NCBI RefSeq assembly: GCF_026004055.1
Contig: NZ_BPIJ01000002.1
Span: 1,803-65,802 of the forward strand
Origin: Meiothermus sp.
Lineage (GTDB): Bacteria > Deinococcota > Deinococci > Deinococcales > Thermaceae
Direction: 5' to 3'
DNA: 64,000 bases
The notes under the pieces are model-generated. The model was not told the origin of the DNA, did no database searches, and worked only from the letters and a program-made list of their open reading frames with translations. Below, one piece after another: positions 1 to 64,000 of this stretch (within the stretch, counting starts at the first letter, position 1; every line of letters begins with the position of its first letter). A program made the position numbers and the translations under genes.

Positions 1-46
1 CTTGACACGGTAGGGGTCGTTGGTTCGAGTCCAATCGCGCCCACCA
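1..46 (+). tRNA. tRNA-Val (anticodon GAC), 3' part only
   Basis: The window opens inside a tRNA. The visible part runs from the anticodon stem to an encoded CCA. The anticodon loop is TTGACAC at 2-8, giving anticodon GAC at 4-6 (valine). The T arm is GTTGG, TTCGAGT, CCAAT, and the acceptor 3' strand CGCGCCC is followed by A73 and CCA. The 5' half lies outside the window. Confidence 0.9.
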
Positions 47-49
47 CAG

Positions 50-72
50 ACCCACCCTTCGGTGGGTTTTTT
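50..72 (+). terminator. Rho-independent terminator after tRNA-Val
   Basis: A 7-bp stem ACCCACC / GGTGGGT with loop CTTC is followed by a run of T, four bases after the tRNA CCA end. Confidence 0.9.
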
Positions 73-221
73 ATCGCGCTCTTCACAGACGTGGCCGCCC
101 ACGAAAACGAGAATGCGTCTGGGCCCAGACGCATGTTTTCGAGTTTCCAGGCGGCCACTGTTCTGTCCAGGACAAAGCTTTCTCGAAGTCGAATGGCGCA
201 TAATATGTGAAGGGCGCTCTA
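72..221 (+). mobile_element. Repeat A, short subtype
   Basis: The left end CGCGCTCTTCACAGAC and right end GTGAAGGGCGCTC are the inverted termini of element A. The middle has a short hairpin (GCGTCTGG / CCAGACGC) in place of the long one at 10.4 kb, and a variant right half (AAGCTTTCTCGAAG) shared with the copy at 14.75 kb. The right edge overlaps the TAG stop of the convergent gene. No coding capacity. Confidence 0.8.
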
Positions 222-884
222 TTGGTTGAGCTGTTCCACACCCAAAAAGCGAAACGGGTATTCGTCGCTTAGCTCGGCCCGGCCCTCGTTCACCAGCTCC
301 TGCATCAGCTTCATCAGCCGACGGCGGGACATGGGAAAACGCGCCTCGAGCTCCTCGTAGGTCAGGGGGCTTTGGTTCAAGGCCGCCACCACCGCCGCTT
401 TCAGCTCGATCCATTTGCCGGCCCTCGAGCCGCGCTCCTCGCCCAACAAACTCGACACCGCCTTATCGCGCAGGGCGATAGCCTCGGTGATACTCAGGCC
501 CAGGGTAGGGGCCAGGTTGGCCAGCAATTCGCCGTTGGCATGGGCCAATATCAGCTCGCGCTCGGCTTTGGGCAGGCGCTTAACCACCACCTCTAACGGC
601 TTCTGGTAGCGCTGTTCGACCGCCAAGCGAAAGCGCCGACCCTCTGCTTCCTCCGGCGACTCTTGGCCGTTGTTTTTGAGTTTTCGCAGGGCCCGGCGCT
701 CCACCTGGCGCACCCCTTCGGCGGTCATATCGAGGTAGGCTCCAATGTCCCGCAAGGTTTCTCCCACAGCTCGAGCCAGCAACACCTGGCGCTCGACCGG
801 GAAAAGCTTTTCCAGGCGTTCGGTTAGGGTGTCGGGCAAGATGCCTTGGTTCAAAAAGAACTGTCCCGCCGTTTTTTTGGACAT
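219..884 (-). CDS. Sigma-70 region 4-like multi-HTH regulator
   Basis: A 221-residue protein. Residues about 22-70 look like sigma-70 region 4: an ERQVLLARAVG segment, then DIGAYLDMTAEGVRQVERRA, the usual helix-turn-helix with a VRQVE recognition helix. A second, weaker region-4-like stretch follows (LPKAERELILAHANGE to about 150), and the C-terminus (KAAVVAALNQSPLTYEELEARF) resembles a winged helix. Region 2 is missing, so it is not a complete sigma factor. It probably binds DNA or core polymerase as a regulator. The start ATG at 882-884 has GGGAG upstream at a rather long spacing. The stop TAG (219-221) lies in the edge of repeat A, so the C-terminus may have been changed by that insertion. 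It diverges from the next gene. Confidence 0.6.
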   Translation of the reverse strand: MSKKTAGQFFLNQGILPDTLTERLEKLFPVERQVLLARAVGETLRDIGAYLDMTAEGVRQVERRALRKLKNNGQESPEEAEGRRFRLAVEQRYQKPLEVVVKRLPKAERELILAHANGELLANLAPTLGLSITEAIALRDKAVSSLLGEERGSRAGKWIELKAAVVAALNQSPLTYEELEARFPMSRRRLMKLMQELVNEGRAELSDEYPFRFLGVEQLNQ

Positions 885-1024
885 ATCTGCTAGGTACTCC
901 CTGCTTTTTAGCTTATAATGTGGTATCGGGTGCTACAAGCCCACTTGTGCCCCTTTCACGGTCGCATTGCGGCTCAGATAACACCCAAACACCCACAGCA
1001 AGGCATTCAAAAAGGCAGGGCGAT

Positions 1025-1372
1025 ATGAAAGAGCAAGCCATTCTGATCATGACCACGGAAAAAGACGTCCACCCCGGGTTGCGCTCCACGGCCTCCGGCC
1101 CCGGCTGGACCCGGCTCTACCAGGCCAAGGACTACTACCTCGACCTCAGCTACAAGCCCGAGGGCAAGGAGGGTGTGTTGCTGGGGCAGCTTCTGCGCGA
1201 GGGCAGCAGCGCTGACCCGATTAAGGTGGCCTTGGTAGGCCCCAAAGGTACCCCCCTCCAAACCCAGGAAGTGCTCCCCAACACCAGTTTTCGCCTGGCC
1301 GTGGGTGAGATTAAGACCCACCACCTCGAGATCACCCTAGGTCAAACCACCCTCGAAGTAGCCCTCTCCTAG
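1025..1372 (+). CDS. Hypothetical 115-residue protein
   Basis: I do not recognise this protein. The ATG at 1025 follows AGGGCGAT at good spacing; an upstream in-frame extension from 920 has no comparable site. The sequence alternates short beta-prone stretches (KVALVGPKG, SFRLAVGEI, HHLEITLG, TLEVALS) and has no signal peptide, membrane segment or catalytic motif that I can see. It is probably a small soluble beta-sandwich-like protein. It diverges from the sigma-region-4-like gene across about 140 bases containing TATAAT at 914-919. A good terminator follows. Confidence 0.7.
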   Translation: MKEQAILIMTTEKDVHPGLRSTASGPGWTRLYQAKDYYLDLSYKPEGKEGVLLGQLLREGSSADPIKVALVGPKGTPLQTQEVLPNTSFRLAVGEIKTHHLEITLGQTTLEVALS

Positions 1373-1390
1373 AGCCCCCACCTCCCACCA

Positions 1391-1417
1391 AGCCGCCCTG
1401 TGGCGGCTTTTTTTGCG
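1391..1417 (+). terminator. Rho-independent terminator
   Basis: Stem AGCCGCC / GGCGGCT with loop CTGT and then a T run, 18 bases after the stop of the 115-residue gene. Confidence 0.9.
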
Positions 1418-1571
1418 CCGGGCCACCCCCTCGCAGCACGTAACGCTGGCGCCCTTTTTTTGGTGCAAATATCACTGCCGCCCCTGCCAGGAGCCCCTAA
1501 GCTAAAAACGTCTACTTCGGTAGGCAGCACAAATTGGGCTGCATTGTAAGCTTGATACATTCTAAATCAAG
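1415..1571 (+). other. Non-coding stretch with several hairpins
   Basis: A second hairpin (GCGCC / GGCGC, long loop) ends in seven T at about 1456-1461. Further on are CTAC-TTCG-GTAG, GCAGC / GCTGC and CTTGAT / ATCAAG inverted repeats. No ORF is supported. It may be a backup terminator plus upstream regulatory DNA of the next small gene. Confidence 0.4.
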
Positions 1572-1591
1572 TACAGTTGTACCCGTACACC

Positions 1592-1621
1592 TTGACTGTC
1601 CGGGTGGTCGTGGCGTATTGT
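1592..1621 (+). promoter_or_regulatory. Sigma-70 type promoter of the 29-residue gene
   Basis: TTGACT (1592-1597), an 18-base spacer and TATTGT (1616-1621). Just upstream, GTAC repeats arranged as inverted pairs (about 1571-1589) could be an operator. Confidence 0.55.
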
Positions 1622-1681
1622 CTACTCCAAGGTTGGAAGTAAACAAATAAAAGCGCTTCCAAGCCGTCTAGGAGGACAAAC

Positions 1682-1771
1682 ATGAAAAAGATCGCCTTCA
1701 AAATCCTGACCCTGGTTGCCGCCCTCGTCGCCCTGGCCATGGCCGCCGGCGCGGATGCGACCTGGCAGTAA
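1682..1771 (+). CDS. 29-residue signal-like peptide, monocistronic
   Basis: An ATG with a perfect AGGAGG six bases upstream opens a 29-codon frame: start MKKIAFKILTLV, then an alanine/valine/leucine-rich hydrophobic stretch, ending GADATWQ and TAA. It has its own promoter and its own terminator, so it is transcribed alone. The composition is that of an N-terminal signal or single membrane helix with AMAAGADA, a possible signal peptidase site that would release only a few residues. Either a small membrane peptide or a secreted short peptide is plausible. I know of no family. The translation signals are too good for chance. Confidence 0.65.
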   Translation: MKKIAFKILTLVAALVALAMAAGADATWQ

Positions 1772-1792
1772 AAACGTAACGCTTCGGCGGGT

Positions 1793-1822
1793 GCGGGTGT
1801 GCAATTCGCACCCGCTTTTTTT
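1793..1822 (+). terminator. Rho-independent terminator of the 29-residue gene
   Basis: GCGGGTG (1793-1799) pairs with CACCCGC (1809-1815), then seven T. Confidence 0.9.
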
Positions 1823-1833
1823 GTGGACTGCCC

Positions 1834-1839
1834 TAGACT
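1834..1839 (+). promoter_or_regulatory. -10 box TAGACT for leaderless HD-GYP gene
   Basis: TAGACT ends exactly six bases before the GTG start, and there is no ribosome binding site, so transcription should begin at or next to the start codon. Confidence 0.55.
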
Positions 1840-1845
1840 CGAGCC

Positions 1846-3270
1846 GTGCTCCGCGGACTCGCACTTCCTCCCCTCAAAGTCCTGGTGTTTATCCTTGGCC
1901 TGTTTCTGGGCCTGACGGGCCTGCTCTATGTGCTTGCCCAGGTGCCCAACCCCAACAGCTACCGCTTCGAGGTGCTGGATGTGGTTTTCTGGGCAGCCCT
2001 GGTCTTTGTAGCCAGAAGAACCGCCATCAAACTCCCGTTCAACGCCGCCATGTCGCACGTCTTCATCGTCGCCCTGGCCTCGGTGACGATGTTTCCAGCC
2101 TGGCTCGCAACCGTACTCCCTTTCTTATTTACCTTCAACAAAGATATCGGCAAAAGCTCGTATCCCTGGTACAAGGAAGTATTCAACCGCACCCAGTCTG
2201 CGCTGGCTACCGGCGGCGCCGCGCTGGCCTGGTGGTGGGTGCAGTCCCAGGGCCAAATGTGGGCGCTCCACCCCGCCGCCCTGGACTTTGTGGGCATCCT
2301 GGCGGCCTCGCTGGCCTACTTTGTGGTCAACATCTTTGCCGTTACCTACGTCATCCACCTCTCCACCGGAACCAGCCTGCGCAAGGTCTGGTTCGAGAAC
2401 TTTGGCTGGCTCTGGGTGAGCTACCTGGTGCAAGCCCCGGTGGGGCTGCTCCTGGCCAAGGCCTACCAGACGCCCCTGGTGGGGGGGTGGGGTGGGTTCA
2501 CGGTGCTTTTTATGATGCTGCTGCTCTACTTCTCGCGCTACTACTGGGACGAGAAGGTCCGGCTGGAGGAGTCCTTCGACGAGACCATCGAGGTGCTGGT
2601 GTCGGCGCTCGACGCCAAAGACCCCTTTACCCGGCTGCACTCCGAGCGGGTAGCGGCCATTGCCCAAAGCCTGGCCCAAAAGGCGGGGTTGGACGAACAA
2701 GACCTCAAGCGCATTACCTATGCGGCCCGCATTCACGACATCGGCAAGGTGGCCATTCCCGACGCAGTCTTGCTTAAGCCCGACAAGCTAACCGAAGAGG
2801 AGTTCAAGCTTATCAAAACCCACCCCGTTAAGGGCCTGGAAGTGCTCAAGCCCATGCTAGACCGCCTGCCCCAGGAGGTGCGCTGGGTAATCCGGCACCA
2901 CCACGAGCGCTGGGACGGTACCGGCTACCCCGAAGGCCTGAAGGGCGAAAACATCCCGCTCTGGGCCCGGATTGTCTCGCTGGCCGATGCCTACGAGGCC
3001 ATGACCGCAGGGCGGGCCTACACCCGCGCCAAGACCCCCCAGGAAGCCCTTAATGAGATAATCATGCATGCAGGGCGGCAGTTCGACCCGCAGCTTGCCA
3101 GTTTCTTCGAGACGTTGTGGCTCGAAGACCTCATCTGGAAAGATAGGGAGGAGTTCCTACGACGCTATACCTTGCCAGCGCACTTGTCGGCATTGTCCTC
3201 GCCCTCGGGTTCCGAGCCAGCCTCCGCGACCTCGCCCACCTCGAGCTCAAAGCGGCGTGGGCCTTTGTAG
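1846..3270 (+). CDS. Membrane-bound HD-GYP phosphohydrolase
   Basis: A 474-residue protein. The first 225 or so residues carry multiple hydrophobic helices (from LKVLVFILGLFLG to FTVLFMMLLLYFSRYY) and form an integral membrane sensor-like part. The C-terminal HD-GYP domain follows: H297-D298 in IHDIGK, the HHHERWDG stretch, and G360-Y361-P362, with the downstream SLADAYEAMT. HD-GYP enzymes hydrolyse cyclic di-GMP; the full motif set suggests activity. No ribosome binding site precedes the GTG, but a -10 box does. The last 35 or so residues (serine/proline-rich) overlap the start of the next gene in another frame and do not look conserved. Confidence 0.85.
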   Translation: MLRGLALPPLKVLVFILGLFLGLTGLLYVLAQVPNPNSYRFEVLDVVFWAALVFVARRTAIKLPFNAAMSHVFIVALASVTMFPAWLATVLPFLFTFNKDIGKSSYPWYKEVFNRTQSALATGGAALAWWWVQSQGQMWALHPAALDFVGILAASLAYFVVNIFAVTYVIHLSTGTSLRKVWFENFGWLWVSYLVQAPVGLLLAKAYQTPLVGGWGGFTVLFMMLLLYFSRYYWDEKVRLEESFDETIEVLVSALDAKDPFTRLHSERVAAIAQSLAQKAGLDEQDLKRITYAARIHDIGKVAIPDAVLLKPDKLTEEEFKLIKTHPVKGLEVLKPMLDRLPQEVRWVIRHHHERWDGTGYPEGLKGENIPLWARIVSLADAYEAMTAGRAYTRAKTPQEALNEIIMHAGRQFDPQLASFFETLWLEDLIWKDREEFLRRYTLPAHLSALSSPSGSEPASATSPTSSSKRRGPL

Positions 3271-3749
3271 CTGCAGCACTGCTGGAAGGTGGGCTGGCCT
3301 TTGCCACCTCGCGCGGCCTGATCGCCCCCGAAATTGCCGGCCCCACCGCCAAAACGCTGGTGCTGCTGCTGGTGGGGTATGGCTTGTGGGCCAATAGCCA
3401 CCTGCGCGGGCTGTGGTTTGTGGGGCTGGGGCTCTTTTGCAACGCGCTGGTGATTTTTGCCAACCGGGGGCACATGCCCGTGAGCGCCGAGGCCCTACAC
3501 AAGGTGGGGATGGAGTCTTACATCCCCAAACTCCAGCAGCAGTACGACGCCGTGCATACCCTGATGAACGAGTCTTCCCGGCTGTGGTTTCTGGCCGATG
3601 TAATTCCGGTGCGCATTCTGGGCTATACCAACGTGATTAGCCTGGGGGATGTGTACTTGATGCTGGGGATTATCCTGACCATCCTGGGCGGGGCGCTGGA
3701 GGCCAAGCGCCAACGAGAACAAGCGTTGGATATAGATTGGGAGTTTTGA
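3159..3749 (+). CDS. DUF5317 membrane protein, apparent ACG start
   Basis: Four to five hydrophobic helices, with the typical start LYLASALVGIVLALGF, then RASLRDLAHLELK, and the later GHMPVSAEAL and LGDVYLMLGII segments of DUF5317 proteins. Function unknown. The coding-quality frame extends back to TAG at 3144 and has no ATG, GTG or TTG before 3360. An excellent GGAGG (3147-3151) lies seven bases before ACG at 3159, so I place the start there (196 residues). Starting at GTG 3360 would remove two helices and leave 129 residues. It overlaps the HD-GYP gene by 112 bases, suggesting coupled translation. An ATG-to-ACG mutation or sequence error is the alternative. Confidence 0.65.
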   Translation, partial: TTLYLASALVGIVLALGFRASLRDLAHLELKAAWAFVAAALLEGGLAFATSRGLIAPEIAGPTAKTLVLLLVGYGLWANSHLRGLWFVGLGLFCNALVIFANRGHMPVSAEALHKVGMESYIPKLQQQYDAVHTLMNESSRLWFLADVIPVRILGYTNVISLGDVYLMLGIILTILGGALEAKRQREQALDIDWEF

Positions 3750-3810
3750 TGTCAATGCGGCGCAGTATCCCCGAGCAGCAAATAGTAAGTAGAATGTCCG
3801 GGGTGATACT

Positions 3811-4818
3811 GTGAGCAAAAGCTACAAGATTTGTCTGATTGAAGGCGATGGCATCGGTCATGAAGTAATTCCGGCGGCCCGGCTGGTGCTCGAGGCCACC
3901 GGGCTCAGGCTCGAGTTCGTGGAGGCCCAGGCCGGTTGGGAGACCTTCGAGCGAATAGGTATCTCGGTGCCCGAGGCCACTCTCGAGGCCGTTACGCATA
4001 CCGACGCCACCCTGTTTGGCGCGGCCACCAGCCCCACCCAGAAGGTGCCGGGCTTTTTTGGAGCTATTCGCTATATGCGCCGCAAGCTCGACCTGTTCGC
4101 CAACGTGCGACCGGCCAAACACCACCCCGTGCCGGGCTCGAGGCCGGGGGTAGACCTGGTGGTGGTGCGCGAGAACACCGAAGGGCTGTATGTGGAGCAA
4201 GAACGCAGCTACCTCGACGGCGAAATCGCCATTGCCGACACCGTTATTACCCGCCGCGCCAGTGCCCGCATCGGCGAGTACGCCGCCCGGCTGGCCATGA
4301 GCCGCCCACGTAAGCAGCTTCATGTAGCCCACAAGGCCAACGTGCTGCCCATGACCCAGGGTCTGTTCATGAACACCGTACTGGCCGAGGCCGCCCGTTT
4401 CCCCGAGGTCAAAACCCAGGACATCATCATCGACAACTGCGCCATGCAGCTTGTGCGCAACCCCGAGCGCTTCGACGTGATCGTGACCACCAACCTGTTT
4501 GGCGACATCATCTCCGACCTCACCGCCGGGCTGGTAGGCGGGCTGGGCATTGCCGCCAGCGGCAACATCGGCACCAAGCACGCGGTGTTCGAGCCGGTGC
4601 ATGGCAGCGCCCCCGACATCGCCGGGAAGGGCATTGCCAACCCAGCCGCCACCATCTTGTCGGCGGTGATGATGCTAGAACACCTGGGCGAGCTCGAGAC
4701 CGCCCGCCGGGTGGAAGCCGCGGTAGACCGGGTGTTGGAGCAAGGCCCCCGCACCCCCGACCTAGGCGGCAATGCCACCACCATGCAGTTTGCCGAGGCA
4801 GTGGCCCGGGCTTTATGA
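3811..4818 (+). CDS. hicd: Homoisocitrate dehydrogenase
   Basis: A 335-residue beta-decarboxylating dehydrogenase that oxidises homoisocitrate to 2-oxoadipate with NAD in the alpha-aminoadipate route to lysine. Motifs visible: GDGIGHE at 12-18, [20 protein letters not shown] containing R87 (equal to Arg85 of the Thermus enzyme, the specificity residue that separates it from isopropylmalate dehydrogenase), [13 protein letters not shown], the DNCAMQL and [11 protein letters not shown] metal-site segments, and the NAD-loop [17 protein letters not shown]. Length matches the Thermus protein (334). The GTG start follows GGGGTGAT. It stands as a single gene here. Confidence 0.95.
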
Positions 4819-5023
4819 GAAGCCGAGGGCTTGCCCCTGCGCCCACAGCACCCGGGCTGTACCGGGTAAAAATTTCCTGTGCAACAGGCTTGCACGCCAC
4901 ATAACCGACTGTTCCTCGAGCCCTTGGTTAAGGTTTGTTAAGAAGCGATGTTCAAATGCACCGCCACGAGGTTAAGACCTGGGCTACAGTGGTTGATATG
5001 GGCCCTGCTGCGCAGATTTACCG

Positions 5024-5032
5024 TGCTATACT
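5024..5032 (+). promoter_or_regulatory. Extended -10 promoter of the pil operon
   Basis: TGCTATACT is an extended -10 (TGn TATACT) about 40 bases before pilM. No good -35 is visible. Confidence 0.5.
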
Positions 5033-5070
5033 GACACGTAGTTTGAGATTTATGTGGGAAAGGGGGCAGC

Positions 5071-6207
5071 GTGCGTGATTTTTTTGGCGGGTTGCTGAGA
5101 CCCAGGGTCGAGGCGCTTGGCCTCGAGATCGGATCGGCCAACATCAAGATGGTCGAGCTGTCCGGAACACCCCCCAGCCTGAAGAACCTAAGCATCAGGC
5201 CCACCCCACCGGGGGTTATCCAGGAGGGTTCGATCACCGAGCCGGGTGCTTTAGCCGATGTGATCAAAGAGATGCTGGCCGAAATGCGCACCCGCAAGCG
5301 GTATGTGGTCACGGCTGCCAGCAACCTGGCTGTGATTACCCGTACCCTGCAGGTACCTAAGATGCCCCTCAAGCAGATGGAAGAGGCGGTGCGCTGGGAG
5401 GCCGAGCGCTATATCCCTTTCCCGATTGACGAGGTGGTACTGGATTACGCCCCTCTAGACCCTCTCGAGGCCATTCCAGATGGCGAGCAGATGGACGTGG
5501 TGGTAGGGGCCGCCCGACAAGAAACCGTGGCCAGCCTGGTCGAGGCCCTCAAGGCTTCCGGTCTGGAGCCCCTGGTGATTGACGTGAAGCCTTTCGCCGG
5601 CTTGCGTACCCTGAACACTCGCCTGATCGCCACCGACCGCGAGCCCATTACCTTGTTCTTAGAGATTGGGGCCGAGTCCTCAGCCCTGGTACTCACCCGG
5701 GGCGAGCGGCTGCTTCTGAACCGCGTGATCAACCTCTCGGGCAAGGACTTCACCGCCGCCATCTCCAAGGCTTTCAACCTCGACCTAATGGCCGCCGAGG
5801 ACGCCAAGAAAAACTACGGTCTGGCCACCATTCCCACCGAGGACGAAGACCTTCTGCTGGACTTCGACGCCGAACGCGAGCGCTTCAACCCGGCGCGCAT
5901 GTACGATGCGATCCGCCCGGTGTTGGTCGAGCTCACCACCGAGTTGCGTCGAAGCCTGGAGTTCTTCCGGGTGCAAGTAGGCGACCTGGGTGTGGATCAG
6001 GGCTTTGTGGCCGGGGGGGGCAGCAAGCTGCGCAGCCTGGTGCCACTCTTGGCCGATACGCTGGGCATTCCACTGGAAATCGCCGACCCCTGGCAGGGTA
6101 TCCAAATCGATAAGAGCCGCTTCGATCTGGAATACCTGCGCGGTCTGTCGCCCGAGTTTACGGTTCCGGTGGGTCTGGCTCTACGGGGGGTGAACCCGCT
6201 TGATTAA
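5071..6207 (+). CDS. pilM: Type IV pilus inner-membrane platform protein PilM
   Basis: A 378-residue actin-fold ATPase of the cytoplasmic side of the pilus and DNA-uptake machine. The N-terminus GLEIGSANIKMVEL is the first phosphate loop of the fold; LEIGAESSALVL and FVAGGGSKLRSLVPLLAD are the second phosphate and adenosine segments. The residues before it form the short arm that holds the PilN tail. The GTG at 5071 follows a purine-rich stretch (GGGGGC). First gene of pilM-N-O-W-Q; it overlaps pilN by 8 bases. Confidence 0.93.
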   Translation: MRDFFGGLLRPRVEALGLEIGSANIKMVELSGTPPSLKNLSIRPTPPGVIQEGSITEPGALADVIKEMLAEMRTRKRYVVTAASNLAVITRTLQVPKMPLKQMEEAVRWEAERYIPFPIDEVVLDYAPLDPLEAIPDGEQMDVVVGAARQETVASLVEALKASGLEPLVIDVKPFAGLRTLNTRLIATDREPITLFLEIGAESSALVLTRGERLLLNRVINLSGKDFTAAISKAFNLDLMAAEDAKKNYGLATIPTEDEDLLLDFDAERERFNPARMYDAIRPVLVELTTELRRSLEFFRVQVGDLGVDQGFVAGGGSKLRSLVPLLADTLGIPLEIADPWQGIQIDKSRFDLEYLRGLSPEFTVPVGLALRGVNPLD

Positions 6208-6865
6208 ACTCAACCTCCTCCCTAAAAACCTGCGTCGGCGGGTCGAGCCCGGCTGGTGGCGGTTGGCTGCGGCTGCGGTGGTATTGGCGGTGCTGGGAAC
6301 GGTCGCTTTCTTGCACTTTTCCACCCTATCACGGGTGCAAGCCCTCCAAAACCAACGCGACCAGCTACAAGTAGAAGTAGACGTGCTGCGGCCCTTTATC
6401 GCCGAGCAGAACCGCCTCAACCAGCAACAGCGCGAGCTCGAGCAGCTTCTTGCAGTACGCAATCAACTACGCGAGCGCTTTGTGCCCTGGTCGGATAACC
6501 TGGCCCAGGTAATCAACCAAATCCCCCGCGAGGGCCGTCGTTTCGGGGTGGCCCTGCGTAGCATCGGCACCAAGGCCCTTACACCCCAGGAAGTACAGAG
6601 CAACGTACAAAACGGGGTCTACGATGGCAAACCGGTCAATGTGGAGTTCAACCTTCAAGGCGAGGCCATCGGCCAGAACGCCCTGATTCGTTTCGTAGAG
6701 GCTTTCGAGACCTCGCCGCGCTTTGGCATCAACTTCCAGAACGCCAGCCTCGACCAGCAACGCCAGCTCTACACCTTTGGCGCTACGGTGGGTCTGGTCG
6801 GCCAGCCCCCGGCGACCGCCAGCAACACGACAGGAGGTGAAGGCAGTGGTAGCCCTTCTCGCTAG
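6200..6865 (+). CDS. pilN: Type IV pilus alignment protein PilN
   Basis: A 221-residue bitopic membrane protein. The start MIKLNLLP is the conserved PilN cytoplasmic tail that binds PilM. One transmembrane helix (about residues 22-42) is followed by a coiled coil (QNQRDQLQVEVDVL to about 90) and a periplasmic ferredoxin-like domain, and the tail is rich in G, S and T. The start is TTG at 6200, overlapping the end of pilM. Together with PilO it links PilM to the secretin. Confidence 0.9.
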   Translation: MIKLNLLPKNLRRRVEPGWWRLAAAAVVLAVLGTVAFLHFSTLSRVQALQNQRDQLQVEVDVLRPFIAEQNRLNQQQRELEQLLAVRNQLRERFVPWSDNLAQVINQIPREGRRFGVALRSIGTKALTPQEVQSNVQNGVYDGKPVNVEFNLQGEAIGQNALIRFVEAFETSPRFGINFQNASLDQQRQLYTFGATVGLVGQPPATASNTTGGEGSGSPSR

Positions 6866-7490
6866 AATGGGCCAGCGCGAGTGGGCCATCGTCGCCATGG
6901 TGGCGGCCTTGTTGCTGGGCCTAATGTGGTACTTCCTGGTAACCCAGCCCCTACAAAGCCGCATCCCGGAGATCCAGGCCGAGGTAGACCGTCTGACGGT
7001 GGAGCGCGACCGGGGCCGCGCCGCCCAACGCGCTTTGCCCCAGTTGCGCGAAACCATCGCCCGCCTGGATGCCGAGCGTCAGCAGTTCCTGCGAGAGCTG
7101 CCGCCTACCGAGCAGCTAGGCCGGGTGCTGAGCTCCCTGGCCCAGACCGCCCGTGAGAGCGGGGTGGTCTTGCGCACCCTCAGCCGCGGCCCAGGCGACA
7201 ACCAGGGTGTGGCCAACGTGCGGGCCACCAACCTGGCCTTGCAGGTAGAGTCTCCCTTCCCCGAGCTGTACGTGTTCTTGCGCAACCTCGAGGGCTTCCA
7301 GCGCTTCGCCACGGTCTCTGGCCTGAACCTGACCCTTAGTGGCAGTGGGCCTGCCGCCACTGAGGCCCAGGCCACCAACCCCACCATCGCTACCAGCCTG
7401 ACCATGACGGTTTATACCTACACCGGGCAGGGCCAGCCGGCCCAAGGTGGACAGCCCGGTCAGCCAGCACAGCCTGGAGGTCGGCCATGA
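6846..7490 (+). CDS. pilO: Type IV pilus alignment protein PilO
   Basis: A 214-residue partner of PilN. I choose GTG at 6846 because AGGAGGTGA lies five bases upstream, inside the end of pilN; this gives MVALLARMGQREWA before the transmembrane helix (about 12-34). A coiled coil follows (IPEIQAEVDRLTVERD to ERQQFLREL), then the periplasmic domain, and a Q/G/P-rich tail. It overlaps pilN by 20 bases and pilW by 4, so translation is likely coupled. Confidence 0.9.
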   Translation: MVALLARMGQREWAIVAMVAALLLGLMWYFLVTQPLQSRIPEIQAEVDRLTVERDRGRAAQRALPQLRETIARLDAERQQFLRELPPTEQLGRVLSSLAQTARESGVVLRTLSRGPGDNQGVANVRATNLALQVESPFPELYVFLRNLEGFQRFATVSGLNLTLSGSGPAATEAQATNPTIATSLTMTVYTYTGQGQPAQGGQPGQPAQPGGRP

Positions 7491-8572
7491 ACTTCCTTCA
7501 GCGCATGCCGCAGTCGGCCAAGGTGGCCCTGGTGGCGGCCTTGTTGGTGGGGGCGGTGGCGACCTGGTACCTGGGCTTCTTCCGCCCCAGTCAGGTTGCT
7601 CAAGAGCCCGCGGCCCCGGCCCCTACCCCTGCGCCGGTGCAGCCCGGCACGGCTACCACCCCTGGTACGCTCCCTGCCACCACCGCCCGGCCCCTCGAGG
7701 TGCTGCCGTTGCCCTTCCTGGTTACGGAAGCCACCCGTCCTACCCAACCCGAGGAGCAAGAGCAGGCTCCCGCCAGCGCGGCCCTGACCCAGCCTCGGGT
7801 GACGGTGCCGCCTAACCCCTTTGTACCTCTGATCATCGAAACCGCCCCGCCCGCCGTGGCTCAGCCCACCCAACCGGCCCCGGCCATCGTCAGTCGTCCG
7901 ACCCCCACCCCTCCGGTGGTCTCGCAACCCATCCCCCGCCAGACCACCCAGGTGCAGGTGCGCCAGCCTACCACCCCGTTGCCGCGCCCCAGCCTGCCAG
8001 GTACCCGGCCCACCCCAGGGGTTACCACCCCTCCTACCACCACGGCAACCACTCCCACTGCCCCCTCCGGTCAGGCTCGCCTGGCCCAGGGGACTTCCCG
8101 TACCAGCTTGCCGGGTGCAATTAGCCTGGGTTCGGGTTCGCTGCCCATCCGGCTGGCGCCGCTGGATCGAGAAATCGCCACTACCAGCAGCGAAACCCCC
8201 AAGGAAGCCGCTTTGGATACAAACCCTGCTTCCACCTCAACGGCCCGCAGTGGGAACCTAGACTTCGCACGAGCTGAAATTGACGCCCGGCTGACCCAGG
8301 TGCTCGAGCCGCGTACCAACCTGGCCCGGGGCCAGGAAGCCGTTCAGGAAAGCAGCCTGGCCCGCTTCGTGCGCGAGCAAAATCTGAAGCTCTCGGGCGT
8401 AGTGCTAGGTCCTACCAGCGTGGCCATTTTCCAGAGCAAGGATGGCTTCACCGTGCTGCCCGTAGGCCGCACCCTTCCCGGTAGCGATGTGTTGCTCAGA
8501 AGCCTGAGCGCCAAAGAAGCCCTCTTGGTACAAGGTTCGGAAAGCCTGAACCTGACGATGGACAACCCCTAG
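7487..8572 (+). CDS. pilW: PilW-type pilus assembly protein (PilP position)
   Basis: A 361-residue protein. After a short cytoplasmic start there is one membrane helix (about 11-30), then about 190 residues of proline-, threonine- and alanine-rich low-complexity sequence, and a C-terminal domain from about 265 (LDFARAEIDARLTQVLEP to the end) with the LKLSGVVLGPTSVAIF pattern of PilP-like pilot domains. In Thermus the gene at this place is called pilW and is required for pili and natural transformation. The name rests mostly on position; the linker is poorly alignable. ATGA overlap with pilO. Confidence 0.75.
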   Translation: MNFLQRMPQSAKVALVAALLVGAVATWYLGFFRPSQVAQEPAAPAPTPAPVQPGTATTPGTLPATTARPLEVLPLPFLVTEATRPTQPEEQEQAPASAALTQPRVTVPPNPFVPLIIETAPPAVAQPTQPAPAIVSRPTPTPPVVSQPIPRQTTQVQVRQPTTPLPRPSLPGTRPTPGVTTPPTTTATTPTAPSGQARLAQGTSRTSLPGAISLGSGSLPIRLAPLDREIATTSSETPKEAALDTNPASTSTARSGNLDFARAEIDARLTQVLEPRTNLARGQEAVQESSLARFVREQNLKLSGVVLGPTSVAIFQSKDGFTVLPVGRTLPGSDVLLRSLSAKEALLVQGSESLNLTMDNP

Positions 8573-8581
8573 GCGGTGAAT

Positions 8582-10129
8582 ATGAAGCGTTTTTTTGCCC
8601 TTCTGGTGGTGTTGAGTCTGGCGCTGGCCCAGGGTACTTTGCCCAGGGATGCGCGCTTCGACCAACCCGTAAGCAACATCGGCACCAACCTCCCCTTGCC
8701 CACCCTGCTCGATGCCCTGGCCCGCAGCGTGGGACTCTCCCCCATCCTGCGCGATGTGCCCAACGTTAACGTCAGCGCGGACATCGACCGCAAGCCCTTC
8801 CGTCAGGTCTGGGATCTGCTGATCAGCACCTATGGCGACGGGCGCATCACCTATGCCCTCCTGGACAACAACGTGATTGTGGTGGGGCCCAAGGAAGTGG
8901 TGGATCGGGCCCGTGGACAATCTGCCCAGCCCACCCCCCAGCCCAGCGAACCCACGGTGCGTGAGTTCTATCAGGTGCGCTCGGGCGACCCGGCAGCGCT
9001 GGCCACCTTTGTGCAGCAAGAAGTGCCCGGCGTTACGGTGCGCGCGGTGCCGGGACAGAATGTGCTCTCCATCAGTGGCTCGTCTCGTGCGGTGAGCGAA
9101 GCCCTCAACTTCCTGCAGCGCATTGATGTGCCCAAGGCCGCCGCGGCCGCTGTTCCGGTGGTACAAAAAACCTTCGCCCTTTCGCATGCCCGCGCCACCG
9201 AGCTGGCCGATGTGCTGGGCAAGGCCATTGCGGCCCAGGCGCAGGGCCAAACTCAGGGCCAAGGCCAGGCCCAAGCCCAGGGTCAGGCCCCTGCTGCCCC
9301 CCCTGCCGCACCCCAGGTGACCGTGGTGGCCGAACCCCGTACCAATACCGTTATCGTGACGGGTTCGGCCGATCAGATTGCCCTGGCCGAGCGCCTGATT
9401 CCCTCCCTGGATCGCCCGGTACAGCAAGTACAACTGCAGATTCGGGTTCAGGCTGTGTCGGGTGAGGTCATTAGGAACCTAGGCATCAAATGGGAGACCG
9501 TTTCGGGCGGCAACTTGGTAGCCAGCTTCCTCTCCACCGGCCTCAACCTGATTTTTGACGCTACCCGCAGCCTGGCCTCGCTCAACATCCGGGCGGTGCT
9601 GGATGCGCTGGAAAAACAACAGCTTTCCCGTCGCTTGAGCGATGCCAACGTACTGGTAGAAGACAACTACGGCGCTGATACCACCGATCTGCGGGCTACA
9701 GGGGCCAAGGGCGCAGAAATCAAGGTGGGCGGGCGCTTGCTCATCCCCATTACCATTGGTGATCAGGTCACGGTACGGGAGTTCGATTATGGTCTGCTGG
9801 TACGGGTACGCCCTCAGATCACGGCCGATGGCAACATTTTGCTCGAGGTCTTCACCCAGACCGGCGGCGACCCCGCCGACGGCCCTGCCGGTAGCATCCG
9901 TATCCCTCAACAGACCACCCTCTCCAAGCTGCGCATCCGCGATGGCCAGACGGTGGTGCTGGGCGGCCTGGTACAAAAAGTTACCGATACCTCTGAGAGC
10001 AAGGTGCCTCTTCTGGGCGATATTCCCTTGCTGGGAGAGCTCTTCAAACAACGCACCTCCTCCATCAAGGACGATGAGCTGATCGTGATTATTACCGGCA
10101 ACATCGTCAAAGATGCTGCGCAACGCTGA
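8582..10129 (+). CDS. pilQ: Type IV pilus secretin PilQ
   Basis: Outer-membrane secretin that forms the exit pore for the pilus and the entry for DNA. Signal peptide MKRFFALLVVLSLALAQG, an N0-like domain (LDALARSVGLSPILRDVPNVNVSADI), a second periplasmic domain with FYQVRSGDPAALATF, a Q/G/A-rich linker (about 220-245), and the secretin core ending GQTVVLGGLVQKV and VPLLGDIPLLGELFK. At 515 residues it is much shorter than the roughly 750-residue Thermus thermophilus PilQ as I remember it. ATG 8582 is preferred; GTG 8576 is in frame two codons upstream. A terminator follows. Confidence 0.92.
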   Translation: MKRFFALLVVLSLALAQGTLPRDARFDQPVSNIGTNLPLPTLLDALARSVGLSPILRDVPNVNVSADIDRKPFRQVWDLLISTYGDGRITYALLDNNVIVVGPKEVVDRARGQSAQPTPQPSEPTVREFYQVRSGDPAALATFVQQEVPGVTVRAVPGQNVLSISGSSRAVSEALNFLQRIDVPKAAAAAVPVVQKTFALSHARATELADVLGKAIAAQAQGQTQGQGQAQAQGQAPAAPPAAPQVTVVAEPRTNTVIVTGSADQIALAERLIPSLDRPVQQVQLQIRVQAVSGEVIRNLGIKWETVSGGNLVASFLSTGLNLIFDATRSLASLNIRAVLDALEKQQLSRRLSDANVLVEDNYGADTTDLRATGAKGAEIKVGGRLLIPITIGDQVTVREFDYGLLVRVRPQITADGNILLEVFTQTGGDPADGPAGSIRIPQQTTLSKLRIRDGQTVVLGGLVQKVTDTSESKVPLLGDIPLLGELFKQRTSSIKDDELIVIITGNIVKDAAQR

Positions 10130-10143
10130 ATCTCGCTTCACCC

Positions 10144-10172
10144 AAAAGCCGGGCTTTGTCCCGGCTTTTTTA
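10144..10172 (+). terminator. Rho-independent terminator of pilMNOWQ
   Basis: AAAAGCCGGG pairs with CCCGGCTTTT, loop CTTTGT, followed by T's, 15 bases after the pilQ stop. Confidence 0.92.
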
Positions 10173-10312
10173 TTTGGAATACCGGAGACCCTCCTCGCCC
10201 AAGCGGATGGAGTGGTTCGGTACCAAGATTTACAGTGTGCGCTACCTTCTTCGGAACAAGCCTCACATCACAACTCGGGGTGTTCATGATGTCGTAAAAA
10301 GTATCGGAAATT

Positions 10313-10575
10313 ACAGCGCTCTTCACAGACGTGGCCGCCCACGAAAACGAGAAGGGACAAGCAGACGTGCCTCACCTCGGTGAGGCACGCTTGTCTGCGT
10401 TGCGTCTGGGCCAGGTTAGCCACGTTGTGGCTAACCTGGCAGACGCATGTTACGCACTGGGGCGTGGGCCAGGCCCGGCCCACGCTTGGGTTTCGAGTTT
10501 CCCGGCGGCCACTGTTCTGTCCTGGACAAAAGATTCTAAGCCCCCGATGGCTCGATATTTGTGAAGAGCGCTCTA
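10313..10575 (+). mobile_element. Repeat A, full length, with empty nesting site
   Basis: The ends CAGCGCTCTTCACA and TGTGAAGAGCGCTC are inverted. The interior holds three strong hairpins: GTGCCTCACC / GGTGAGGCAC flanked by GCAGAC / GTCTGC; CCAGGTTAGCCAC / GTGGCTAACCTGG inside TGCGTCTG / CAGACGCA; and CGTGGGCC / GGCCCACG. At 10536-10550 the point where other copies carry C and B reads GATTCTAAGCCCCCG, with no insert. No coding capacity. Confidence 0.85.
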
Positions 10576-10576
10576 A

Positions 10577-10916
10577 GTGGTCTGGTAACAAAATACGCAG
10601 TATGGGGTTTAGCCTTCAGAACGCGCCGTGTCTCGTAAACCTGGGCCTTCGGTGTCTTGCCTGTACGGTCATGCAAAAAGCACCCCACCCCGCTTCGCCC
10701 CTTTCCTCCCCTACTGCGTAGGGGAGGCCAGGTGGGGTGGCTGACCTGGCCCTTCACGCAGCGGATTGGGGGCCTTGCCTGATACCCTCCCCCACCCTCC
10801 CTACGCGGTAGGGAGGGCGTTTTTAGGCCATCTCGAGGGCCGAAGTGGGATGAAATCTCTACAACGATGTATTCGGGGTGCGGTACAAAACTTCGGAAAT
10901 TTAGTTACCAGACCAC
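10577..10916 (+). mobile_element. Repeat B
   Basis: Ends GTGGTCTGGTAAC and GTTACCAGACCAC are perfect 13-bp inverted repeats, flanked on both sides by TAA. The inside is palindrome-rich (CCTCCCCTAC / GTAGGGGAGG, CCCTCCCTAC / GTAGGGAGGG, CCAGGT / ACCTGG). Frames open in B recur at every copy only because the DNA is repeated. Confidence 0.85.
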
Positions 10917-10923
10917 TAAGTTA

Positions 10924-11117
10924 TACCAGATTCGGTTAGTTCGTCACCGAATGGTGACGAACTAACCCAACCAAAGTTATCCGCGTAGCGGAGGGCGATA
11001 CCGCCCCTTGGAAGGGAGACGTTTTTTTCACCGACCGTCAGGGAGGGGTGTGCTCTAGGATTCAAAAAGATAGCCTCTGGGTTTTTGGTTTTGAAGAGTA
11101 TCTTTTTGAATCCGGTA
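10924..11117 (+). mobile_element. Repeat C, long form
   Basis: Ends TACCAGATTC and GAATCCGGTA, flanked by TTA on both sides. Two hairpins: GGTTAGTTCGTCACC / GGTGACGAACTAACC, and ATTCAAAAAGATA / TATCTTTTTGAAT. The long form contains a 60-base middle (CCGCGTAGCGG..GGCGATACCGCC) absent from short copies. Confidence 0.85.
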
Positions 11118-11175
11118 TTACCGGTGCACCAGGGGCACAGCTCGAAGTTAAAATTTAGAAGGCGGAGGTATCCAC

Positions 11176-11889
11176 ATGGCGCGCTTGCTGAGGTTCGCCC
11201 TTTGGCAGTTCGCTCTGTCTTTTTTGTTGGTGGCCTGTGGGGGAGAGCCCGTTCCCTCGACCCGACTCAACGGCTCTGTGGGTACTTGGAACTATGGGGG
11301 AACAGAACCAGGGTTAGCCTTCGCAATCGCAGGTTTTTTGGATGAGCTCCATTATGGTAGCGCCCGCGTGAGCGTGGTGACTCCCAATGGTTCGGTAATT
11401 CAGGCGGCAATGGAAAAGGAGCGGTGGGCGCCAGGGCCGGTCTTGGGGTGGTGGTTTTTTTCGACCCCTCCTCTACCGGGCACCTACCGGCTCGAGGCCT
11501 CTTTGCCTGGGAACCTATACCTATCCAAGGAGATGCCCCTCAACCCCGAAAATCTGCTGCCCCTGGTAGCGAACCCCTCCTTGATCTTTGACCAATCTCA
11601 GATGGTCGTTCGCTGGCAGCCCTCGAGTGGAGCCAGAAGCTACTATGTGGAGCTTTGGGAGGTAGACACCGAAGGGAATCTTACCTCCCAATATCCCCTT
11701 CTTTACACCACTGGCCTCGAGTTGCACTTTGTAACGGTCGACTTGGGCCTGCAGCCCGGCAAACGCTACCAGGCTAGGGTTTTTGCCTACAGCGCCGATC
11801 TAACCGATCGTCTGCATCTTCCCGATGCCCTTTCCTCTCCGTTCAACATCTCCTCAACCTGGACGGAGGCCCGGGTATTGGCTCCTTAG
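11176..11889 (+). CDS. Predicted lipoprotein, unknown function
   Basis: 237 residues. The signal peptide ends with LLVAC, a lipobox with Cys at about residue 21, so it should be lipid-anchored. The rest is beta-rich: FSTPPLPGTYRLEASLPG resembles an immunoglobulin-like strand pair, and VRWQPSSGARSYYVELWEVD to GKRYQARVFAYSAD resembles a fibronectin type III fold. The ATG follows GGCGGAGGT. It lies just after the A-B-C repeat cluster, and its promoter region is therefore short. No catalytic motif seen. Confidence 0.75.
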   Translation: MARLLRFALWQFALSFLLVACGGEPVPSTRLNGSVGTWNYGGTEPGLAFAIAGFLDELHYGSARVSVVTPNGSVIQAAMEKERWAPGPVLGWWFFSTPPLPGTYRLEASLPGNLYLSKEMPLNPENLLPLVANPSLIFDQSQMVVRWQPSSGARSYYVELWEVDTEGNLTSQYPLLYTTGLELHFVTVDLGLQPGKRYQARVFAYSADLTDRLHLPDALSSPFNISSTWTEARVLAP

Positions 11890-11949
11890 TCTCGTTTAAA
11901 CAAACCATCCTATTTGACCTAGAAGCCTCGGCGTTCCAGAATACGCTGG

Positions 11950-12357
11950 ATGTATACCACCCGACTGGCGTATGTTCATCTCACCGTGCGGCATCTCGAG
12001 GCTGCCGTAACCTTCTACACTCGCTTTCTGGACTTACAGCTAGTGGAGCGCTTTGGCCAGACCTCGCTGTTGGTCTCCTCGGAGAACCCGGCCCATTACG
12101 AGCTGGCCCTGAGCGAAGGCGAACCCAGCGGTGCGGTAACCCTGGGGTTTGTCCTTGCTTCTGAAGAGGATTTTGAGTCGGCGCGGGATTTTATTCGGCT
12201 CGAGGGGGTGCCCCACAAGCTGGAAGATCGGGGCACTGCCCTGGTGTTGGGCCTGCAAGACCCCGACGGCAACACCGTAGAACTGGTTTTGGATCGGCGC
12301 GGGCGTGGGGGACGGGCCTTCTGGCGGGGGGAGAGCAAACCCTACGGGCAGGGTTGA
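11950..12357 (+). CDS. VOC (glyoxalase/dioxygenase-like) family protein
   Basis: 135 residues with the vicinal-oxygen-chelate fold: VHLTVRHLEAAVTFYTRFLDLQLVER at the N-terminus and LGLQDPDGNTVELVLDR at the C-terminus. The metal ligands of glyoxalase-type enzymes can be matched to His10, a middle residue around Tyr50 to Glu51, and Glu in TVEL, but the substrate is not readable. No ribosome binding site is obvious before ATG 11950. The tail after ELVLDR is Gly/Arg-rich and overlaps the promoter of the acylase gene. Confidence 0.8.
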   Translation: MYTTRLAYVHLTVRHLEAAVTFYTRFLDLQLVERFGQTSLLVSSENPAHYELALSEGEPSGAVTLGFVLASEEDFESARDFIRLEGVPHKLEDRGTALVLGLQDPDGNTVELVLDRRGRGGRAFWRGESKPYGQG

Positions 12358-12406
12358 AGGCGCAGGGAAGCTGGGTTTTATACTGGGGTCAAAGCAAGGA
12401 GGCCCT

Positions 12407-14746
12407 GTGCGCTTGGTACGTTTAATTGGACGTTTATTGCTGGTGTTGGTGGGTTTAATCCTACTTGCGGGCGCGGGGGGCTGGTTCTGGCTGCGCGGAG
12501 CCACCCTTCCCCAACATACGGGTAGGCTGGCCCTCCGAGGGCTCTCGGCGCCGGTCGAGATGAACCGTACCGCCGAGGGGGTGCTCCACATCAAGGCCCA
12601 GAACGATACCGACGCTTTTTTTGCCCTGGGGGTGGCCCATGCCCAGGATCGACTATGGCAGATGGAGTTTCAGCGCCGGGTGGGGGCCGGGCGGCTTTCC
12701 GAGGTGATCGGCAAGGCCACCCTGGATCAAGACCGCTTCTTGCGCACCTGGGGCTTCTACCGCGCTGCCGAGCAGGCCTATGGGGGATTATCTTCCTATG
12801 CCAGAGCCGCGGTAGATGCCTATGTAGCTGGCATCAATGCCTACTTGGCAACCCACCCACCCCTGCCCCTGGAGTTTCGCTTACTGGGCTTCAGGCCCGA
12901 GCCCTGGAAGCCCGCCGACGTACTGGTCTGGGCCAAGATGATGTCCTACGACCTCTCGGGCAACTGGCGCGGCGAACTGCAACGCCTGCAATGGGCGGCC
13001 CAGGGCATGTCGCCCGAGCGGATGGCCCAGCTCAAGCCACCCTACCCAGCCGATGCCCCCACGGTGCTGCAAGCCGAAGACCTGCAGCTACCTCCCCCAC
13101 CCAAGCCCGATGGGGAGTCGGCCCGCTCTTTGCTCACCCTGGCAACTCAGCTACCCAGGGCGCTGCACCTGCCGGGCGAGGCCATGGCCCGGGCCTCTAA
13201 CAACTGGGTGATCGGCCCCTCGCGCACCCTCAGCGGCAAACCCCTCCTGGCCAACGACCCCCACCTGGGGCTGGGGGCACCCTCGCTGTGGTATCTGGTA
13301 CACCTGGAAGCCCCCACCTACAAGGCCATAGGCAGTAGCTTTCCGGGGCTTCCGGCGGTGGTGATTGGCCGCAACGAGCGCATCGGCTGGGGCGTGACCA
13401 CCGTAGGGGCCGATGTGCAAGACCTTTACATCATGGAGGAAGCGCCGGGCGGCTACCGCTACCGGGGGCAGATAGAACCCTGGCGCATCCGCACCGAGGT
13501 GATCAAGGTCAAAGGCGAACCTGACGTGACCCTGCGGGTGCGGGAAAGCCGCTATGGACCGGTCATCAACGATGTGGTGAATAACCCCGGTACAAGGCCC
13601 CTGTCGCTGCGCTGGACCAGTTTGGATGCCACCGACCGCACCATGGAGGCTTTTTTGGGTATTGCCCGGGCGCAAAACTTCGAACAGTTCAAAGCGGCCC
13701 TGGCCCTGTACAACGCCCCCAGCCAGAACTTTGTCTATGCCGATGTGGACGGCAACATAGGCTATATGGCCCCGGCCCGCTTTCCCATCCGCAGGCCCGG
13801 CCACTCTGGCCTGATGCCGGTACCGGGGGATGGCAACTGGGACTGGCAGGGCTACCTGCCGCAAGACCAGTGGCCGCAGGTCTATAACCCCAAAGAAGGT
13901 TTCATTGTAACCGCGAACAACAAGGTGACTGCACCGGGCTACCCCCACACCATCTCGCTCGAGTGGGAGGAGCCCTACCGCGCCCAGCGCATCCGGGAGC
14001 TGATTCTGGCCAAGGACAAGCTCTCCCTAGAAGATATGGTGGCCATGCAGCAGGACATCACCAGCCTGCTCTACCGCGAGTTCAAGCCGGTGCTGGAGGT
14101 GCTCAACCCGCTCTCGGAAAACGCCCGGCAGTGGAAGGCCCGCTTGCTGGCCTGGGATGGGGCGATGCGGGCCGAGCAGGTGGAGCCCACGGTTTTTCAG
14201 GCCTGGTACACCGAGCTCTCGCGTCTGCCCAGCAAGGAGGTAGGGCAGGAGTTCTGGGAACAGCCCCGCTACCTGCTGGCCGCCATGCGCCAGGGCGACC
14301 CCGCCTGCCGAACCGACGACACCCAAACCTGCCTGGACTTTGCCGCGCTGGCCCTGGATAAAGCCCTGGATCGTCTGGGCAACAACCCCCCGCGCTGGGG
14401 CGAGATCCACCAGGCTACCTTTCCCCATGCCATCTTGACCAATGTTTCGCCCCTCAACCGCCTGGCCGACCGGGCCGTGCCGCACGGGGGCGACCGCTAT
14501 ACGATTAACCGTGCTTCTTATAACCCCAGCAACTTCAAAATGACGGTAGGCAGCAGCTACCGCCACATCCTGGACTTTTCCGACCTCGAGCGCTCCTTGT
14601 TCATCCACCCCATGGGCCAGTCGGGGGCGCTGCTCTCCCGCGACTACGATAGCCTCTTACAGAAGTGGGCCAGGGGTCAGTATCTGCCCATGCGTATGAG
14701 CGAGACCGCTTTTAGAACCCGCCAGACCCTCGAGCCCCTACGTTAG
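12407..14746 (+). CDS. Penicillin acylase family Ntn-hydrolase (membrane-anchored)
   Basis: 779 residues. GTG 12407 is chosen because AAGGAGG lies five bases upstream; a possible promoter (TTGAAG, TATACT at 12379-12384) precedes it. An N-terminal hydrophobic helix anchors or exports it. The alpha-chain part includes FFALGVAHAQDRLWQMEFQRRVGAGRLSE. The self-cleavage site is at S264 (ASNNWVIG), which becomes the N-terminal nucleophile of the beta chain, followed by GKPLLANDPHL and the oxyanion Asn region SFPGLPAVVIGRNERIGWG. Such enzymes hydrolyse amides, including beta-lactams or acyl-homoserine lactones; the substrate is unknown. Its TAG stop is the edge of a repeat A. A paralogue is at 39.5 kb. 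Confidence 0.9.
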   Translation: MRLVRLIGRLLLVLVGLILLAGAGGWFWLRGATLPQHTGRLALRGLSAPVEMNRTAEGVLHIKAQNDTDAFFALGVAHAQDRLWQMEFQRRVGAGRLSEVIGKATLDQDRFLRTWGFYRAAEQAYGGLSSYARAAVDAYVAGINAYLATHPPLPLEFRLLGFRPEPWKPADVLVWAKMMSYDLSGNWRGELQRLQWAAQGMSPERMAQLKPPYPADAPTVLQAEDLQLPPPPKPDGESARSLLTLATQLPRALHLPGEAMARASNNWVIGPSRTLSGKPLLANDPHLGLGAPSLWYLVHLEAPTYKAIGSSFPGLPAVVIGRNERIGWGVTTVGADVQDLYIMEEAPGGYRYRGQIEPWRIRTEVIKVKGEPDVTLRVRESRYGPVINDVVNNPGTRPLSLRWTSLDATDRTMEAFLGIARAQNFEQFKAALALYNAPSQNFVYADVDGNIGYMAPARFPIRRPGHSGLMPVPGDGNWDWQGYLPQDQWPQVYNPKEGFIVTANNKVTAPGYPHTISLEWEEPYRAQRIRELILAKDKLSLEDMVAMQQDITSLLYREFKPVLEVLNPLSENARQWKARLLAWDGAMRAEQVEPTVFQAWYTELSRLPSKEVGQEFWEQPRYLLAAMRQGDPACRTDDTQTCLDFAALALDKALDRLGNNPPRWGEIHQATFPHAILTNVSPLNRLADRAVPHGGDRYTINRASYNPSNFKMTVGSSYRHILDFSDLERSLFIHPMGQSGALLSRDYDSLLQKWARGQYLPMRMSETAFRTRQTLEPLR

Positions 14747-14971
14747 AACGCTCTTCTATTTTGAGCCATTCGACTTCGAGAAAGCTTTGTCCAGGACAGA
14801 ACCTGAGCCGCCTGGAAACTCGAAACCCAAGCACCCGTGGGCCTGTCCCACACTTATCGTGGTTCCCACCACAGCGGGGTGTGCTGGTGGGGGTAAAACA
14901 CGGGCCGCCGCGAGGGCAGTGTCTGTGGCAAACGTGATGGGCCCAGAGGCATTCTTGTTTTCGTGGGCGGC
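14744..14971 (-). mobile_element. Repeat A, divergent copy
   Basis: Read in reverse it matches the short subtype at 72-221: TAG AACGCTCTTC, GAGCCATTCGACTTCGAGAAAGC, GTCCAGGACAGAAC, then CTCGAAACCC. The middle has an unrelated stretch with GTGGTTCCCACCAC, and the far end (GTTTTCGTGGGCGGC) lacks a clean terminus because a C copy follows at once. Confidence 0.7.
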
Positions 14972-14974
14972 TAA

Positions 14975-15099
14975 TACCAGATTCGGTTAGTTCGTCACCG
15001 TTCGGTGACGAACTAACCCGACCAAAGGGTGTGCTCTAGGATTCAAAAAGATAGCCCCCAGGGTTGTTTGTTTTGAAGACTATCTTTTTGAATCCGGTA
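14975..15099 (+). mobile_element. Repeat C, short form
   Basis: TACCAGATTC to GAATCCGGTA flanked by TAA on both sides. The first hairpin has loop GTTC instead of GAAT. The second hairpin arms ATTCAAAAAGATA / TATCTTTTTGAAT are kept. Confidence 0.85.
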
Positions 15100-15141
15100 T
15101 AAGTCGGAGAAGAACGCGATAGCACGACGGTGCTTGGGGGA

Positions 15142-15191
15142 TTGACGCCCTCTCTTTAGTGATATAGTGTATTATATAACCATGTCACTAA
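15142..15191 (+). promoter_or_regulatory. Promoter and operator of the GntR/ABC operon
   Basis: TTGACG (15142-15147) with TATAGT or TAGTGT (15163-15170) forms the promoter. The inverted pair TTAGTGA (15156-15162) and TCACTAA (15185-15191) brackets the -10 box and start region, a typical place for autorepression by a YtrA-type GntR protein. Confidence 0.6.
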
Positions 15192-15204
15192 GGAGGTGGC
15201 TGGA

Positions 15205-15582
15205 TTGTGGAATCTGGATCTAGAAGACGGGCCGATTTATGCGCAGATTGTACGGGAGGTGGAGCGGATGCTGGCCAGAGGGCAGATGAAACCGGGCGAT
15301 AAACTGCCCTCGGCGCGGGAGCTTGCAGCCGCTTTGAAGGTGAACCCCAACACGGTGATTCATGCGTACAGCCAGCTCGAGATCGCCGGGGTCGCCGAGA
15401 CCCGGCGGGGCCTGGGGACGTTTGTGCGGGGGGATGTCAATGTAGAGGGCATCCGGCTGCGCATCTTGCAGGAGGCCGCACTCCGCTTTTGGTCCGAAGT
15501 ACAAAACCTGGGCTTGAGCCTGCAAGACGCTCAGAAGGCCCTGCAAAATCTGGTTTCCAATGGCCAGCGGGGGGCAGAGTGA
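15205..15582 (+). CDS. GntR/YtrA family transcriptional regulator
   Basis: 125 residues. Winged helix of the GntR class: PIYAQIVREVERMLARG, then GDKLPSARELAAALKVNPNTVIHAYSQLE, and GLGTFV closing the wing. The short C-terminal helix pair is that of the YtrA subgroup, whose members repress neighbouring ABC transporter genes. TTG 15205 is chosen because AAGGAGGTG (15190-15198) lies at the right distance; GTG 15196 lies inside that site. The last base is shared with the ATG of the next gene. Confidence 0.85.
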   Translation: MWNLDLEDGPIYAQIVREVERMLARGQMKPGDKLPSARELAAALKVNPNTVIHAYSQLEIAGVAETRRGLGTFVRGDVNVEGIRLRILQEAALRFWSEVQNLGLSLQDAQKALQNLVSNGQRGAE

Positions 15583-16262
15583 TGTTGGCAAGGCTCAATG
15601 GCGTGACCAAGCGCTATGGCAAGACTGAAGGGGTACACGAACTGAGCCTCGAGCTCTATGCAGGGCAGGCGGTAGGGCTCTTGGGCCTGAACGGCTCGGG
15701 CAAGACCACCACCCTCAAGCTGCTGGCCGGGATGCTCTTCCCCACCGCCGGCTCGGTTGAGGTGCTGGGCCAAAGCCCGCGCAAAATTCGAGGCCAGATC
15801 GCCTACTTGTCGGACGCCGACCATCTGTACCCTTGGATGACCCCCCTCGAGGCCGAGCGCTTGATGCAAGGCCTGTACCCAGACTTCAACCCGGCCCGCT
15901 ACCGCGAGTTGCTGGCCTTTCTGGAGGTGCCCCAGCAGGGCTATCGCGCGATGTCGCGGGGGCAGCGGGCGCGGCTGCGCTTGGCCATGGTGCTGGCCCG
16001 CGAGGCCCGGCTGATCCTGCTGGACGAACCCCTCTCGGGGATTGACGTCATTTCGCGGGATCGCATCCTCAAGAGCCTGGTGCGGGAGTGGCGCGAGGAA
16101 GCCTGTCTGGTGCTCTCGACCCACGAGGTGAGCGAGGCCGAGGGGATTTTTGAACGGGTGCTGCTCCTCAAGGAGGGCCGCCTGGCGCTTGATGCCCAGG
16201 CCGAAGACCTGCGGGCCAAAGGACAGAGCGTGAAGGATGCCTTTATCGAAGTGCTGGCCTGA
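15582..16262 (+). CDS. ABC transporter ATP-binding protein (YtrB-like)
   Basis: 226 residues. Walker A GLNGSGKTTT at about 32-41, a signature loop reading MSRGQRARL instead of LSGGQ, Walker B LILLDEPLSGID and the switch histidine in STHEV. It couples ATP hydrolysis to the membrane partner encoded next. The start ATG overlaps the TGA of the regulator gene by one base. Confidence 0.9.
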   Translation: MLARLNGVTKRYGKTEGVHELSLELYAGQAVGLLGLNGSGKTTTLKLLAGMLFPTAGSVEVLGQSPRKIRGQIAYLSDADHLYPWMTPLEAERLMQGLYPDFNPARYRELLAFLEVPQQGYRAMSRGQRARLRLAMVLAREARLILLDEPLSGIDVISRDRILKSLVREWREEACLVLSTHEVSEAEGIFERVLLLKEGRLALDAQAEDLRAKGQSVKDAFIEVLA

Positions 16263-16332
16263 TGAGGCAGAGAAAAGCCGATGGGAGTTGAATCTGTCCC
16301 TGTCGGCCTCGATACGAAGGAGGGAACCCTTG

Positions 16333-17088
16333 ATGAACGCATTTACAACCCTGCTCTGGCTCGAGCTTCGCAAGTTCGGTGTGCTCGGGCTGGGGCTCTT
16401 GCTGGGCGGGGCGGCTTTGTTCTTGGTGGCCCGGCAAATTTTCGAATGGAATGGGCGCAACCTCGAGTCGGCGGCTATTGCATCTGCGCTCACCGGGTTT
16501 GCCGCGGTGGGCCTGAGCACGGCTTTTTTGTTTGCCCTGGGCCTGGATTTCGGGCGGGAGTACCGCGCCGGGCGCTGGCCGTTGCTGCTGGGCTCGCCCC
16601 AGCCCGGTTGGCTCCACCTGGCCGCCAAGAGCGTGTTTGGCGTGGGGGTGCTGACCCTCTTCAACGGGGGCCTGTGGCTGGTGCAAACCTTCTGGCTGGG
16701 CCAGGCCGGGGTTGGCCTGCCCTTCGGTCTGGGAGCTGGGCTATGGCTCTACCTGCTGGGCGGCCTGTCCCTGGTAGTTCCGGCGCTTTTCCTGGGCCTC
16801 TGGGTGGCAGCGTATATACCCGGTAAGGCCACCCTGATCGCCTTTATCATTGGCGCGCTTGGCTTGGGGCAGGTACTGGAAGGGAGCGCCCGGCTTTTGG
16901 GCAATCCGTTTTACAAATGGTTGCCGGCCTGGAAACTGCCTGCACCCAGTGTGGAGCAGAACCCGGCGGTGCGGGTGCAGTGGGAGAACTTTCCCGGTTT
17001 GCCAAGCGAAGGCTTTGTAATTTTGTTGGTGCTGACCGCGCTGTTTTTTTACGCCAGCAGCCGTTTGTGGCAGGAAGTGGAGGCCTGA
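16333..17088 (+). CDS. ABC transporter permease
   Basis: 251 residues with six or so hydrophobic helices (from LRKFGVLGLGLLLGGAALFL to FVILLVLTALFFYA). A hydrophilic loop between the last two helices (WKLPAPSVEQNPAVRVQW) is probably extracytoplasmic. GGAGGGAA precedes the ATG. It forms an exporter or stress-response transporter with the ATPase upstream; substrate unknown. Confidence 0.8.
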   Translation: MNAFTTLLWLELRKFGVLGLGLLLGGAALFLVARQIFEWNGRNLESAAIASALTGFAAVGLSTAFLFALGLDFGREYRAGRWPLLLGSPQPGWLHLAAKSVFGVGVLTLFNGGLWLVQTFWLGQAGVGLPFGLGAGLWLYLLGGLSLVVPALFLGLWVAAYIPGKATLIAFIIGALGLGQVLEGSARLLGNPFYKWLPAWKLPAPSVEQNPAVRVQWENFPGLPSEGFVILLVLTALFFYASSRLWQEVEA

Positions 17089-17089
17089 G

Positions 17090-17266
17090 ATGCCCAATGC
17101 GCACTTCGGAACCCTGGAGATGGTGGTGTTTGGGGTGATGCTGGCCTGGCTGGCCTACGCAGGCTACCGCTTGTGGACGGGTACTTTGAGCCAAACAGCC
17201 CGGTGGGTGGGGGTGGGCTTTGTGGTGCTCGTGGCGCTGGGGCTTATTCAGAGCATGTTCGGCTGA
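17090..17266 (+). CDS. 58-residue membrane protein of the GntR/ABC operon
   Basis: ATG 17090 begins one base after the permease stop (TGA-G-ATG). The protein has two hydrophobic helices (MVVFGVMLAWLAYAGYRLW and VGVGFVVLVALGLI) separated by a short loop TGTLSQTAR. Its GC-rich third codon positions match the neighbours, and the tight coupling supports a real gene. It may be a small subunit of the transporter. No family recognised. Confidence 0.7.
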   Translation: MPNAHFGTLEMVVFGVMLAWLAYAGYRLWTGTLSQTARWVGVGFVVLVALGLIQSMFG

Positions 17267-17290
17267 CCTGCTAGAAAAAAGAAGTGGTTA

Positions 17291-17414
17291 TACCAGATTC
17301 GGTTAGTTCGTCACCGAATGGTGACGAACTAACCCGACCGAAGGGAGTGCTCTAGGATTCAAAAAGATAGCCTCTGGGTTTTTGGTTTTGAAGAGTATCT
17401 TTTTGAATCCGGTA
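17291..17414 (+). mobile_element. Repeat C, short form, solitary
   Basis: Flanked by TTA on both sides and not next to A or B. It carries both C hairpins, and lies 24 bases after the last gene of the ABC operon. Confidence 0.87.
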
Positions 17415-17421
17415 TTACGGG

Positions 17422-17538
17422 GCGGCCCTGGTAGCGGCAGAGCTGAAGCGTTCTCAACGATCTGTGGCGGGAACCTGGCTGTGGACGCAGAACCTTCTCC
17501 GGCTCAACAAGACCTACTTCGCCTTACATTCCATCTGA
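17422..17538 (+). pseudogene. Possible 3' remnant of a truncated gene
   Basis: A frame beginning at the edge of repeat C and ending at TGA 17536-17538 reads AALVAAELKRSQRS and then WLWTQNLLRLNKTYFALHSI, with neighbour-like codon use but no start. It looks like the C-terminal end of a protein whose 5' part is gone. I do not recognise the family. Confidence 0.35.
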
Positions 17539-17580
17539 CCCTGGCGTTTCAGACTTGATTGGAGTACAAGGGGTGAGCAT

Positions 17581-18195
17581 ATGCTCGAGGTCTTGATACA
17601 ACCCACGAACTTTTTTAGGGCGCTGGCTGAGCGCAAACCCAACCTGGTGGCTCCATTTTTTATCGTGATTGCAGGAACCGTGACGGCCTCGCTGGGACAG
17701 GTACTGCTGGTTCGGCTTTTGCCTAGTTTTGTGCCGGGGGGATTAGCGGTGCAGCTGGTGTTAGCGCTGGTGGGGGGGGTGGTGTTTGGCATGCTGCTGT
17801 GGGGGTTGGGGGGCCTGATGATTCGTCTGCTGGCCGGGCCGGATAGCCGGGCCTGGGAGGTGTATGGCTGGGCCTCGGTACCGGCTTTGCTGGTGGGGCT
17901 GGTGCTGGTGCCCCTGGGGGCCTTGTTTCCCATCACCGGCGATCTTTCCCCCCTGCCGCCGGCCACCGACCCCGAGGCCTTGCGAGCCTGGCAGCGCGAG
18001 TACCAGCAGGTGGTCGGGACAGCCAGCGGAACCCGCGTGCTGCAAGGGCTGGGCATTGCAGGTTCACTGTGGTCGTTCTGGATTATCTGGTCTGGCCTCA
18101 GGGTGCTGGCCCCCAGCCGGGCCCTTGTGGCCACTTTGGGCGTGGCGGCAGTTTCGCTAGCCTTCACGTTGTGGGGCATTCTGGCCCAGCGTTAG
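17581..18195 (+). CDS. Yip1-domain membrane protein
   Basis: 204 residues with five hydrophobic helices. The N-terminus MLEVLIQPTNFFRALAERKPNLVAP is the typical entry of Yip1 domain proteins, followed by PFFIVIAGTV and later VYGWASVPALLVGLV. Role in bacteria unknown, often beside exporters. GGGGTGA precedes the ATG. It is followed by a MacAB-like exporter 51 bases downstream and is likely in the same transcript. Confidence 0.75.
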   Translation: MLEVLIQPTNFFRALAERKPNLVAPFFIVIAGTVTASLGQVLLVRLLPSFVPGGLAVQLVLALVGGVVFGMLLWGLGGLMIRLLAGPDSRAWEVYGWASVPALLVGLVLVPLGALFPITGDLSPLPPATDPEALRAWQREYQQVVGTASGTRVLQGLGIAGSLWSFWIIWSGLRVLAPSRALVATLGVAAVSLAFTLWGILAQR

Positions 18196-18246
18196 GTGTA
18201 GCCGGGCTCGATGGGGCATCGTACGAACTCACTGGAGGCAATGCGA

Positions 18247-19476
18247 ATGAAACGCTGGATTTGGATCGGGCTGGTGGCCCTCTCGCTGGGCCTGACCCTC
18301 TTTGGGCTGCTGCGCCCCAGGGCCGAGCAGGGCCTGGCCGTCACGGTGGCGCGGGCCGAACAAGGCGAGTTTGTGCGGGAAGTGCGGGCAAACGGCGCAG
18401 TGGAGGCGCGGGTTTATACCCTCACCTTTCCCAGGCCGGGCCGGGTAGCCGAGGTACGGGTCAAAGAGGGGCAAACCGTACAGGCCGGACAGGTGTTGGC
18501 GGTGCTCGAGACCACCAGCGAACAGGCCCAGCTGCGCTCGGTGCGGGAGGCCATCCTGGCCTTGCAGACCCGCGCCCAGGCCGCCCTGGCCGATTACCAG
18601 AGCAACCGCACCCGCCTGCAAAACCAACTGGCTGAGGTCAGGCGTAACCTGCGCATCGCCGAGGAACTGTTGCGGGTGGGTGGAGTCGCCCGAAGTGAGG
18701 TGGAACGCCTAGAGCGCCAGGAAGCCGACCTTTTGGCCCAGCTCGCCAGCCTGGATCAGGCCCACACCAGCACCCAGCGCGACCTACGGGCCCAGCTTCA
18801 GGCCCGCCAGACCGAGTTGGCTACCCTCGAGCGCACCCTCGCCCAGTCCAGCTTGCGGGCGCCGGTAGCGGGCACCATCTCGAGCGTGGGCTACCTGGTA
18901 GGGGTCGAGACTACCGCCCCCAGCACGGGAGCTACGCTGAGTACGCCCTCGATTCGCCTGGTGGAGGCCGGGAGCCTGCGCGTTCAGGCCCGCCTATCCG
19001 AGGCCGATGTCCCCTGGGTGCGCCCCGGCCAGCCGGTGCGCCTCGAGCTCGACGCTGCACCCGGCCAGCCCCTGGTGGGCAAGGTGGATCGCCTGGGGGT
19101 GCAGGCTGAGGTGGCCGGTAGCGGGGGGAGCGCGGTGTTGCCGGTTTTCATTCGCTTTCTGGACGAGAAGGCCGAGGCGCTGGCCCGGCCCGGCCTGACC
19201 GTCACCGCCCGCATCACCACCCTACGCCTGCCCAGCGCGCTCAAGGTACCCCTGGAAACCCTGGTAGAGGACGGAGGCAAAACCTTTGTCTGGCAGGTGG
19301 ACGAAACCACCCGCACGGTTCGTAAGCAGCCCATCGTTGTTCGGGCCCGCAACCTCACCCATGCGGCTGTAGAGGGGCTGGCCCCGGGCAGTATCCTGGT
19401 CTCTTTGCCGCCCGATACCCTAAAGGAGGGCCAGAAGGTGAGCTACCGCCTGCCGGGGCAGGAGGCCCGTCCATGA
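18247..19476 (+). CDS. Efflux periplasmic adaptor (HlyD/MacA-like)
   Basis: 409 residues. ATG 18247 lies eight bases after GGAGG. One N-terminal membrane helix; the biotinyl-lipoyl half-domains RVAEVRVKEGQTVQAGQVLAVLE and SLRAPVAGTISSVGYLVGVE flank a long alpha-helical coiled coil (about 85-195), followed by beta-barrel and membrane-proximal parts. It joins the ABC pump encoded next. The 3' end overlaps the ATPase gene by 4 bases. Confidence 0.88.
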   Translation: MKRWIWIGLVALSLGLTLFGLLRPRAEQGLAVTVARAEQGEFVREVRANGAVEARVYTLTFPRPGRVAEVRVKEGQTVQAGQVLAVLETTSEQAQLRSVREAILALQTRAQAALADYQSNRTRLQNQLAEVRRNLRIAEELLRVGGVARSEVERLERQEADLLAQLASLDQAHTSTQRDLRAQLQARQTELATLERTLAQSSLRAPVAGTISSVGYLVGVETTAPSTGATLSTPSIRLVEAGSLRVQARLSEADVPWVRPGQPVRLELDAAPGQPLVGKVDRLGVQAEVAGSGGSAVLPVFIRFLDEKAEALARPGLTVTARITTLRLPSALKVPLETLVEDGGKTFVWQVDETTRTVRKQPIVVRARNLTHAAVEGLAPGSILVSLPPDTLKEGQKVSYRLPGQEARP

Positions 19477-20168
19477 CCCCAGTGGTGCAGATGCAGGGCG
19501 TGACCAAGGTCTACCGCTCGGGCTCCAGAGCCCGCACGGTGGAGGTGCACGCCCTGCAGGGCATCGACCTGACCATATATGCGGGCGAGTACGTGGCGCT
19601 GATGGGGCCTTCGGGTTCGGGCAAGTCTACCCTGATGCACATCATCGGCCTGCTCGACTCGCCCACCGAGGGCGAGTACCGCTTAGGGGGCGAGCCGGTA
19701 CGGGGGCTGGGCGAAGCGCAACTCGCACGCATCCGAAATCAGCGGGTGGGGTTTGTGTTTCAGGCGTTCTTCCTGTTGCCGCGCCTCACCGCCTTGCATA
19801 ATGTGGCCCTGCCCCTGGTCTACCGGGGTGTGCCGCTTGCCGAGCGGCTCAAACGCGCGAAGGCGGCGCTGGAGGCAGTCGGCCTGGGCGACCGCCTCGA
19901 CCACCTGCCCTCCGAGCTTTCGGGCGGGCAAAAACAACGGGTAGCCATCGCTCGAGCCCTGGTGCAGGAGCCCGACCTGCTGCTAGCCGACGAGCCGACC
20001 GGCAACCTGGACTCGAAATCGTCAGAAGAAATTCTGGAGCTCTTTGATGCACTGCACCAGCAAGGCAAGACCCTGGTAGTAGTGACCCATGAACCCGATG
20101 TGGGGGCCCGGGCCGAGCGCATTGTGCGCTTGCGCGACGGCAAAATAGCCGACGGAGGCATGGCATGA
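19473..20168 (+). CDS. ABC transporter ATP-binding protein (MacB/LolD type)
   Basis: 231 residues. Walker [11 protein letters not shown]-loop [21 protein letters not shown] typical of the MacB/LolD class, signature [17 protein letters not shown], Walker [17 protein letters not shown] and switch VVTHEPDV. It acts with the FtsX-like permease next to it and the adaptor before it. ATGA overlaps on both sides. Confidence 0.92.
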
Positions 20169-21430
20169 ACCCCGCTCGGAACACCCCGCAGAACCCACCC
20201 CAGACAAGGCCCTCGAGCATGAACCCGCTCGAGAACTTCCGTATGGCCTTCGAGTCGCTGTGGGGCAACAAGCTCCGCAGCTTCCTGGCCTTGCTGGGCA
20301 TCGTGATCGGGGTATTTGCGGTCACGGCCATGATCTCGCTGGGCCAGATGGCCACCGCAGGCATTACCCAAGACCTGGAAGCGGTGGCGGGCCGCTCCAT
20401 CTTTGTTCAGCCCAACTTCAACGAAGGCCAGGATTTTAGCTCTGCACCCATCCGCGAGGAAGACCTGCAGGCCCTGCAGGCGCTGCCCGTCACGGTAATT
20501 CCCCAGCTCTTCACCAGTATTCAGTACGAGAGCAAGCCCGGCGAGCGACGCTCCATGCAACTGCAAGGCACGCCGGGAGACTTACCCAAGCTCGACCCCA
20601 CCAACAAAGTCGCCAAGGGGCGCTATTTTACCGAGGCCGAGGCCCGCGGCGGCCTAGCGGTAGCAGTGCTCTCCGACCGGGCCGCCAAGGATCTGTTTCC
20701 GGGGCGCGAGGCGGTGGGACAGATTGCCCGCCTGTACTACCCCGGCGGGGCCCGCCTCGAGCTCACGGTGGTGGGGGTTTTGGAGCCACCCAGCGGCATT
20801 TTCGGGGGGTTTGGCTCCACCGCGACCGTCTATGCCCCCATCCCGCTCATCTGGAACACCTCTCCTACCGCACGCCGGGGGGAGTATGCGTTCGTCATTC
20901 TGCCCCTCAAGAAAGGGGCCGACGCCCAGCAGGTCACGCGCCAGGTACAGCGCATCTTTGAGAGCCGCTACGGCAAGGGCAAGTACCAGGTGCAGTCCAC
21001 CGAGAGCTTCCAGGGCACCCTCCGCTCCATCACGCTTATTCTGCAAGCCTTACTGGGGGCCATTGCCGGGTTGTCGCTTTTGGTGGGGGGCATTGGCATC
21101 ATGAACATCATGCTGGTCTCGGTGACCGAACGCACCCGCGAAATTGGCCTGCGGAAAGCCCTGGGGGCTACCTCGGGCCAGATTCGCCAACAGTTCTTGA
21201 TCGAGGCGGTGGTGCTGACGCTGGTAGGGGGGGTGCTGGGGGTGGTGCTGGCGGCAGGGCTGCTGCTCCTGATTACGGCCACCGTACCCTTCTTCAAGGT
21301 GTACATTCTGAGCCCCACCACGGTTTTTCTGGCCCTGGCGGTGAGTGCCCTGGTGGGCTTGTTCTTTGGGGTCTGGCCCGCCGCCAGAGCGGCTGCGCTT
21401 GACCCCATCGAGGCCTTGCGCTACGAATGA
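20165..21430 (+). CDS. ABC transporter permease (MacB/FtsX type)
   Basis: 421 residues from the overlapping ATG; a second possible start lies at 20219 ([20 protein letters not shown]). One N-terminal helix ([18 protein letters not shown]), a large periplasmic MacB domain of about 230 residues, and three C-terminal helices with the FtsX signature [20 protein letters not shown]. It drives tripartite-like export or membrane mechanotransmission of an unknown substrate. Confidence 0.9.
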
Positions 21431-21622
21431 GGCAAAACCTGCTCTTACGCCTGCCTCACTAACGCCATGCCAATCGCTTACGGCAAAAACCATGCCCAAG
21501 CGGCATATGTGGGAACCACTCCAAAACCTGTCTCACAAGAATTGAGCCATCCAGGGCTAGGGGTTCTTTGCTTCTCTACAGCCTAGAGCGCTCATCACAA
21601 ATATCGAGCCATCGGGGACTAA

Positions 21623-21961
21623 TGGTCTGGTAACTAAATTTCCGAGGTTATGTACCGCACACCGAATACATCGATGTAGAGATTCCATCCCACTTCGGCC
21701 CCCGAGATGGCCTAAAAACGCCCTCCCTACCGCGTAGGGAGGGTGGGGGAGGGTATCAGGCAAGGCCCCCAATCCGCTGCGTGAAGGGCCAGGTCAGCCA
21801 CCCCACCTGGCCTCCCCTACGCAGTAGGGGAGGGAAGGGGCGAAGCGGGGTGGGGTGCTTTTTGCATGACCGTACAGGCAAGGCACCGAAGGCCCAGGTT
21901 TACGAGACACGGCGCGTTCTGAAGGCTAAACCCCATACTGCGTATTTTGTTACCAGACCAC
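21623..21961 (-). mobile_element. Repeat B nested in A
   Basis: The reverse copy begins TGGTCTGGTAAC and ends GTTACCAGACCAC, flanked by TAA both sides. Confidence 0.85.
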
Positions 21962-21964
21962 TAA

Positions 21965-22158
21965 TACCGGATTCAAAAAGATACTCTTCAAAACCAAAAA
22001 CCCAGAGGCTATCTTTTTGAATCCTAGAGCACACCCCCCCCTGACGGTCGGCGAAAAAAACGTCTCCCTTCCAAGGGGCGGTATCGCCCTCAGCTACGCG
22101 GATAACTTCGGTCGGGTTAGTTCGTCACCGAATGGTGACGAACTAACCGAATCTGGTA
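21965..22158 (-). mobile_element. Repeat C (long form) nested in A
   Basis: The reverse copy runs TACCGGATTC to GAATCTGGTA and is flanked by TAA both sides. It includes the long middle part. Confidence 0.85.
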
Positions 22159-22460
22159 TAAGAATCTTTTGTCCTGGACAGAACAGTGGCCGCCGGGATG
22201 GGCGGCCACGTCTGTGAAGAGCGCTGTAACGTGCTTTCTTGTGATCACTATTGTAAATCCTGGCCATTTTACTAACCAAACCGCCCAGTTTCGACAATGC
22301 AAACCGTCCTGGGGCGGTTCTCGGTTTGACCCGCAGAATGGGAGAAAGGCCCAAAAAGGCTCTACGGCCCATCTGCAATTCAAAGGCTCTGGTATGCGGA
22401 TATTACTCACCCGTGATTGACGGTATGAGCCAGTTCGTATTCGTGGGTTCAAGGTTTCTC

Positions 22461-22537
22461 TGGCGGGCCGTGAAGGATTCGAACCTCCGACACCTCGTTT
22501 TGGAGACGAGTGCTCTACCGGGCTGAGCTAACGGCCC
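22461..22537 (-). tRNA. tRNA-Trp (anticodon CCA)
   Basis: On the minus strand: acceptor GGGCCGT pairs with ACGGCCC, then G73 and an encoded CCA. The D arm has TAGCTCAG, the anticodon stem is CTCGT / ACGAG with loop CTCCAAA (anticodon CCA), and the T arm is GGAGG TTCGAAT CCTTC. 77 bases. Confidence 0.95.
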
Positions 22538-22568
22538 CTACTGTTCCAGCCATACGCTGGCGCATCGG

Positions 22569-22597
22569 ATTGTAGCACAGGAGTAGTACGCCGACAA
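22569..22597 (-). promoter_or_regulatory. Promoter of tRNA-Trp
   Basis: On the minus strand TTGTCG, a 17-base spacer and TACAAT, ending about 31 bases before the tRNA 5' end. Confidence 0.7.
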
Positions 22598-22624
22598 CCG
22601 GGGCTGGGATGGTTGTTTTCGGGG

Positions 22625-22630
22625 TACAAT
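22625..22630 (+). promoter_or_regulatory. -10 box TACAAT for leaderless pfkB-family gene
   Basis: TACAAT ends seven bases before ATG 22638. No ribosome binding site. Confidence 0.55.
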
Positions 22631-22637
22631 CGGCCCA

Positions 22638-23591
22638 ATGGCGAACCCCAAACCCCTTGTGGCCCTTGGCGACCTTACCTGGGATGTACTGGCCAAACCC
22701 AATACCCTGCTCCTGCCCGGCGGCGACACCACCGGACGGGTGTTGCTCATGGGGGGCGGGAGCGCGGCCAATGTGGCGGTATGGGCGGCGCGGGTAGGCT
22801 ATCCGGCAGGGTTCATAGGGGAAGTAGGGCGCGACCGTTTTGGCGAGTTTGCCGTACAGGAGCTGGCTGCCGAGGGCGTCGAGCTGCACATCATCTGGAA
22901 CAGCAACACCCCCACCGGGGTGATTCTGGTCTTGATTGATGCCGCGGGGCAGCGTTCCATGCTCACCTCCCAGGGGGCCGACTTCGACCTGCGCCCCGAG
23001 GAGGTGCCAGTTGAGGTCATCCGACAGGCCGGGCACCTACACGTGACGGCCTGGTCGCTTTTTACCGACCCCCCCCGGCAAGCTGCTTTAAAGGCCGTGC
23101 AGGTGGCGCGGGAAGCGGGTCTCACCATCTCGTTTGACCCCGCCTCCTTTCAGATGATCCGGGAGATCGGGCGCGAGGAGTTCCGCCGTATGACCCGCGA
23201 TCTCTCACTGGATTTTGTGTTTCCCAACCTCGACGAAGGGCAGGCCCTGACTGGCGCAAGGGAGCCCAGAGAGATCCTCGAGATTCTGCAGCATCTTTAC
23301 CCCGAGGCCATGATCCTGCTCAAGCTGGCTGCTGACGGCGCCCTGATTCTCGACCGGGGCAACCTGATCGAGCTTCAGGCTACGCGCGACCAGCCGGTAG
23401 ATGCCACCGGCGCCGGCGATTCGTTTGGGGGGGCTTTCCTGGGGCATTACCTGCGCTCCAAAGACGCCCGGGCCGCAGGCCAACTAGCGGTGCAAGTAGC
23501 GGGCTGGGTGATTGGGCGCTTTGGGGCCCGCCCGCCCATGGATGCGGAGATTAAGCGGCGCATCGAACAGTTTGGTTTTGTCCCGACGTGA
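22638..23591 (+). CDS. PfkB family carbohydrate kinase
   Basis: 317 residues of the ribokinase fold. N-terminal signature GGGSAANVAVWAARVG, and the C-terminal ATP-site motif DATGAGDSFGGAFLGHYL whose second Asp is the catalytic base. The substrate (a sugar, sugar phosphate or nucleoside) cannot be read from these motifs. A single leaderless gene diverging from tRNA-Trp. Confidence 0.88.
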   Translation: MANPKPLVALGDLTWDVLAKPNTLLLPGGDTTGRVLLMGGGSAANVAVWAARVGYPAGFIGEVGRDRFGEFAVQELAAEGVELHIIWNSNTPTGVILVLIDAAGQRSMLTSQGADFDLRPEEVPVEVIRQAGHLHVTAWSLFTDPPRQAALKAVQVAREAGLTISFDPASFQMIREIGREEFRRMTRDLSLDFVFPNLDEGQALTGAREPREILEILQHLYPEAMILLKLAADGALILDRGNLIELQATRDQPVDATGAGDSFGGAFLGHYLRSKDARAAGQLAVQVAGWVIGRFGARPPMDAEIKRRIEQFGFVPT

Positions 23592-23647
23592 AGGATTAAG
23601 AGTTTGGCCGGGATGCGCCCTGATATACTGGCCGGCGGAGGTTGCCC

Positions 23648-24103
23648 ATGCGAAAACTGGTGGTGCTGGTGTTGGTCGCAGTCTTGAGCGGGGCTTTGGC
23701 CCAGGGGCGGTTGTTTGGCGAGGTTGCCAGCGGGAATATGAGCCTGGTGCCCGGGTTTAACCTGAGCCTTCAGGCCCGCATGGGCGCCGAGAACGTGATT
23801 GGCCCATTGGCGCTGCGGGGCGGCTTTGGGCTGTTTACCGGCGGCGGAACCCAGTTTGCCATTGGGGCCGATGTGATTTACTTCTTGCGCAGCGGCAGCC
23901 CCGACTTCTACTTCGGGGGCGGCTTGGGCCTGGTGGCGGGTGGCGGTACGCTGTTCAGCATCACCGGTAATGCCGGGCTGGAAATTCCCGTGACCCGCGA
24001 TTTCAACTTCTTCGTAGAGTTGCAACCGGCTCTGCGCTTTTCGGGGGGTGCTAGCGATTTTGTCCTGGGAGTCGAGTTTGGTCCCAGGCTCTACTTCCGC
24101 TAA
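23648..24103 (+). CDS. Small exported beta-barrel-like protein
   Basis: 151 residues from ATG 23648, which follows GGAGG. Signal peptide MRKLVVLVLVAVLSGALAQG. The mature part alternates Gly and aromatic/hydrophobic residues (GPLALRGGFGLF, IGADVIYFLRSG, DFYFGGGLGLV, FFVELQPALRF) and ends RLYFR, the pattern of an eight-stranded outer-membrane barrel. Function unknown. It resembles the lipoprotein gene at 27.2 kb in style. A terminator follows. Confidence 0.75.
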   Translation: MRKLVVLVLVAVLSGALAQGRLFGEVASGNMSLVPGFNLSLQARMGAENVIGPLALRGGFGLFTGGGTQFAIGADVIYFLRSGSPDFYFGGGLGLVAGGGTLFSITGNAGLEIPVTRDFNFFVELQPALRFSGGASDFVLGVEFGPRLYFR

Positions 24104-24122
24104 ACGCACTGCCGATCTGCTT

Positions 24123-24153
24123 AGCCAGGGATACCTGCATTCCTGGCTTTTGC
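24123..24153 (+). terminator. Rho-independent terminator
   Basis: AGCCAGG / CCTGGCT stem followed by TTTGCTTT, 20 bases after the barrel-like gene. Confidence 0.7.
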
Positions 24154-24234
24154 TTTATGGCTCTTCCGAACTTGATAGAACGTCGCTTTTTTGCGTTTTT
24201 CACCCAGGGGGCCCACGCGGAGGCCGCTCTCAGA

Positions 24235-24277
24235 GCGGTTCCCACAATGCCCGGTGCGGCGTAATGGTGGGAACCGC
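24235..24277 (+). repeat. Repeat E
   Basis: Perfect 11-bp inverted ends GCGGTTCCCAC / GTGGGAACCGC. The flank at 24209-24220 (GGGCCCACGCGG) also occurs inverted inside the second copy at 57.7 kb. Non-coding. Nothing else supported between 24154 and 24340. Confidence 0.6.
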
Positions 24278-24340
24278 AATCAGTACAAATTACGCAAGGG
24301 GCGCCTGCAGGCTGTCAGGCACCCCCTTCGGCTTTAGCGA

Positions 24341-25480
24341 TCAGATCACGCCCGTTGGCACCAGGTACCAGTAAGCCTTGTTGAAGGCCATTTTTTCGTA
24401 GTGATAGAGCCAACTCGGGGTGGGTGGTTTGGGCGGAGTGTCGTAGTCGAAGGCCAGGATGCTGGCTTTTTCGTACCCGGCCTCGAGGAAACAGGTCACC
24501 TTGCCGTTGTAGGTAGCATGCTTGGGGTCAACCGGGCGGCCCTGAATTGCGGCGGCGATGTGCTCGGCAATCACCGGCGCTTCGAAGTGAGCGGTGGAAC
24601 CGGCTTTGGAGATGGGCAGGTTGGTGGTGTCACCCAGGGCGTAGATGTTGGGAAAATCCTTGACCTGGAGGGTGTGGCGGTCGGTGTAGACCCAACCCTG
24701 CGCATCGGCGATGGGTGAGCCCTCGAGGAACTTAGCCCCCCGGTGGGGTGGAATCATGACCAATAGGTCGTAGGGCAGCTCGCTGCCCTCCATGCTGATG
24801 GCCAGCTTTTTTTCGGGGTCTACCGACTCGAGGTTGAAAAAGGTCTCGATGTTGATGCCGCGCTCTTTTAGGAGAGGTTCGGCCATCTCGGCCACGCTCT
24901 CGATGGAGAAGACCCGGTTGATGGGGTAGGTGTAGGTAATCTCGGTCTGTTGCCGGATACCTTTGCGGGTCAGGTATTCGTCGAGCAAGAAAGTGAACTC
25001 TAAGGGGGCCACCGGGCACTTGTGCGGCAAACCACCCACCCCCACCACAATTTTCCCTCCGTTGAACTCTTCGAGGGCAGCGTGCAGCTTCCAGGCGGCC
25101 TCCTCGGTGTAGAAATGGTGAGCCCCCTCAGCCAGCCCCGGTACGTCCTCGGGGGTTACGCGCGAGCCGGTAGCGACTACCAGGTAGTCGTAGTGCAGGG
25201 TGTGGCCGCTCTCCAGGGTTACCGACTGGGCGTGAGGGTCGAGGTGGCTAACCCTGCCGATCTCGAGCTGCACCCGTTTGTTCAGCAGCGACTTGAGGCT
25301 GCGGGAAAGCCCCCGGGGGTCTTGCCAGCCAAAGGGCACGTACAGCCAGCCGGGCTGGTAGAGGTGGCGGCTCGAGGCGCTCACCAGGGTGATTTTGGCT
25401 TCGTCTTTAAGTTTCTTGGCGAGCAGGTTGGCAACCAGCGTTCCACCCGTTCCTCCGCCTAGTACCAGGATTTGTTTCAT
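24341..25480 (-). CDS. sqr: Sulfide:quinone oxidoreductase-like flavoprotein
   Basis: 379 residues. FAD-binding start LVLGGGTGGTLVANLL, a second FAD segment YLVVATGSRVTPEDVPGL, and YALGDTTNLPISKAG near the C-terminus. C155 (in PHKCPVAPLEF) and C330 (in KVTCFLEAGYEKA) fit the redox cysteines of sulfide:quinone reductases, which oxidise sulfide to polysulfide and feed electrons to quinone at the membrane. Last gene of a dsrE-tusA-sqr run on the minus strand, so sulfide or persulfide handling is likely. Confidence 0.85.
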   Translation of the reverse strand: MKQILVLGGGTGGTLVANLLAKKLKDEAKITLVSASSRHLYQPGWLYVPFGWQDPRGLSRSLKSLLNKRVQLEIGRVSHLDPHAQSVTLESGHTLHYDYLVVATGSRVTPEDVPGLAEGAHHFYTEEAAWKLHAALEEFNGGKIVVGVGGLPHKCPVAPLEFTFLLDEYLTRKGIRQQTEITYTYPINRVFSIESVAEMAEPLLKERGINIETFFNLESVDPEKKLAISMEGSELPYDLLVMIPPHRGAKFLEGSPIADAQGWVYTDRHTLQVKDFPNIYALGDTTNLPISKAGSTAHFEAPVIAEHIAAAIQGRPVDPKHATYNGKVTCFLEAGYEKASILAFDYDTPPKPPTPSWLYHYEKMAFNKAYWYLVPTGVI

Positions 25481-25498
25481 GTCTTCCTCCGAGCAATT

Positions 25499-25522
25499 CC
25501 CTCCCCCGTGGGTGGGGGAGGG
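25499..25522 (-). repeat. Intercistronic hairpin between tusA and sqr
   Basis: CCCTCCCCC / GGGGGAGGG with a 6-base loop. It has no T run, so it is more likely an mRNA-stability or processing element than a terminator. Confidence 0.5.
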
Positions 25523-25576
25523 CTTGGGTGGGGATGCGAACTGGAAAAGTTCGTGCGTGGAGCAAGGGCTCCCGCA

Positions 25577-25822
25577 TCAGTGGGCCTTGCGAACGATAAA
25601 CCGCTTGACCTCGCCCTCCACGTCCTCGATGCCCAGGAACTCGTGCTTGGCTTTTTCAACCCAGGCCGGAATGTCCTTAACCGAGCCAGGGTCGCCCGAA
25701 AGCACGGCAATTACGTCGCCGACCTGGGCAGTTTTGATGTTGCGGATCAGCTCCATGAGCGGGCCAGGGCAGAAGCTGCCGCGGGCATCGATCTCTTTGG
25801 TGATTTGGACTGGGCTAACCAT
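25577..25822 (-). CDS. tusA: TusA-family sulfurtransferase
   Basis: 81 residues. The family motif FCPGPLMELI places the sulfur-carrying cysteine at C18. TusA proteins pass persulfide sulfur between enzymes. The start ATG lies behind AGGAAGG. It lies between dsrE (10 bases upstream) and sqr, suggesting that persulfide made by Sqr is carried by these two proteins. Confidence 0.9.
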   Translation of the reverse strand: MVSPVQITKEIDARGSFCPGPLMELIRNIKTAQVGDVIAVLSGDPGSVKDIPAWVEKAKHEFLGIEDVEGEVKRFIVRKAH

Positions 25823-25832
25823 ACCTTCCTCC

Positions 25833-26246
25833 TTAGATAAACAGGGTCTGAGCCCCTTCGGCTTGTTGCATGAAGTAGGCTACGCCCACCACATCCTCTA
25901 CGATGGGCTCGAGGTCGTCTTTTTTGAGGTCGAACATGTCCAGGGTGGCGCTACAGGCGTACACATGCACATTGCCGACTTCCTTGGCGTCCTGGAAGTT
26001 TTTCATCCAGTGGGGGATGTTCTTGGCCCGCATGGCCTGGCTCAGCATGTCTTCCATGCCCTTAAACTCGTTGGGCATCACCATGGGAGCTTGTTCGTAG
26101 CCCTTTTTGAAGGCCATCAGCCCCCCAAAGGTGAGAAACACCGTCACATCCTTGCCCATAGCCGCTGCACCTGCCGTTAGAATCGAGGCCGCCATCAGCT
26201 TGTCGGTGGTGCCGCTTTCGAGGATGATTGCCATTTTGTCGGACAT
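25833..26246 (-). CDS. DsrE-family sulfur-relay protein
   Basis: 137 residues from ATG at 26244-26246, which follows AAAGGAGTGGAT. MAIILESGTTDKLMAASILTAGAAAMG is the first alpha/beta unit of DsrE-like proteins; C98 in HVYACSATLDMF is the expected persulfide-carrying cysteine. It probably exchanges sulfur with TusA. First gene of the sulfur operon. A longer in-frame extension upstream falls in the promoter and in repeat A and is not coding. Confidence 0.88.
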   Translation of the reverse strand: MSDKMAIILESGTTDKLMAASILTAGAAAMGKDVTVFLTFGGLMAFKKGYEQAPMVMPNEFKGMEDMLSQAMRAKNIPHWMKNFQDAKEVGNVHVYACSATLDMFDLKKDDLEPIVEDVVGVAYFMQQAEGAQTLFI

Positions 26247-26282
26247 ATCCACTCCTTTCTTACCTAGGATTGTTGTACACCT

Positions 26283-26295
26283 ATACCCCCGGTAT
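26283..26295 (-). promoter_or_regulatory. Palindromic operator in the dsrE promoter
   Basis: ATACC-CCC-GGTAT is a perfect palindrome. On the minus strand it would fall in the spacer of a weak promoter (GCGACA, 18 bases, TATAGG). G/C-centred sites of this sort are used by CsoR/CstR-type repressors; that link is inference. Confidence 0.4.
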
Positions 26296-26546
26296 GTATG
26301 TCCTGTCGCTTTCCCTAGAGCGCTCTTCACAGACCTGGCCACCCACGAAAACGAGAAGGGACAAGCGTGCCTCACCTCGGTGAGGCACGCTTGTCTGCGT
26401 TGCGTCTGGGCCAGGTTAGCCACGTTGTGGCTATGGCATAAGCCATTCCCTGCCAGACGCAGGTTACGCACTGGGGCGTGGGCCACGGGTGCTTGGGTTT
26501 CGAGTTTCCCGGCGGCTACTGTTTTGTCCAGGACAAAAGATTCTTA

Positions 26547-26707
26547 TACCAGATTCGGGACCGAAGTTATCCGCGTAGCGGAGGGCGATACCGCCCCTTG
26601 GAAGGGAGACGTTTTTTTCGCCGACCGTCAGGGAGGGGTGTGCTCTAGGATTCAAAAAGATAGCCTCTGGGTTTTTGGTTTTGAAGAGTATCTTTTTGAA
26701 TCCGGTA
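26547..26707 (+). mobile_element. Repeat C nested, first hairpin lost
   Basis: TTA on both sides. It reads AGATTCGGGACCGAAG where other copies have the 33-base hairpin, so the hairpin is cleanly missing. Confidence 0.85.
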
Positions 26708-26710
26708 TTA

Positions 26711-27044
26711 GTGGTCTGGTAACAAAATACGCAGTATGGGGTTTAGCCTTCAGAACGCGCCGTGTCTCGTAAACCTGGGCCTTCGGTGCAGTGCCTGTAC
26801 GGTCATGCCAAAAGTACCCCAACCCGTTTCCTTCCTCCCCTACTGCGTAGGGGAGGCCAGGTGGGGTGGCTGACCTAGCCCTTCACGCAGCGGATTGGGG
26901 GCCTTGCCTGATACCCTCCCCCACCCTCCCTACGCGGTAGGGAGGGCGTTTTTAGGCCATCTCGGGGGCCGAAGTGGGATGGAATCTCTACATCGATGTA
27001 TTCGGTGTGCGGTACATAACCTCGGAAATTTAGTTACCAGACCA
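26711..27044 (+). mobile_element. Repeat B nested
   Basis: GTGGTCTGGTAAC to GTTACCAGACCA, flanked by TTA on both sides. Confidence 0.85.
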
Positions 27045-27167
27045 TTAGTCCCCGATGGCTCGATATTTGTGATGAGCGCTCTAAATCACGCGTTCGATTA
27101 AAAGTTAAGGCAGCCTTCGGGACTTCCTTGTTAGCATGAAGTAATGCCCCAACAGGGAGGTATGCCT

Positions 27168-27707
27168 GTGGCAAAAGGCATTTGGCTAGGTTTGCTACTG
27201 TTGTTTAGCGGTTGTGTCCCCTTGACACACTTGAGAGGGCCGCAAGTAGCGCAAGGCCGGGAAATAGTGTTGGGAGGCAGCGTGTTGTTTGTGCCCAATG
27301 CTTCAGGCCCGGCTATTTTGCCCTACGGGGCTGTGGCCTTTGGGAATGGTCAGGTCGAAGTGAATGTTTCAACCCAGTTTGGGTTGCGAACCGGGCTCAA
27401 GGCAGCCCTCGAGACCGGCGCGTCGCTTGATTTCGGACTGTCTTTCCCGCTTCTACCCACGGGGTTGGGGTTTCCTCTAGCGATAGACGCAGGCTTCATA
27501 TGGGGAATGGACGGCTTTTACATCGCACCCAGGCTTGTGTGGCTGGGCTTCCAAAGCAACACCTCACTATTTCCCTCCGGCAGTGGCTTTGGTTATCAAG
27601 CACATCTGGGCTATCAGGGTGATTTGTTTATAGGCGAACTTGGCTTGATGGGCAACTTTACCAACGGCGAGCTTCTCTTCATTATTGCGGGGGGTGTGCG
27701 CTTCTGA
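27168..27707 (+). CDS. Predicted lipoprotein with barrel-like body
   Basis: 179 residues from GTG 27168, seven bases after GGGAGG; ATG 27162 is too close to that site. The signal peptide ends LLFSGC, a lipobox. The mature part is Gly- and aromatic-rich with alternating pattern ([59 protein letters not shown]), and ends in Phe, as outer-membrane barrels do. Function unknown. The 3' end overlaps the convergent rarA gene by 26 bases. Confidence 0.75.
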
Positions 27708-28944
27708 AATGCTGGCGCAGGGTTTTCAACCGCTCGCGCACCCTGTCTTCCCAGCCTTCCCCGGTGGCTTGGTAGAGGGTCAGGTTCTCCAGGCCCTCCG
27801 GCAGATACGGCTGAGCAAAACTACCCTCGGGGTCGTCGTGGTAGTAGGCGTAACCCCGGCCATAGCCGAGCCGTTGCATCAGGGCGGTGGGGGCGTTGCG
27901 GAGGTGGAGGGGAATGGGCGCGTCGGGGTGTTCGCGGGCCGCGTTCTGGGCGCTTTTCCAGGCCACGTAGCTGCTGTTGGACTTGGGGGCCAGGGCCAGG
28001 TAGATCACCAGCTCGGCCAGGGCCAGCTCGCCTTCGGGGCTGCCCAGAAAGTCGTAGGCATCTTTGGCAGCCATGGCCAGGCGCAGGGCATGGGGGTCGG
28101 CCAGGCCCACGTCCTCTACGGCCATGCGGGCCAACCGGCGGGCCAGGTACAAAGGGTCGGCCCCGCCTTCGATCATGCGGGCAAAGTAGTACAGCGCCGC
28201 GTCCACATGGTTGCCGCGCACCGACTTATGCAGGGCCGAGATCAGGTCGTAGAAGTATTCACCGCCCTTGTCGAAGTGGAGCGTTCCGCTGCCCAGGGCT
28301 TCTCTGGCGGCGGCTTCGGTGATGTGGCCTTCGCCGAGGTTGGCGGCAAGCTCGAGCGCCGACAAAGCCCGGCGCGCATCGCCCATAGCGGCCTGGGCGA
28401 TGAGCTCCAGGGCCCTAGGCTCGGCCTGGGCTTGCAAACCCTCGGGATGGGCCAGTGCCCGTTCCAGGAGCCTCTGGGTGGCGTCCTCGTCGAGCGGGTT
28501 GAGCACATAGACCCTCACACGGGAGCGCAGGGCCGGGTTGACCTCGAAAGAGGGGTTTTCGGTGGTGGCCCCCATCAGGGTCAGGAGGCCCGACTCCACA
28601 TGGGGTAAGAGCGCGTCCTGCTGCGATTTGTTGAAGCGGTGGATCTCGTCCAGAAAGAGCACCAGACCGCCTTTGGCCTGGGCCTGGGCGACCGCATCCT
28701 TGATGTCCTTGACCCCGGCATTCACCGCCGAGAGCGCCACCATCTCGAGCTGTGCGCCCTGGGCCATCAGGCGGGCCAGGGTGGTTTTACCAGTTCCTGG
28801 CGGCCCCCACAGGATAAAGGAGGCAAGCCGGCGGGTCTCGAGCATCCGCCGCAGGGGCTTACCCGGCCCCGTCAGGTGTTCTTGCCCTACCACTTCGTCC
28901 AGGGTTTTTGGGCGTACCCGTTCGGCCAAAGGCGCTATGCTCAC
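27682..28944 (-). CDS. rarA: Replication-associated recombination protein A
   Basis: 420-residue AAA+ ATPase of the RarA/MgsA/WRNIP1 family, which acts at stalled replication forks. Start [24 protein letters not shown], Walker [16 protein letters not shown] at about 45-58, Walker [22 protein letters not shown], sensor 1 [20 protein letters not shown], and the C-terminal tetramerisation part ([26 protein letters not shown] and the [11 protein letters not shown] segment). Full length. Confidence 0.95.
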
Positions 28945-29194
28945 AACGTAATTGTACCAGAGATGGGGTGGAGTCTATATCCTCGTTGCAAGGCACTGCA
29001 GTGTGGTCAAACGATTTTCGAGCGTGCAGAATCCTGTGTACGAGGGTCACAGGCTGCAATGGTTGTTTTTGCTCTGGACTATGGGCAATGGATCATCGGC
29101 CATTGAATATCGGCTATCGATCTCTGTCCATTGACCCCTCCAAGATGGTCATTCTTGGCAGGGCAACCCAAACTTCAATCTTATGCTAGGGGTT

Positions 29195-29926
29195 ATGTGG
29201 CTATCGCTATTGCCCTGGGGGTTTGTCCTGTTGGGCCTGCTGCCCCTCTGGCTATTCCCCCGCCAAGAAAGTATTTATCCCGGTATGGTGTTTTTGGTGG
29301 CCGCCCTGATTCTGGCTTCGGCTGCCAGTCTGTATGCCCGGGCACCCCTGGGGCCGCAAGTGCGCCTATTTTGGGTGCTGGGCCTGGGGGTAATGAGCAG
29401 CGTGGTGGCGGTGGCCGCCAGCCGCGACCTGGCCCAGGTGCCCGAAGATATGGCGGTGATGGCAGCGGTGGCAAGTTTGCTGGGGGCCTGTATGTTTTTG
29501 CTTGGGTTGTTCTTCCTGCTTCGGCGTGAGGTGCCCGGTCTGCCCACACCCCGGCAGATGGGCTTTCACCACCACGACGGCGTCATGCCCTATGCAGCCC
29601 TGCAAGCCCTGGCCCCAAGCCTCGAGAGCCTCTCAGCGGTGCGACCCGTCACGCTCTTGTTGTTGCATACCCGCTCCGACCAGCCGGGCGCCGAGCTGCT
29701 GCAATATTTGCGCCAACCCGATATGGTTTTCCAGCTGAAGCCGGGCCAGTTTCTGATTGCCTTGCAAGGCAGCGACCTCGAGGGCGCCCAGATCGTGTTC
29801 CGCCGCATCCGGCAAAACCTGGTCATCCGGGCCTATGGGGTACTGCCTTTGCAGGGCATGAGCCTCCAGCAAGCCCTGGTGCAGCTTCAGGGGGAACTCG
29901 AGCACTTCTATCTGACGCAGCATTGA
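29195..29926 (+). CDS. Membrane protein with degenerate GGDEF-like domain
   Basis: 243 residues from ATG 29195, seven bases after a TATGCT -10 box; ATG 29183 is an in-frame alternative. Four hydrophobic helices fill residues 1-110. The C-terminal 130 residues follow the layout of a diguanylate cyclase domain: VTLLLLHTRSDQ for the first strand, MVFQLKPGQFLIALQG where an active enzyme has the GG[D/E]EF turn, then GAQIVFRRIRQNL and AYGVLPLQGMSLQQALVQLQ. The turn reads KPGQF, so no catalysis is expected; it may bind ligand or partner. The GGDEF assignment is mine from pattern and needs a profile search. Confidence 0.5.
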   Translation: MWLSLLPWGFVLLGLLPLWLFPRQESIYPGMVFLVAALILASAASLYARAPLGPQVRLFWVLGLGVMSSVVAVAASRDLAQVPEDMAVMAAVASLLGACMFLLGLFFLLRREVPGLPTPRQMGFHHHDGVMPYAALQALAPSLESLSAVRPVTLLLLHTRSDQPGAELLQYLRQPDMVFQLKPGQFLIALQGSDLEGAQIVFRRIRQNLVIRAYGVLPLQGMSLQQALVQLQGELEHFYLTQH

Positions 29927-30131
29927 GCAAGCCGAAAGCCCAATGCAAATGCGCGTGACCCCTTGGCACACCAGACCATGCTTGGAAGGGTGGACAAAAA
30001 CCCCTCTTCCGACGGAAGCGGGGCCGGGGTAAGGGTAAAAAGCAGCCGCTGACCGAACCCGTGAAGCACCTCAGGTCTCGCCGGGGCCAACCAAATCACC
30101 TACAATTTCGCGGCTTTCGGCCTTGAGCGCT

Positions 30132-31247
30132 TTACACCGCTATCAAGCCCACCCGCTCTTCGAAGGCCCGCTCGAGGCCGCTCTTGCTCAGCACCTCGCC
30201 CAGCGCCTTGAAGAAAACCCGGTAGTGCTCGGGCCGGGCACTCTCGCCCATCAGGCCCAGCCGCAGCACCTTGCCGGCAGTGGGGCCAATGCCCCCGGCC
30301 ACCGAGACCCCTCTGGTATAGAGCCCTTTGCGGATCTCGGACTCGTGCAGCCCCTGGGGCGGCCTCACCACCAGCACCGTGGGTAGGCGCGCACCTTCGA
30401 CGGCGTAGGCGCTAAAGCCCAGCTCTTCCAAAAGCGAGAGCACCGCAGCGTACAGGGTCTCGGCGCGCTTCTGGCGCTTTTCCAGGCCCTCTTCCAGGGC
30501 CAGCTGGAGGGCTTCTTCCAGCGCGTAGTGCAAGAGTACCGGCGAGGTGCAGAAGTAACCCTCCTGTTCCCAGTACACCGCGATCCTCGAGAGGTCGGAA
30601 TACCAACCCCGCACCTGCCCCAAGCACTCACGCCCCCGCAACGAAAGGGCAAAGGGGGCCAGCCCGGGCGGGGCCGAGAGGCATTTCTGGCTACCGGTAA
30701 AGGCGTAGTCGATGCCCAGTGTTTGCATCGAAAGCGGCATCATGCCCGCCGTGGTGACAGCGTCCAGCATAAAGAGCGCCCCGTGGGCCTGTACCAAAGC
30801 AGCAATTTCCTCTACCGGGTTGAGCACGCCGGTGCTGGTTTCGCCGTGTACCAGGGCCACCAGCTTATAGGGGCGGTGGTTTAGCTCCTCGGCTACGGCC
30901 TGGGGGTCAATGGGGTGGCCCGGCTCGGAGCGCAGCACCTTGTAGTCGAAGCGGTAGGCATGGGCAATCTCCACCATGCGCTCGCCAAAAGTACCGCTCA
31001 CCAGAAGCAAAACCGGATCCCCTTCGTCGGCCAGGTTGGTCAGGCCGGCTTCCATGCCCAGGCTCCCCGACCCCGGCATGGCGGCTAGCAAAGCGCCCTC
31101 ACCCGGGTCGAACAGGACATTCAGGTATTCCCGAATACGGCGGTTGGTGGCCAGCACCTCAGGGTCGAGATGCCCGCGCATCTCCTTGGTCAGGGCGGTC
31201 TGTACCTTGGGGTGAATGGGGGTGGGGCCGGGTGTCAAAAGAACCAT
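30132..31247 (-). CDS. Class V aminotransferase (serine/alanine-glyoxylate type)
   Basis: 371 residues from ATG 31245-31247, which follows TTGGAGG; the frame runs further upstream but enters the leader RNA. MVLLTPGPTPIHPKV is the standard start of the alanine/serine-glyoxylate aminotransferase group; K188 (FTGSQKCLSAPPGL) binds PLP; VHGETSTGVLNPVEEI and LDAVTTAGMMPLS are cofactor-site segments. It transfers amino groups between serine or alanine and glyoxylate or pyruvate. It has its own promoter and a structured leader, so expression is probably controlled at RNA level. Confidence 0.88.
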   Translation of the reverse strand: MVLLTPGPTPIHPKVQTALTKEMRGHLDPEVLATNRRIREYLNVLFDPGEGALLAAMPGSGSLGMEAGLTNLADEGDPVLLLVSGTFGERMVEIAHAYRFDYKVLRSEPGHPIDPQAVAEELNHRPYKLVALVHGETSTGVLNPVEEIAALVQAHGALFMLDAVTTAGMMPLSMQTLGIDYAFTGSQKCLSAPPGLAPFALSLRGRECLGQVRGWYSDLSRIAVYWEQEGYFCTSPVLLHYALEEALQLALEEGLEKRQKRAETLYAAVLSLLEELGFSAYAVEGARLPTVLVVRPPQGLHESEIRKGLYTRGVSVAGGIGPTAGKVLRLGLMGESARPEHYRVFFKALGEVLSKSGLERAFEERVGLIAV

Positions 31248-31267
31248 GCATATCCTCCAAACAAAAA

Positions 31268-31342
31268 GATTCCCCGCCGGGCACACCCTCACGGCCTCTT
31301 CCGAAGAAGAGCACCGTTACAGGATAGCTCGTGCGGAGAATC
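31268..31342 (-). ncRNA. Structured leader RNA of the aminotransferase gene
   Basis: The transcript should begin near 31348. A 10-bp closing stem pairs GATTCTCCGC with GCGGGGAATC (one G-U). Inside, ATCCT pairs with AGGGT, ACGG with CCGT, and CTCTTC-TTCG-GAAGAG caps the rod. TTTTT follows the closing stem directly, then the ribosome binding site. It may be an attenuator or a riboswitch of no class I recognise. Confidence 0.5.
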
Positions 31343-31354
31343 GCATCTAGGCTG

Positions 31355-31383
31355 AATATACAGGGGTATATACGGTTTGTCAA
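31355..31383 (-). promoter_or_regulatory. Promoter of the aminotransferase gene
   Basis: On the minus strand TTGACA (consensus), a 17-base spacer and TATATT. The palindrome ATATAC-CCCT-GTATAT overlaps spacer and -10 and may be an operator. Confidence 0.75.
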
Positions 31384-31440
31384 AACCAGCCCGACGGATT
31401 CCCCTGTGTTCAAACCCACAGGAAAAATACCTAAGCTTGG

Positions 31441-31446
31441 TAGACT
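31441..31446 (+). promoter_or_regulatory. -10 box TAGACT for leaderless dnaJ
   Basis: TAGACT ends eight bases before ATG 31455, and there is no ribosome binding site. Confidence 0.5.
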
Positions 31447-31454
31447 AAACTTCG

Positions 31455-32534
31455 ATGAACGACTACTACGCAACCCTGGGGGTTAGCCGGGATGCGAGCG
31501 CCGACGAAATAAAAAAAGCCTACCGCAAACTTGCGCTCCAGTATCACCCCGACAAAAACCCCGGCAACAAAGAAGCCGAAGAGAAGTTCAAGGCCATTAA
31601 CGAAGCCTACGCCGTGCTCTCCGACCCCGAAAAGCGGGCCAACTACGACCGCTACGGCACCGCGACGCCTGGCGGGTTTGGGGGGGCAGGGGGCAATTTT
31701 GGGGATATTTTCGACCTGTTCGAGCAGGTCTTTGGCTTCCGTTCGCCCGGTGGCGGGGGAGGTCGCGCACCGAGGGGCGAGGATTTGGAAACCACCCTCG
31801 AGCTAGAACTGGTAGAGGTGCTCCACGGGGTCGAGAAGGAACTCGAGTACGACCGCCTGGTGACCTGCGAAACCTGCCATGGGCAGGGGGGCCAGCGCCA
31901 AACCTGCCGCACCTGTGGCGGGCGGGGCACCCTCGAGCAAGTCCAGCGCACCTTTTTTGGCAACATGGTAGCCCAGGTGCCCTGCACCGCCTGTCGGGGC
32001 CGGGGCTACACCCTCTCCGAGACCTGCGCCACCTGTAAGGGCCAGGGCCGGGTACGGCGCAAGGAGAAGCTCAGGGTCAACATACCCGCAGGCATAGACG
32101 AAAACCAGCTTCTGCGGGTCTCGGGCATGGGCAACTTAGGGCCTGGAGGGCCCGGCGACCTGTTTGTGCGCCCCCACATTAAGCCCCACCCCCATCTCCA
32201 CCGCGAAGGTTCGAACCTGATCTACGAACTCAAGCTGGGGCTGGCCCAGGCGGCGCTGGGGGCCAAAGTAGCCATACCGGGATTGGAGGAAGAGCTCGAG
32301 CTAAGCATCCCCCCCGGCACCCACGACGGCGAGGTGTTCGAGCTCGAGGGCCAGGGCCTGCCCTACCCCGGTAGCCGTAGCCGGGGCAAGCTACAGGTGG
32401 TCGCGCAAATTGCGGTACCCCAGCATCTGTCCAAAAAAGCCCGCGAACTGTTGCGTCAGTACGCCCAGGAAGTCGGCGAGGAGGTAGCCCCCGAGGGCTT
32501 CTGGGATAAGGTGAAGCGGGTGTTTAGGGGATAG
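31455..32534 (+). CDS. dnaJ: Chaperone DnaJ (zinc-finger type)
   Basis: 359-residue co-chaperone that stimulates DnaK ATPase. J domain 1-70 with H31-P32-D33; Gly/Phe-rich stretch ([23 protein letters not shown]); four zinc-binding repeats [32 protein letters not shown]; then the substrate-binding C-terminal domains. No dnaK or grpE is next to it. In Thermus the dnaK-linked DnaJ lacks the zinc finger, so this is likely the second, stand-alone DnaJ. Confidence 0.95.
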
Positions 32535-32554
32535 CTCCGGGCCAAAATAGGAAC

Positions 32555-32577
32555 CCCCCACCCAAAAACGGTGGGGG
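32555..32577. terminator. Hairpin between convergent dnaJ and mmsA
   Basis: CCCCCACC / GGTGGGGG with a 7-base loop, between the two stops. Without a T run, so only a possible bidirectional terminator. Confidence 0.4.
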
Positions 32578-32600
32578 CCTAAAGGCTGCGACGACTTCTC

Positions 32601-34121
32601 CTACCGCACCTGCGGAAAGCCCAGGTCTACCTTGGAGGTGCTGGGGTCGGGCCAGCGGCTGGTCACAATCTTGGCCCGGGTGTAGAACTGCACCCCTTCG
32701 GGGCCGTACATGTGCAGATCGCCAAACAAGCTGGCTTTCCAGCCGCCAAAGCTGTAGTAGGCCACTGGAACCGGAATGGGCACGTTGATGCCCACCATGC
32801 CGGCTTCCACGTCGAACTGGAACTGCCGGGCGGCGCCGCCGTCACGGGTGAAAATGGCCGTGCCGTTGCCGTAGGGGTGCTCGTTGATGAGCTTGAGGGC
32901 CTCGTCATAGGTCTTGACCCGTACCACACTGAGCACCGGGCCAAAGATTTCCTCGTCGTAGCACTTCATCCCAGGCTTTACGTGATCTAGCAGACTGGTG
33001 CCCAAAAAGAAACCCTCGGACTGGGCGACGGGGTCTTGCCGACCATCCACCACCACGGTAGCGCCTTCTTTAGGGGCGTTCTCGATATACGAAGCCACTT
33101 TGTCGCGGTGTTCGCGGGTCACCAGCGGACCCATCTCCACGCCTTCTTCCAAGCCCGGCCCCACCTTGATCTTGGGCATGCGCTCCTTGATGGCCGCAAT
33201 CAGGTTATCGGCGGTTTGATCACCTACGGCTACCACTACCGAGATGGCCATGCAGCGCTCGCCTGCCGAACCGTAGGCCGCGCTCACGGCCGCATCGGCA
33301 GCCATGCCGATGTCGGCATCGGGCAACACCAACATATGGTTCTTGGCCCCGCCCAAAGCCTGTACCCGCTTGCCGTTCTTGGTGCCGGTCTCGTAGATGT
33401 ATTTGGCGATGGGTGTGCTGCCCACAAAGCTCACGGCCTTGATGTCGGGGTGCTCCAAGATGCGATCTACGGCCACCTTGTCACCCTGCACCACATTGAA
33501 GACCCCATCGGGCAGCCCCGCTTGCTGCAAAAGCTCGGCCAGGAAGAGGCTAGGAGAGGGGTCTTTCTCCGAGGGCTTCAGAATGAAGGTGTTGCCACAA
33601 GCGATGGCGTTGGCAAACATCCACATGGGCACCATGGCGGGGAAGTTGAAGGGGGTGATGCCTGCTACCACGCCTAGCGGCTGGCGGATCTGGTACACAT
33701 CCACCCCCCGGCTGGCCTGTTCGGAAAAGCCACCTTTCAAGAGGTGCGGGATACCGGTGGCAAACTCGACGTTCTCCAGTCCCCGGGCCACTTCACCCAG
33801 TGCATCGGGGAGGGTCTTGCCGTGCTCGAGGGTAATCAGCTCGGCGATCTTGCGGCGGTTCTGATCCACCAGATCGCGGAACTTGAACATAATCTCGGCC
33901 CGGCGGGAGAGGGGGGTCTGTCGCCAGGCCTTGAAGGCTTCCTTGGCCACTGCCACCGCCGCATCGAGTTCTTCCACCGAGGCGAAGTCCACGCTAGCTT
34001 GCCGCTCTCCGGTAGCAGGGTTCCAAACCACGCCGCTACGGCCCGACTTACCTTCGACTTGCTTGCCGCCAATCCAGTGTGAAACGCGCCTGAGGGTGAC
34101 TTGGGGTTCCTTAACTGCCAT
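32601..34121 (-). CDS. mmsA: Methylmalonate-semialdehyde dehydrogenase (CoA-acylating)
   Basis: 506-residue aldehyde dehydrogenase. It converts methylmalonate semialdehyde (and malonate semialdehyde) with NAD and CoA to propionyl- or acetyl-CoA in valine and inositol breakdown. Subfamily marks: ITPFNFPAMVPMWMFANAI, ALGGAKNHMLVLPDAD, and the active-site GSAGERCMAIS with the cysteine at about 289. The C-terminal segment PVPVAYYSFGGWKASLFGDLHMYGPEG is typical. AAGGAGG precedes the ATG. Single gene, convergent with dnaJ. Confidence 0.93.
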   Translation of the reverse strand: MAVKEPQVTLRRVSHWIGGKQVEGKSGRSGVVWNPATGERQASVDFASVEELDAAVAVAKEAFKAWRQTPLSRRAEIMFKFRDLVDQNRRKIAELITLEHGKTLPDALGEVARGLENVEFATGIPHLLKGGFSEQASRGVDVYQIRQPLGVVAGITPFNFPAMVPMWMFANAIACGNTFILKPSEKDPSPSLFLAELLQQAGLPDGVFNVVQGDKVAVDRILEHPDIKAVSFVGSTPIAKYIYETGTKNGKRVQALGGAKNHMLVLPDADIGMAADAAVSAAYGSAGERCMAISVVVAVGDQTADNLIAAIKERMPKIKVGPGLEEGVEMGPLVTREHRDKVASYIENAPKEGATVVVDGRQDPVAQSEGFFLGTSLLDHVKPGMKCYDEEIFGPVLSVVRVKTYDEALKLINEHPYGNGTAIFTRDGGAARQFQFDVEAGMVGINVPIPVPVAYYSFGGWKASLFGDLHMYGPEGVQFYTRAKIVTSRWPDPSTSKVDLGFPQVR

Positions 34122-34274
34122 CTGTTGCCTCCTTGTGAGCTGGGGGTAGGGGGTAAAGCTCAGGTAAAATCATGGTAGGAGCAAAGACCCCTCCGGCGCA
34201 ATGGACAGTCTGTCTAAATCGTCTTCCCCCTGTGCAGGCGGGTTTGGTGGTTGGGTTAGCAAAGCTGCGCAGAA

Positions 34275-36050
34275 CTACTTCGCGTACTCCACCGCCCGGC
34301 TTTCGCGCACCACCGTCACCTGCACCTGGCCAGGGTAGTTCATGTCGCGCTCGATGCGCCCGGCAATCTCACGGGCCAGCAAGGTGGCTTTGGCATCGCT
34401 GATCCGGTCGGGCTTAACAATCACCCGCACCTCGCGCCCGGCCTGTACCGCAAAGGCATTGTCCACGCCGGGGAAGCTCAGGGCGATGCGCTCCAACTGC
34501 TCGAGGCGCTGGATGTACTCCTCCAGGCTCTCGCGCCGGGCCCCAGGGCGGGCCGCGCTGATGGCGTCGGCGGCGGCAACCAGCACCGAGTAGAGGGTCT
34601 CGCCGTTCTCGGGGTCGTGGTGATGGGCGATGGCATCAATGACCTCTTTGGGCTCGCCGAAGCGGGAGGCCAGGGTAATGCCGATTTCGACGTGGGTACC
34701 CTCGATCTCGCGATCTACCGACTTGCCCAGGTCGTGCAGCAGGCCAGCCCGGCGGGCCAGCGCAGCGTCCAGACCCAGCTCGGCGGCCATGATGCCGGTG
34801 AGGTGTGCCACCTGCACCGAGTGCTTCAGCACGTTCTGGCCGTAGGAGCTTCTAAAGTGCAGCCGCCCCAGTAGCTGCACCAGGCCCGGCTTTAGGCCCA
34901 CCACTCCGGCTTCCAGGGCGGCCTCCTCCCCGCGCTCGTAGATGAAGGTTTTCATCTCGTTTTTGGCTTTTTCTACCACTTCCTCGATGCGGCTGGGGTG
35001 GATGCGGCCATCGGCCACCAGCTGCTCGAGGGCCATCTTGGCGATCTCGCGGCGCATGGGGTTGAAGCTGGAGAGAAGCACCGCCTCTGGGGTGTCGTCA
35101 ATAATCAGATCTACCCCGGTAAGGGCTTCAAAGGTGCGGATATTGCGCCCCTCCCGCCCGATGATGCGGCCCTTCATGGCATCGGAGGGGATGGGTACGA
35201 CCGAGACGGCCAGGGCCGCCGCGGTCTCGGAGGCCTGGCGCTGGGCAGCCTGGGCCAGCAACTTTTGCGCCTCGCGCTTGACCTCGAGCCGGATTCTTTC
35301 CAGGTTAGCCCTGATCCGAAGCGCCTTCTCCTCCTCGAGTTCGGCATCGAGTCGCGACAAAAGCAGGTTGCGGGCCTCCTCTGCGCTCATGCCGGCCACC
35401 TCTTGCAGTTTTAGGTCAATCTGCCGTTCGCGCTGGGCCAGCTCAGCCTGGCGGGCCTCGAGGGCTTTCTCCAGGGCGTCAAGTTTTTCTTCCTGCTCGT
35501 CAAGCTTAGCTGCACGGGCGTCGAGCTGTTCGCCCCGCCGGGCCAGCCGTTCGGTTTCGCGCTTGAGCTCTTCTCGTTCGGCTCGGCTGGCCTGCAAGTC
35601 GGCTTGCAGTCGCTCGCGCTCGGCCTGGATGGAGGCGCGTTCGCTAACCAAGGCCTCGCGTTCGGCCTGAAGGCTGGCCTGCAGGCGTTCGCGCTCTTCT
35701 CGGAGCTGCTGGCGTAGGCGCTCCTCGCTTTGCGTGCGGAGCCGCTCGAGTTCGGCCTGGGCGCCCTGGCGCAGGCTCTGCACTTCAGCCTGGGCGCTTT
35801 GCCGCAGGCTCTGGGCCTCGCTGCGGGCGGCCTCGAGCAGGGCTTTGGCCTGGTTCTGGGCTTGCTCGAGGGCGGTTTGTGCCTGTCGGCGGGCGGCTTC
35901 TAGGGTTTGCTGGGCTTCCCGGCGGGCGGCCTCGAGCTCGCTCTTGCCAAGGTCAACCTGGCGGTTGATGCGCTGCAACAGCACCACCACCACCACCGCC
36001 AGCACAATCACGATGAGAGTGAGTATCAGATCCAAAGGAGAAAAAGCCAT
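34275..36050 (-). CDS. rny: Ribonuclease Y
   Basis: 591-residue membrane-anchored endoribonuclease that starts mRNA turnover. One N-terminal helix ([20 protein letters not shown]), a long coiled coil with Ala/Gln/Glu/Arg repeats (about 30-250), a KH domain from about 285 ([20 protein letters not shown]), and the HD domain with HDLGK at about 438 and HHHD near 476. ATG 36050 follows TTGGAGG. It is about 70 residues longer than the typical 520-residue enzyme, the excess lying in the coiled coil. Confidence 0.95.
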
Positions 36051-36369
36051 GGGTACCTCCAAGGTTGCATGGAGGTTCTCGCAGTTTTAGGTCTGGTAGG
36101 CGTCCGGCTAAATATGTCCGCTAGCTTTTTTAGGCACACCCCTGCTTAAGGCCAACAGCCCCAAGATATGGCAGGTTGTTTTAGATAGGCTCCAAATAGA
36201 AACCCCAACCCCAACCAGTTTTGCCCAAGCCCTACGCCAAACCAGAGATAGACCATTACCAAGCTCTACACCAAGCTGCCCCTTGGCCCGGTGAGATGCC
36301 ACCGGGCAGATCTCGAGAACAATGGTTTCCTGGCCCTTCATACTGGGAGAACCCCGCCTAGCAAGCAGT
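36051..36369 (-). other. Intergenic region between recA and rny
   Basis: No gene is supported in these 319 bases. A hairpin GCCCGGTG / CACCGGGC (36286-36307) lies 63 bases beyond the recA stop and may mark the 3' end of the cinA-thpR-recA transcript, although no T run follows. The rny promoter must lie here, but I see no convincing -35/-10 pair. Confidence 0.4.
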
Positions 36370-37419
36370 TTATGCCTCGGCAGCCACTGCGGAAGACGTT
36401 TCGTCCTCATCGGAGGCTGCCAATACCGATAGCTTACCAGCTTGGGCCAAAACTTTCTCGCGGATCTCCTGAACCAACCGCGGCTCCCCCTTGAGGAACT
36501 CGGCTGCTTTATCCTTGCCCTGACCCAGTCGGATATCTCCGTAGGAAAGCCACGAGCCAGACTTATTCACCACCTCGGTAGCGATGGCTACCGTCACCAG
36601 GTCGGCCAGGGGGTCAATGCCCTTGCCAAAGTACAGCTCGATCTCGTGCTCGCGGAAGGGGGGGGCCAGCTTGTTCTTGGTTACCTTGACCCGTACCCGG
36701 TTGCCTACCGCGTCGTTGCCCACCTTGATGGGCTGACCCTGCTTGCGCACATCCAGTCGCACCGAGGCATAGAACTTGAGGGCCCGCCCGCCGGGGGTGG
36801 TCTCGGGATTGCCGTACATGACCCCCACCTTTTCGCGAATCTGGTTGATGAAGATGGCCGCGGTGTTGCTCTTGGAGAGGGCCGCCGTTAGCTTGCGCAG
36901 GGCCTGGCTCATCAAGCGGGCCTGGATGCCCACAAAGGCGTCGCCCATCTGCCCCTCGATCTCGGCCTGGGGCACTAAAGCCGCCACCGAGTCAATCACA
37001 ATCACGTCTACGGCCCCCGACCGGGTCAGCAGCTCTACAATTTCCAGGGCCTGCTCGCCGGTATCGGGCTGAGAGACCAGCAGGTCGTCAATGTTGACCC
37101 CCAGGCTCTTGGCGTAGATGGGGTCGAGAGCGTGTTCGGCATCTATAAAGGCCGCTACCCCTCCGGCCATCTGGGCTTGGGCGATGATGGAGAGGGCCAG
37201 GGTGGTCTTGCCGCCCGATTCGGGCCCATAGATTTCGATGATTCGACCCTTGGGAATGCCTCCGATGCCCAGGGCCATATCCAGACCCAGGCTTCCAGTG
37301 GAAATGACATCTACTTGCTGCCGGGGCGCTTCGCCCAGGCGCATCACGGCCCCCTTGCCAAACTGCTTTTCGATGGACTTCAGGGTTCCTTCCAGCGCTT
37401 TTTGTCTCTCTTTATCCAT
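36370..37419 (-). CDS. recA: Recombinase RecA
   Basis: 349 residues from ATG at 37417-37419, preceded by GGGAG; an ATG four codons upstream is less well placed. Walker [10 protein letters not shown] at about 64-72, Walker [14 protein letters not shown], loop 1 EIEGQMGD, loop 2 [29 protein letters not shown], and a C-terminal domain ending in an acidic/Ala tail. It forms filaments on single-stranded DNA for homologous repair and takes part in natural transformation. Last gene of cinA-thpR-recA. Confidence 0.97.
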
Positions 37420-37446
37420 ATACACTCCCATTCAAACTGCGGTTAT

Positions 37447-37959
37447 TCAACCCAGCGGAAACTCCTGCAAAACGCGGTACTGCGAGCCCGAACGCTCCAA
37501 CTTCGACTCTACCAAGCATACCGCTTTGGCTTCGAACTTAAGCTGTAGCACCACCGGCCCGATACGGGGGGCCGGGCCCTTTTTGCGGGCCAGGGTCAGG
37601 TGCGGGCTAAAGGCCTTGGCCGGAATGTCCGAAAGCGCTTGCTGGAAGCCCTGGCTCAAGGGTTCCAGGCCCGCCCCCGAAGCCTTGACGAACCAGACCC
37701 GGGGAGAGCCGGTAGGGGGAAAGTAGCCGGTTCCGCCTAGTTCTATCTCAAACGCAGGAACCCCGGCCGCAACCGCCTGCCCTACCCGGCGAAACTCCGG
37801 TAGGCGGGCTTGGGGTTGCTCCCCCAAGAAAAGTAGGGTGAGGTGGAGTTGGTGGGGAGGGCTCAGCTTCCAGCCCTTGAAGCCCCGCACCCTTGCCTGA
37901 ACCTCGGCCAGGGCTTCTTGGATCTGGCGCGGGGGAAAGATGGCATAAAAGAGCCTCAT
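37447..37959 (-). CDS. thpR: RNA 2',3'-cyclic phosphodiesterase (2H family)
   Basis: 170 residues from ATG 37957-37959, which follows AAAGGAGAT; an upstream in-frame extension overlaps the intergenic region and is not coding-like. The two catalytic HxTx motifs are HLTL in QLHLTLLFL and HLTL in SPHLTLARK. These enzymes act on 2',3'-cyclic phosphate ends of RNA (old name 2'-5' RNA ligase). The place between cinA and recA is conserved in this phylum. Confidence 0.92.
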   Translation of the reverse strand: MRLFYAIFPPRQIQEALAEVQARVRGFKGWKLSPPHQLHLTLLFLGEQPQARLPEFRRVGQAVAAGVPAFEIELGGTGYFPPTGSPRVWFVKASGAGLEPLSQGFQQALSDIPAKAFSPHLTLARKKGPAPRIGPVVLQLKFEAKAVCLVESKLERSGSQYRVLQEFPLG

Positions 37960-38077
37960 GAGGATCTCCTTTGGCGGCGGGTAGGGCCTGGGGCCTCGAG
38001 TGAGCCGTGGGGAAACACCCTCGCCCCCCCCACGCGAGGTGAACCCTCGAGCCCCGGCCAGCTCAGTTGCACCTGCG

Positions 38078-39289
38078 TCATGGAGCCCTCCGCAGTTCGG
38101 AGACCAGCAAAGCCAACGCAGCATGGGCCGCCCGCTGGCGCAGCATTTCCCGGTTGGCTCCGGGCAGGCGGTAGTGTCTGGACTGGGTGCCGCCGGGGCC
38201 GGCCAGACCCACATAGAGCGTGCCTACCGGCTGGCCCTCGAGCGCCTCGGGCCCGGCCACCCCGGTCGTGGAGAGCGCGTAGGTGGCGTGCAGCATCTCG
38301 CGGGCGGCAGATGCCGTGGCCTCGGCGAAAGCTGCGGAGACCACGCCGTGCCGGGCGGCCAGCTCTTCGGGGATGGGAAGCTGCGACTTGGCAGCAAGAT
38401 TATATGCCACCAGCCCCCCCAGGTAGCTTTTGGAAGCCCCTGCGACCCCGGTTAGGAGGGCCCCCAGCGCTCCCCCGGTCATGGACTCGAGGGTCGCCAG
38501 GGTCGCTTGCCGCGCCTCCAGCATGCCAAGGGCCAGCGCCGGCAGGGTATCGCCGTTCTGGCCCCAGACGGCCTCCCCCAGGAGCGGGCGGATGCGCGCG
38601 GCTAGCGAATCTACCAAGGACGGCTCCCCCCGCACCACTACCGCTACCCCGTCCATCTTGGCATAGGTGCCCACCTCAACCGCCCCCTCGCGCCGGAAGA
38701 GGTCACCCAGCAACTCCACAATGCGCGACTCCCCCAGGCCAAAAGTCTTGAAGGTTACCTGTTTGTAGGGCTTTTGAGGCAGGTTCAGTCTGGGCAACAC
38801 CTCGGCCCACATGGGGCGCCACTCGGCCGGCGGGCCGGGCAAGCAGACCAGGTCTTTATTGGCTTGGTGTACCCACCAACCCGGTGCAGTGCCTCTGGGG
38901 TTTTCGATCCAACGGGCCGAAGGGATTTTGAGGGCTTGCTTGCGGTTGACCTCGGGCATCTTCCAGCCCCTATCGGCAAAGAGTTGCTCGAGCCAGTCCA
39001 GCACCGCCGGATCAGGCTCCAATGCCTCTCCCAAAGCTGCTGCGATGGCTTCACGGGTGATGTCGTCGGGGGTAGGGCCCAGCCCGCCCGAGAGCACTAC
39101 CAGCCGGGCTTTTTGCCAGGCTTCGCGTACCTCTTGGGCCAGGGCTTCCAGGTTGTCGGCAACCCGCAGCGTGCGGCGCACCTCCACGGCGTAGGGCTGC
39201 AGGCTAACGGCGATTTCAGCCGTATTGGTGTCCACCGTTTCGCCGTACAAGAGTTCATCACCTACCCCGATTATTTCTGCTAAAAACAT
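38078..39289 (-). CDS. cinA: CinA family protein (NMN deamidase / competence-damage protein)
   Basis: 403 residues. The N-terminal molybdopterin-binding-like domain (AEIIGVGDELLYGETVDTN, LVVLSGGLGPTPDDITREA) and the C-terminal PncC domain (ATLESMTGGALGALLTGVAGASKSYLGGLVAY and GVAGPEALEGQPVGTLYVGL) are both complete. The Thermus protein combines ADP-ribose pyrophosphatase and NMN deamidase activity. GGGAGC precedes the ATG. First gene of the thpR-recA unit; about 118 bases separate it from thpR. Confidence 0.93.
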   Translation of the reverse strand: MFLAEIIGVGDELLYGETVDTNTAEIAVSLQPYAVEVRRTLRVADNLEALAQEVREAWQKARLVVLSGGLGPTPDDITREAIAAALGEALEPDPAVLDWLEQLFADRGWKMPEVNRKQALKIPSARWIENPRGTAPGWWVHQANKDLVCLPGPPAEWRPMWAEVLPRLNLPQKPYKQVTFKTFGLGESRIVELLGDLFRREGAVEVGTYAKMDGVAVVVRGEPSLVDSLAARIRPLLGEAVWGQNGDTLPALALGMLEARQATLATLESMTGGALGALLTGVAGASKSYLGGLVAYNLAAKSQLPIPEELAARHGVVSAAFAEATASAAREMLHATYALSTTGVAGPEALEGQPVGTLYVGLAGPGGTQSRHYRLPGANREMLRQRAAHAALALLVSELRRAP

Positions 39290-39507
39290 AATAGCTCCCT
39301 TAGATTACACCCTTTTTTGAAAAACGTCAAAGACCCTCCTTCCATCATACGAACATACGAACCGGCCCTCCGAAAAGGCGGCAAATCCCAAATTCCAGAT
39401 ACTCCACTCCCTCTCCCCTACCCTTCACCCAACCTCCGCATTGCTTTGCAGATCTTTCTCCCGACACTGCTCGCTACGGTAAAGTGGGGCCATCTGGAGG
39501 TCTGGCT

Positions 39508-41874
39508 ATGCGCTGGCGTTTCTTCTGGCTATCGGGGCTTTTTTTGCTGGTTTCGTGTGTTCCTGCCAACCAGGTACGGCAGGTACAGGGGCTTTCGGGG
39601 CCGGTGAACATCACCTTTGACCGCTGGGGTGTCCCGCATATCCGGGCCCTCTCGAGCGATATGGACGTGTTTTTTGCCCAGGGGTATGTCCACGCCCGGG
39701 ATCGGCTGTTCCAGATGGAACTGGGCCGCCGGGCGGCGCAGGGCCGGTTGTCGGAAATTCTGGGCAGCGGGGCCCTCGAGCAAGACCGCTTTTTCCGCAC
39801 CTGGGGCTTCTACCGCGTAGCCCAGACATCGTTCCCCCACCACACCGAGTTCACCCGCCGCGCCCTCGAGGCCTATGCGGAGGGGGTCAATCAGTTCATC
39901 CGCGAAGGCAACCTGCCCCTGCCCTTTGCTCTGCTGGGCTTCACCCCCGAGCCCTGGACGCCTGCCGACACCCTGGCCTGGGGCAAGCTCCAGGCCTACG
40001 ACCTGGGGCAGGTCTGGCAGGACGAAATCGACAACACCTTCATCCTGAGCAAGGTGGGGGTGGAAGGGTTCAACAACCTGCGGGGTAGTTACCCGCCCGG
40101 CTGGCCCACCATCCTGCAACCCGAAGACCTGTCTGGTGCAAACGAGCGGGCTGGGCACAGTCAACCCACTACGCAGATCACCCTATCCAAGACCCTGCTG
40201 GCTCACCTGCACGAGCTAACCCGGTTCTCCGAAGACCTTGTGATAGCCCCCCGCACCCCCGACCAGGGCTCGAACAACTGGGTGCTGAGCGGCTCGCGTA
40301 CCACCAGTGGCAAACCCCTGCTGGCCAACGACCCCCACCTGCGCTTGCAAAACCCGGCCTTGTGGTACATTGCCGACCTACGCGGCCCCGGCTACCAGGC
40401 CATCGGGGCCAGCATTCCGGGGGTGCCGGGGATCTTTCTGGGCCGCAATGACCGGGTGGCCTGGGGGGCCACCAATGTCCGGCCCGACGTGATGGATCTG
40501 TTCGTGCTGGATTTGGAGGGGCAGTCCTACCGCACCCCCACCGGCCTGGTGCCGCTGCGCCTGCGTCAGGAAGTGATTCGGGTACGCGGGGCCGACCCGG
40601 TGACCTTCACGGTGCGCGAAAGCGAGTACGGCCCGGTAATCTCCGATCTGGGCCGGGCCTTCCTGCGGCCGGGCCTGACCGCCGGAACGGCCATTGCCGG
40701 CGAGAACCAGGCGGTAGCGGTGCGCTGGACGGGCCTGGAGCCCCAGGACACCACCCTGGATGCCTACCTGGGCATGAACCGTGCCCGCAATGCCGCCGAG
40801 TTCCGCGAAGCCCTGCGGCGCTATGCAGCCCCCATGCAGAACTTTGTCTATGCCGATGTGGACGGCAACATCGGCTACTTTGCTCCCGGCTGGATTCCGG
40901 TGCGCGACTGGGACGGGCGCTTCCCGGCCAGCGCCCGGCTGGGTCAGCAGTGGAAGGGCTATGTGGCCTTCGAGCGCCTGCCGCAGGTGGTGAACCCCCG
41001 CGAAGGGTTTGTCAGCAGCGCCAACAACCGGGTCTTGCCCCACGGCGGGCCCGACATTTCCAGCTACACCACCGAGGTCTTCCGCGCCCAGCGCATCCGC
41101 GATCTGATTCTGGCCACGCCCAAGGCCAGCCTCGAGGATATGGCCCGCTGGCAGGGCGATACCTACTCCATTATCGCCCGGGAGATGCTGCCGGGTCTCT
41201 TGGCCCTAGAGCCCCGGAGCGAGGCGGCGCGGCGCTTGCAAAGTGCGGTGCGGGGCTGGGATTTGCGGGCCGAGCTGGACTCGGTGGGGGCTACGGCCTT
41301 TGCCTTCTACTACCGCGAGATTTCCCGGATGCTGGAGGACGAGCTCGAGCTGCGCTACCCGCCGGTGCCCTATACCTTCGTCCAGACCCTGCGGGAGGAT
41401 GGACGCTGGTGCCGCAATGCCAGCGCCGGTATCCAGAACTGCGCTCAGTTCATGGCCCAGGCGCTGGAGAAGGCCGGTACGGAACTCGAGCGCCGCCTGG
41501 GCCCCGACCCCGCTCAGTGGCAGTGGGGCCGGCTACATCAGGCCACCCTGATCTCGCCCCTGGCCTCCACGCCCCTCATTGGCGGCCTATTCAACCGCAC
41601 CCTGCCCACCCCCGGCTCGATGCACACCGTGAACGTGGCCAACTACAACCAGGACACCTTCCTGCACACCTCTGGGGCCAGCTTGCGCACCCTGTTCGAC
41701 CTCGCCGACCTCGACCAAAGCCGCATCGTCTACCCCATGGGCCAGTCTGCCGACGTGTTCAGCCCCCACTTCGACAACCTGCTGTGGCTCTGGCGCGATA
41801 AACAGTACATCCCCCTCAGCACCCGTCCCGCCGACTGGGGGCAAACCTGGACGCTCGAGCTCAGGCCGCACTAG
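39508..41874 (+). CDS. Penicillin acylase family lipoprotein
   Basis: 788 residues from ATG 39508, which follows TGGAGG. The signal peptide ends LLVSC, a lipobox, so this paralogue is lipid-anchored while the one at 12.4 kb has a plain membrane helix. Alpha chain: VFFAQGYVHARDRLFQMELGRRAAQGRLSE. The autocatalytic cleavage is before S255 (GSNNWVLSG), followed by GKPLLANDPHLRLQNPALWYI and the PGIFLGRNDRVAWG loop. The C-terminus carries FLHTSGASLRTLFDLADLDQSR. Substrate unknown (beta-lactam, acyl-homoserine lactone, other amide). Diverges from cinA. Confidence 0.9.
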   Translation: MRWRFFWLSGLFLLVSCVPANQVRQVQGLSGPVNITFDRWGVPHIRALSSDMDVFFAQGYVHARDRLFQMELGRRAAQGRLSEILGSGALEQDRFFRTWGFYRVAQTSFPHHTEFTRRALEAYAEGVNQFIREGNLPLPFALLGFTPEPWTPADTLAWGKLQAYDLGQVWQDEIDNTFILSKVGVEGFNNLRGSYPPGWPTILQPEDLSGANERAGHSQPTTQITLSKTLLAHLHELTRFSEDLVIAPRTPDQGSNNWVLSGSRTTSGKPLLANDPHLRLQNPALWYIADLRGPGYQAIGASIPGVPGIFLGRNDRVAWGATNVRPDVMDLFVLDLEGQSYRTPTGLVPLRLRQEVIRVRGADPVTFTVRESEYGPVISDLGRAFLRPGLTAGTAIAGENQAVAVRWTGLEPQDTTLDAYLGMNRARNAAEFREALRRYAAPMQNFVYADVDGNIGYFAPGWIPVRDWDGRFPASARLGQQWKGYVAFERLPQVVNPREGFVSSANNRVLPHGGPDISSYTTEVFRAQRIRDLILATPKASLEDMARWQGDTYSIIAREMLPGLLALEPRSEAARRLQSAVRGWDLRAELDSVGATAFAFYYREISRMLEDELELRYPPVPYTFVQTLREDGRWCRNASAGIQNCAQFMAQALEKAGTELERRLGPDPAQWQWGRLHQATLISPLASTPLIGGLFNRTLPTPGSMHTVNVANYNQDTFLHTSGASLRTLFDLADLDQSRIVYPMGQSADVFSPHFDNLLWLWRDKQYIPLSTRPADWGQTWTLELRPH

Positions 41875-41983
41875 GACGGGCATCAACGGAAGCCTGGGGG
41901 CCGAACCGGAAGCCGTGTACAACGTCTAGAAAGAGTTCGTGCCCCACTGGCTGGGTAGTAGAAGTTTCAGTAGCGAGAAATGT

Positions 41984-43108
41984 CTAGAGATTAGGTAGTT
42001 CGAATTCCTCTGACCGGTAAAGGATTTTTATGCTTTTTGTGGGTATGGAAAGTTCTTTGAGAAGGGTATTACAAATACGCATATGATCTTTAGCACTCAA
42101 ATGTGTGTAGAGCCAACGACCATTGGATAATTTTCTATAAGCACTCTCTGGGTACGGCTCTCCATTCGCTTTCAGGCGCTCGGTTGGGGTCGAATAAATC
42201 TGCGTGATTTGCTCTAGATCTTCTTGGCGCCCCAGTTTCAAAAAAACCTCTGCAAGTCCGCTATGAAAGTCTCTCCAGCTACGTGCTTCAATACGCTCTC
42301 CATGCATGCTTGCTAAAAAATCTGAAGAGCGTAAACCAGCATTTTCGCCGACCAAATTCATGCACTCGCGCAAAATGAAAGTTATACCTTTCTCTAAAGA
42401 TGGGGGATTTATCGTTTGACCCAGAATCCGCGTCGCAAGTTCATCAAGTTGGTCATTTGCTAGCTCACGCTCGTTTGCCTCTAGCGTCAGCTCAATGGCT
42501 CTTTTGAGTCCCTTGATATCCTTTGTAAAGCCTTCTTGAAGCTCGGCTCTGAGCTTATTTTCGATTTCGGACAGCTTTAACCGATTTCGTATGTCAAGGT
42601 TTATTTGCCTGAGAATTTCCGCGAGCGATTCTTTCGCTCTAGGCTTTGACCAGAACGCTTTTGACATGACTTGCTCTAAGTAATCTTCTGCTTTTTTATC
42701 TGACGTTTGGATTGTAAGTGAAAGCTTTTCCGAAGCAGGAACTTGGAGTGCGTTATCTAGAAATTCCCACTCTTGCCCATTGGTCAAAACCACCCAGCGA
42801 TGGCCTATCGAGTTGGCGTAATTCACAGCTTGCGCTCTGTGTATAGACAAGTTTGTGTTAAGAGCCTTGACTTCGACCAAAAGCTTTTCTTGGTCGTCAA
42901 GAAACAATGTAAAGTCGGGTATAAATCCGCCAGATGTCCCCCCACTGTTCTTCTGGGGATATACCTCAAATGGATTTCTCCAATCCCATCCAAGAGCACT
43001 CAAAATAGGAAGGACGATGGCTTGAATGGTTTGCGACTCATTCAACCCAGCTTGCTGCCATCGAATAAGGTCACTACGGATTTCTTGTAATAGCGTTGCC
43101 AATGACAT
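41984..43108 (-). CDS. Solitary PD-(D/E)XK nuclease-like protein (HsdR N-terminal type)
   Basis: 374 residues. The first 140 residues resemble the N-terminal nuclease domain of type I restriction R subunits: QAIVLPILSALGWDWRNPFEVYPQ, then GFIPDFTLFLDDQEKLLVEVKALN, which holds the PD...ExK catalytic set, and ANSIGHRWVVLTNGQEWEF. A helical middle and a C-terminal part (ARSWRDFHSGLAEVF, KLSNGRWLYTHLSAKDH) follow; I do not recognise them. There is no helicase domain and no hsdM/hsdS nearby. Codon use is far more AT-rich than that of all neighbours, which suggests recent transfer. It may be a small defence gene. Leaderless start. Confidence 0.65.
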   Translation of the reverse strand: MSLATLLQEIRSDLIRWQQAGLNESQTIQAIVLPILSALGWDWRNPFEVYPQKNSGGTSGGFIPDFTLFLDDQEKLLVEVKALNTNLSIHRAQAVNYANSIGHRWVVLTNGQEWEFLDNALQVPASEKLSLTIQTSDKKAEDYLEQVMSKAFWSKPRAKESLAEILRQINLDIRNRLKLSEIENKLRAELQEGFTKDIKGLKRAIELTLEANERELANDQLDELATRILGQTINPPSLEKGITFILRECMNLVGENAGLRSSDFLASMHGERIEARSWRDFHSGLAEVFLKLGRQEDLEQITQIYSTPTERLKANGEPYPESAYRKLSNGRWLYTHLSAKDHMRICNTLLKELSIPTKSIKILYRSEEFELPNL

Positions 43109-43115
43109 TTCAGTG

Positions 43116-43121
43116 ATTATA
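43116..43121 (-). promoter_or_regulatory. -10 box TATAAT for the nuclease-like gene
   Basis: On the minus strand TATAAT ends seven bases before ATG 43108, and there is no ribosome binding site. Confidence 0.6.
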
Positions 43122-43158
43122 CAAATCCATTAGCTTCAAGGTGTGCTGATTTGCCTCT

Positions 43159-45117
43159 TCACTTCCTCGCCTCCACTCGCCCCTTCATCTCCTCAATCAA
43201 GGCCGCTATCCCCAGCGTGCGCTGTTCCTTCACGTGCCGCTCGCGCACATTCACCGCACCGGCCTCGAGCTCCTTGTCGCCCACTACCAAAATAAGCGGG
43301 ATTTTCTGCAGCTCGGCATCGCGGATTTTGGCGTTCATGCGCTCGGGGCGGCTGTCTATCTCCACCCGCAGCTTGTTTTTACGCATCTGAGCGGCCACCT
43401 GCTGGGCGTACTCCAGGTGCCGATCCGCAATGGGCACAATCACGGCCTGGATGGGGGAAAGCCACAGGGGGAAGTCGCCGGCGGTGTGCTCGAGGTAGAA
43501 CGCAAAAAAGCGGTCGAAGCTGCCCATGACGGCGCGGTGGATGCAGACCGGGGTTTCCTTCTCGCCTTTTTCGTTGGTGAACTCCAAGCCAAACCGCTCG
43601 GGCACGATAAAGTCGAGCTGGTTGGTGGCGATGGTGTCCTCCTTGCCCAGCACGCTGCGAATCTGCACGTCCAGCTTGGGGCCGTAGAAGGTGGCCTCGC
43701 CGATGCCCTCCACGTATTTGGCGCCGGTTTGCTCGAGGGCTGCCCGGATGGCCGCAATCGAGTCGCGCCAGTTGTCGTTTTCTTCGCCAAACTTTTCGGG
43801 GTTGTGCTCAAAGTCGGGGAGTGAGAGGCGGAACCAGTAGTCCGTGATGCCAAAATCCTGGTACACCTCGTCAATAAGCTGGATAACCTTGATGAATTCC
43901 TCGGTAACCTGGGCCCTCGAGCAGTAAATGTGGGCGTCGTTCTGGGTGAAGCCCCGCGCCCGCGTGAGGCCCGTAAGGGTGCCCGAGAGCTCGAAGCGGT
44001 AGACCGTGCCAAATTCGGCCAGCCGCAGGGGCAGGTCGCGGTAGCTCTTGGGCCGCGCCTTGTAGATCATGTGGTGGTGCGGGCAGTTCATGGGCTTGAG
44101 GTAGTACTCCTCGCCCTCGATCTCGATGGGGGCGTACATGTCATCTTTGTAATAGGGCAGGTGGCCCGAGGTGTAGTAAAGCCTGGCATTGGCAATATGG
44201 GGCGTATAGACGTAGTGGTAGCCGTGCTCCTGCTCTTTGTGGTACATGTAGTCTTCCATCTGCCGACGGATAAAAGCGCCCCGGGGCAGCCACAGCGGCA
44301 AACCCTTGCCCACCTCCTCGGATATGGTGAAAAGGTCGAGCTCGGCCCCCAGTTTGCGGTGGTCACGGCGCTTGGCCTCCTCCTGCTGCCAGAGGTAGTG
44401 CTCGAGCTCTTCCTTGGTGCGGAAGGCAATGCCGTAGATGCGCTGGAGCATGGGGCGGCTCGAGTCGCCCCGCCAGTAGGCCCCGGCAATGCCGGTTAGC
44501 TTAAAGTAGGGAGGAATGCGGCCCGTGCTGGGTACGTGGGGCCCCCGGCACAGGTCGGTAAAGCCAAACTGCTCGTCGCCCTGCTTGTAAAAGCTCAGCT
44601 CCTCGTGCTCGGGCAGGTCTTGAATCAGCTCGGTCTTGTAGGGGTCAATACCGGCGTAGCGTTTCAGGGCCTCCTCGCGTGGCAGCACAAAGCGCTCCAG
44701 GGGCAGGTTGGCCGCTACAATCCGGCGCATCTTCTCTTCAATTAAGGGCAGGTCTTCTTCGCGAATGGGCTCGGGGGCGTCGATGTCGTAGTAGAAGCCA
44801 TTCTCGATCACCGGGCCAATGGCCAGCTTCACATCCTCGGGTTTGAATCCACGCTCGAGATATAGTTCGCGCACCGCTTGGGCCAGCACGTGAGCCAGGG
44901 TATGGCGGAAAAGCTGCACATACTCGGGGTCTTTCTCGGTCAAAATGCGGATTTCGGCCCCATCGGGTAGGGGCTTGAGCAGGTCGTAAAGCTCTCCATT
45001 GACAATAGCCCCAATGGCCGCTTTGGCCAACCCAGGGCCAATGGCTTTGGCCGCATCGGCGGCGGTGGCACCGGGGGGTAGCTCCAGGTTTCGTCCGTCG
45101 GGAAGCACTGCGGTCAT
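43159..45117 (-). CDS. thrS: Threonine--tRNA ligase
   Basis: 652 residues. N-terminal TGS-like domain (MTAVLPDGRNLELPPGATA), editing domain with HTLAHVLAQAV, class II catalytic core (ELDLFTISEEVGKGLPLWLPRGAFIRRQMEDY; the zinc-site segment LKPMNCPHHHMIYK; FELSGTLTGLTRARGFTQNDAHIYC), and the anticodon-binding domain (VIVPIADRHLEYAQQVAAQM, MNAKIRDAELQKIPLILVVGDKE). GAGGTAAAT precedes the ATG. It is transcribed from its own promoter through an attenuator-like leader. Confidence 0.97.
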   Translation of the reverse strand: MTAVLPDGRNLELPPGATAADAAKAIGPGLAKAAIGAIVNGELYDLLKPLPDGAEIRILTEKDPEYVQLFRHTLAHVLAQAVRELYLERGFKPEDVKLAIGPVIENGFYYDIDAPEPIREEDLPLIEEKMRRIVAANLPLERFVLPREEALKRYAGIDPYKTELIQDLPEHEELSFYKQGDEQFGFTDLCRGPHVPSTGRIPPYFKLTGIAGAYWRGDSSRPMLQRIYGIAFRTKEELEHYLWQQEEAKRRDHRKLGAELDLFTISEEVGKGLPLWLPRGAFIRRQMEDYMYHKEQEHGYHYVYTPHIANARLYYTSGHLPYYKDDMYAPIEIEGEEYYLKPMNCPHHHMIYKARPKSYRDLPLRLAEFGTVYRFELSGTLTGLTRARGFTQNDAHIYCSRAQVTEEFIKVIQLIDEVYQDFGITDYWFRLSLPDFEHNPEKFGEENDNWRDSIAAIRAALEQTGAKYVEGIGEATFYGPKLDVQIRSVLGKEDTIATNQLDFIVPERFGLEFTNEKGEKETPVCIHRAVMGSFDRFFAFYLEHTAGDFPLWLSPIQAVIVPIADRHLEYAQQVAAQMRKNKLRVEIDSRPERMNAKIRDAELQKIPLILVVGDKELEAGAVNVRERHVKEQRTLGIAALIEEMKGRVEARK

Positions 45118-45226
45118 ATTTACCTCAAAAAAAACCCCGGCCCTTCCACTAGGAGCCGGGAGAACCTCTATTGCCTTAGGCTAGAAGTTCCCCCCAGGTC
45201 TAGTAGTCAGCCGAGACCTCATTCCG
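45118..45226 (-). promoter_or_regulatory. thrS leader with terminator/antiterminator
   Basis: On the minus strand: hairpin AGGTCT / AGACCT (45196-45219), then GGGGGAAC / GTTCTCCC (45158-45194), then the terminator CCCGGC / GCCGGG (45136-45160) followed by eight T at 45127-45134, just before the ribosome binding site. The second hairpin's 3' arm shares three bases with the terminator's 5' arm, so the two cannot form together. No T-box sequence is present. Confidence 0.65.
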
Positions 45227-45232
45227 ACTAGA

Positions 45233-45261
45233 AGTGTACGTCTGCACCAAGCGTGCGTCAA
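45233..45261 (-). promoter_or_regulatory. Promoter of thrS
   Basis: On the minus strand TTGACG, a 17-base spacer and TACACT. Confidence 0.75.
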
Positions 45262-45478
45262 ATCGTGCCTGCGCAGCCTGTAGCAGTCTGGTAAGTAATC
45301 GATATACCTCCAGTGAACTCACAGCAATCTTAATAATCCACGCCCTCACCTCAATATTATACTTGGTAAAAGATTTTATATTCCCACCCCCAAAAACGCC
45401 TAATAAATCGGCCTTTTTTAGCGCTGCCGATTTATTTATACCAAGTAAAAACTATGCGCTCTTTTTTAGATACACATA

Positions 45479-45506
45479 CTTGACATTTTGTCAAGAGGTT
45501 TACAAC
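45479..45506 (+). promoter_or_regulatory. Promoter-like site with palindrome
   Basis: TTGACA (45480-45485) lies inside the inverted repeat CTTGACA / TGTCAAG; TACAAC follows after 15 bases. The -10 spacing is short, so activity is uncertain. Confidence 0.35.
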
Positions 45507-45546
45507 CGTTATTTCTTTGAATATCGTTACGTGCAGGAGGAAGGCC

Positions 45547-45579
45547 ATGAAAAGAGCAGGCGGTATCTGGGCCGACTAA
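45547..45579 (+). CDS. Possible 10-residue peptide or small RNA
   Basis: ATG 45547 has a perfect AGGAGG six bases upstream, and encodes MKRAGGIWAD then TAA. A terminator follows 33 bases later. The arrangement copies that of the 29-residue gene at 1.7 kb (strong ribosome site, tiny frame, own terminator). It may be a leader-type peptide or simply a small RNA with a chance frame. Confidence 0.35.
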   Translation: MKRAGGIWAD

Positions 45580-45611
45580 TTTCAAATACCGGCGATTGGC
45601 TAACCAGTTTC

Positions 45612-45637
45612 GCAGGGGTGTTACATCCCTGCGTTTT
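45612..45637 (+). terminator. Rho-independent terminator
   Basis: GCAGGG / CCCTGC stem with a 9-base loop, followed by GTTTTT. Confidence 0.8.
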
Positions 45638-45780
45638 TCGTTACTTAAACAAACCTTGCTTGCCTGGCCCTATGCAGGAAACAACTCCCGCAAACTCGCA
45701 AACAGATCGGATTGCCAGAACACTCGCCCCAAAAACAGGCCTATGTGGCTATTCTGGAGTAACCGATTCTACTTTTTCCG

Positions 45781-45949
45781 TCATTGCGAGCATCCGCAGG
45801 ATGCGAAGCAATCCAGATAGCCTTGTGTAGGCTGGCCGGGGCAGAGATTCTGGATTGCTTCGTCGGCCGGGGCCTCCTCGCAATGACAAGGTGCTCACGT
45901 TTGGATTTGTCAGGGCAAAGTGACGTAAACCGGATTATCAGACCACTAA
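45781..45949 (+). repeat. Repeat D with the GTCATTGCGAG palindrome
   Basis: The inner part is TCATTGCGAG..GAAGCAATCCAGA..TCTGGATTGCTTC..CTCGCAATGAC, a palindromic unit widely dispersed in bacteria. A flank (TTTGGATTTGTCAGGGCAAAGTGACG) follows, and the right end ATCAGACCACT resembles the terminus of B, which starts at once. The second copy is at 60.6 kb. The sequence similarity to that copy begins a little before 45781 (ACTTTTTCCG). Confidence 0.7.
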
Positions 45950-45950
45950 G

Positions 45951-46288
45951 TGGTCTGGTAACTAAATTTCCGAAGTTATGTACCGCACCCCGAATACATC
46001 GTTGTAGAGATTCCATCCCACTTCGGCCCCCGAGATGGCCTAAAAACGCCCTCCCTACCGCGTAGGGAGGGTGGGGGAGGGTATCAGGCAAGGCCCCCAA
46101 TCCGCTGCGTGAAGGGCCAGGTCAGCCACCCCACCTGGCCTCCCCTACGCAGTAGGGGAGGGAAGGGGCGAAGCGGGGTGGGGTGCTTTTTGCATGACCG
46201 TACAGGCAAGACACCGAAGGCCCAGGTTTACGAGACACGGCGCGTTCTGAAGGCTAAACCCCATACTGCGTATTTTGTTACCAGACCA
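45951..46288 (-). mobile_element. Repeat B
   Basis: Reverse copy, from GTGGTCTGGTAAC to GTTACCAGACCA. The flanks are TAA at left and TTA at right, so no matching duplication. Confidence 0.85.
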
Positions 46289-46291
46289 TTA

Positions 46292-46327
46292 GTCCCCGAT
46301 GGCTCGATATTTGTAAAGAGTGCTCTA
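46292..46327 (+). repeat. Right end of repeat A
   Basis: Only GTCCCCGATGGCTCGATA to AAGAGTGCTCT remains, directly after B, as if a composite had lost the rest of A. Confidence 0.75.
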
Positions 46328-46484
46328 AAGTGGCAAAAGCTTACCAGACCACTATCCCTCGCTGGCATAGCTATGTCGGTCGCATCAGGCTAAAAGCCCC
46401 TGGGCACAATCTGCATAAAATCCCGGTAAGACCTTCAAAGCAAGGGATTGCGTTGGCCAGATGATTGATTGTACTAAGTTTAGC

Positions 46485-46514
46485 TTTTCAATAAAGGATT
46501 GATAAAGGTATTAT
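46485..46514 (+). promoter_or_regulatory. Promoter of the MFS gene
   Basis: TTTTCA, an 18-base spacer and TATTAT, ending ten bases before ATG 46525. No ribosome binding site, so the leader is nearly absent. The stretch 46328-46484 holds nothing I can support. Confidence 0.5.
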
Positions 46515-46524
46515 TGGACCACAT

Positions 46525-47724
46525 ATGTGGAAAGCATTACAACATCCCAGATTTCTCTGGCTCTTCCTGTCCAGCCTGGTCTCGCTGATAGGAAGCAAGG
46601 TTCACCGCATCGCTTTGCTTTTTGTGGCCTACCAGGAAACCCAGAATGCGGTCTGGGTCTCTCTAATTTTGGGAGCCCAGTTTTTTGCCAGCGCGGTGTT
46701 CGGGCCGCTCTTAGGGCCCCTGGCCGACCGTTACGACCGCCGCACGCTGATGGTTATCTCCAACCTGGTCAGGGCCCTCCTGGTCGCCTGCATACCGCTT
46801 TTTGCCATGGGCTCAATGCCTCTCTTAATGGCGATTGCGTTTCTGATGTCCATTTTTGAGGCCATACATTACTCGGCCAGCAACAGCGCCATTCCCGATC
46901 TGGTGCCCGAGTCGGGCTTGGACAGCGCCAACGGCCTGATGATTTTTGTCGGGCGCTTCGCTGATGTGGCTTTTGTAGCCCTAGCAGGGGTGCTGGTTGC
47001 GAGCGTGGGGCCGGCCCCAGCCTTTTGGATTGACGCAGCCACTTATCTGATTGCCGCCGGACTGCTGAGCCTACTGCCCGTTCTGCCCGGCAAAGCCAGC
47101 AAAGGCAACTATTTTGCCGCCGTAGCTGAGGGGGTGCGCCCTCTATGGGAAAACCCAGTCCTCAGCCGAACCATTGGAACGCTGGCCCTGGCTGCCGCTT
47201 TTGGCTCGGTGGAGTCTGCCCTGGGGATCGTGTATGCAGTAGGGGCGCTCAAAATCGGGGTACAGGGCTTTGGGGTGCTCGAGGGCCTGATGGCCGGGGG
47301 CGCCATCGCGGGACTATGGGTGACCATGCCCCTGATCCAACGTCTGTCTCGCGAGACGGTGTTCTTGTTGGGGCTGGGGACTTGGGGACTCTTTTTTGCC
47401 TCCATCGGCCTATTTCCCAATCCACTCTGGGCCGGGGTGGCCATGGTAGCGATGGGACTCCTGAACACGATGTTCATTGTTCCGGCTCGCTCCATCATTC
47501 AACTGGCAGCGCCTGCCGAGCTCCGGGGCCGCATCATGGCCGCTTTCGGGGCTACCATGCAAAGCGCAGTTCTAGTAGGTACCCTTCTGGCCGGGCTCCT
47601 GGAGCCCCGCCTGGGGGTACTGACGGTATTGGTTTTGTGTGGCACTGTGGTATTTTTGGCAGTTTTGGTGGTGTTCTTACGGGGCGGTATCCCCCGCCCG
47701 CTGAATGAGGTTAAGCCGGGGTGA
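46525..47724 (+). CDS. Major facilitator superfamily transporter
   Basis: 399 residues with about twelve hydrophobic helices. The loop between helices 2 and 3 reads GPLADRYDRRTLM (MFS motif A). The N-terminal half (SAVFGPLLGPLADRYDRRTLMVISNLVRALLVA, HYSASNSAIPDLVP) resembles the enterobactin-exporter-like group. The substrate cannot be read. Single gene; the next gene begins 54 bases later with its own ribosome site. Confidence 0.85.
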   Translation: MWKALQHPRFLWLFLSSLVSLIGSKVHRIALLFVAYQETQNAVWVSLILGAQFFASAVFGPLLGPLADRYDRRTLMVISNLVRALLVACIPLFAMGSMPLLMAIAFLMSIFEAIHYSASNSAIPDLVPESGLDSANGLMIFVGRFADVAFVALAGVLVASVGPAPAFWIDAATYLIAAGLLSLLPVLPGKASKGNYFAAVAEGVRPLWENPVLSRTIGTLALAAAFGSVESALGIVYAVGALKIGVQGFGVLEGLMAGGAIAGLWVTMPLIQRLSRETVFLLGLGTWGLFFASIGLFPNPLWAGVAMVAMGLLNTMFIVPARSIIQLAAPAELRGRIMAAFGATMQSAVLVGTLLAGLLEPRLGVLTVLVLCGTVVFLAVLVVFLRGGIPRPLNEVKPG

Positions 47725-47778
47725 TAGCACAGGGCGGCTCTCGGTGCCATAATGGTGCATGTTGCAGTGGAGGCACCA

Positions 47779-48093
47779 ATGAACATCCAGAAAATCATGA
47801 AAGAGGCCCAAAAGGCCCAGAAGAAAGCTGCCGAAGTTCAAGAAAGGCTGGGCACCATGACGGTAGTGGGCAGCGCCAGCGGGGGCCTGGTTGAGGTCAC
47901 ATCCAACGGCCACGGGCAAATTATGGGGGTCAAGCTCAAACCCGAAGCCGTGGACAAAGACGACCTCGAGGCCCTGGAAGACCTGCTGTTGGTCGCCATC
48001 CAGGATGCCCAAAAGAAGGCCCACGACCTCTCGGAAAAAGAGATGAGCCGCGAACTGGGTGGCATCGGCAACATGCTGGGGGGAATGTTCTAA
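47779..48093 (+). CDS. ebfC: YbaB/EbfC nucleoid-associated protein
   Basis: 104 residues from ATG 47779, which follows GTGGAGG. MNIQKIMKEAQKAQKKAAEVQERL is the start of the family, followed by VTSNGHGQIMGVKLKPEAVDKDDLEALEDLLLVAIQDAQKKA. The dimer binds DNA and, beside recR as here, is thought to support replication or recombination. The tail GGIGNMLGGMF is typical. Confidence 0.93.
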   Translation: MNIQKIMKEAQKAQKKAAEVQERLGTMTVVGSASGGLVEVTSNGHGQIMGVKLKPEAVDKDDLEALEDLLLVAIQDAQKKAHDLSEKEMSRELGGIGNMLGGMF

Positions 48094-48156
48094 GCCAGAT
48101 GCCAAAGGCCGAAAGCCTACTGCTTTTGGCTTTGAACCTCCAGCTTTAGGCCACCT

Positions 48157-48744
48157 ATGCGCTACCCTGAGCGGCTCCTGAAACTTGTCCGGGCCCTGGC
48201 CGGCTTGCCGGGGGTAGGCCCCAAAAGCGCCCAGAAGCTAGGGCTGTTTCTGGTGCAAAACCCCGACATTGCCGCAGAGCTGTTGGGCAGCCTGGAAGCA
48301 GCACAGGCCCTGCACCCTTGCCCCGTATGCGGTAACCTAGCCGAAGACGCTTTGTGCCCCATCTGCGCCGACCCCGAACGGGACAAAACCGTGATTTGCG
48401 TGGTCGAGACCATCTCCGACCTGATGGCCATCGAGCGCAGCGGCGAGTACAACGGCCTGTACCACGTGCTGGGCGGCGCCCTCAACCCCCTGGAGGGGAT
48501 CGGGCCCGAGCAACTTAATCTGGAAAAGCTCTTTGCCCGCCTGGAGGGTGTGGCGGAGGTCATACTGGCTACCGGCATGACCGTCGAGGGTGAGGCCACC
48601 GCCGGCTACCTGGCCGAACGCCTAAGTCAGTTATCCATACGCTCGACCCGGCTGGCCTATGGCTTGCCGGTGGGAGGGAGCCTCGAGTACGCCGACGAAG
48701 TAACCCTGGCCAGGGCGCTGGAAAACCGCCGAGGCTATCTGTAG
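48157..48744 (+). CDS. recR: Recombination protein RecR
   Basis: 195 residues. Helix-hairpin-helix LAGLPGVGPKSAQKLGLFL, zinc finger CPVCGNLAEDALCPIC, Toprim domain with VVETISDLMAIERSGEYNG and ILATGMTVEGEATAGYLAE, and the Walker-B-like C-terminal part. Works with RecF/RecO to load RecA on gaps. Downstream of ebfC, the usual bacterial order. No clear ribosome binding site before ATG 48157. Confidence 0.96.
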   Translation: MRYPERLLKLVRALAGLPGVGPKSAQKLGLFLVQNPDIAAELLGSLEAAQALHPCPVCGNLAEDALCPICADPERDKTVICVVETISDLMAIERSGEYNGLYHVLGGALNPLEGIGPEQLNLEKLFARLEGVAEVILATGMTVEGEATAGYLAERLSQLSIRSTRLAYGLPVGGSLEYADEVTLARALENRRGYL

Positions 48745-48851
48745 ACTGTGCATCGCCATGTAACGCCCAGGTGTGCAATTGAGCCGAACCCCTGCGGGGG
48801 GCTGTGCTAGGCTAAAACCCGTATGGATTGGGACGATTGGAGGGGTAGCGC

Positions 48852-49184
48852 ATGAAAATGCTCGAGACCCTGGTACCGCTGGGCGTGCGCCAGGCCATCC
48901 TAACCAGCCAAGATGGGCTGGTGATCGAGAGCATTGGGAAACAAACCCCGGAGCCCGAGCTGCTGGCTGCCGAGCTGGCCACCCTCGCCAGGGCCAGCCG
49001 CACCCTGGCCAAGAGCCTGGGCGGCGAGCTGCGGCGCTTTACCCTTGCAACCGAGCAGCGGGAGGTGCTGGTGGTGGCCTTTGGAGGTTACTTCCTGGCC
49101 GCCGTAATCGAGAAAGGCGCCGATCGCAAGAGCATCGGCAACGAGCTTTCGCGTCTAGCCTTGCGCTTGGCGCAAACAATCTAG
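48852..49184 (+). CDS. Roadblock/LC7 domain protein 1
   Basis: 110 residues; GGAGGGG lies six bases before ATG. The single domain is of the roadblock/LC7 (MglB-like) type: AILTSQDGLVIESIG for the first strand pair, ELLAAELATLARASRTLAKSL for the helix and REVLVVAFGGYFLAAVIEKGA for the later strands. Such proteins act as partners or GAPs of small Ras-like GTPases (MglA). A GTPase gene is not in this window. First of three coupled genes. Confidence 0.8.
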   Translation: MKMLETLVPLGVRQAILTSQDGLVIESIGKQTPEPELLAAELATLARASRTLAKSLGGELRRFTLATEQREVLVVAFGGYFLAAVIEKGADRKSIGNELSRLALRLAQTI

Positions 49185-49194
49185 GGGTTAATCT

Positions 49195-49548
49195 ATGCTT
49201 CAAGAAGTGCTTGGCGAGTTGCAGGTCACCAATGGGGTGCTGGCCTCGGCGCTGGTGGCCGAGGATGGTTTTGTGGTCGAAAGCTTACGCGCCGAACAGG
49301 CCCCCGATCTGGATTTTCTGGGGGGTGCTGCCTCTACCGCGCTGGCTTCTGCTCGAGCTTTATCTCAAGAGCTCAATCGCGGCGAGGTGGAGGAGGTCAT
49401 GGTAGAGTACCCCGAGGGGCCAGTGCTGCTGGTTCCGCTCGAGGGTGGATACCTGCTGGTGGTGCTGATGGATTCCATGCAAAGCCTGGGCCGGGTGCGC
49501 TTCCAGCTCAAAAAGAGTGTCCCACGCCTCCAGGAGGCTTTATCGTGA
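49195..49548 (+). CDS. Roadblock/LC7 domain protein 2
   Basis: 117 residues with the same fold pattern (SALVAEDGFVVESLR, FLGGAASTALASARALSQEL, GPVLLVPLEGGYLLVVLMD) but little identity to its neighbour, so the two may form a heterodimer. A basic C-terminal helix (RFQLKKSVPRLQEAL) is added. Ten bases after the first gene; its stop overlaps the GTG of the next (GTGA). Confidence 0.78.
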   Translation: MLQEVLGELQVTNGVLASALVAEDGFVVESLRAEQAPDLDFLGGAASTALASARALSQELNRGEVEEVMVEYPEGPVLLVPLEGGYLLVVLMDSMQSLGRVRFQLKKSVPRLQEALS

Positions 49549-49838
49549 GTGACGTTTCACAAGTACCCGAACTACGCGTAGACATCGACCGCGAAACCGC
49601 TCTTGGCAAGTATGCCAATTTTGCCATCTTTTCCCACCAAAAAAACGAGTTCTATCTCGACTTTGCCCTGATGCAACCCGGCGGACAACCCAACCAGGTG
49701 GTGGCCGTGGTCACCAGCCGGGTAATTACCAGCCCCCAGCACGCCAAGGCGCTGCTACGCAGCCTGGCCGAGAACATCCAGCGCTACGAGGAGACCTACG
49801 GGGTCATCCCCGAGGCGTTGGACACAAGCAAGGCTTGA
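49545..49838 (+). CDS. DUF3467 domain protein
   Basis: 97 residues. The stretch LGKYANFAIFSHQKNEFYLDFALMQPG and then SRVITSPQHAKALLRSLAENIQRYEETYGVIP matches the small DUF3467 domain, of unknown function. The translational overlap with the second roadblock gene suggests a shared complex. A truncated repeat A begins right after its TGA. Confidence 0.82.
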   Translation: MSDVSQVPELRVDIDRETALGKYANFAIFSHQKNEFYLDFALMQPGGQPNQVVAVVTSRVITSPQHAKALLRSLAENIQRYEETYGVIPEALDTSKA

Positions 49839-49987
49839 ACGAGACTGCGTCTGGTTCCAGATGCATATTACGCACCCAAGCGTGGGCCCAGTCCACGCTT
49901 GGGTTTCGAGTTTCCCGGCGGCCACTGTTCTGTCCAGGACAAAAGATTCTTGTCCCCGATGGCTCGATATTTGTGAAGAGCGCTCTA
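49839..49987 (+). mobile_element. Repeat A, left end missing, no nested elements
   Basis: It starts at ACGAGACTGCGTCTGG directly after the DUF3467 stop, has hairpins GCGTCTGG / CCAGATGC and AAGCGTGG / CCACGCTT, and reads AAAAGATTCTTGTCCCCGATGG, the uninterrupted form of the nesting point. The right end GTGAAGAGCGCTC abuts the TAG of the convergent peptidase gene. Confidence 0.8.
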
Positions 49988-51841
49988 ATCCATCAAATAC
50001 GTCCTGAACCATTCCAGATAAGCATTCAGACGGGCCACACGCCGGTCGGGGCGGCCTGAGCGGCTCAGTTCGTGGCCCTCCTCGGGCACCCGGAAAAACC
50101 GGGTGGGCACCCCTTTTTGCAGCAAGACCGTGTACCAGGTCTCGCCCTGGTCTATGGGGCAGCGGTGATCCTGCTCGGAGTGCACCACCAGGGTGGGGGT
50201 TTGTACCTGATGTGCCAGCGAGAGCGGGCTCTTTTGCCACAGTACCTCGGGGTTCTCCCAGGGCCTGGCTCCCAGTTGCAGATAGGTAAAGCGCGGCCCG
50301 ATGTCGGAAGCGCCATAAAAGCTGGTCCAGTTGCAGATGCTTCGGTCGGTCACGGCGGCTTTGAAGCGGGCCGGGTGCCGGGCGGTGAGCCAGTTGGTCA
50401 TGTAGCCCCCATACGAACCCCCCGCCACCGCCACCCGGTGGGCGTCCAGGGGAAACTGAGCCAGCACGTGATCCAAAAAGCCCAGCAGGTCTTTTTCGTC
50501 AATATCGCCCCAGCGCTTGTCCAGCTCCACATAGTCCTGCCCGTAGCCCGTCGAACCCCTGGGGTTACAGTAGGCTACAGCAAAGCCGGCGGCGCGGAAG
50601 AACTGCAACTGCAGCATGGGGGCATTGCCAAAAGCAGTGTGGGGGCCGCCGTGAATGTACAGAATAACCGGATGAGGGCCCTCCCCTTCGGGCAGCAAGA
50701 CCCAACCCTGCACGGTATGGCCCTCGGGGGCCTCGTAGCGCACCTCTTGTGGGGTGGTCAGTTCGGGCAACACTCCGGTGTTGGGGTCAAAGAGTACCTC
50801 TCCTCTGCGGGTCAGGCAAGCGCCGTGCGTGAAATTTTCCGAGAGGGTATAGAGGTCGTTACCGCAGAAGGTAAAGCCCAGGATGCTGAACTCCGCCGGG
50901 CTGAAGAACCGGGCCTCTCCCCCCAGCGTCACCGCCAGCAGTCGGGCCGAGCCCTGGTGGGTGACCACCACGTACACCCGCCCATCGGGCCCCACCTTGG
51001 GGGTTTGCACTCCGGTGCCAATGCGCATATCCGAGTTCACCGAGTTGAGGAAAGAACCCTCGGCCAGCAGGCTAATAGTTCCATCTAACCCTCGGTAATA
51101 GAGCTTGGACTCAGTACCACCCCCCCGTTCCCAGGCATGGGCCAGGTAGACCAGTCCCCCATCGGGGGTGGGCTCGAGGCCGCCGATGGGCCCCACCCCG
51201 CCAAACAGCTCGTCCATCTGCCCGTCCAGGCTCACGTGATAGGCCCGCTGAATCCAGCTCCAGCGCTCTTGGGGCGATCCCGAAGCCGTGAAGTACAGCC
51301 CGTTCCCCACGGCATTCCAGGCTGCGTCTTCGACATCCTGAGCGAGTTTGACCAGCGGCCTGACGGCCCCCTCCTCCCATAGCCAGAGCTCCCTGGGTTG
51401 CCCCGGCAACAAGCCCCTGGCATCGAATTTGAACGGCCAGGTTTCGTAGATGCGGGGTTCGTCGGGTTGGGGTGGCTCGTAGTCGCCTCGAGTCAACAGC
51501 GCAATTCGGCTGCCGTCAGGGCTTACCTTGTAAGCTTCCACCCCAGCCTTAAACTGGGTCATCTGCTCGGCCTCGCCCCCTGTGAGGGGCAAGCGAAACA
51601 GTTGGGTGGCTTTGTCAACCTTGCGGGTGAAGTAGATGTATTGCCCCCGCCAGAAGGGCGCTTTGGCCTCGCCCTGCGTGAGCAAACGCATCGCCCCGTC
51701 CCACAGGGCTAAACGGGAGCGGTAACGGGGAGGCTCCTTTTCGGGCCGCTCGATGTCGGTGTAAATAAATAGGGGCTTGCCGCCAGGGCCTTCGGTCAGG
51801 TCGGACAGAAAACGGAGTTGATACAACAGATCGGGCGTCAC
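49985..51841 (-). CDS. S9 family peptidase (acylaminoacyl-peptidase-like)
   Basis: 618 residues from GTG 51841. The N-terminal 350 residues form a beta-propeller (YKVSPDGSRIALLTRGDY and similar blades); the C-terminal alpha/beta-hydrolase domain carries the nucleophile in AGGSYGGYMTNW (Ser at about 475), the Asp in HSEQDHRCPID and the His in EEGHELSRSGRPDRR. It cleaves short peptides or acyl-amino acids, in the cytoplasm since no signal peptide is seen. The TAG stop (49985-49987) is at the edge of repeat A. Leaderless start. Confidence 0.9.
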   Translation of the reverse strand: MTPDLLYQLRFLSDLTEGPGGKPLFIYTDIERPEKEPPRYRSRLALWDGAMRLLTQGEAKAPFWRGQYIYFTRKVDKATQLFRLPLTGGEAEQMTQFKAGVEAYKVSPDGSRIALLTRGDYEPPQPDEPRIYETWPFKFDARGLLPGQPRELWLWEEGAVRPLVKLAQDVEDAAWNAVGNGLYFTASGSPQERWSWIQRAYHVSLDGQMDELFGGVGPIGGLEPTPDGGLVYLAHAWERGGGTESKLYYRGLDGTISLLAEGSFLNSVNSDMRIGTGVQTPKVGPDGRVYVVVTHQGSARLLAVTLGGEARFFSPAEFSILGFTFCGNDLYTLSENFTHGACLTRRGEVLFDPNTGVLPELTTPQEVRYEAPEGHTVQGWVLLPEGEGPHPVILYIHGGPHTAFGNAPMLQLQFFRAAGFAVAYCNPRGSTGYGQDYVELDKRWGDIDEKDLLGFLDHVLAQFPLDAHRVAVAGGSYGGYMTNWLTARHPARFKAAVTDRSICNWTSFYGASDIGPRFTYLQLGARPWENPEVLWQKSPLSLAHQVQTPTLVVHSEQDHRCPIDQGETWYTVLLQKGVPTRFFRVPEEGHELSRSGRPDRRVARLNAYLEWFRTYLMD

Positions 51842-51847
51842 CCCCTT

Positions 51848-51853
51848 ACTTTA
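51848..51853 (-). promoter_or_regulatory. -10 box TAAAGT for leaderless peptidase gene
   Basis: On the minus strand TAAAGT ends six bases before GTG 51841. Confidence 0.5.
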
Positions 51854-51935
51854 CCTGACCGGCGGGTCAGTAGGGCAGCGGGTCACGTCGACCTGGTTTG
51901 ACTAGGCCGATGGGAGAAATACATCTATCCTTACT

Positions 51936-52030
51936 GCGTTAGGCGATCTCGGGGGCCAAAGTGGATGGAATCTCTAACGATGTACTCGGTGTGCGGTACA
52001 TAACTTCGGCAATTGACTTACCGGAGCATT
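51936..52030 (+). repeat. Decayed right end of repeat B
   Basis: GATCTCGGGGGCC, GATGGAATCTCTAACGATGTA and GTGCGGTACATAACTTCGG match the last 85 bases of B with a few changes and gaps. The terminus TTACCGGAGCATTGA is a degraded TTACCAGACCATTAG and lies inside the 3' end of the FAD-oxidase gene. The rest of B is absent. Confidence 0.75.
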
Positions 52031-53373
52031 GAGTCGAAGATTTTGCCCGGGTTGAGCAGGCCTTCGGGATCGAAGAGCCGCTTGATCTGCCGCATCCAGT
52101 CCAGGGCAGGCCCGTGTTCTTTGGGTAGGTACTTTTTCTTGCGCAGCCCCACCCCGTGCTCGCCGGTGCAGGTGCCGCCTAGGGCCAGGGTATGCTCTAC
52201 CAACCGCTCGGAAAACACCTCGGCCCGGTAATCACCCGGCTCACAGACCACCAGGGTATGGAAATTGCCGTCGCCCACATGGCCCAGGATATTGCCGGCC
52301 AGGCCCAACTCGCGCAGCAAGCGGCCGGCAAACTCCACCAACTCGGGCATCTTGGAAATGGGTACGGCGGTATCGGTGGAAAGGTATTCCTTTCCTGGAT
52401 ACAGGTTGACCAAAGCCCAGTAAGCCTGGTGCCGGGCCTCCCACTGGGCGGTGCGTTCCTCTTGGGTGTGGGCGGCATCTACGCTCAGGGCGCCAGCCTG
52501 GTGCATCAGCTCGAGGGCCAAACTCGACTCGGCCTCGAGGGCTGCCCGAGTCGAGGAGTGAAACTCCACGAAGAGCGCAGGTTTTTCCGGGTAGCTGCGG
52601 CCCAGGTAGCGGTTGATGGCCCGGATACCCACCTCGTCTACGAGCTCGAGCCTCGCAACCGGTAGTCCGCTGGCCATAACGACGTAGGCGGCCTGGGCGG
52701 TGTCGGAAAGGTGGTCGAAAAAGACCCGCAGGGTGTGGATGTGCTCGGGGATGGGATGGAGCTTCAGGGTCAGGCGGGTGATGATGCCTAAGGTGCCCTC
52801 GGAACCGATAAACAGGTCTTTGAGGTCGTAGCCTGCGCTGGTCTTGCGAACCCCCCGGCCTAGTTCCAGTACCTCGCCGTTGGCCAACACCACCTGTAAG
52901 GCCAGGACATTCTGCCGCATCCCCCCATAGCGCACAGTGGTGGTGCCCGAGGCGTTGGTGGCCGCCATGCCGCCCAGGCTGGCATCCGCGCCGGGGTCTA
53001 CCGGAAAGAACAGGCCGGTGCCTTTAAGCGCCTCGTTGAGGGCTTTGCGGGTCAGGCCCGGCTCCACAACCACCATAAAATCTTGAGGATGAAGCTGTAC
53101 CACCCGGTTCATCCTGGAAACATCCAGCGAGAGGGCTTGTCCCTGGGGAATCACCTGCCCTTCAAGGCTGCTGCCGGCTCCAAAAGGAACTACCGGAACG
53201 CGGTGTTCCCGCGCCCAGGCCAGGGTGCTTTGAATATCCGAGAGGCTCTCGGCAAAGACCACCGCCAAGGGCGGGTGGCGAAGGGGATAGCTTTCGTCCT
53301 TGCCATGGGCCTCGAGGTCACTCGGGGCGGTGCTGACCTTCTGGGGCAGGAGGTTTTTCAGGCTTTCCAGCAT
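52018..53373 (-). CDS. FAD-linked oxidase (GlcD / D-lactate dehydrogenase-like)
   Basis: 451 residues from ATG 53373. FAD-binding PCMH domain (VVPFGAGSSLEGQVIP, MVVVEPGLTRKALNEAL, DPGADASLGGMAATNASGTTTVRYGG, DLFIGSEGTLGIITRLTLKL) and the C-terminal oxidase domain with GHVGDGNFHTLVV and TGEHGVGLRKKKYL, which oxidises a 2-hydroxy acid such as glycolate or D-lactate. The last codons (SMLR-stop) fall in the decayed terminus of a B repeat, and the start lies next to a repeat A, so both ends touch mobile repeats. GTG 53379 is an alternative start. Confidence 0.9.
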   Translation of the reverse strand: MLESLKNLLPQKVSTAPSDLEAHGKDESYPLRHPPLAVVFAESLSDIQSTLAWAREHRVPVVPFGAGSSLEGQVIPQGQALSLDVSRMNRVVQLHPQDFMVVVEPGLTRKALNEALKGTGLFFPVDPGADASLGGMAATNASGTTTVRYGGMRQNVLALQVVLANGEVLELGRGVRKTSAGYDLKDLFIGSEGTLGIITRLTLKLHPIPEHIHTLRVFFDHLSDTAQAAYVVMASGLPVARLELVDEVGIRAINRYLGRSYPEKPALFVEFHSSTRAALEAESSLALELMHQAGALSVDAAHTQEERTAQWEARHQAYWALVNLYPGKEYLSTDTAVPISKMPELVEFAGRLLRELGLAGNILGHVGDGNFHTLVVCEPGDYRAEVFSERLVEHTLALGGTCTGEHGVGLRKKKYLPKEHGPALDWMRQIKRLFDPEGLLNPGKIFDSMLR

Positions 53374-53379
53374 GACCAC

Positions 53380-53385
53380 AGCTTA
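53380..53385 (-). promoter_or_regulatory. -10 box TAAGCT at the edge of repeat A
   Basis: On the minus strand TAAGCT ends six bases before ATG 53373. Its TA is at the junction with repeat A. Confidence 0.4.
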
Positions 53386-53604
53386 CAGCGCTCTTCACAG
53401 ACGTGGCCGCCCACGAAAACGAGAAGGGACAAGCAGACATGCCTCACCGAGGTGAGGCACGCTTGTCTGCGTTGCGTCTGGGCCAGGTTAGCCACGTTGT
53501 GGCTAACCTGGCAGACGCATGTTACGCACTGGGGCGTGGGCCACGGGTGCTTGGGTTTCGAGTTTCCCGGCGGCCACTGTTCTGTCCAGGACAAAAGATT
53601 CTTA

Positions 53605-53728
53605 TACCAGATTCGGTTAGTTCGTCACCGAATGGTGACGAACTAACCCGACCGAAGGGAGTGCTCTAGGATTCAAAAAGATAGCCTCTTGGTTTTTGGT
53701 TTTGAAGAGTATCTTTTTGAATCCGGTA
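53605..53728 (+). mobile_element. Repeat C (short form) nested
   Basis: Flanked by TTA on both sides. Confidence 0.87.
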
Positions 53729-53731
53729 TTA

Positions 53732-54070
53732 GTGCTCTGGTAACAAAATACGCAGTATGGGGTTTAGCCTTCAGAACGCGCCGTGTCTCGTAAACCTGGG
53801 CCTTCGGTGTCTTGCCTGTACGGTCATGCAAAAAGCACCCCACCCCGCTTCGCCCCTTCCCTCCCCTACTGCGTAGGGGAGGCCAGGTGGGGTGGCTGAC
53901 CTGGCCCTTCACGCAGCGGATTGGGGGCCTTGCCTGATACCCTCCCCCACCCTCCCTACGCGGTAGGGAGGGCGTTTTTAGGCCATCTCGGGGGCCGAAG
54001 TGGGATGGAATCTCTACATCGATGTATTCGGGGTGCGGTACATAACTTCGGAAATTTAGTTACCAGACCA
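53732..54070 (+). mobile_element. Repeat B nested
   Basis: GTGCTCTGGTAAC (one change) to GTTACCAGACCA, flanked by TTA on both sides. Confidence 0.86.
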
Positions 54071-54238
54071 TTAGTCCCCGATGGCTCGATATTTGTGAAG
54101 AGTGCTCCAACCTGAATAAAGGGGCGGGGGCGTGTCTTGCAGTCGCCTGGATCGGTGATATTTGGCCCATGAATGAGCGCTGAGCGTTAAGTGAATGCTG
54201 TTGGTGACCAATGCGCCAAACCTTCCTCTATAAACTGC

Positions 54239-54244
54239 TACCCT
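54239..54244 (+). promoter_or_regulatory. -10 box TACCCT for leaderless TPR gene
   Basis: TACCCT ends six bases before GTG 54251. Confidence 0.4.
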
Positions 54245-54250
54245 GTCCCA

Positions 54251-54685
54251 GTGATGGGTGCTCTGACCAAGGTTCACCAACAAACTGCGCATGAAAACCT
54301 ACAGCGGCTCTTGCGAGAGGCCTGGTTTCAGCTCGAACAGCAGCCTTTAGAAGCGGCGGTGCTGGCCCGACAGGCCGAGCACCTAGCTCGGCGTTCCGGC
54401 GACAACCGGGCCTGGGCCCAGAGCTTTTTTATCTGGGGCGTAAGCAGCCTCTATGGGGGAGATAACCACGAGGCCATCTCCCTTTTATCAAGGGCATTGG
54501 CTGTGTATCGCTTTCTGGGCGACGAACAGGGGCAGTGGTCTTGTCTGAAAGCCATCGCGCTGGCCTGGGGTTATCTTGGTGACGCAAACCAGGCCCTCGA
54601 GACCCATGCTCACGCCAACGCCTTTAAGCGTCAGGCCGAGTTTGCCCGCACAGCCCGTTGGCTCCATTGGTTCGCAGCCAATTGA
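54251..54685 (+). CDS. TPR-repeat protein
   Basis: 144 residues from GTG 54251 (ATG 54254 next). Helical pairs of tetratricopeptide type: NLQRLLREAWFQLEQQPLEAAVLARQAEHLARRSGD, WAQSFFIWGVSSLYGGDNHEAISLLSRALAVYRFLGD and WSCLKAIALAWGYLGDANQALETHAHA. It resembles the N-terminal TPR part of larger bacterial signalling proteins; nothing follows the repeats, so it is either a small adaptor or a truncated gene. It lies just after the composite repeat. Confidence 0.7.
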   Translation: MMGALTKVHQQTAHENLQRLLREAWFQLEQQPLEAAVLARQAEHLARRSGDNRAWAQSFFIWGVSSLYGGDNHEAISLLSRALAVYRFLGDEQGQWSCLKAIALAWGYLGDANQALETHAHANAFKRQAEFARTARWLHWFAAN

Positions 54686-54805
54686 TATTTTTTCCAGGTT
54701 TTGACACTTTGAGTTTCGGAGCGTCAGGCCATTGATTGCCATTTTGCACGTCCAGCACGGTTTATTTGCTCTTGACTTGGGGCCTGGATTGTTGCAACCT
54801 GAAGT

Positions 54806-55204
54806 ATGGCAAGTGCTGTGAAGCGTGAGGTCTGGCAAGACGTAGAGGTGAATCTGGAGCTTTCGCTCGAGTTTGACCCCGAGGCGTTTTTGCGGCGCTA
54901 CCCCGGCTTGGCGCTGGTGCTGGCGGAGTTGCTGGTAGGGCCGCCGCGGCGCTGGCGCGACCCCGCCGAGCTGCTGCCCTATGCCGGTTGTAAGAGCCTG
55001 GAGGCCAAGCTACCCCGTCTGCGCTTTAGTCCCCTGGAGACCCGCCCTTTAGCTCAGGCCCTCGACAAGCTGTTTACTACCCTTGAGTTCAGCATAGTAG
55101 GGCACAAGGTAATCGCGGTTCCACCGCCCAGCAAAGCCATCGAACTACCCGAGGGCTGGCGGGCACAAAGCGGGGTGTGGCTATGTCATCAGCCGCTGGC
55201 ATAA
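54806..55204 (+). CDS. Hypothetical 132-residue protein
   Basis: Not recognised. Mixed alpha/beta, no signal peptide. Segments LELSLEFDPEAFLRRYPGLALVLAELL and RRWRDPAELLPYAG are rich in Leu, Arg and Glu; a proline-rich bit (VPPPSKAIELPEGW) precedes the end. Codon use is like that of the neighbouring genes, which supports a real gene. No clear ribosome binding site before ATG 54806. Stands 120 bases after the TPR gene. Confidence 0.6.
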   Translation: MASAVKREVWQDVEVNLELSLEFDPEAFLRRYPGLALVLAELLVGPPRRWRDPAELLPYAGCKSLEAKLPRLRFSPLETRPLAQALDKLFTTLEFSIVGHKVIAVPPPSKAIELPEGWRAQSGVWLCHQPLA

Positions 55205-55448
55205 GCGCCTTCGCGAAAACCTCTTTCACCCCTCCATCGTAAAAAGCGGTATAGCTCAGATGGGTCACATGGCTGTGCTGGGTTCATTAGCGCTCTAAGT
55301 CTAACTTCGCTCGAGGTTGTACAGCACGCCGTAACTGGCTATGCCATCACCAAGTAGGATTTGGTTCCCCCCCTACAGATTGGACAGGTCTAGCATTTGT
55401 TTGAAAATGGCCTAAGCTGAAAGGGCGTGGCCTGCTGCCACAACTGCT

Positions 55449-56546
55449 ATGCCGCAACGAATTTTGCTGGTCTACACCAAAGCTGGGGGTGGGCATTTTG
55501 CCCTGGCGCAGAACCTGCACAAACTACTCACCGAACTCGAGCCCGAATCCGAGGTGCGTCTGTTCAACTTTTTAGATGTGGGGCCGCGCTGGATTGCCCA
55601 GGCCATCCAGGACGGCTACAACTTTGCCGTCAACAAACAACGCTGGCTATTTACGGTGTTTCAAGCCTTCTACCAAACCCGCCCGGCTATTCAGTCTTTT
55701 GCTCGGGTACTGGGGATGCGCCTAGCCCCGGCCATCAACGAATACCTGGAGGCGTTTCGCCCCGACAAAATCATCTATTGCTATCCGGTTAACCACGGTT
55801 TTCGCCGACTGCCCTATGTGAGGAAACACAAGCCCAAAACCCTTACCGTGGTGAGCGATATTTTTAGCCCTCACCTGTACTGGTTCATAGACACCAAAGA
55901 CCAGTATGTGGTGGCCAGCCCCGAAGCCTATAGCATTGCGAGGCGCTACCGGGTGCCCCCCGAAAATCTGCATTACTTCCAGACCCTGATTGATCCCAAA
56001 TACGATCAACCCCTCGAGCCCTCCGAAGTAGCCCGCCTGCGCCAGGAGTGGGGTCTTGTGCATCCCTTTACCGTCTTGATTACAGGAGGGGGTGCCGGTC
56101 TCAAGATTAGCTTCAAGCTGGTGCGCGAACTGGTCAAGATCGAGGGCGTCAATGTGGTGGTGGTGTGCGGCTACAACCAGAAACTTTACCGCCAGCTCGA
56201 GGCCTTCAAGCAAAAGAACCACCTTTCCAACCTGATTTTGTTTGGCTTCACCAAGCAGATGTACGAGCTCATTAACGTTTCCAACGTGGTGGTCTCTAAA
56301 GCGGGCCCCGCCACCATTGCCGAGGTGCTCTCCCAACACAAAGATTTGATTGTTTGCGACTATGTATGGCCGCAAGAGTACGGCAACGTCGAGCTCATTC
56401 GGCACGAGAAACTGGGTTACTACATCCGCCAACCCCGCAAAATTGCCGAGAAGATTCGAGAACTCAAAGCCCGGCCCCCTGAGCGCAAAACCCTAAACCT
56501 GCAAAACGACATCGTTCGGCTGGCCAAGTACATCCTGGCGATGTGA
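55449..56546 (+). CDS. MGDG-synthase-like glycosyltransferase (GT28 type)
   Basis: 365 residues. N-terminal acceptor domain starts RILLVYTKAGGGHFALAQNLHKLL, the glycine-rich entry of monogalactosyl/glucosyl-diacylglycerol synthases, and contains YPVNHGFRRLPYVRKHKPKT and VVSDIF. The C-terminal donor domain has VLITGGGAGLKISFKLVREL, LFGFTKQMYELINVSNVVVSKAGPATIAEVLS and VWPQEYGNVELI. It likely transfers a sugar to a membrane lipid for the glycolipids typical of this group. Soluble, membrane-associated. Start lacks an evident ribosome site; 55205-55448 upstream holds no supported gene. Confidence 0.85.
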   Translation: MPQRILLVYTKAGGGHFALAQNLHKLLTELEPESEVRLFNFLDVGPRWIAQAIQDGYNFAVNKQRWLFTVFQAFYQTRPAIQSFARVLGMRLAPAINEYLEAFRPDKIIYCYPVNHGFRRLPYVRKHKPKTLTVVSDIFSPHLYWFIDTKDQYVVASPEAYSIARRYRVPPENLHYFQTLIDPKYDQPLEPSEVARLRQEWGLVHPFTVLITGGGAGLKISFKLVRELVKIEGVNVVVVCGYNQKLYRQLEAFKQKNHLSNLILFGFTKQMYELINVSNVVVSKAGPATIAEVLSQHKDLIVCDYVWPQEYGNVELIRHEKLGYYIRQPRKIAEKIRELKARPPERKTLNLQNDIVRLAKYILAM

Positions 56547-56625
56547 GTACCGCAAACCAGATTTCCGTGCCAGCCCTCTGCAAAAGGGTTTGTTTGAGTC
56601 TTTGGCGCTCAGTTTTGGGCAATCT

Positions 56626-57582
56626 TCAGGCTTGGCCCAGAATCTTCTCGATACGCTCCAAGGCCTCCTGCGGCAAATCCACCCCCGCAGCTCCCAGGCT
56701 TTCTTTGAGCTGCTCGGGTTTGGTGGCCCCGGTAATGGCGCTGCTCACGCCCTTTTGCCGCAAGACCCAGGCCAGGGCCAGTTGGGTACGGGAGAGGCCC
56801 AGCTCGCTGGCCACCTTTTTGAGCGCCTTGACCTTTTTCACATTTTCGTCGGTCAGGAACCGGCTACCAAACTGCGGATAGCGCTCGAAACGACTATCTT
56901 TGGGAATACCCTTGTCATAGCGCCCGGTAAGCATCCCCATCGCCAGGGGGCTCCAGACCACCATGCCCAGCCCAAAGCGCTCGGTCTCGGGCAGGATTTC
57001 TTGCTCGACCCGTTCCCGGTAGAGCATCGAGTATTGCGGCTGCTCCACCGCAGGGGGGTGCAGCCCGTTGGCCCTGGCAAACTGCACGGCCTCCACAATG
57101 CGGGCCGCAGGCCACTCCGAAGTCCCCCAGTAGAGCACCAGGCCTCGATCTACCAGATTGCTCATGGTGGTCACGATTTCTTCCATGGGCACCTCGGGGT
57201 CGTGGCGGTGGCAGAAGTACAGGTCGAGGTAGTCGGTGCCCATGCGCTTCAGGCTGCGCTCCAGGCTTTCCCGCACGTGCTTGCGCGAAAGGCCCCGCCC
57301 GTTGGCATCGTCGCTGGTAGGCCAGAAGACCTTGCTCGAGAGAACCAACTCGTGGCGGGGGAACTGCTCCAGCAGAGCTTTGCTCATCAGTTCTTCGGCC
57401 AACCCTTTGGCGTACACATCGGCATTGTCGAAGAAGTTGATGCCACCCTCATAGGCGATACGGGTGATTTGTTTGATTCGCTCGAGGTCGTTAACGGCAT
57501 CGCCATAGGTGACCCAGGCTCCCAAAGAGATTTCCGAGACCTTCAGGCCCCACTGGCCAAGCTTACGATAGCGCATGGACAT
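56626..57582 (-). CDS. Aldo/keto reductase
   Basis: 318 residues of the potassium-channel-beta-subunit-like AKR group. MRYRKLGQWGLKVSEISLGAWVTYG, the catalytic Asp/Tyr in FFDNADVYAKGLAEEL (D52, Y57), the Lys in LVLSSKVFW, the His in YLDLYFCHRHDPEVPMEEI, and the NADPH-binding C-terminal ITGATKPEQLKESL are all present. Reduces aldehydes or ketones; substrate unknown. GGAGG precedes ATG 57582; a second ATG is two codons in. Stands alone. Confidence 0.92.
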   Translation of the reverse strand: MSMRYRKLGQWGLKVSEISLGAWVTYGDAVNDLERIKQITRIAYEGGINFFDNADVYAKGLAEELMSKALLEQFPRHELVLSSKVFWPTSDDANGRGLSRKHVRESLERSLKRMGTDYLDLYFCHRHDPEVPMEEIVTTMSNLVDRGLVLYWGTSEWPAARIVEAVQFARANGLHPPAVEQPQYSMLYRERVEQEILPETERFGLGMVVWSPLAMGMLTGRYDKGIPKDSRFERYPQFGSRFLTDENVKKVKALKKVASELGLSRTQLALAWVLRQKGVSSAITGATKPEQLKESLGAAGVDLPQEALERIEKILGQA

Positions 57583-57645
57583 GATAACCTCCGCCCGCTA
57601 TCTTATGGCTTGTCGGCGGGCTCAGTGTGTTTTTGCTCTCTTTGA

Positions 57646-57729
57646 GCGGTTCCCACGAATAGTCCCTACAGCAAAAACTGCTGTAGGGACAATACGAGCC
57701 ACCGCGTGGGCCCTTTTGGTGGGAACCGC
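57646..57729 (+). repeat. Repeat E
   Basis: Ends GCGGTTCCCAC / GTGGGAACCGC are perfect 11-bp inverted repeats, as at 24.2 kb. Inside is an 11-bp hairpin GTCCCTACAGC / GCTGTAGGGAC. Confidence 0.65.
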
Positions 57730-57739
57730 GATTGGCAGC

Positions 57740-57955
57740 CTAGGAGTCGGTCTGGAGTTCGATAACGGCTGCCGGGGCCACAAATCCGATGGTCTTGTGG
57801 GTGCCATCGCAAAAGGGCTTGTTGTTCGAGTGTCCGCAGCGACACAACGAGACTTTGGGCTTCTCGACCACTATTTCCTGGTCGCCCTGGCGGTACACGT
57901 ACTTGCCACCTGTTTCGATGCCGATAGAGCCGTTCTCGCGGAACTCAATTTTCAT
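57740..57955 (-). CDS. CDGSH-type iron-sulfur protein
   Basis: 71 residues. The 2Fe-2S site is CRCGHSNNKPFCDGTH, i.e. Cys-X-Cys, Cys and His ligands of the mitoNEET-like fold. It may transfer clusters or electrons; physiological role in bacteria unclear. ATG 57955 is chosen since a TACAAT box ends seven bases upstream; the longer frame to 57973 would start upstream of that promoter. Confidence 0.9.
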   Translation of the reverse strand: MKIEFRENGSIGIETGGKYVYRQGDQEIVVEKPKVSLCRCGHSNNKPFCDGTHKTIGFVAPAAVIELQTDS

Positions 57956-57962
57956 GGCACCC

Positions 57963-57968
57963 ATTGTA
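57963..57968 (-). promoter_or_regulatory. -10 box TACAAT for leaderless CDGSH gene
   Basis: On the minus strand TACAAT ends seven bases before ATG 57955. Confidence 0.55.
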
Positions 57969-58054
57969 CCCACGCTCGGGGTTTTTCAAAAAATAACGAG
58001 AGGAAACAACTACCGCCCATACCCGGTAGGCCGGCTTTTTGTATCTACTTTTTA

Positions 58055-59155
58055 TCAGTACCCACGCCCGGTAAACTTGGTCAGCATCAGCTTGAGCTCG
58101 TGGGGGCTGGTGGCCGAGCCCTCGGCATCCTCGAGGCTGATGTGGCCTTGGGTATACAGTTCTACCAGGTGCTGATCGAAGGTCTGCATACCGCGCAGGT
58201 TATCTTGCAGCATGGCGTCCTTGATCTGCGGGGTTTTGTGTTCGTCTTTGATAAGATCGCGCACAAACGGCGTGGCTAGCAGAATCTCCAGCGCCAGCAT
58301 GCGCCCTTGTCCGTCGGCCCGGGGTAGCAGGCGTTGGGAGATGATGCCCAGGAGCGACTCGGCCAGCAGAATGCGGATTTGCAGGTGTTCGTGCAAAGGA
58401 AAGAAGTCAATGATGCGGTTGATGGTACGCACCGCGTCCAGCGTGTGCAGGGTAGAAAGAACCAGGTGACCGGTCTGGGCGGCCATGATAGCCGCTTCCA
58501 CCGTTTCGCGGTCGCGCATCTCACCGATCAGGATTACATCGGGGTCTTGCCGCATGGCGTACTTCAGGCCCGAGCTAAACGAATCGGTATCGACCCCTAC
58601 CTCGCGCTGCACGACCAGGCTTTTCTTGTGCTTATGCAGGTACTCGATGGGGTCTTCAATGGTGACAATGTTTTTGGGGAAATGCAGGTTGATGTGGTCA
58701 ATCATGGCGGCCAGGGTGGTGGACTTGCCCGAGCCGGTAGGGCCGGTCACAAGCACCAAGCCGCGTTCTTTGGAGGCCAAGTCTTCCATGACCGGACGGG
58801 GCAGCCCCAAGGCCTCAAAGCTGGGAATAGACTCGGCCACTACCCGCATCACCAAGCCAAAGCTGCCGCGCTGGTGCAATAGGTTGCAACGAAAGCGGGC
58901 CAGCCCCGGCACGGTATAGGCAAAGTCCATTTCTTTTTTGTACTCGAGCTCTTCTAGTTGCATGGGGTTGAGCAAGCTGCGCACAATGGTCTCGACGTCC
59001 CCCGGTGCAAGAACTTTGCTGCCAAAAGGCTTGAGTTTGCCATCAATGCGTACCGTGGGGGGCGCCCCCGCCTGCAAGTGAATATCCGAGGCTCGAGCCT
59101 GCACCATGCTGCGTAGCATTTCAGCGATGGGAGTGGGGGTTTGCGTGGCACTCAT
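58055..59155 (-). CDS. pilT: Twitching motility ATPase PilT
   Basis: 366 residues from ATG 59155, which follows GGGAGCC. N-terminal PAS-like part (ARASDIHLQAGAPPTVRIDGKL), Walker A GPTGSGKSTT at about 138-147, Asp box ITIEDPIEY-like VTIEDPIEYLH, Walker B QDPDVILIGEMRDRETVEAA, His box GHLVLSTLHTLDAVRTINR, and the C-terminal PilT signature region (AIRNLIR-like FVRDLIKDEHKTPQ). Powers pilus retraction. Together with pilMNOWQ at 5-10 kb it belongs to the pilus and DNA-uptake machinery, though at a distance. Confidence 0.94.
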   Translation of the reverse strand: MSATQTPTPIAEMLRSMVQARASDIHLQAGAPPTVRIDGKLKPFGSKVLAPGDVETIVRSLLNPMQLEELEYKKEMDFAYTVPGLARFRCNLLHQRGSFGLVMRVVAESIPSFEALGLPRPVMEDLASKERGLVLVTGPTGSGKSTTLAAMIDHINLHFPKNIVTIEDPIEYLHKHKKSLVVQREVGVDTDSFSSGLKYAMRQDPDVILIGEMRDRETVEAAIMAAQTGHLVLSTLHTLDAVRTINRIIDFFPLHEHLQIRILLAESLLGIISQRLLPRADGQGRMLALEILLATPFVRDLIKDEHKTPQIKDAMLQDNLRGMQTFDQHLVELYTQGHISLEDAEGSATSPHELKLMLTKFTGRGY

Positions 59156-59182
59156 TTGAAGGCTCCCTAGGGTCAAGGCTTT

Positions 59183-59506
59183 TTAAGGTAGGTTGAAAAT
59201 GCGTTCACCGGAGAGCATCCCCAAGCCGTTACCAAAAGTGCGACTATCTATATCGGCTGAAGCAACCAACCCGGTGTACTCCTTCAACCTACGTCCATGA
59301 GTATATGGCACCCTTTCTCTAAAGACTGCCCTAAATGAACAAAGCTTAACCTTAGAGCGGTCATGGGGCTTTCTTAACGCTGCTCTATTTGCCTGGAATG
59401 AATCGCTGAAGCCCCAGGGATCGTAGGGCCCTACAAGTAGCTCGAGGCCTTCGTTGGCAGGGAAGCCAGACCAAACAGCTATTTGTGATCCTATATTGCG
59501 CAGCAC
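59183..59506 (-). CDS. Hypothetical AT-rich ORF upstream of pilT
   Basis: A 107-codon frame from GTG 59506 (start uncertain) encodes LRNIGSQIAVWSGFPANEGL, then FSDSFQANRAALRKPHDRSK and ends GMLSGERIFNLP. I recognise no family. Codons end in A or T much more often than in neighbouring genes (ATA, TCA, AGA, GTT). It could be an acquired or decaying gene, or not a gene. Without it, 59156-59520 is a 365-base gap between pilT and the M28 peptidase gene. Confidence 0.35.
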   Translation of the reverse strand: MLRNIGSQIAVWSGFPANEGLELLVGPYDPWGFSDSFQANRAALRKPHDRSKVKLCSFRAVFRERVPYTHGRRLKEYTGLVASADIDSRTFGNGLGMLSGERIFNLP

Positions 59507-59520
59507 GGTAGAACCCGAGC

Positions 59521-60582
59521 TCAGGCCAGTTGGCGTACCAGCGTACGTGCGTAGTTCAGGGTTTCTTCCACCGCAGCCCATTCCACCCCCTCAGGCCGAT
59601 CGGAAGGCCAGTGCCAGTTGGGGGGTGTTCCCTGCTCGAGTCGAATGAGCGTCAGGCAAGGAATACCCCGCGCAGCAAAGGGGCGGGTATCGAAAAAAGC
59701 CAGGCGGTAGGCCAACGGACTTGCACCTGGAGTAGCCTTGGCCCGCTCGAGCAAGGCCCCCCGGTAGGCATGGTAGACCAGCATCCCCTCGCCGGTCGCA
59801 TAAAAGAGCTCACCCTTGCCCACGTTATCTATGTTAAGCACCAGGGCATCCGTTGGAACCCGCCCGGAACGCGCCAGGTAAAGGGCCCCCTTGGCCCCCA
59901 CCTCCTCGCTGCCGGTGAGGGCCAGCATCACCCGGTAGTCGGGCAGGGGGTCTTGAGCCAGCTCTTCGAACAAGGCCACTGCTACCGCCACCCCGGTTGC
60001 GTTGTCGTTGGCGCCGTTGACATAGGGCTCTTTGAACTCCCGCAGGGCCAGGAGTGCGGCCTGCACCAGAAAATACAGGCCCAGCACCTGCGAAACCACC
60101 GGCAAAAAAGCACCAAAAGGCAGCGCCGTAGCCAGAGCGGCATTGATCAGAAAGTTGCGCCGGAAAAACCTCACCTGCTTGGGGTGATACAGGAAAAAGC
60201 TCTTGGCGGTGTCGTAATGGGCCATCAAAACCAGGGCTTTGCGGCCCTGGCCGGTCTGGGCCAGCACATTCTGCGAGGGGTAGCGGTCGAAGAACCGCCG
60301 CCAGGGCACCCACCAGCCCGAAAAATGCGCCCAGAAGCCAAGGGCGCCTAGCAAGGCCAGCCACCACAGCCCAAACCAACCCCCCAAAGCCAGCAACAGG
60401 CTGATCAGGATGAGCTCGGGGCCATAGCTGCGGGGGGCCTGAAAGGTTTGGGTCTCGAGCGAGATACCAGACCCCAGGCGCTGCCCCAAGTAATCTTGGA
60501 GTTTTTGGGCGGCCTGAGCCTCGAGGGCCGTGGCGCTCCCCCGGTGCGGCAAGGCACAAAGTTCTTCCCACAATTTTCGCAC
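59521..60582 (-). CDS. M28 family metallopeptidase with membrane segments
   Basis: 353 residues from GTG 60582, chosen because a TATGCT -10 box ends exactly six bases upstream; a TTG 13 codons further up has no signals. Two hydrophobic regions (LILISLLLALGGWFGLWWLALLGALGFW and the NAALATALPFGAFLPVVSQVLGLYFLVQAAL stretch) are inserted in the peptidase. Zinc ligands match LMAHYDTA (His, Asp), NGANDNATG (Asp), LTGSEEVGAKG (Glu pair) and NWHWPSD (His). Likely an aminopeptidase at the membrane. Confidence 0.87.
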   Translation of the reverse strand: MRKLWEELCALPHRGSATALEAQAAQKLQDYLGQRLGSGISLETQTFQAPRSYGPELILISLLLALGGWFGLWWLALLGALGFWAHFSGWWVPWRRFFDRYPSQNVLAQTGQGRKALVLMAHYDTAKSFFLYHPKQVRFFRRNFLINAALATALPFGAFLPVVSQVLGLYFLVQAALLALREFKEPYVNGANDNATGVAVAVALFEELAQDPLPDYRVMLALTGSEEVGAKGALYLARSGRVPTDALVLNIDNVGKGELFYATGEGMLVYHAYRGALLERAKATPGASPLAYRLAFFDTRPFAARGIPCLTLIRLEQGTPPNWHWPSDRPEGVEWAAVEETLNYARTLVRQLA

Positions 60583-60588
60583 GGCCCT

Positions 60589-60594
60589 AGCATA
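60589..60594 (-). promoter_or_regulatory. -10 box TATGCT for leaderless M28 gene
   Basis: On the minus strand TATGCT ends six bases before GTG 60582. Confidence 0.5.
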
Positions 60595-60640
60595 AGGCCG
60601 ATGGTCAAAAGCTGAAAGCAAAAGACGGGCCCTGGCAATC

Positions 60641-60837
60641 TAGCGGTCTGGTAATCTGATTTGCGTCACTTTGCCCTGACAAATCCAAATGTGACCACCT
60701 TGTCATTACGAGGAGGCCCCCGCCGGCGAAGCAATCCAGATAGGGGTAACTGGGCTAGCCAGGCCAGAGGCTTCGCATCCTGCGGTTTCTCGCAATGACG
60801 GAAAAAGTGGGGTCACATACTTTGTTACCAAACCACT
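60641..60837 (-). repeat. Repeat D with B-like ends
   Basis: TAGCGGTCTGGTAATC at left and GTTACCAAACCAC at right are near-copies of the B termini. The interior carries GTCATTACGAG..GAAGCAATCCAGA..CTCGCAATGAC, and TGACAAATCCAAATG. It is the reverse of the 45.8-kb copy and again touches a B element. Confidence 0.75.
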
Positions 60838-60838
60838 A

Positions 60839-61178
60839 GTGGTCTGGTAACAAAATACGCAGCATGGGGTTTAGCCTTCAGAACGCGCCGTGTCTCGTAA
60901 ACCTGGGCCTTCGGTGCCTTGCCTGTACGGTCATGCAAAAAGCACCCCACCCCGCTTCGCCCCTTCCCTCCCCTACTGCGTAGGGGAGGCCAGGTGGGGT
61001 GGCTGACCTGGCCCTTCACGCAGCGGATTGGGGGCCTTGCCTGATACCCTCCCCCACCCTCCCTACGCGGTAGGGAGGGCGTTTTTAGGCCATCTCGGGG
61101 GCCGAAGTGGGATGGAATCTCTACATCGATGTATTCGGGGTGCGGTACATAACTTCGGAAATTTAGTTACCAGACCAC
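60839..61178 (+). mobile_element. Repeat B
   Basis: GTGGTCTGGTAAC to GTTACCAGACCAC; flanks are CTA and TAG. Confidence 0.86.
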
Positions 61179-61212
61179 TAGGGCTTTACCCTGCGCTCTG
61201 TGCACTAGGCCC

Positions 61213-61242
61213 TTGGTCACTGTAAAGGCCAGGGTTTAAACT
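61213..61242 (+). promoter_or_regulatory. Promoter of the 95-residue gene (leaderless)
   Basis: TTGGTC, an 18-base spacer and TAAACT, which ends seven bases before ATG 61250. Confidence 0.6.
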
Positions 61243-61249
61243 TACGTTC

Positions 61250-61537
61250 ATGGGCAAAAAGCGCCGAGAAGAAAAGCTCAAGCGCAAAGGACAACAGCGC
61301 ACCCCGCTTTCAGGCCGTGACATGCTACGTATTTTTCCCAGCCTGCTGCTGCGGGCCTTTATTGTGGTCATGCCCCTCACCCTGCTCATGACCTTCTTGG
61401 GGGCTAGCGGGGTGACGCTCTTTAACAATTTCTGGGTACAGATGGGCACCTACCTGGCGGCCTACATCGTGTTCAACAAGTTCATTTTTGGCCCCGTCCG
61501 CAACTACCGCCCGGCCAACCCGCCCAAAGCAAAGTAA
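61250..61537 (+). CDS. Small membrane protein, unknown function
   Basis: 95 residues. A basic N-terminus (MGKKRREEKLKRKGQQR) is followed by two hydrophobic helices (LLLRAFIVVMPLTLLMTFLGASG and FWVQMGTYLAAYIVFNKFIF) and a short polar tail. Basic residues first means the N-terminus is probably cytoplasmic. No family recognised. Single leaderless gene between a B repeat and the rsfS gene. Confidence 0.75.
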   Translation: MGKKRREEKLKRKGQQRTPLSGRDMLRIFPSLLLRAFIVVMPLTLLMTFLGASGVTLFNNFWVQMGTYLAAYIVFNKFIFGPVRNYRPANPPKAK

Positions 61538-61666
61538 ATCAAAGTCCCAGGTCGCAAGCCAAAAGCGCGTCTGAGGCCGAAGGTTACCGGTTTCTTCTGC
61601 AATAGCAGGGGTAGGCTACATCGTCCGTAGACCAGCAACACGCCACAAGCGCTTAGCTTTTGACTT

Positions 61667-62011
61667 TTAGAGCCGCTTTGCATCGGCCCAGAAGCCTTCC
61701 AGGTCGTAATACTCACGGGCCTCGGCGCTCATTAGGTGCACCAGCACCGGGCCATAGTCCAAAAGAATCCAGCGTGGGCTGGGGCCCTCGACCTTGTGGG
61801 CCCGGATGCCTTCGTCTTCTTGGAGCTTTTCCCGCACGGCCCGCTCGAGGGCTTGCAGGTGGGGCTGGGAGGTTCCGGTAGCAATCACAAAGTAGTCCAG
61901 CGAGTCGGAGACGCCAGTCAAGTCCAGGGCCACCACGTTCTCGGCCTTTTTGTCCTCTAGGGCTTGTTTGATGTGCTCGATTAGGGTTTGGGTATCAATG
62001 GCTTTGACCAT
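61667..62011 (-). CDS. rsfS: Ribosomal silencing factor RsfS
   Basis: 114 residues. VVALDLTGVSDSLDYFVIATGTSQPHLQALERAV and HKVEGPSPRWILLDYGPVLVHLMSAEAREYYDLEGFW are the family landmarks. It binds ribosomal protein L14 and blocks joining of the subunits in slow growth. A TACAAT box ends eight bases before the ATG, so it may have its own promoter although it follows obg closely (27 bases). Confidence 0.95.
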   Translation of the reverse strand: MVKAIDTQTLIEHIKQALEDKKAENVVALDLTGVSDSLDYFVIATGTSQPHLQALERAVREKLQEDEGIRAHKVEGPSPRWILLDYGPVLVHLMSAEAREYYDLEGFWADAKRL

Positions 62012-62019
62012 TCGCCCTC

Positions 62020-62025
62020 ATTGTA
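62020..62025 (-). promoter_or_regulatory. -10 box TACAAT before rsfS
   Basis: On the minus strand TACAAT ends eight bases before ATG 62011. GAGGGCGA in between could also serve as a ribosome site. Confidence 0.4.
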
Positions 62026-62037
62026 CACAAGCGGGGG

Positions 62038-63288
62038 TTACTTGACCTCGGGAATGTACTCAAACTCGTGCTGGCCGAAGCGCACGGTGTCGCCGGCCCG
62101 CACGCCGTGCGCCTTGAGTGCCTGTTCAACCCGGTAGCGCTTGAACAGCTCCTGCAAGTAGCCCGAAGCCTCCATCAGGTCGCCCTTGAGCCGGTTCAGG
62201 TGGCGCTCGACCTGGGGGGCCTCGAGGGCATATACCCCCTCTTCCACCTGCGAGACCTTGATATAGTCGGGAGCCGTTGGCTTGGGTTTGGGCTGCTCCA
62301 TTTTGGGCTTGGGTGCGGCCTGCACCAGGGCAAACAGGGCCTCGACCAGCTCGGGCAGCCCCTCACGGGTCTGGGTAGAGGTGGGCAGCACCGGCAGGCC
62401 CGTCCGGCTCAGCTCGCCCTGGAGGGTCTGGACTTCATCCGGGGGGAGCAAGTCGGTTTTATTGAGCGCGATCAGGGCCGGGCGGGTGAGCAGCTCGGGG
62501 TCGTAGGCGCGCAGTTCGGCCTGCAGGGTTTGCAGGGTTTGCACCGGCTGGTCGGCGCCATCGAGCACATACAGCAGGACTCGAGTGCGGGCAATGTGGC
62601 GCAGAAACTCCAGCCCCAGACCCTTGCCCTGGGCCGCCCCCTCGATGATGCCGGGGATGTCGGCCATGGTGATGCGCTCGAGGCCGCGTTCAATCACACC
62701 CAGGTTGGGTGCCAGGGTGGTGAAGGGGTAGCTGGCAATCTTGGGCTGGGCATGGGTTAGGGCGGCCAGCAGGCTGCTCTTGCCGGCGTTGGGGTAGCCT
62801 ACCAGGCCCACATCGGCCAGGAGCATCAGCTCGAGGCGCAGCTTGCGCTTCTCGCCCTCCTCGCCGGCTTCGGCGAAGCGCGGGGCCTGCCGGGTAGGGG
62901 TCACGAACCGGGGGTTACCCCAGCCGCCCCGGCCCCCTTTAGCAGCCACAAAGGTCTGGCCTTCTTCGACCAGGTCGGCCAGAAGTTCGCCGGTCTCGGC
63001 GTCGTAGACCCGGGTGCCCCGCGGCACCTCGATAATTAGGTCTTTCCCCGACTTGCCAAACAACCCCTTGCCCATGCCGTGCTGGCCGTTTTCGGCCTTG
63101 TAGACGCGCTTGGAGAGGTTCGACAGCGAGTCTACCTGGCCCAGCGCCCGCAGAATGATGGAGCCGCCGTCGCCCCCGTCGCCGCCATCGGGGCCGCCTT
63201 TGGCGATGTATTTTTCCCGCCAAAAACTAATGCAGCCGTCGCCCCCACGCCCGGCGGCTACGGTAATCTCGAGGATATCCCTAAACAT
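62038..63288 (-). CDS. obg: GTPase Obg
   Basis: 416 residues. Glycine-rich Obg fold at the N-terminus ([33 protein letters not shown]), G domain with G1 GYPNAGKSS at about 163, G3 [10 protein letters not shown]4 NKTDLL, and a C-terminal OCT domain after a Pro/Lys-rich linker ([15 protein letters not shown]). Essential GTPase of 50S assembly and stress response. Downstream of rplU and rpmA as in most bacteria. Confidence 0.97.
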
Positions 63289-63350
63289 AAGCGAAAGCTA
63301 AAAGCCGAAGGCCGAAAGCGCAGGCTTCAGCCTTCGGCTAGGGGCGTAAG
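63289..63350 (-). repeat. Intercistronic hairpin between rpmA and obg
   Basis: AGCCGAAGGC / GCCTTCGGCT inverted pair with a 17-base loop. The words GCCGAAGGC and GCTAAAAGCC recur at 63.64-63.69, 61.55 and 48.1 kb. Confidence 0.5.
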
Positions 63351-63626
63351 TTAGTCGCCAGCCCTGGCCATTTCCAGGGGCTTGACCCGCACAAAGCGGC
63401 CCATTCGGCCCTTATCGGCAAACTCTACCACCCCATCTACTAGGGCAAAGAGGGTATAGTCACGACCCTGCCCCACGCCCTCACCGGCGCGGAACTTGGT
63501 GCCACGCTGACGCACCAGCACGTTACCGGCCTTGACCACCTGACCTGCGAAACGCTTGACCCCCAGGCGCTTGGCTTGGCTATCGCGCCCGTTTTTGGTT
63601 GAACCCAGACCTTTTTTGTGTGCCAT
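63351..63626 (-). CDS. rpmA: 50S ribosomal protein L27
   Basis: 91 residues. Begins [26 protein letters not shown] and contains [33 protein letters not shown], the conserved core whose N-terminal tail reaches the peptidyl transferase centre. The C-terminus [19 protein letters not shown] is slightly extended. Second gene of the rplU-rpmA-obg run. Confidence 0.97.
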
Positions 63627-63687
63627 ATACTCCCTCCGGGACGCTGAAGGCTAGGTTTTAGCTTTCGGCCCCTGGCCTTCGGCGGTA

Positions 63688-63993
63688 TTAAGCGCGAATC
63701 TCCTTCACCACGATCTCGGTGTAGGGCTGGCGGTGACCCCGCTTACGGCGGTACTGCACCTTGGCCTTGAACTTGGCCACCACCACCTTTTTGCCCTTGC
63801 CATGATCTACCACTTCGGCCACCACCTTGGCCCCGGGCACGGTGGGGTTGCCGAACACCGTCTTCTCGCCGCCCAGCATCAGCGCATCGAATTCCACGGT
63901 ATCGCCAGGGTTGGCCTCGAGCTTCTCCACGCGCAGCTTGCTGCCCGTTTCTGCGCGGTATTGTTTACCACCCGTCTTGATGATTGCGTACAT
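63688..63993 (-). CDS. rplU: 50S ribosomal protein L21
   Basis: 101 residues from ATG 63993. MYAIIKTGGKQYRAETGSKLRVEKL is the standard start, and KAKVQYRRKRGHRQPYTEIVVKEI the standard end. The ribosome binding site and promoter lie outside the window; GTG 63999 is in frame but unlikely. First gene of the cluster. Confidence 0.96.
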   Translation of the reverse strand: MYAIIKTGGKQYRAETGSKLRVEKLEANPGDTVEFDALMLGGEKTVFGNPTVPGAKVVAEVVDHGKGKKVVVAKFKAKVQYRRKRGHRQPYTEIVVKEIRA

Positions 63994-64000
63994 GACCACA

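Follow-up and report, generated by a model that had tools for sequence, protein, structure and literature searches.

Judging from sequence comparison and folding models, the leader of the threonyl-tRNA synthetase gene (thrS) of a Meiothermus sp. very probably works by ribosome-mediated transcription attenuation, with the charging of tRNA-Thr as the signal sensed. The gene lies on the minus strand of the stretch of DNA analyzed here, 64,000 nucleotides of contig NZ_BPIJ01000002.1 (assembly GCF_026004055.1), which we call the window. In its parts, their conservation, the identity of its codons and its geometry in folding calculations, the leader has what such an attenuator comprises: a 5' open reading frame (ORF) with tandem cognate codons, an intrinsic terminator, an antiterminator exclusive with it, and a spacing of stall site and stop codon that fits the two structures.

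Layout of the thrS leader

The features of the leader are listed in Table 1. A preliminary description of this region had reported a promoter, two hairpins and a terminator with eight T directly before the ribosome site, and all of these are present on the minus strand upstream of thrS. It had also held that a GGGGGAAC/GTTCTCCC hairpin and the terminator exclude each other by three shared bases, and the two stems do have CCC at 45160-45158 in common. This hairpin, the antiterminator of Table 1, has a calculated energy of -22 kcal/mol at 37°C, compared to -17 kcal/mol for the terminator hairpin. The leader ORF reads ATG AGG TCT CGG CTG ACT ACT AGA CCT GGG GGG AAC TTC TAG, 13 codons in a transcribed leader of about 105 nt. 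A TTG at 45261 was considered as the start of a longer ORF and rejected, since it is part of the -35 box.

Table 1. Features of the thrS leader, with window coordinates
Feature	Position	Strand	Basis
Promoter: -35 TTGACG (45261-45256), 17-nt spacer, -10 TACACT (45238-45233)	45233..45261	minus	sequence
Leader ORF MRSRLTTRPGGNF and stop; start 10 nt past the -10 hexamer, nearly leaderless	45181..45222	minus	frame, ATG and stop kept in 21 aligned leaders
Hairpin 1, AGGTCT...AGACCT, Thr codons in the loop region	45196..45219	minus	folding and 21-leader alignment
Tandem Thr codons ACT ACT, proposed stall site	45202..45207	minus	Thr1 in 21/21, Thr2 in 18/21
Antiterminator GGGGGAACTTCTA.../...TAGAGGTTCTCCC; 5' arm formed by the final leader-ORF codons and stop	45158..45194	minus	folding, covariation
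Intrinsic terminator hairpin CCCGGCTC...GGGCCGGG	45135..45160	minus	folding, alignment
T8 run of the terminator	45127..45134	minus	sequence, alignment
thrS ribosome-binding site GAGG	45123..45126	minus	by inspection
thrS, encoding the 652-aa threonyl-tRNA synthetase; gene under the proposed control; ATG at 45117	43159..45117	minus	ORF and phylum-wide thrS set

A generic terminator scan did not pick up the terminator of the thrS leader, and its yield of terminators did not exceed the chance rate, so the weight for this terminator rests on its conservation and not on single-sequence statistics. Searches of the thrS site against the Rfam leader families gave only chance-level matches to unrelated families.

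thrS genes are commonly under T-box control in Firmicutes, and the preliminary description had pointed out that no T-box motif is present here, concluding that another sensor must act. Searches with the T-box model (RF00230) bear out the first point, with no match at the thrS site even at E values up to 10. The second stands as far as some other sensor is concerned; the sensor itself was left open, with ThrRS or tRNA suggested for assay, and the leader ORF with its ACT ACT codons running into the antiterminator had been missed. That the leader might instead be a divergent T-box, with uncharged tRNA-Thr as its direct ligand, is a thought suggested by the frequency of thrS among T-box targets in Firmicutes and by T-boxes elsewhere in the same genome: three T-box-like leaders lie before ileS, glyS and a NUDIX-hydrolase gene (names assigned by sequence inspection), with E values of 4e-19 to 9e-14, below the Rfam cut-off. 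The T-box matches of this genome sit at genes other than thrS, however, and the transcribed thrS leader is too short for the 219 positions of the model, which leaves this reading a vanishingly small probability.

Elsewhere in the phylum, on contig C190 of genome G075 (L231), a divergent thrS is immediately preceded by a T-box that scores above the Rfam cut-off. We set this case aside as evidence, since identity of the encoded ThrRS is no more than 51% and this metagenome-assembled genome may have acquired the contig from a foreign source.

Conservation of the ORF and its threonine codons

The thrS genes of 111 genomes of the phylum were collected, and we inspected the upstream regions for most of them. 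The 28 likely leader carriers that were compared comprise 18 Meiothermus, 2 Calidithermus, 2 members of a sister genus and 6 members of a second family (f4); the alignment of structure and codons uses the 21 Thermaceae leaders. An ORF with at least one Thr codon, starting 9 to 10 nt after a TANNNT hexamer, is present in 27 of the 28 leaders, which are related by descent and do not represent 28 independent events. The terminator/antiterminator leader observed in the preliminary description is confirmed; what decides the matter is the conservation of its antiterminator and terminator stems in the 21 leaders, given below. Carriers include M. hypogaeus, M. taiwanensis, M. granaticius, Calidithermus roseus and C. 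chliarophilus.

The leader peptides share little besides threonine. Examples are MRSRQTTRPGGNF, MIWLCTTRRRGNF, MFRLATTTRRREDF, MRRPASTTTTWGRGGS and MAPFVTTTR; Thr-Thr (or TTT or TTTT) recurs across Meiothermus, Calidithermus, the sister genus and the second family in peptides that are otherwise different, and its chance occurrence within 12 codons is 2 to 3% per leader. Among the 21 aligned leaders the first Thr codon is ACT, ACG or ACC, always threonine, and the residues of codons 2 to 5 change freely while threonine is kept. In the Calidithermus leaders an in-frame ACC insertion gives a third Thr. ACT makes up 23 of the 42 leader Thr codons, compared to 6% of the Thr codons in the long ORFs of the window. 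Three Meiothermus leaders have a single Thr codon left, and one Meiothermus genome (G033, L025) has lost the leader ORF and kept the promoter and terminator. The thrS of G033 and of two other genomes is only 66% identical to that of the window, compared to 82 to 94% in the rest of the genus.

Thermus thrS has no such leader: a -10 sequence TATAGT lies about 7 nt before the ATG, and the gene looks leaderless. Nor was the leader ORF present in the upstream regions read from the other genomes of the second family (genus g14). A Thr-rich ORF, TTRT(P)RG, precedes thrS in family f3 and in a small number of other genomes (L021-L024, L028, L145, L148 and L163). We set these ORFs apart from the Meiothermus-type family, since their layout differs; CTCGAG repeats in some of them could mask the Shine-Dalgarno sequence (SD), possibly giving translational attenuation of thrS.

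Conservation of the stems

In the 21-leader alignment, 95.2% of the antiterminator cells are paired, with three doubly changed pairs and a covariation score above that of all shuffles; when its partner is slid by one base, pairing falls to 64 to 75%. The preliminary description had looked to covariation among the thrS leaders of Meiothermus and Thermus, and the Meiothermus half of that expectation holds, with the antiterminator both kept and covarying, while the Thermus half falls away for want of a leader there. The terminator is paired in 97% of cells and followed by a T run in every aligned leader, and being nearly invariant it yields no covariation. Hairpin 1 is weaker than the other two stems, with 70% of cells paired and 13 cells in which both sides have changed. 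When the 21 leaders are made into a covariance model, the model retrieves all of them at E values of 1e-13 to 1e-26, as it must by construction, and does not find the G033 leader. The two hairpins lie next to each other in genus g13 of the second family (G010-G014) and have no paired bases in common in the folds; a mutually exclusive antiterminator is not evident there from folding.

The same comparison bears on whether a protein, ThrRS or another, could control termination by binding a leader that mimics the anticodon arm of tRNA-Thr. Autoregulation of thrS through operator mimicry is established in E. coli, and the terminator loops here often contain G-U-rich stretches such as GTAGTTG. These loops vary in sequence and length, however, while the leaders retain an ORF that starts at a fixed position and contains Thr codons. 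The leader has no conspicuous domain resembling an anticodon arm, and protein binding would leave unexplained why the leaders of other genes, described below, carry codons for their own amino acids. Control by such a protein is thus highly improbable.

Ribosome position and the proposed switch

The transcription start, the translation of the ORF, the stalling and the response to threonine, all of which we infer, would fit together as follows. RNA polymerase would start a few bases before the leader ATG, and a ribosome would follow on the ORF. With ample Thr-tRNA the ribosome would reach the TAG and cover the 5' arm of the antiterminator, leaving the CCCGGC segment free, so that the terminator could form and thrS would be off. 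With scarce Thr-tRNA it would stall with the first ACT in the A site, its leading edge ending where the antiterminator begins; the antiterminator would then form and deprive the terminator of the CCC at its base, and transcription would continue into thrS.

We modeled the ribosome by masking the RNA to 12 nt past the start of the A-site codon and computing the pairing of the remainder at equilibrium. The mean probability that the base of the terminator forms, over the 21 leaders at 37°C, is 0.00 for the naked RNA, 0.23 for a stall at the first Thr codon, 0.91 for a stall at the second and 0.96 at the stop codon. At 60°C the corresponding values are 0.01, 0.45, 0.91 and 0.97, and the discrimination between ribosome states is weaker. 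The predicted state thus flips between a stall at the first Thr codon and completion of the ORF. Since a stall at the second Thr codon lets the terminator form in this equilibrium model, the switch would have to act at the first Thr codon or kinetically. The order of cotranscriptional folding, antiterminator first, should favor read-through further.

In most species the predicted fold of the naked leader is a single long hairpin that pairs the ORF with the loop and the 3' arm of the terminator. Because this hairpin consumes the terminator, read-through is the predicted default for a ribosome-free leader. Shuffling the 5' part weakens the naked fold (mean z of -2.5; mean z of -1.8 for the duplex), a result we regard as suggestive. 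Both observations could be turned into a different account of the conservation, in which selection acts not on the ORF but on base pairs between the leader and the 3' arm of the terminator, the Thr codons being kept because their ACUAC can pair with a GUAG of the terminator loop. Such selection would not account for the survival of threonine through synonymous changes, among them an ACT-to-ACG change in G043 that costs a long-range pair, or for the in-frame Thr insertion in Calidithermus. Thr runs are found in the second family as well, where g13 lacks the naked long-hairpin fold, and the leaders of other genes again have their own cognate codons. We consider pairing as the selected property very unlikely, and return to attenuation by a translating ribosome.

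Similar leaders before other genes

Further leaders of this kind were sought with promoter patterns and with the covariance model of the thrS leader. The model matches one site in 18 Thermus genomes, at E values of 8e-4 to 2e-8 (best, 1.9e-8). In all seven genomes inspected (L186-L192) this site is upstream of homocitrate synthase and has a Lys-Lys leader ORF, e.g., MLALEKKLGRRGVG; further Lys-Lys ORFs before homocitrate synthase were found through the model at L193-L195, L198 and L204. The model also matches upstream of lysJ in Calidithermus (MFASSRKPVQREVG) and of leuS in G001, and Arg-Lys leaders precede lysJ-type aminotransferase genes (L196, L197 and L200-L202).

In the window's own genome, a promoter-plus-ATG pattern occurs at 24 places, compared to 5 in a reversed control; the pattern also yields ordinary genes and chance sites, and places were counted as candidates only if they combined a T run with a short ORF whose codons match the gene. 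Six near-leaderless leaders with such codons, each with a T run shortly after, are MILSGRLTLALVGLVIIGPMGGWV before ilvB, MVWYTTT before asd, MRIRTPRSYKWHHQRWWRGWP before trpB, MFWTDNNY before aspS (aspartate-tRNA(Asn) ligase), MQTSRGFASQSARFFGYFYWPGVPVRLA before the gene for DAHP synthase and MILSAKKSSAGGLV before a homocitrate-synthase-like gene (L184, L207, L210, L211, L212 and L219). The asd leader has two adjacent hairpins with no pairs in common.

We tentatively entertain, at somewhat less than even chances, the idea that Deinococcota use one recodable attenuator chassis in which the cognate codons are swapped: Thr-Thr for thrS, Lys-Lys for homocitrate synthase and Arg-Lys for lysJ. The chassis would consist of a nearly leaderless ORF ending in the antiterminator, read-through as the default and a terminator abutting the SD; the covariance-model matches are compatible with common descent and with convergence alike.

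Two further elements were observed in the window. On the minus strand, 31344-31383 and about 120 nt downstream (L221) show the promoter-plus-ATG pattern, an ORF MRFSARAIL, a T run and a PLP-type aminotransferase-like gene, and in the naked leader the ORF pairs with the terminator region. On the plus strand, at 45480-45640, an SD-led ORF MKRAGGIWAD follows a TTGACA-like sequence and is followed by a terminator-like hairpin (CGCAGGGGTGTTACATCCCTGCG, T5), possibly marking a small transcript that adjoins the thrS leader.

Comparison with known systems

Attenuation by leader peptides is an established mechanism; its use at Meiothermus thrS appears to be undescribed in the literature searched. A survey of attenuators published in 2010 placed the leader-peptide systems then known only in Proteobacteria and Actinobacteria and added a his leader in bacilli (PMC2965389). 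We found no paper on leader-peptide attenuators in Deinococcota in the open-access literature, which leaves most subscription journals outside. For the homocitrate-synthase leader of Thermus, targeted literature searches gave nothing relevant and a broader one nothing by title; regulation of the gene by lysine in T. thermophilus has reportedly been a subject of study.

An attenuator at thrS would account for control of the gene in a group with neither a T-box nor E. coli-type autorepression evident there, and would mean that a single genome employs both T-boxes, which sense tRNA, and attenuators that sense the ribosome. It suggests that leader-peptide attenuators are more widespread in Deinococcota, and the leader ORFs, which appear nearly leaderless, would naturally report on leaderless initiation that is coupled to transcription in a thermophilic bacterium.

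The short ORF with tandem cognate codons, the exclusive antiterminator and terminator and the proposed use of ribosome position as the switch are shared with the enterobacterial trp, his and thr attenuators. The Meiothermus ORF, in contrast, is nearly leaderless and its end forms the 5' arm of the antiterminator, and hairpin 1 is no competitor of the antiterminator; untranslated RNA is therefore predicted to read through and not, as in the classical trp case, to terminate. The leader also differs in controlling a synthetase gene, in belonging to Deinococcota and in matching no Rfam leader family.

The nearest precedent is thrL upstream of thrS in Streptomyces lividans, which likewise encodes a leaderless leader peptide with Thr-Thr (MKRVRPFLETTPGFVPAR); it has one hairpin and no U-rich stretch, and termination there is unclear (PMC8079986). 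In the Meiothermus leader, by contrast, the terminator is strong and ends in T8, and an antiterminator competes with it; the peptides are unrelated by eye.

In E. coli, thrS expression is likewise controlled, through a translational operator at which bound ThrRS represses translation, whereas the Meiothermus layout is one of transcription attenuation with a leader ORF. With T-box leaders (RF00230) it would share control of a synthetase by tRNA charging through a terminator and an antiterminator; it lacks their stem I and T-box sequence, and its proposed sensor is the translating ribosome.
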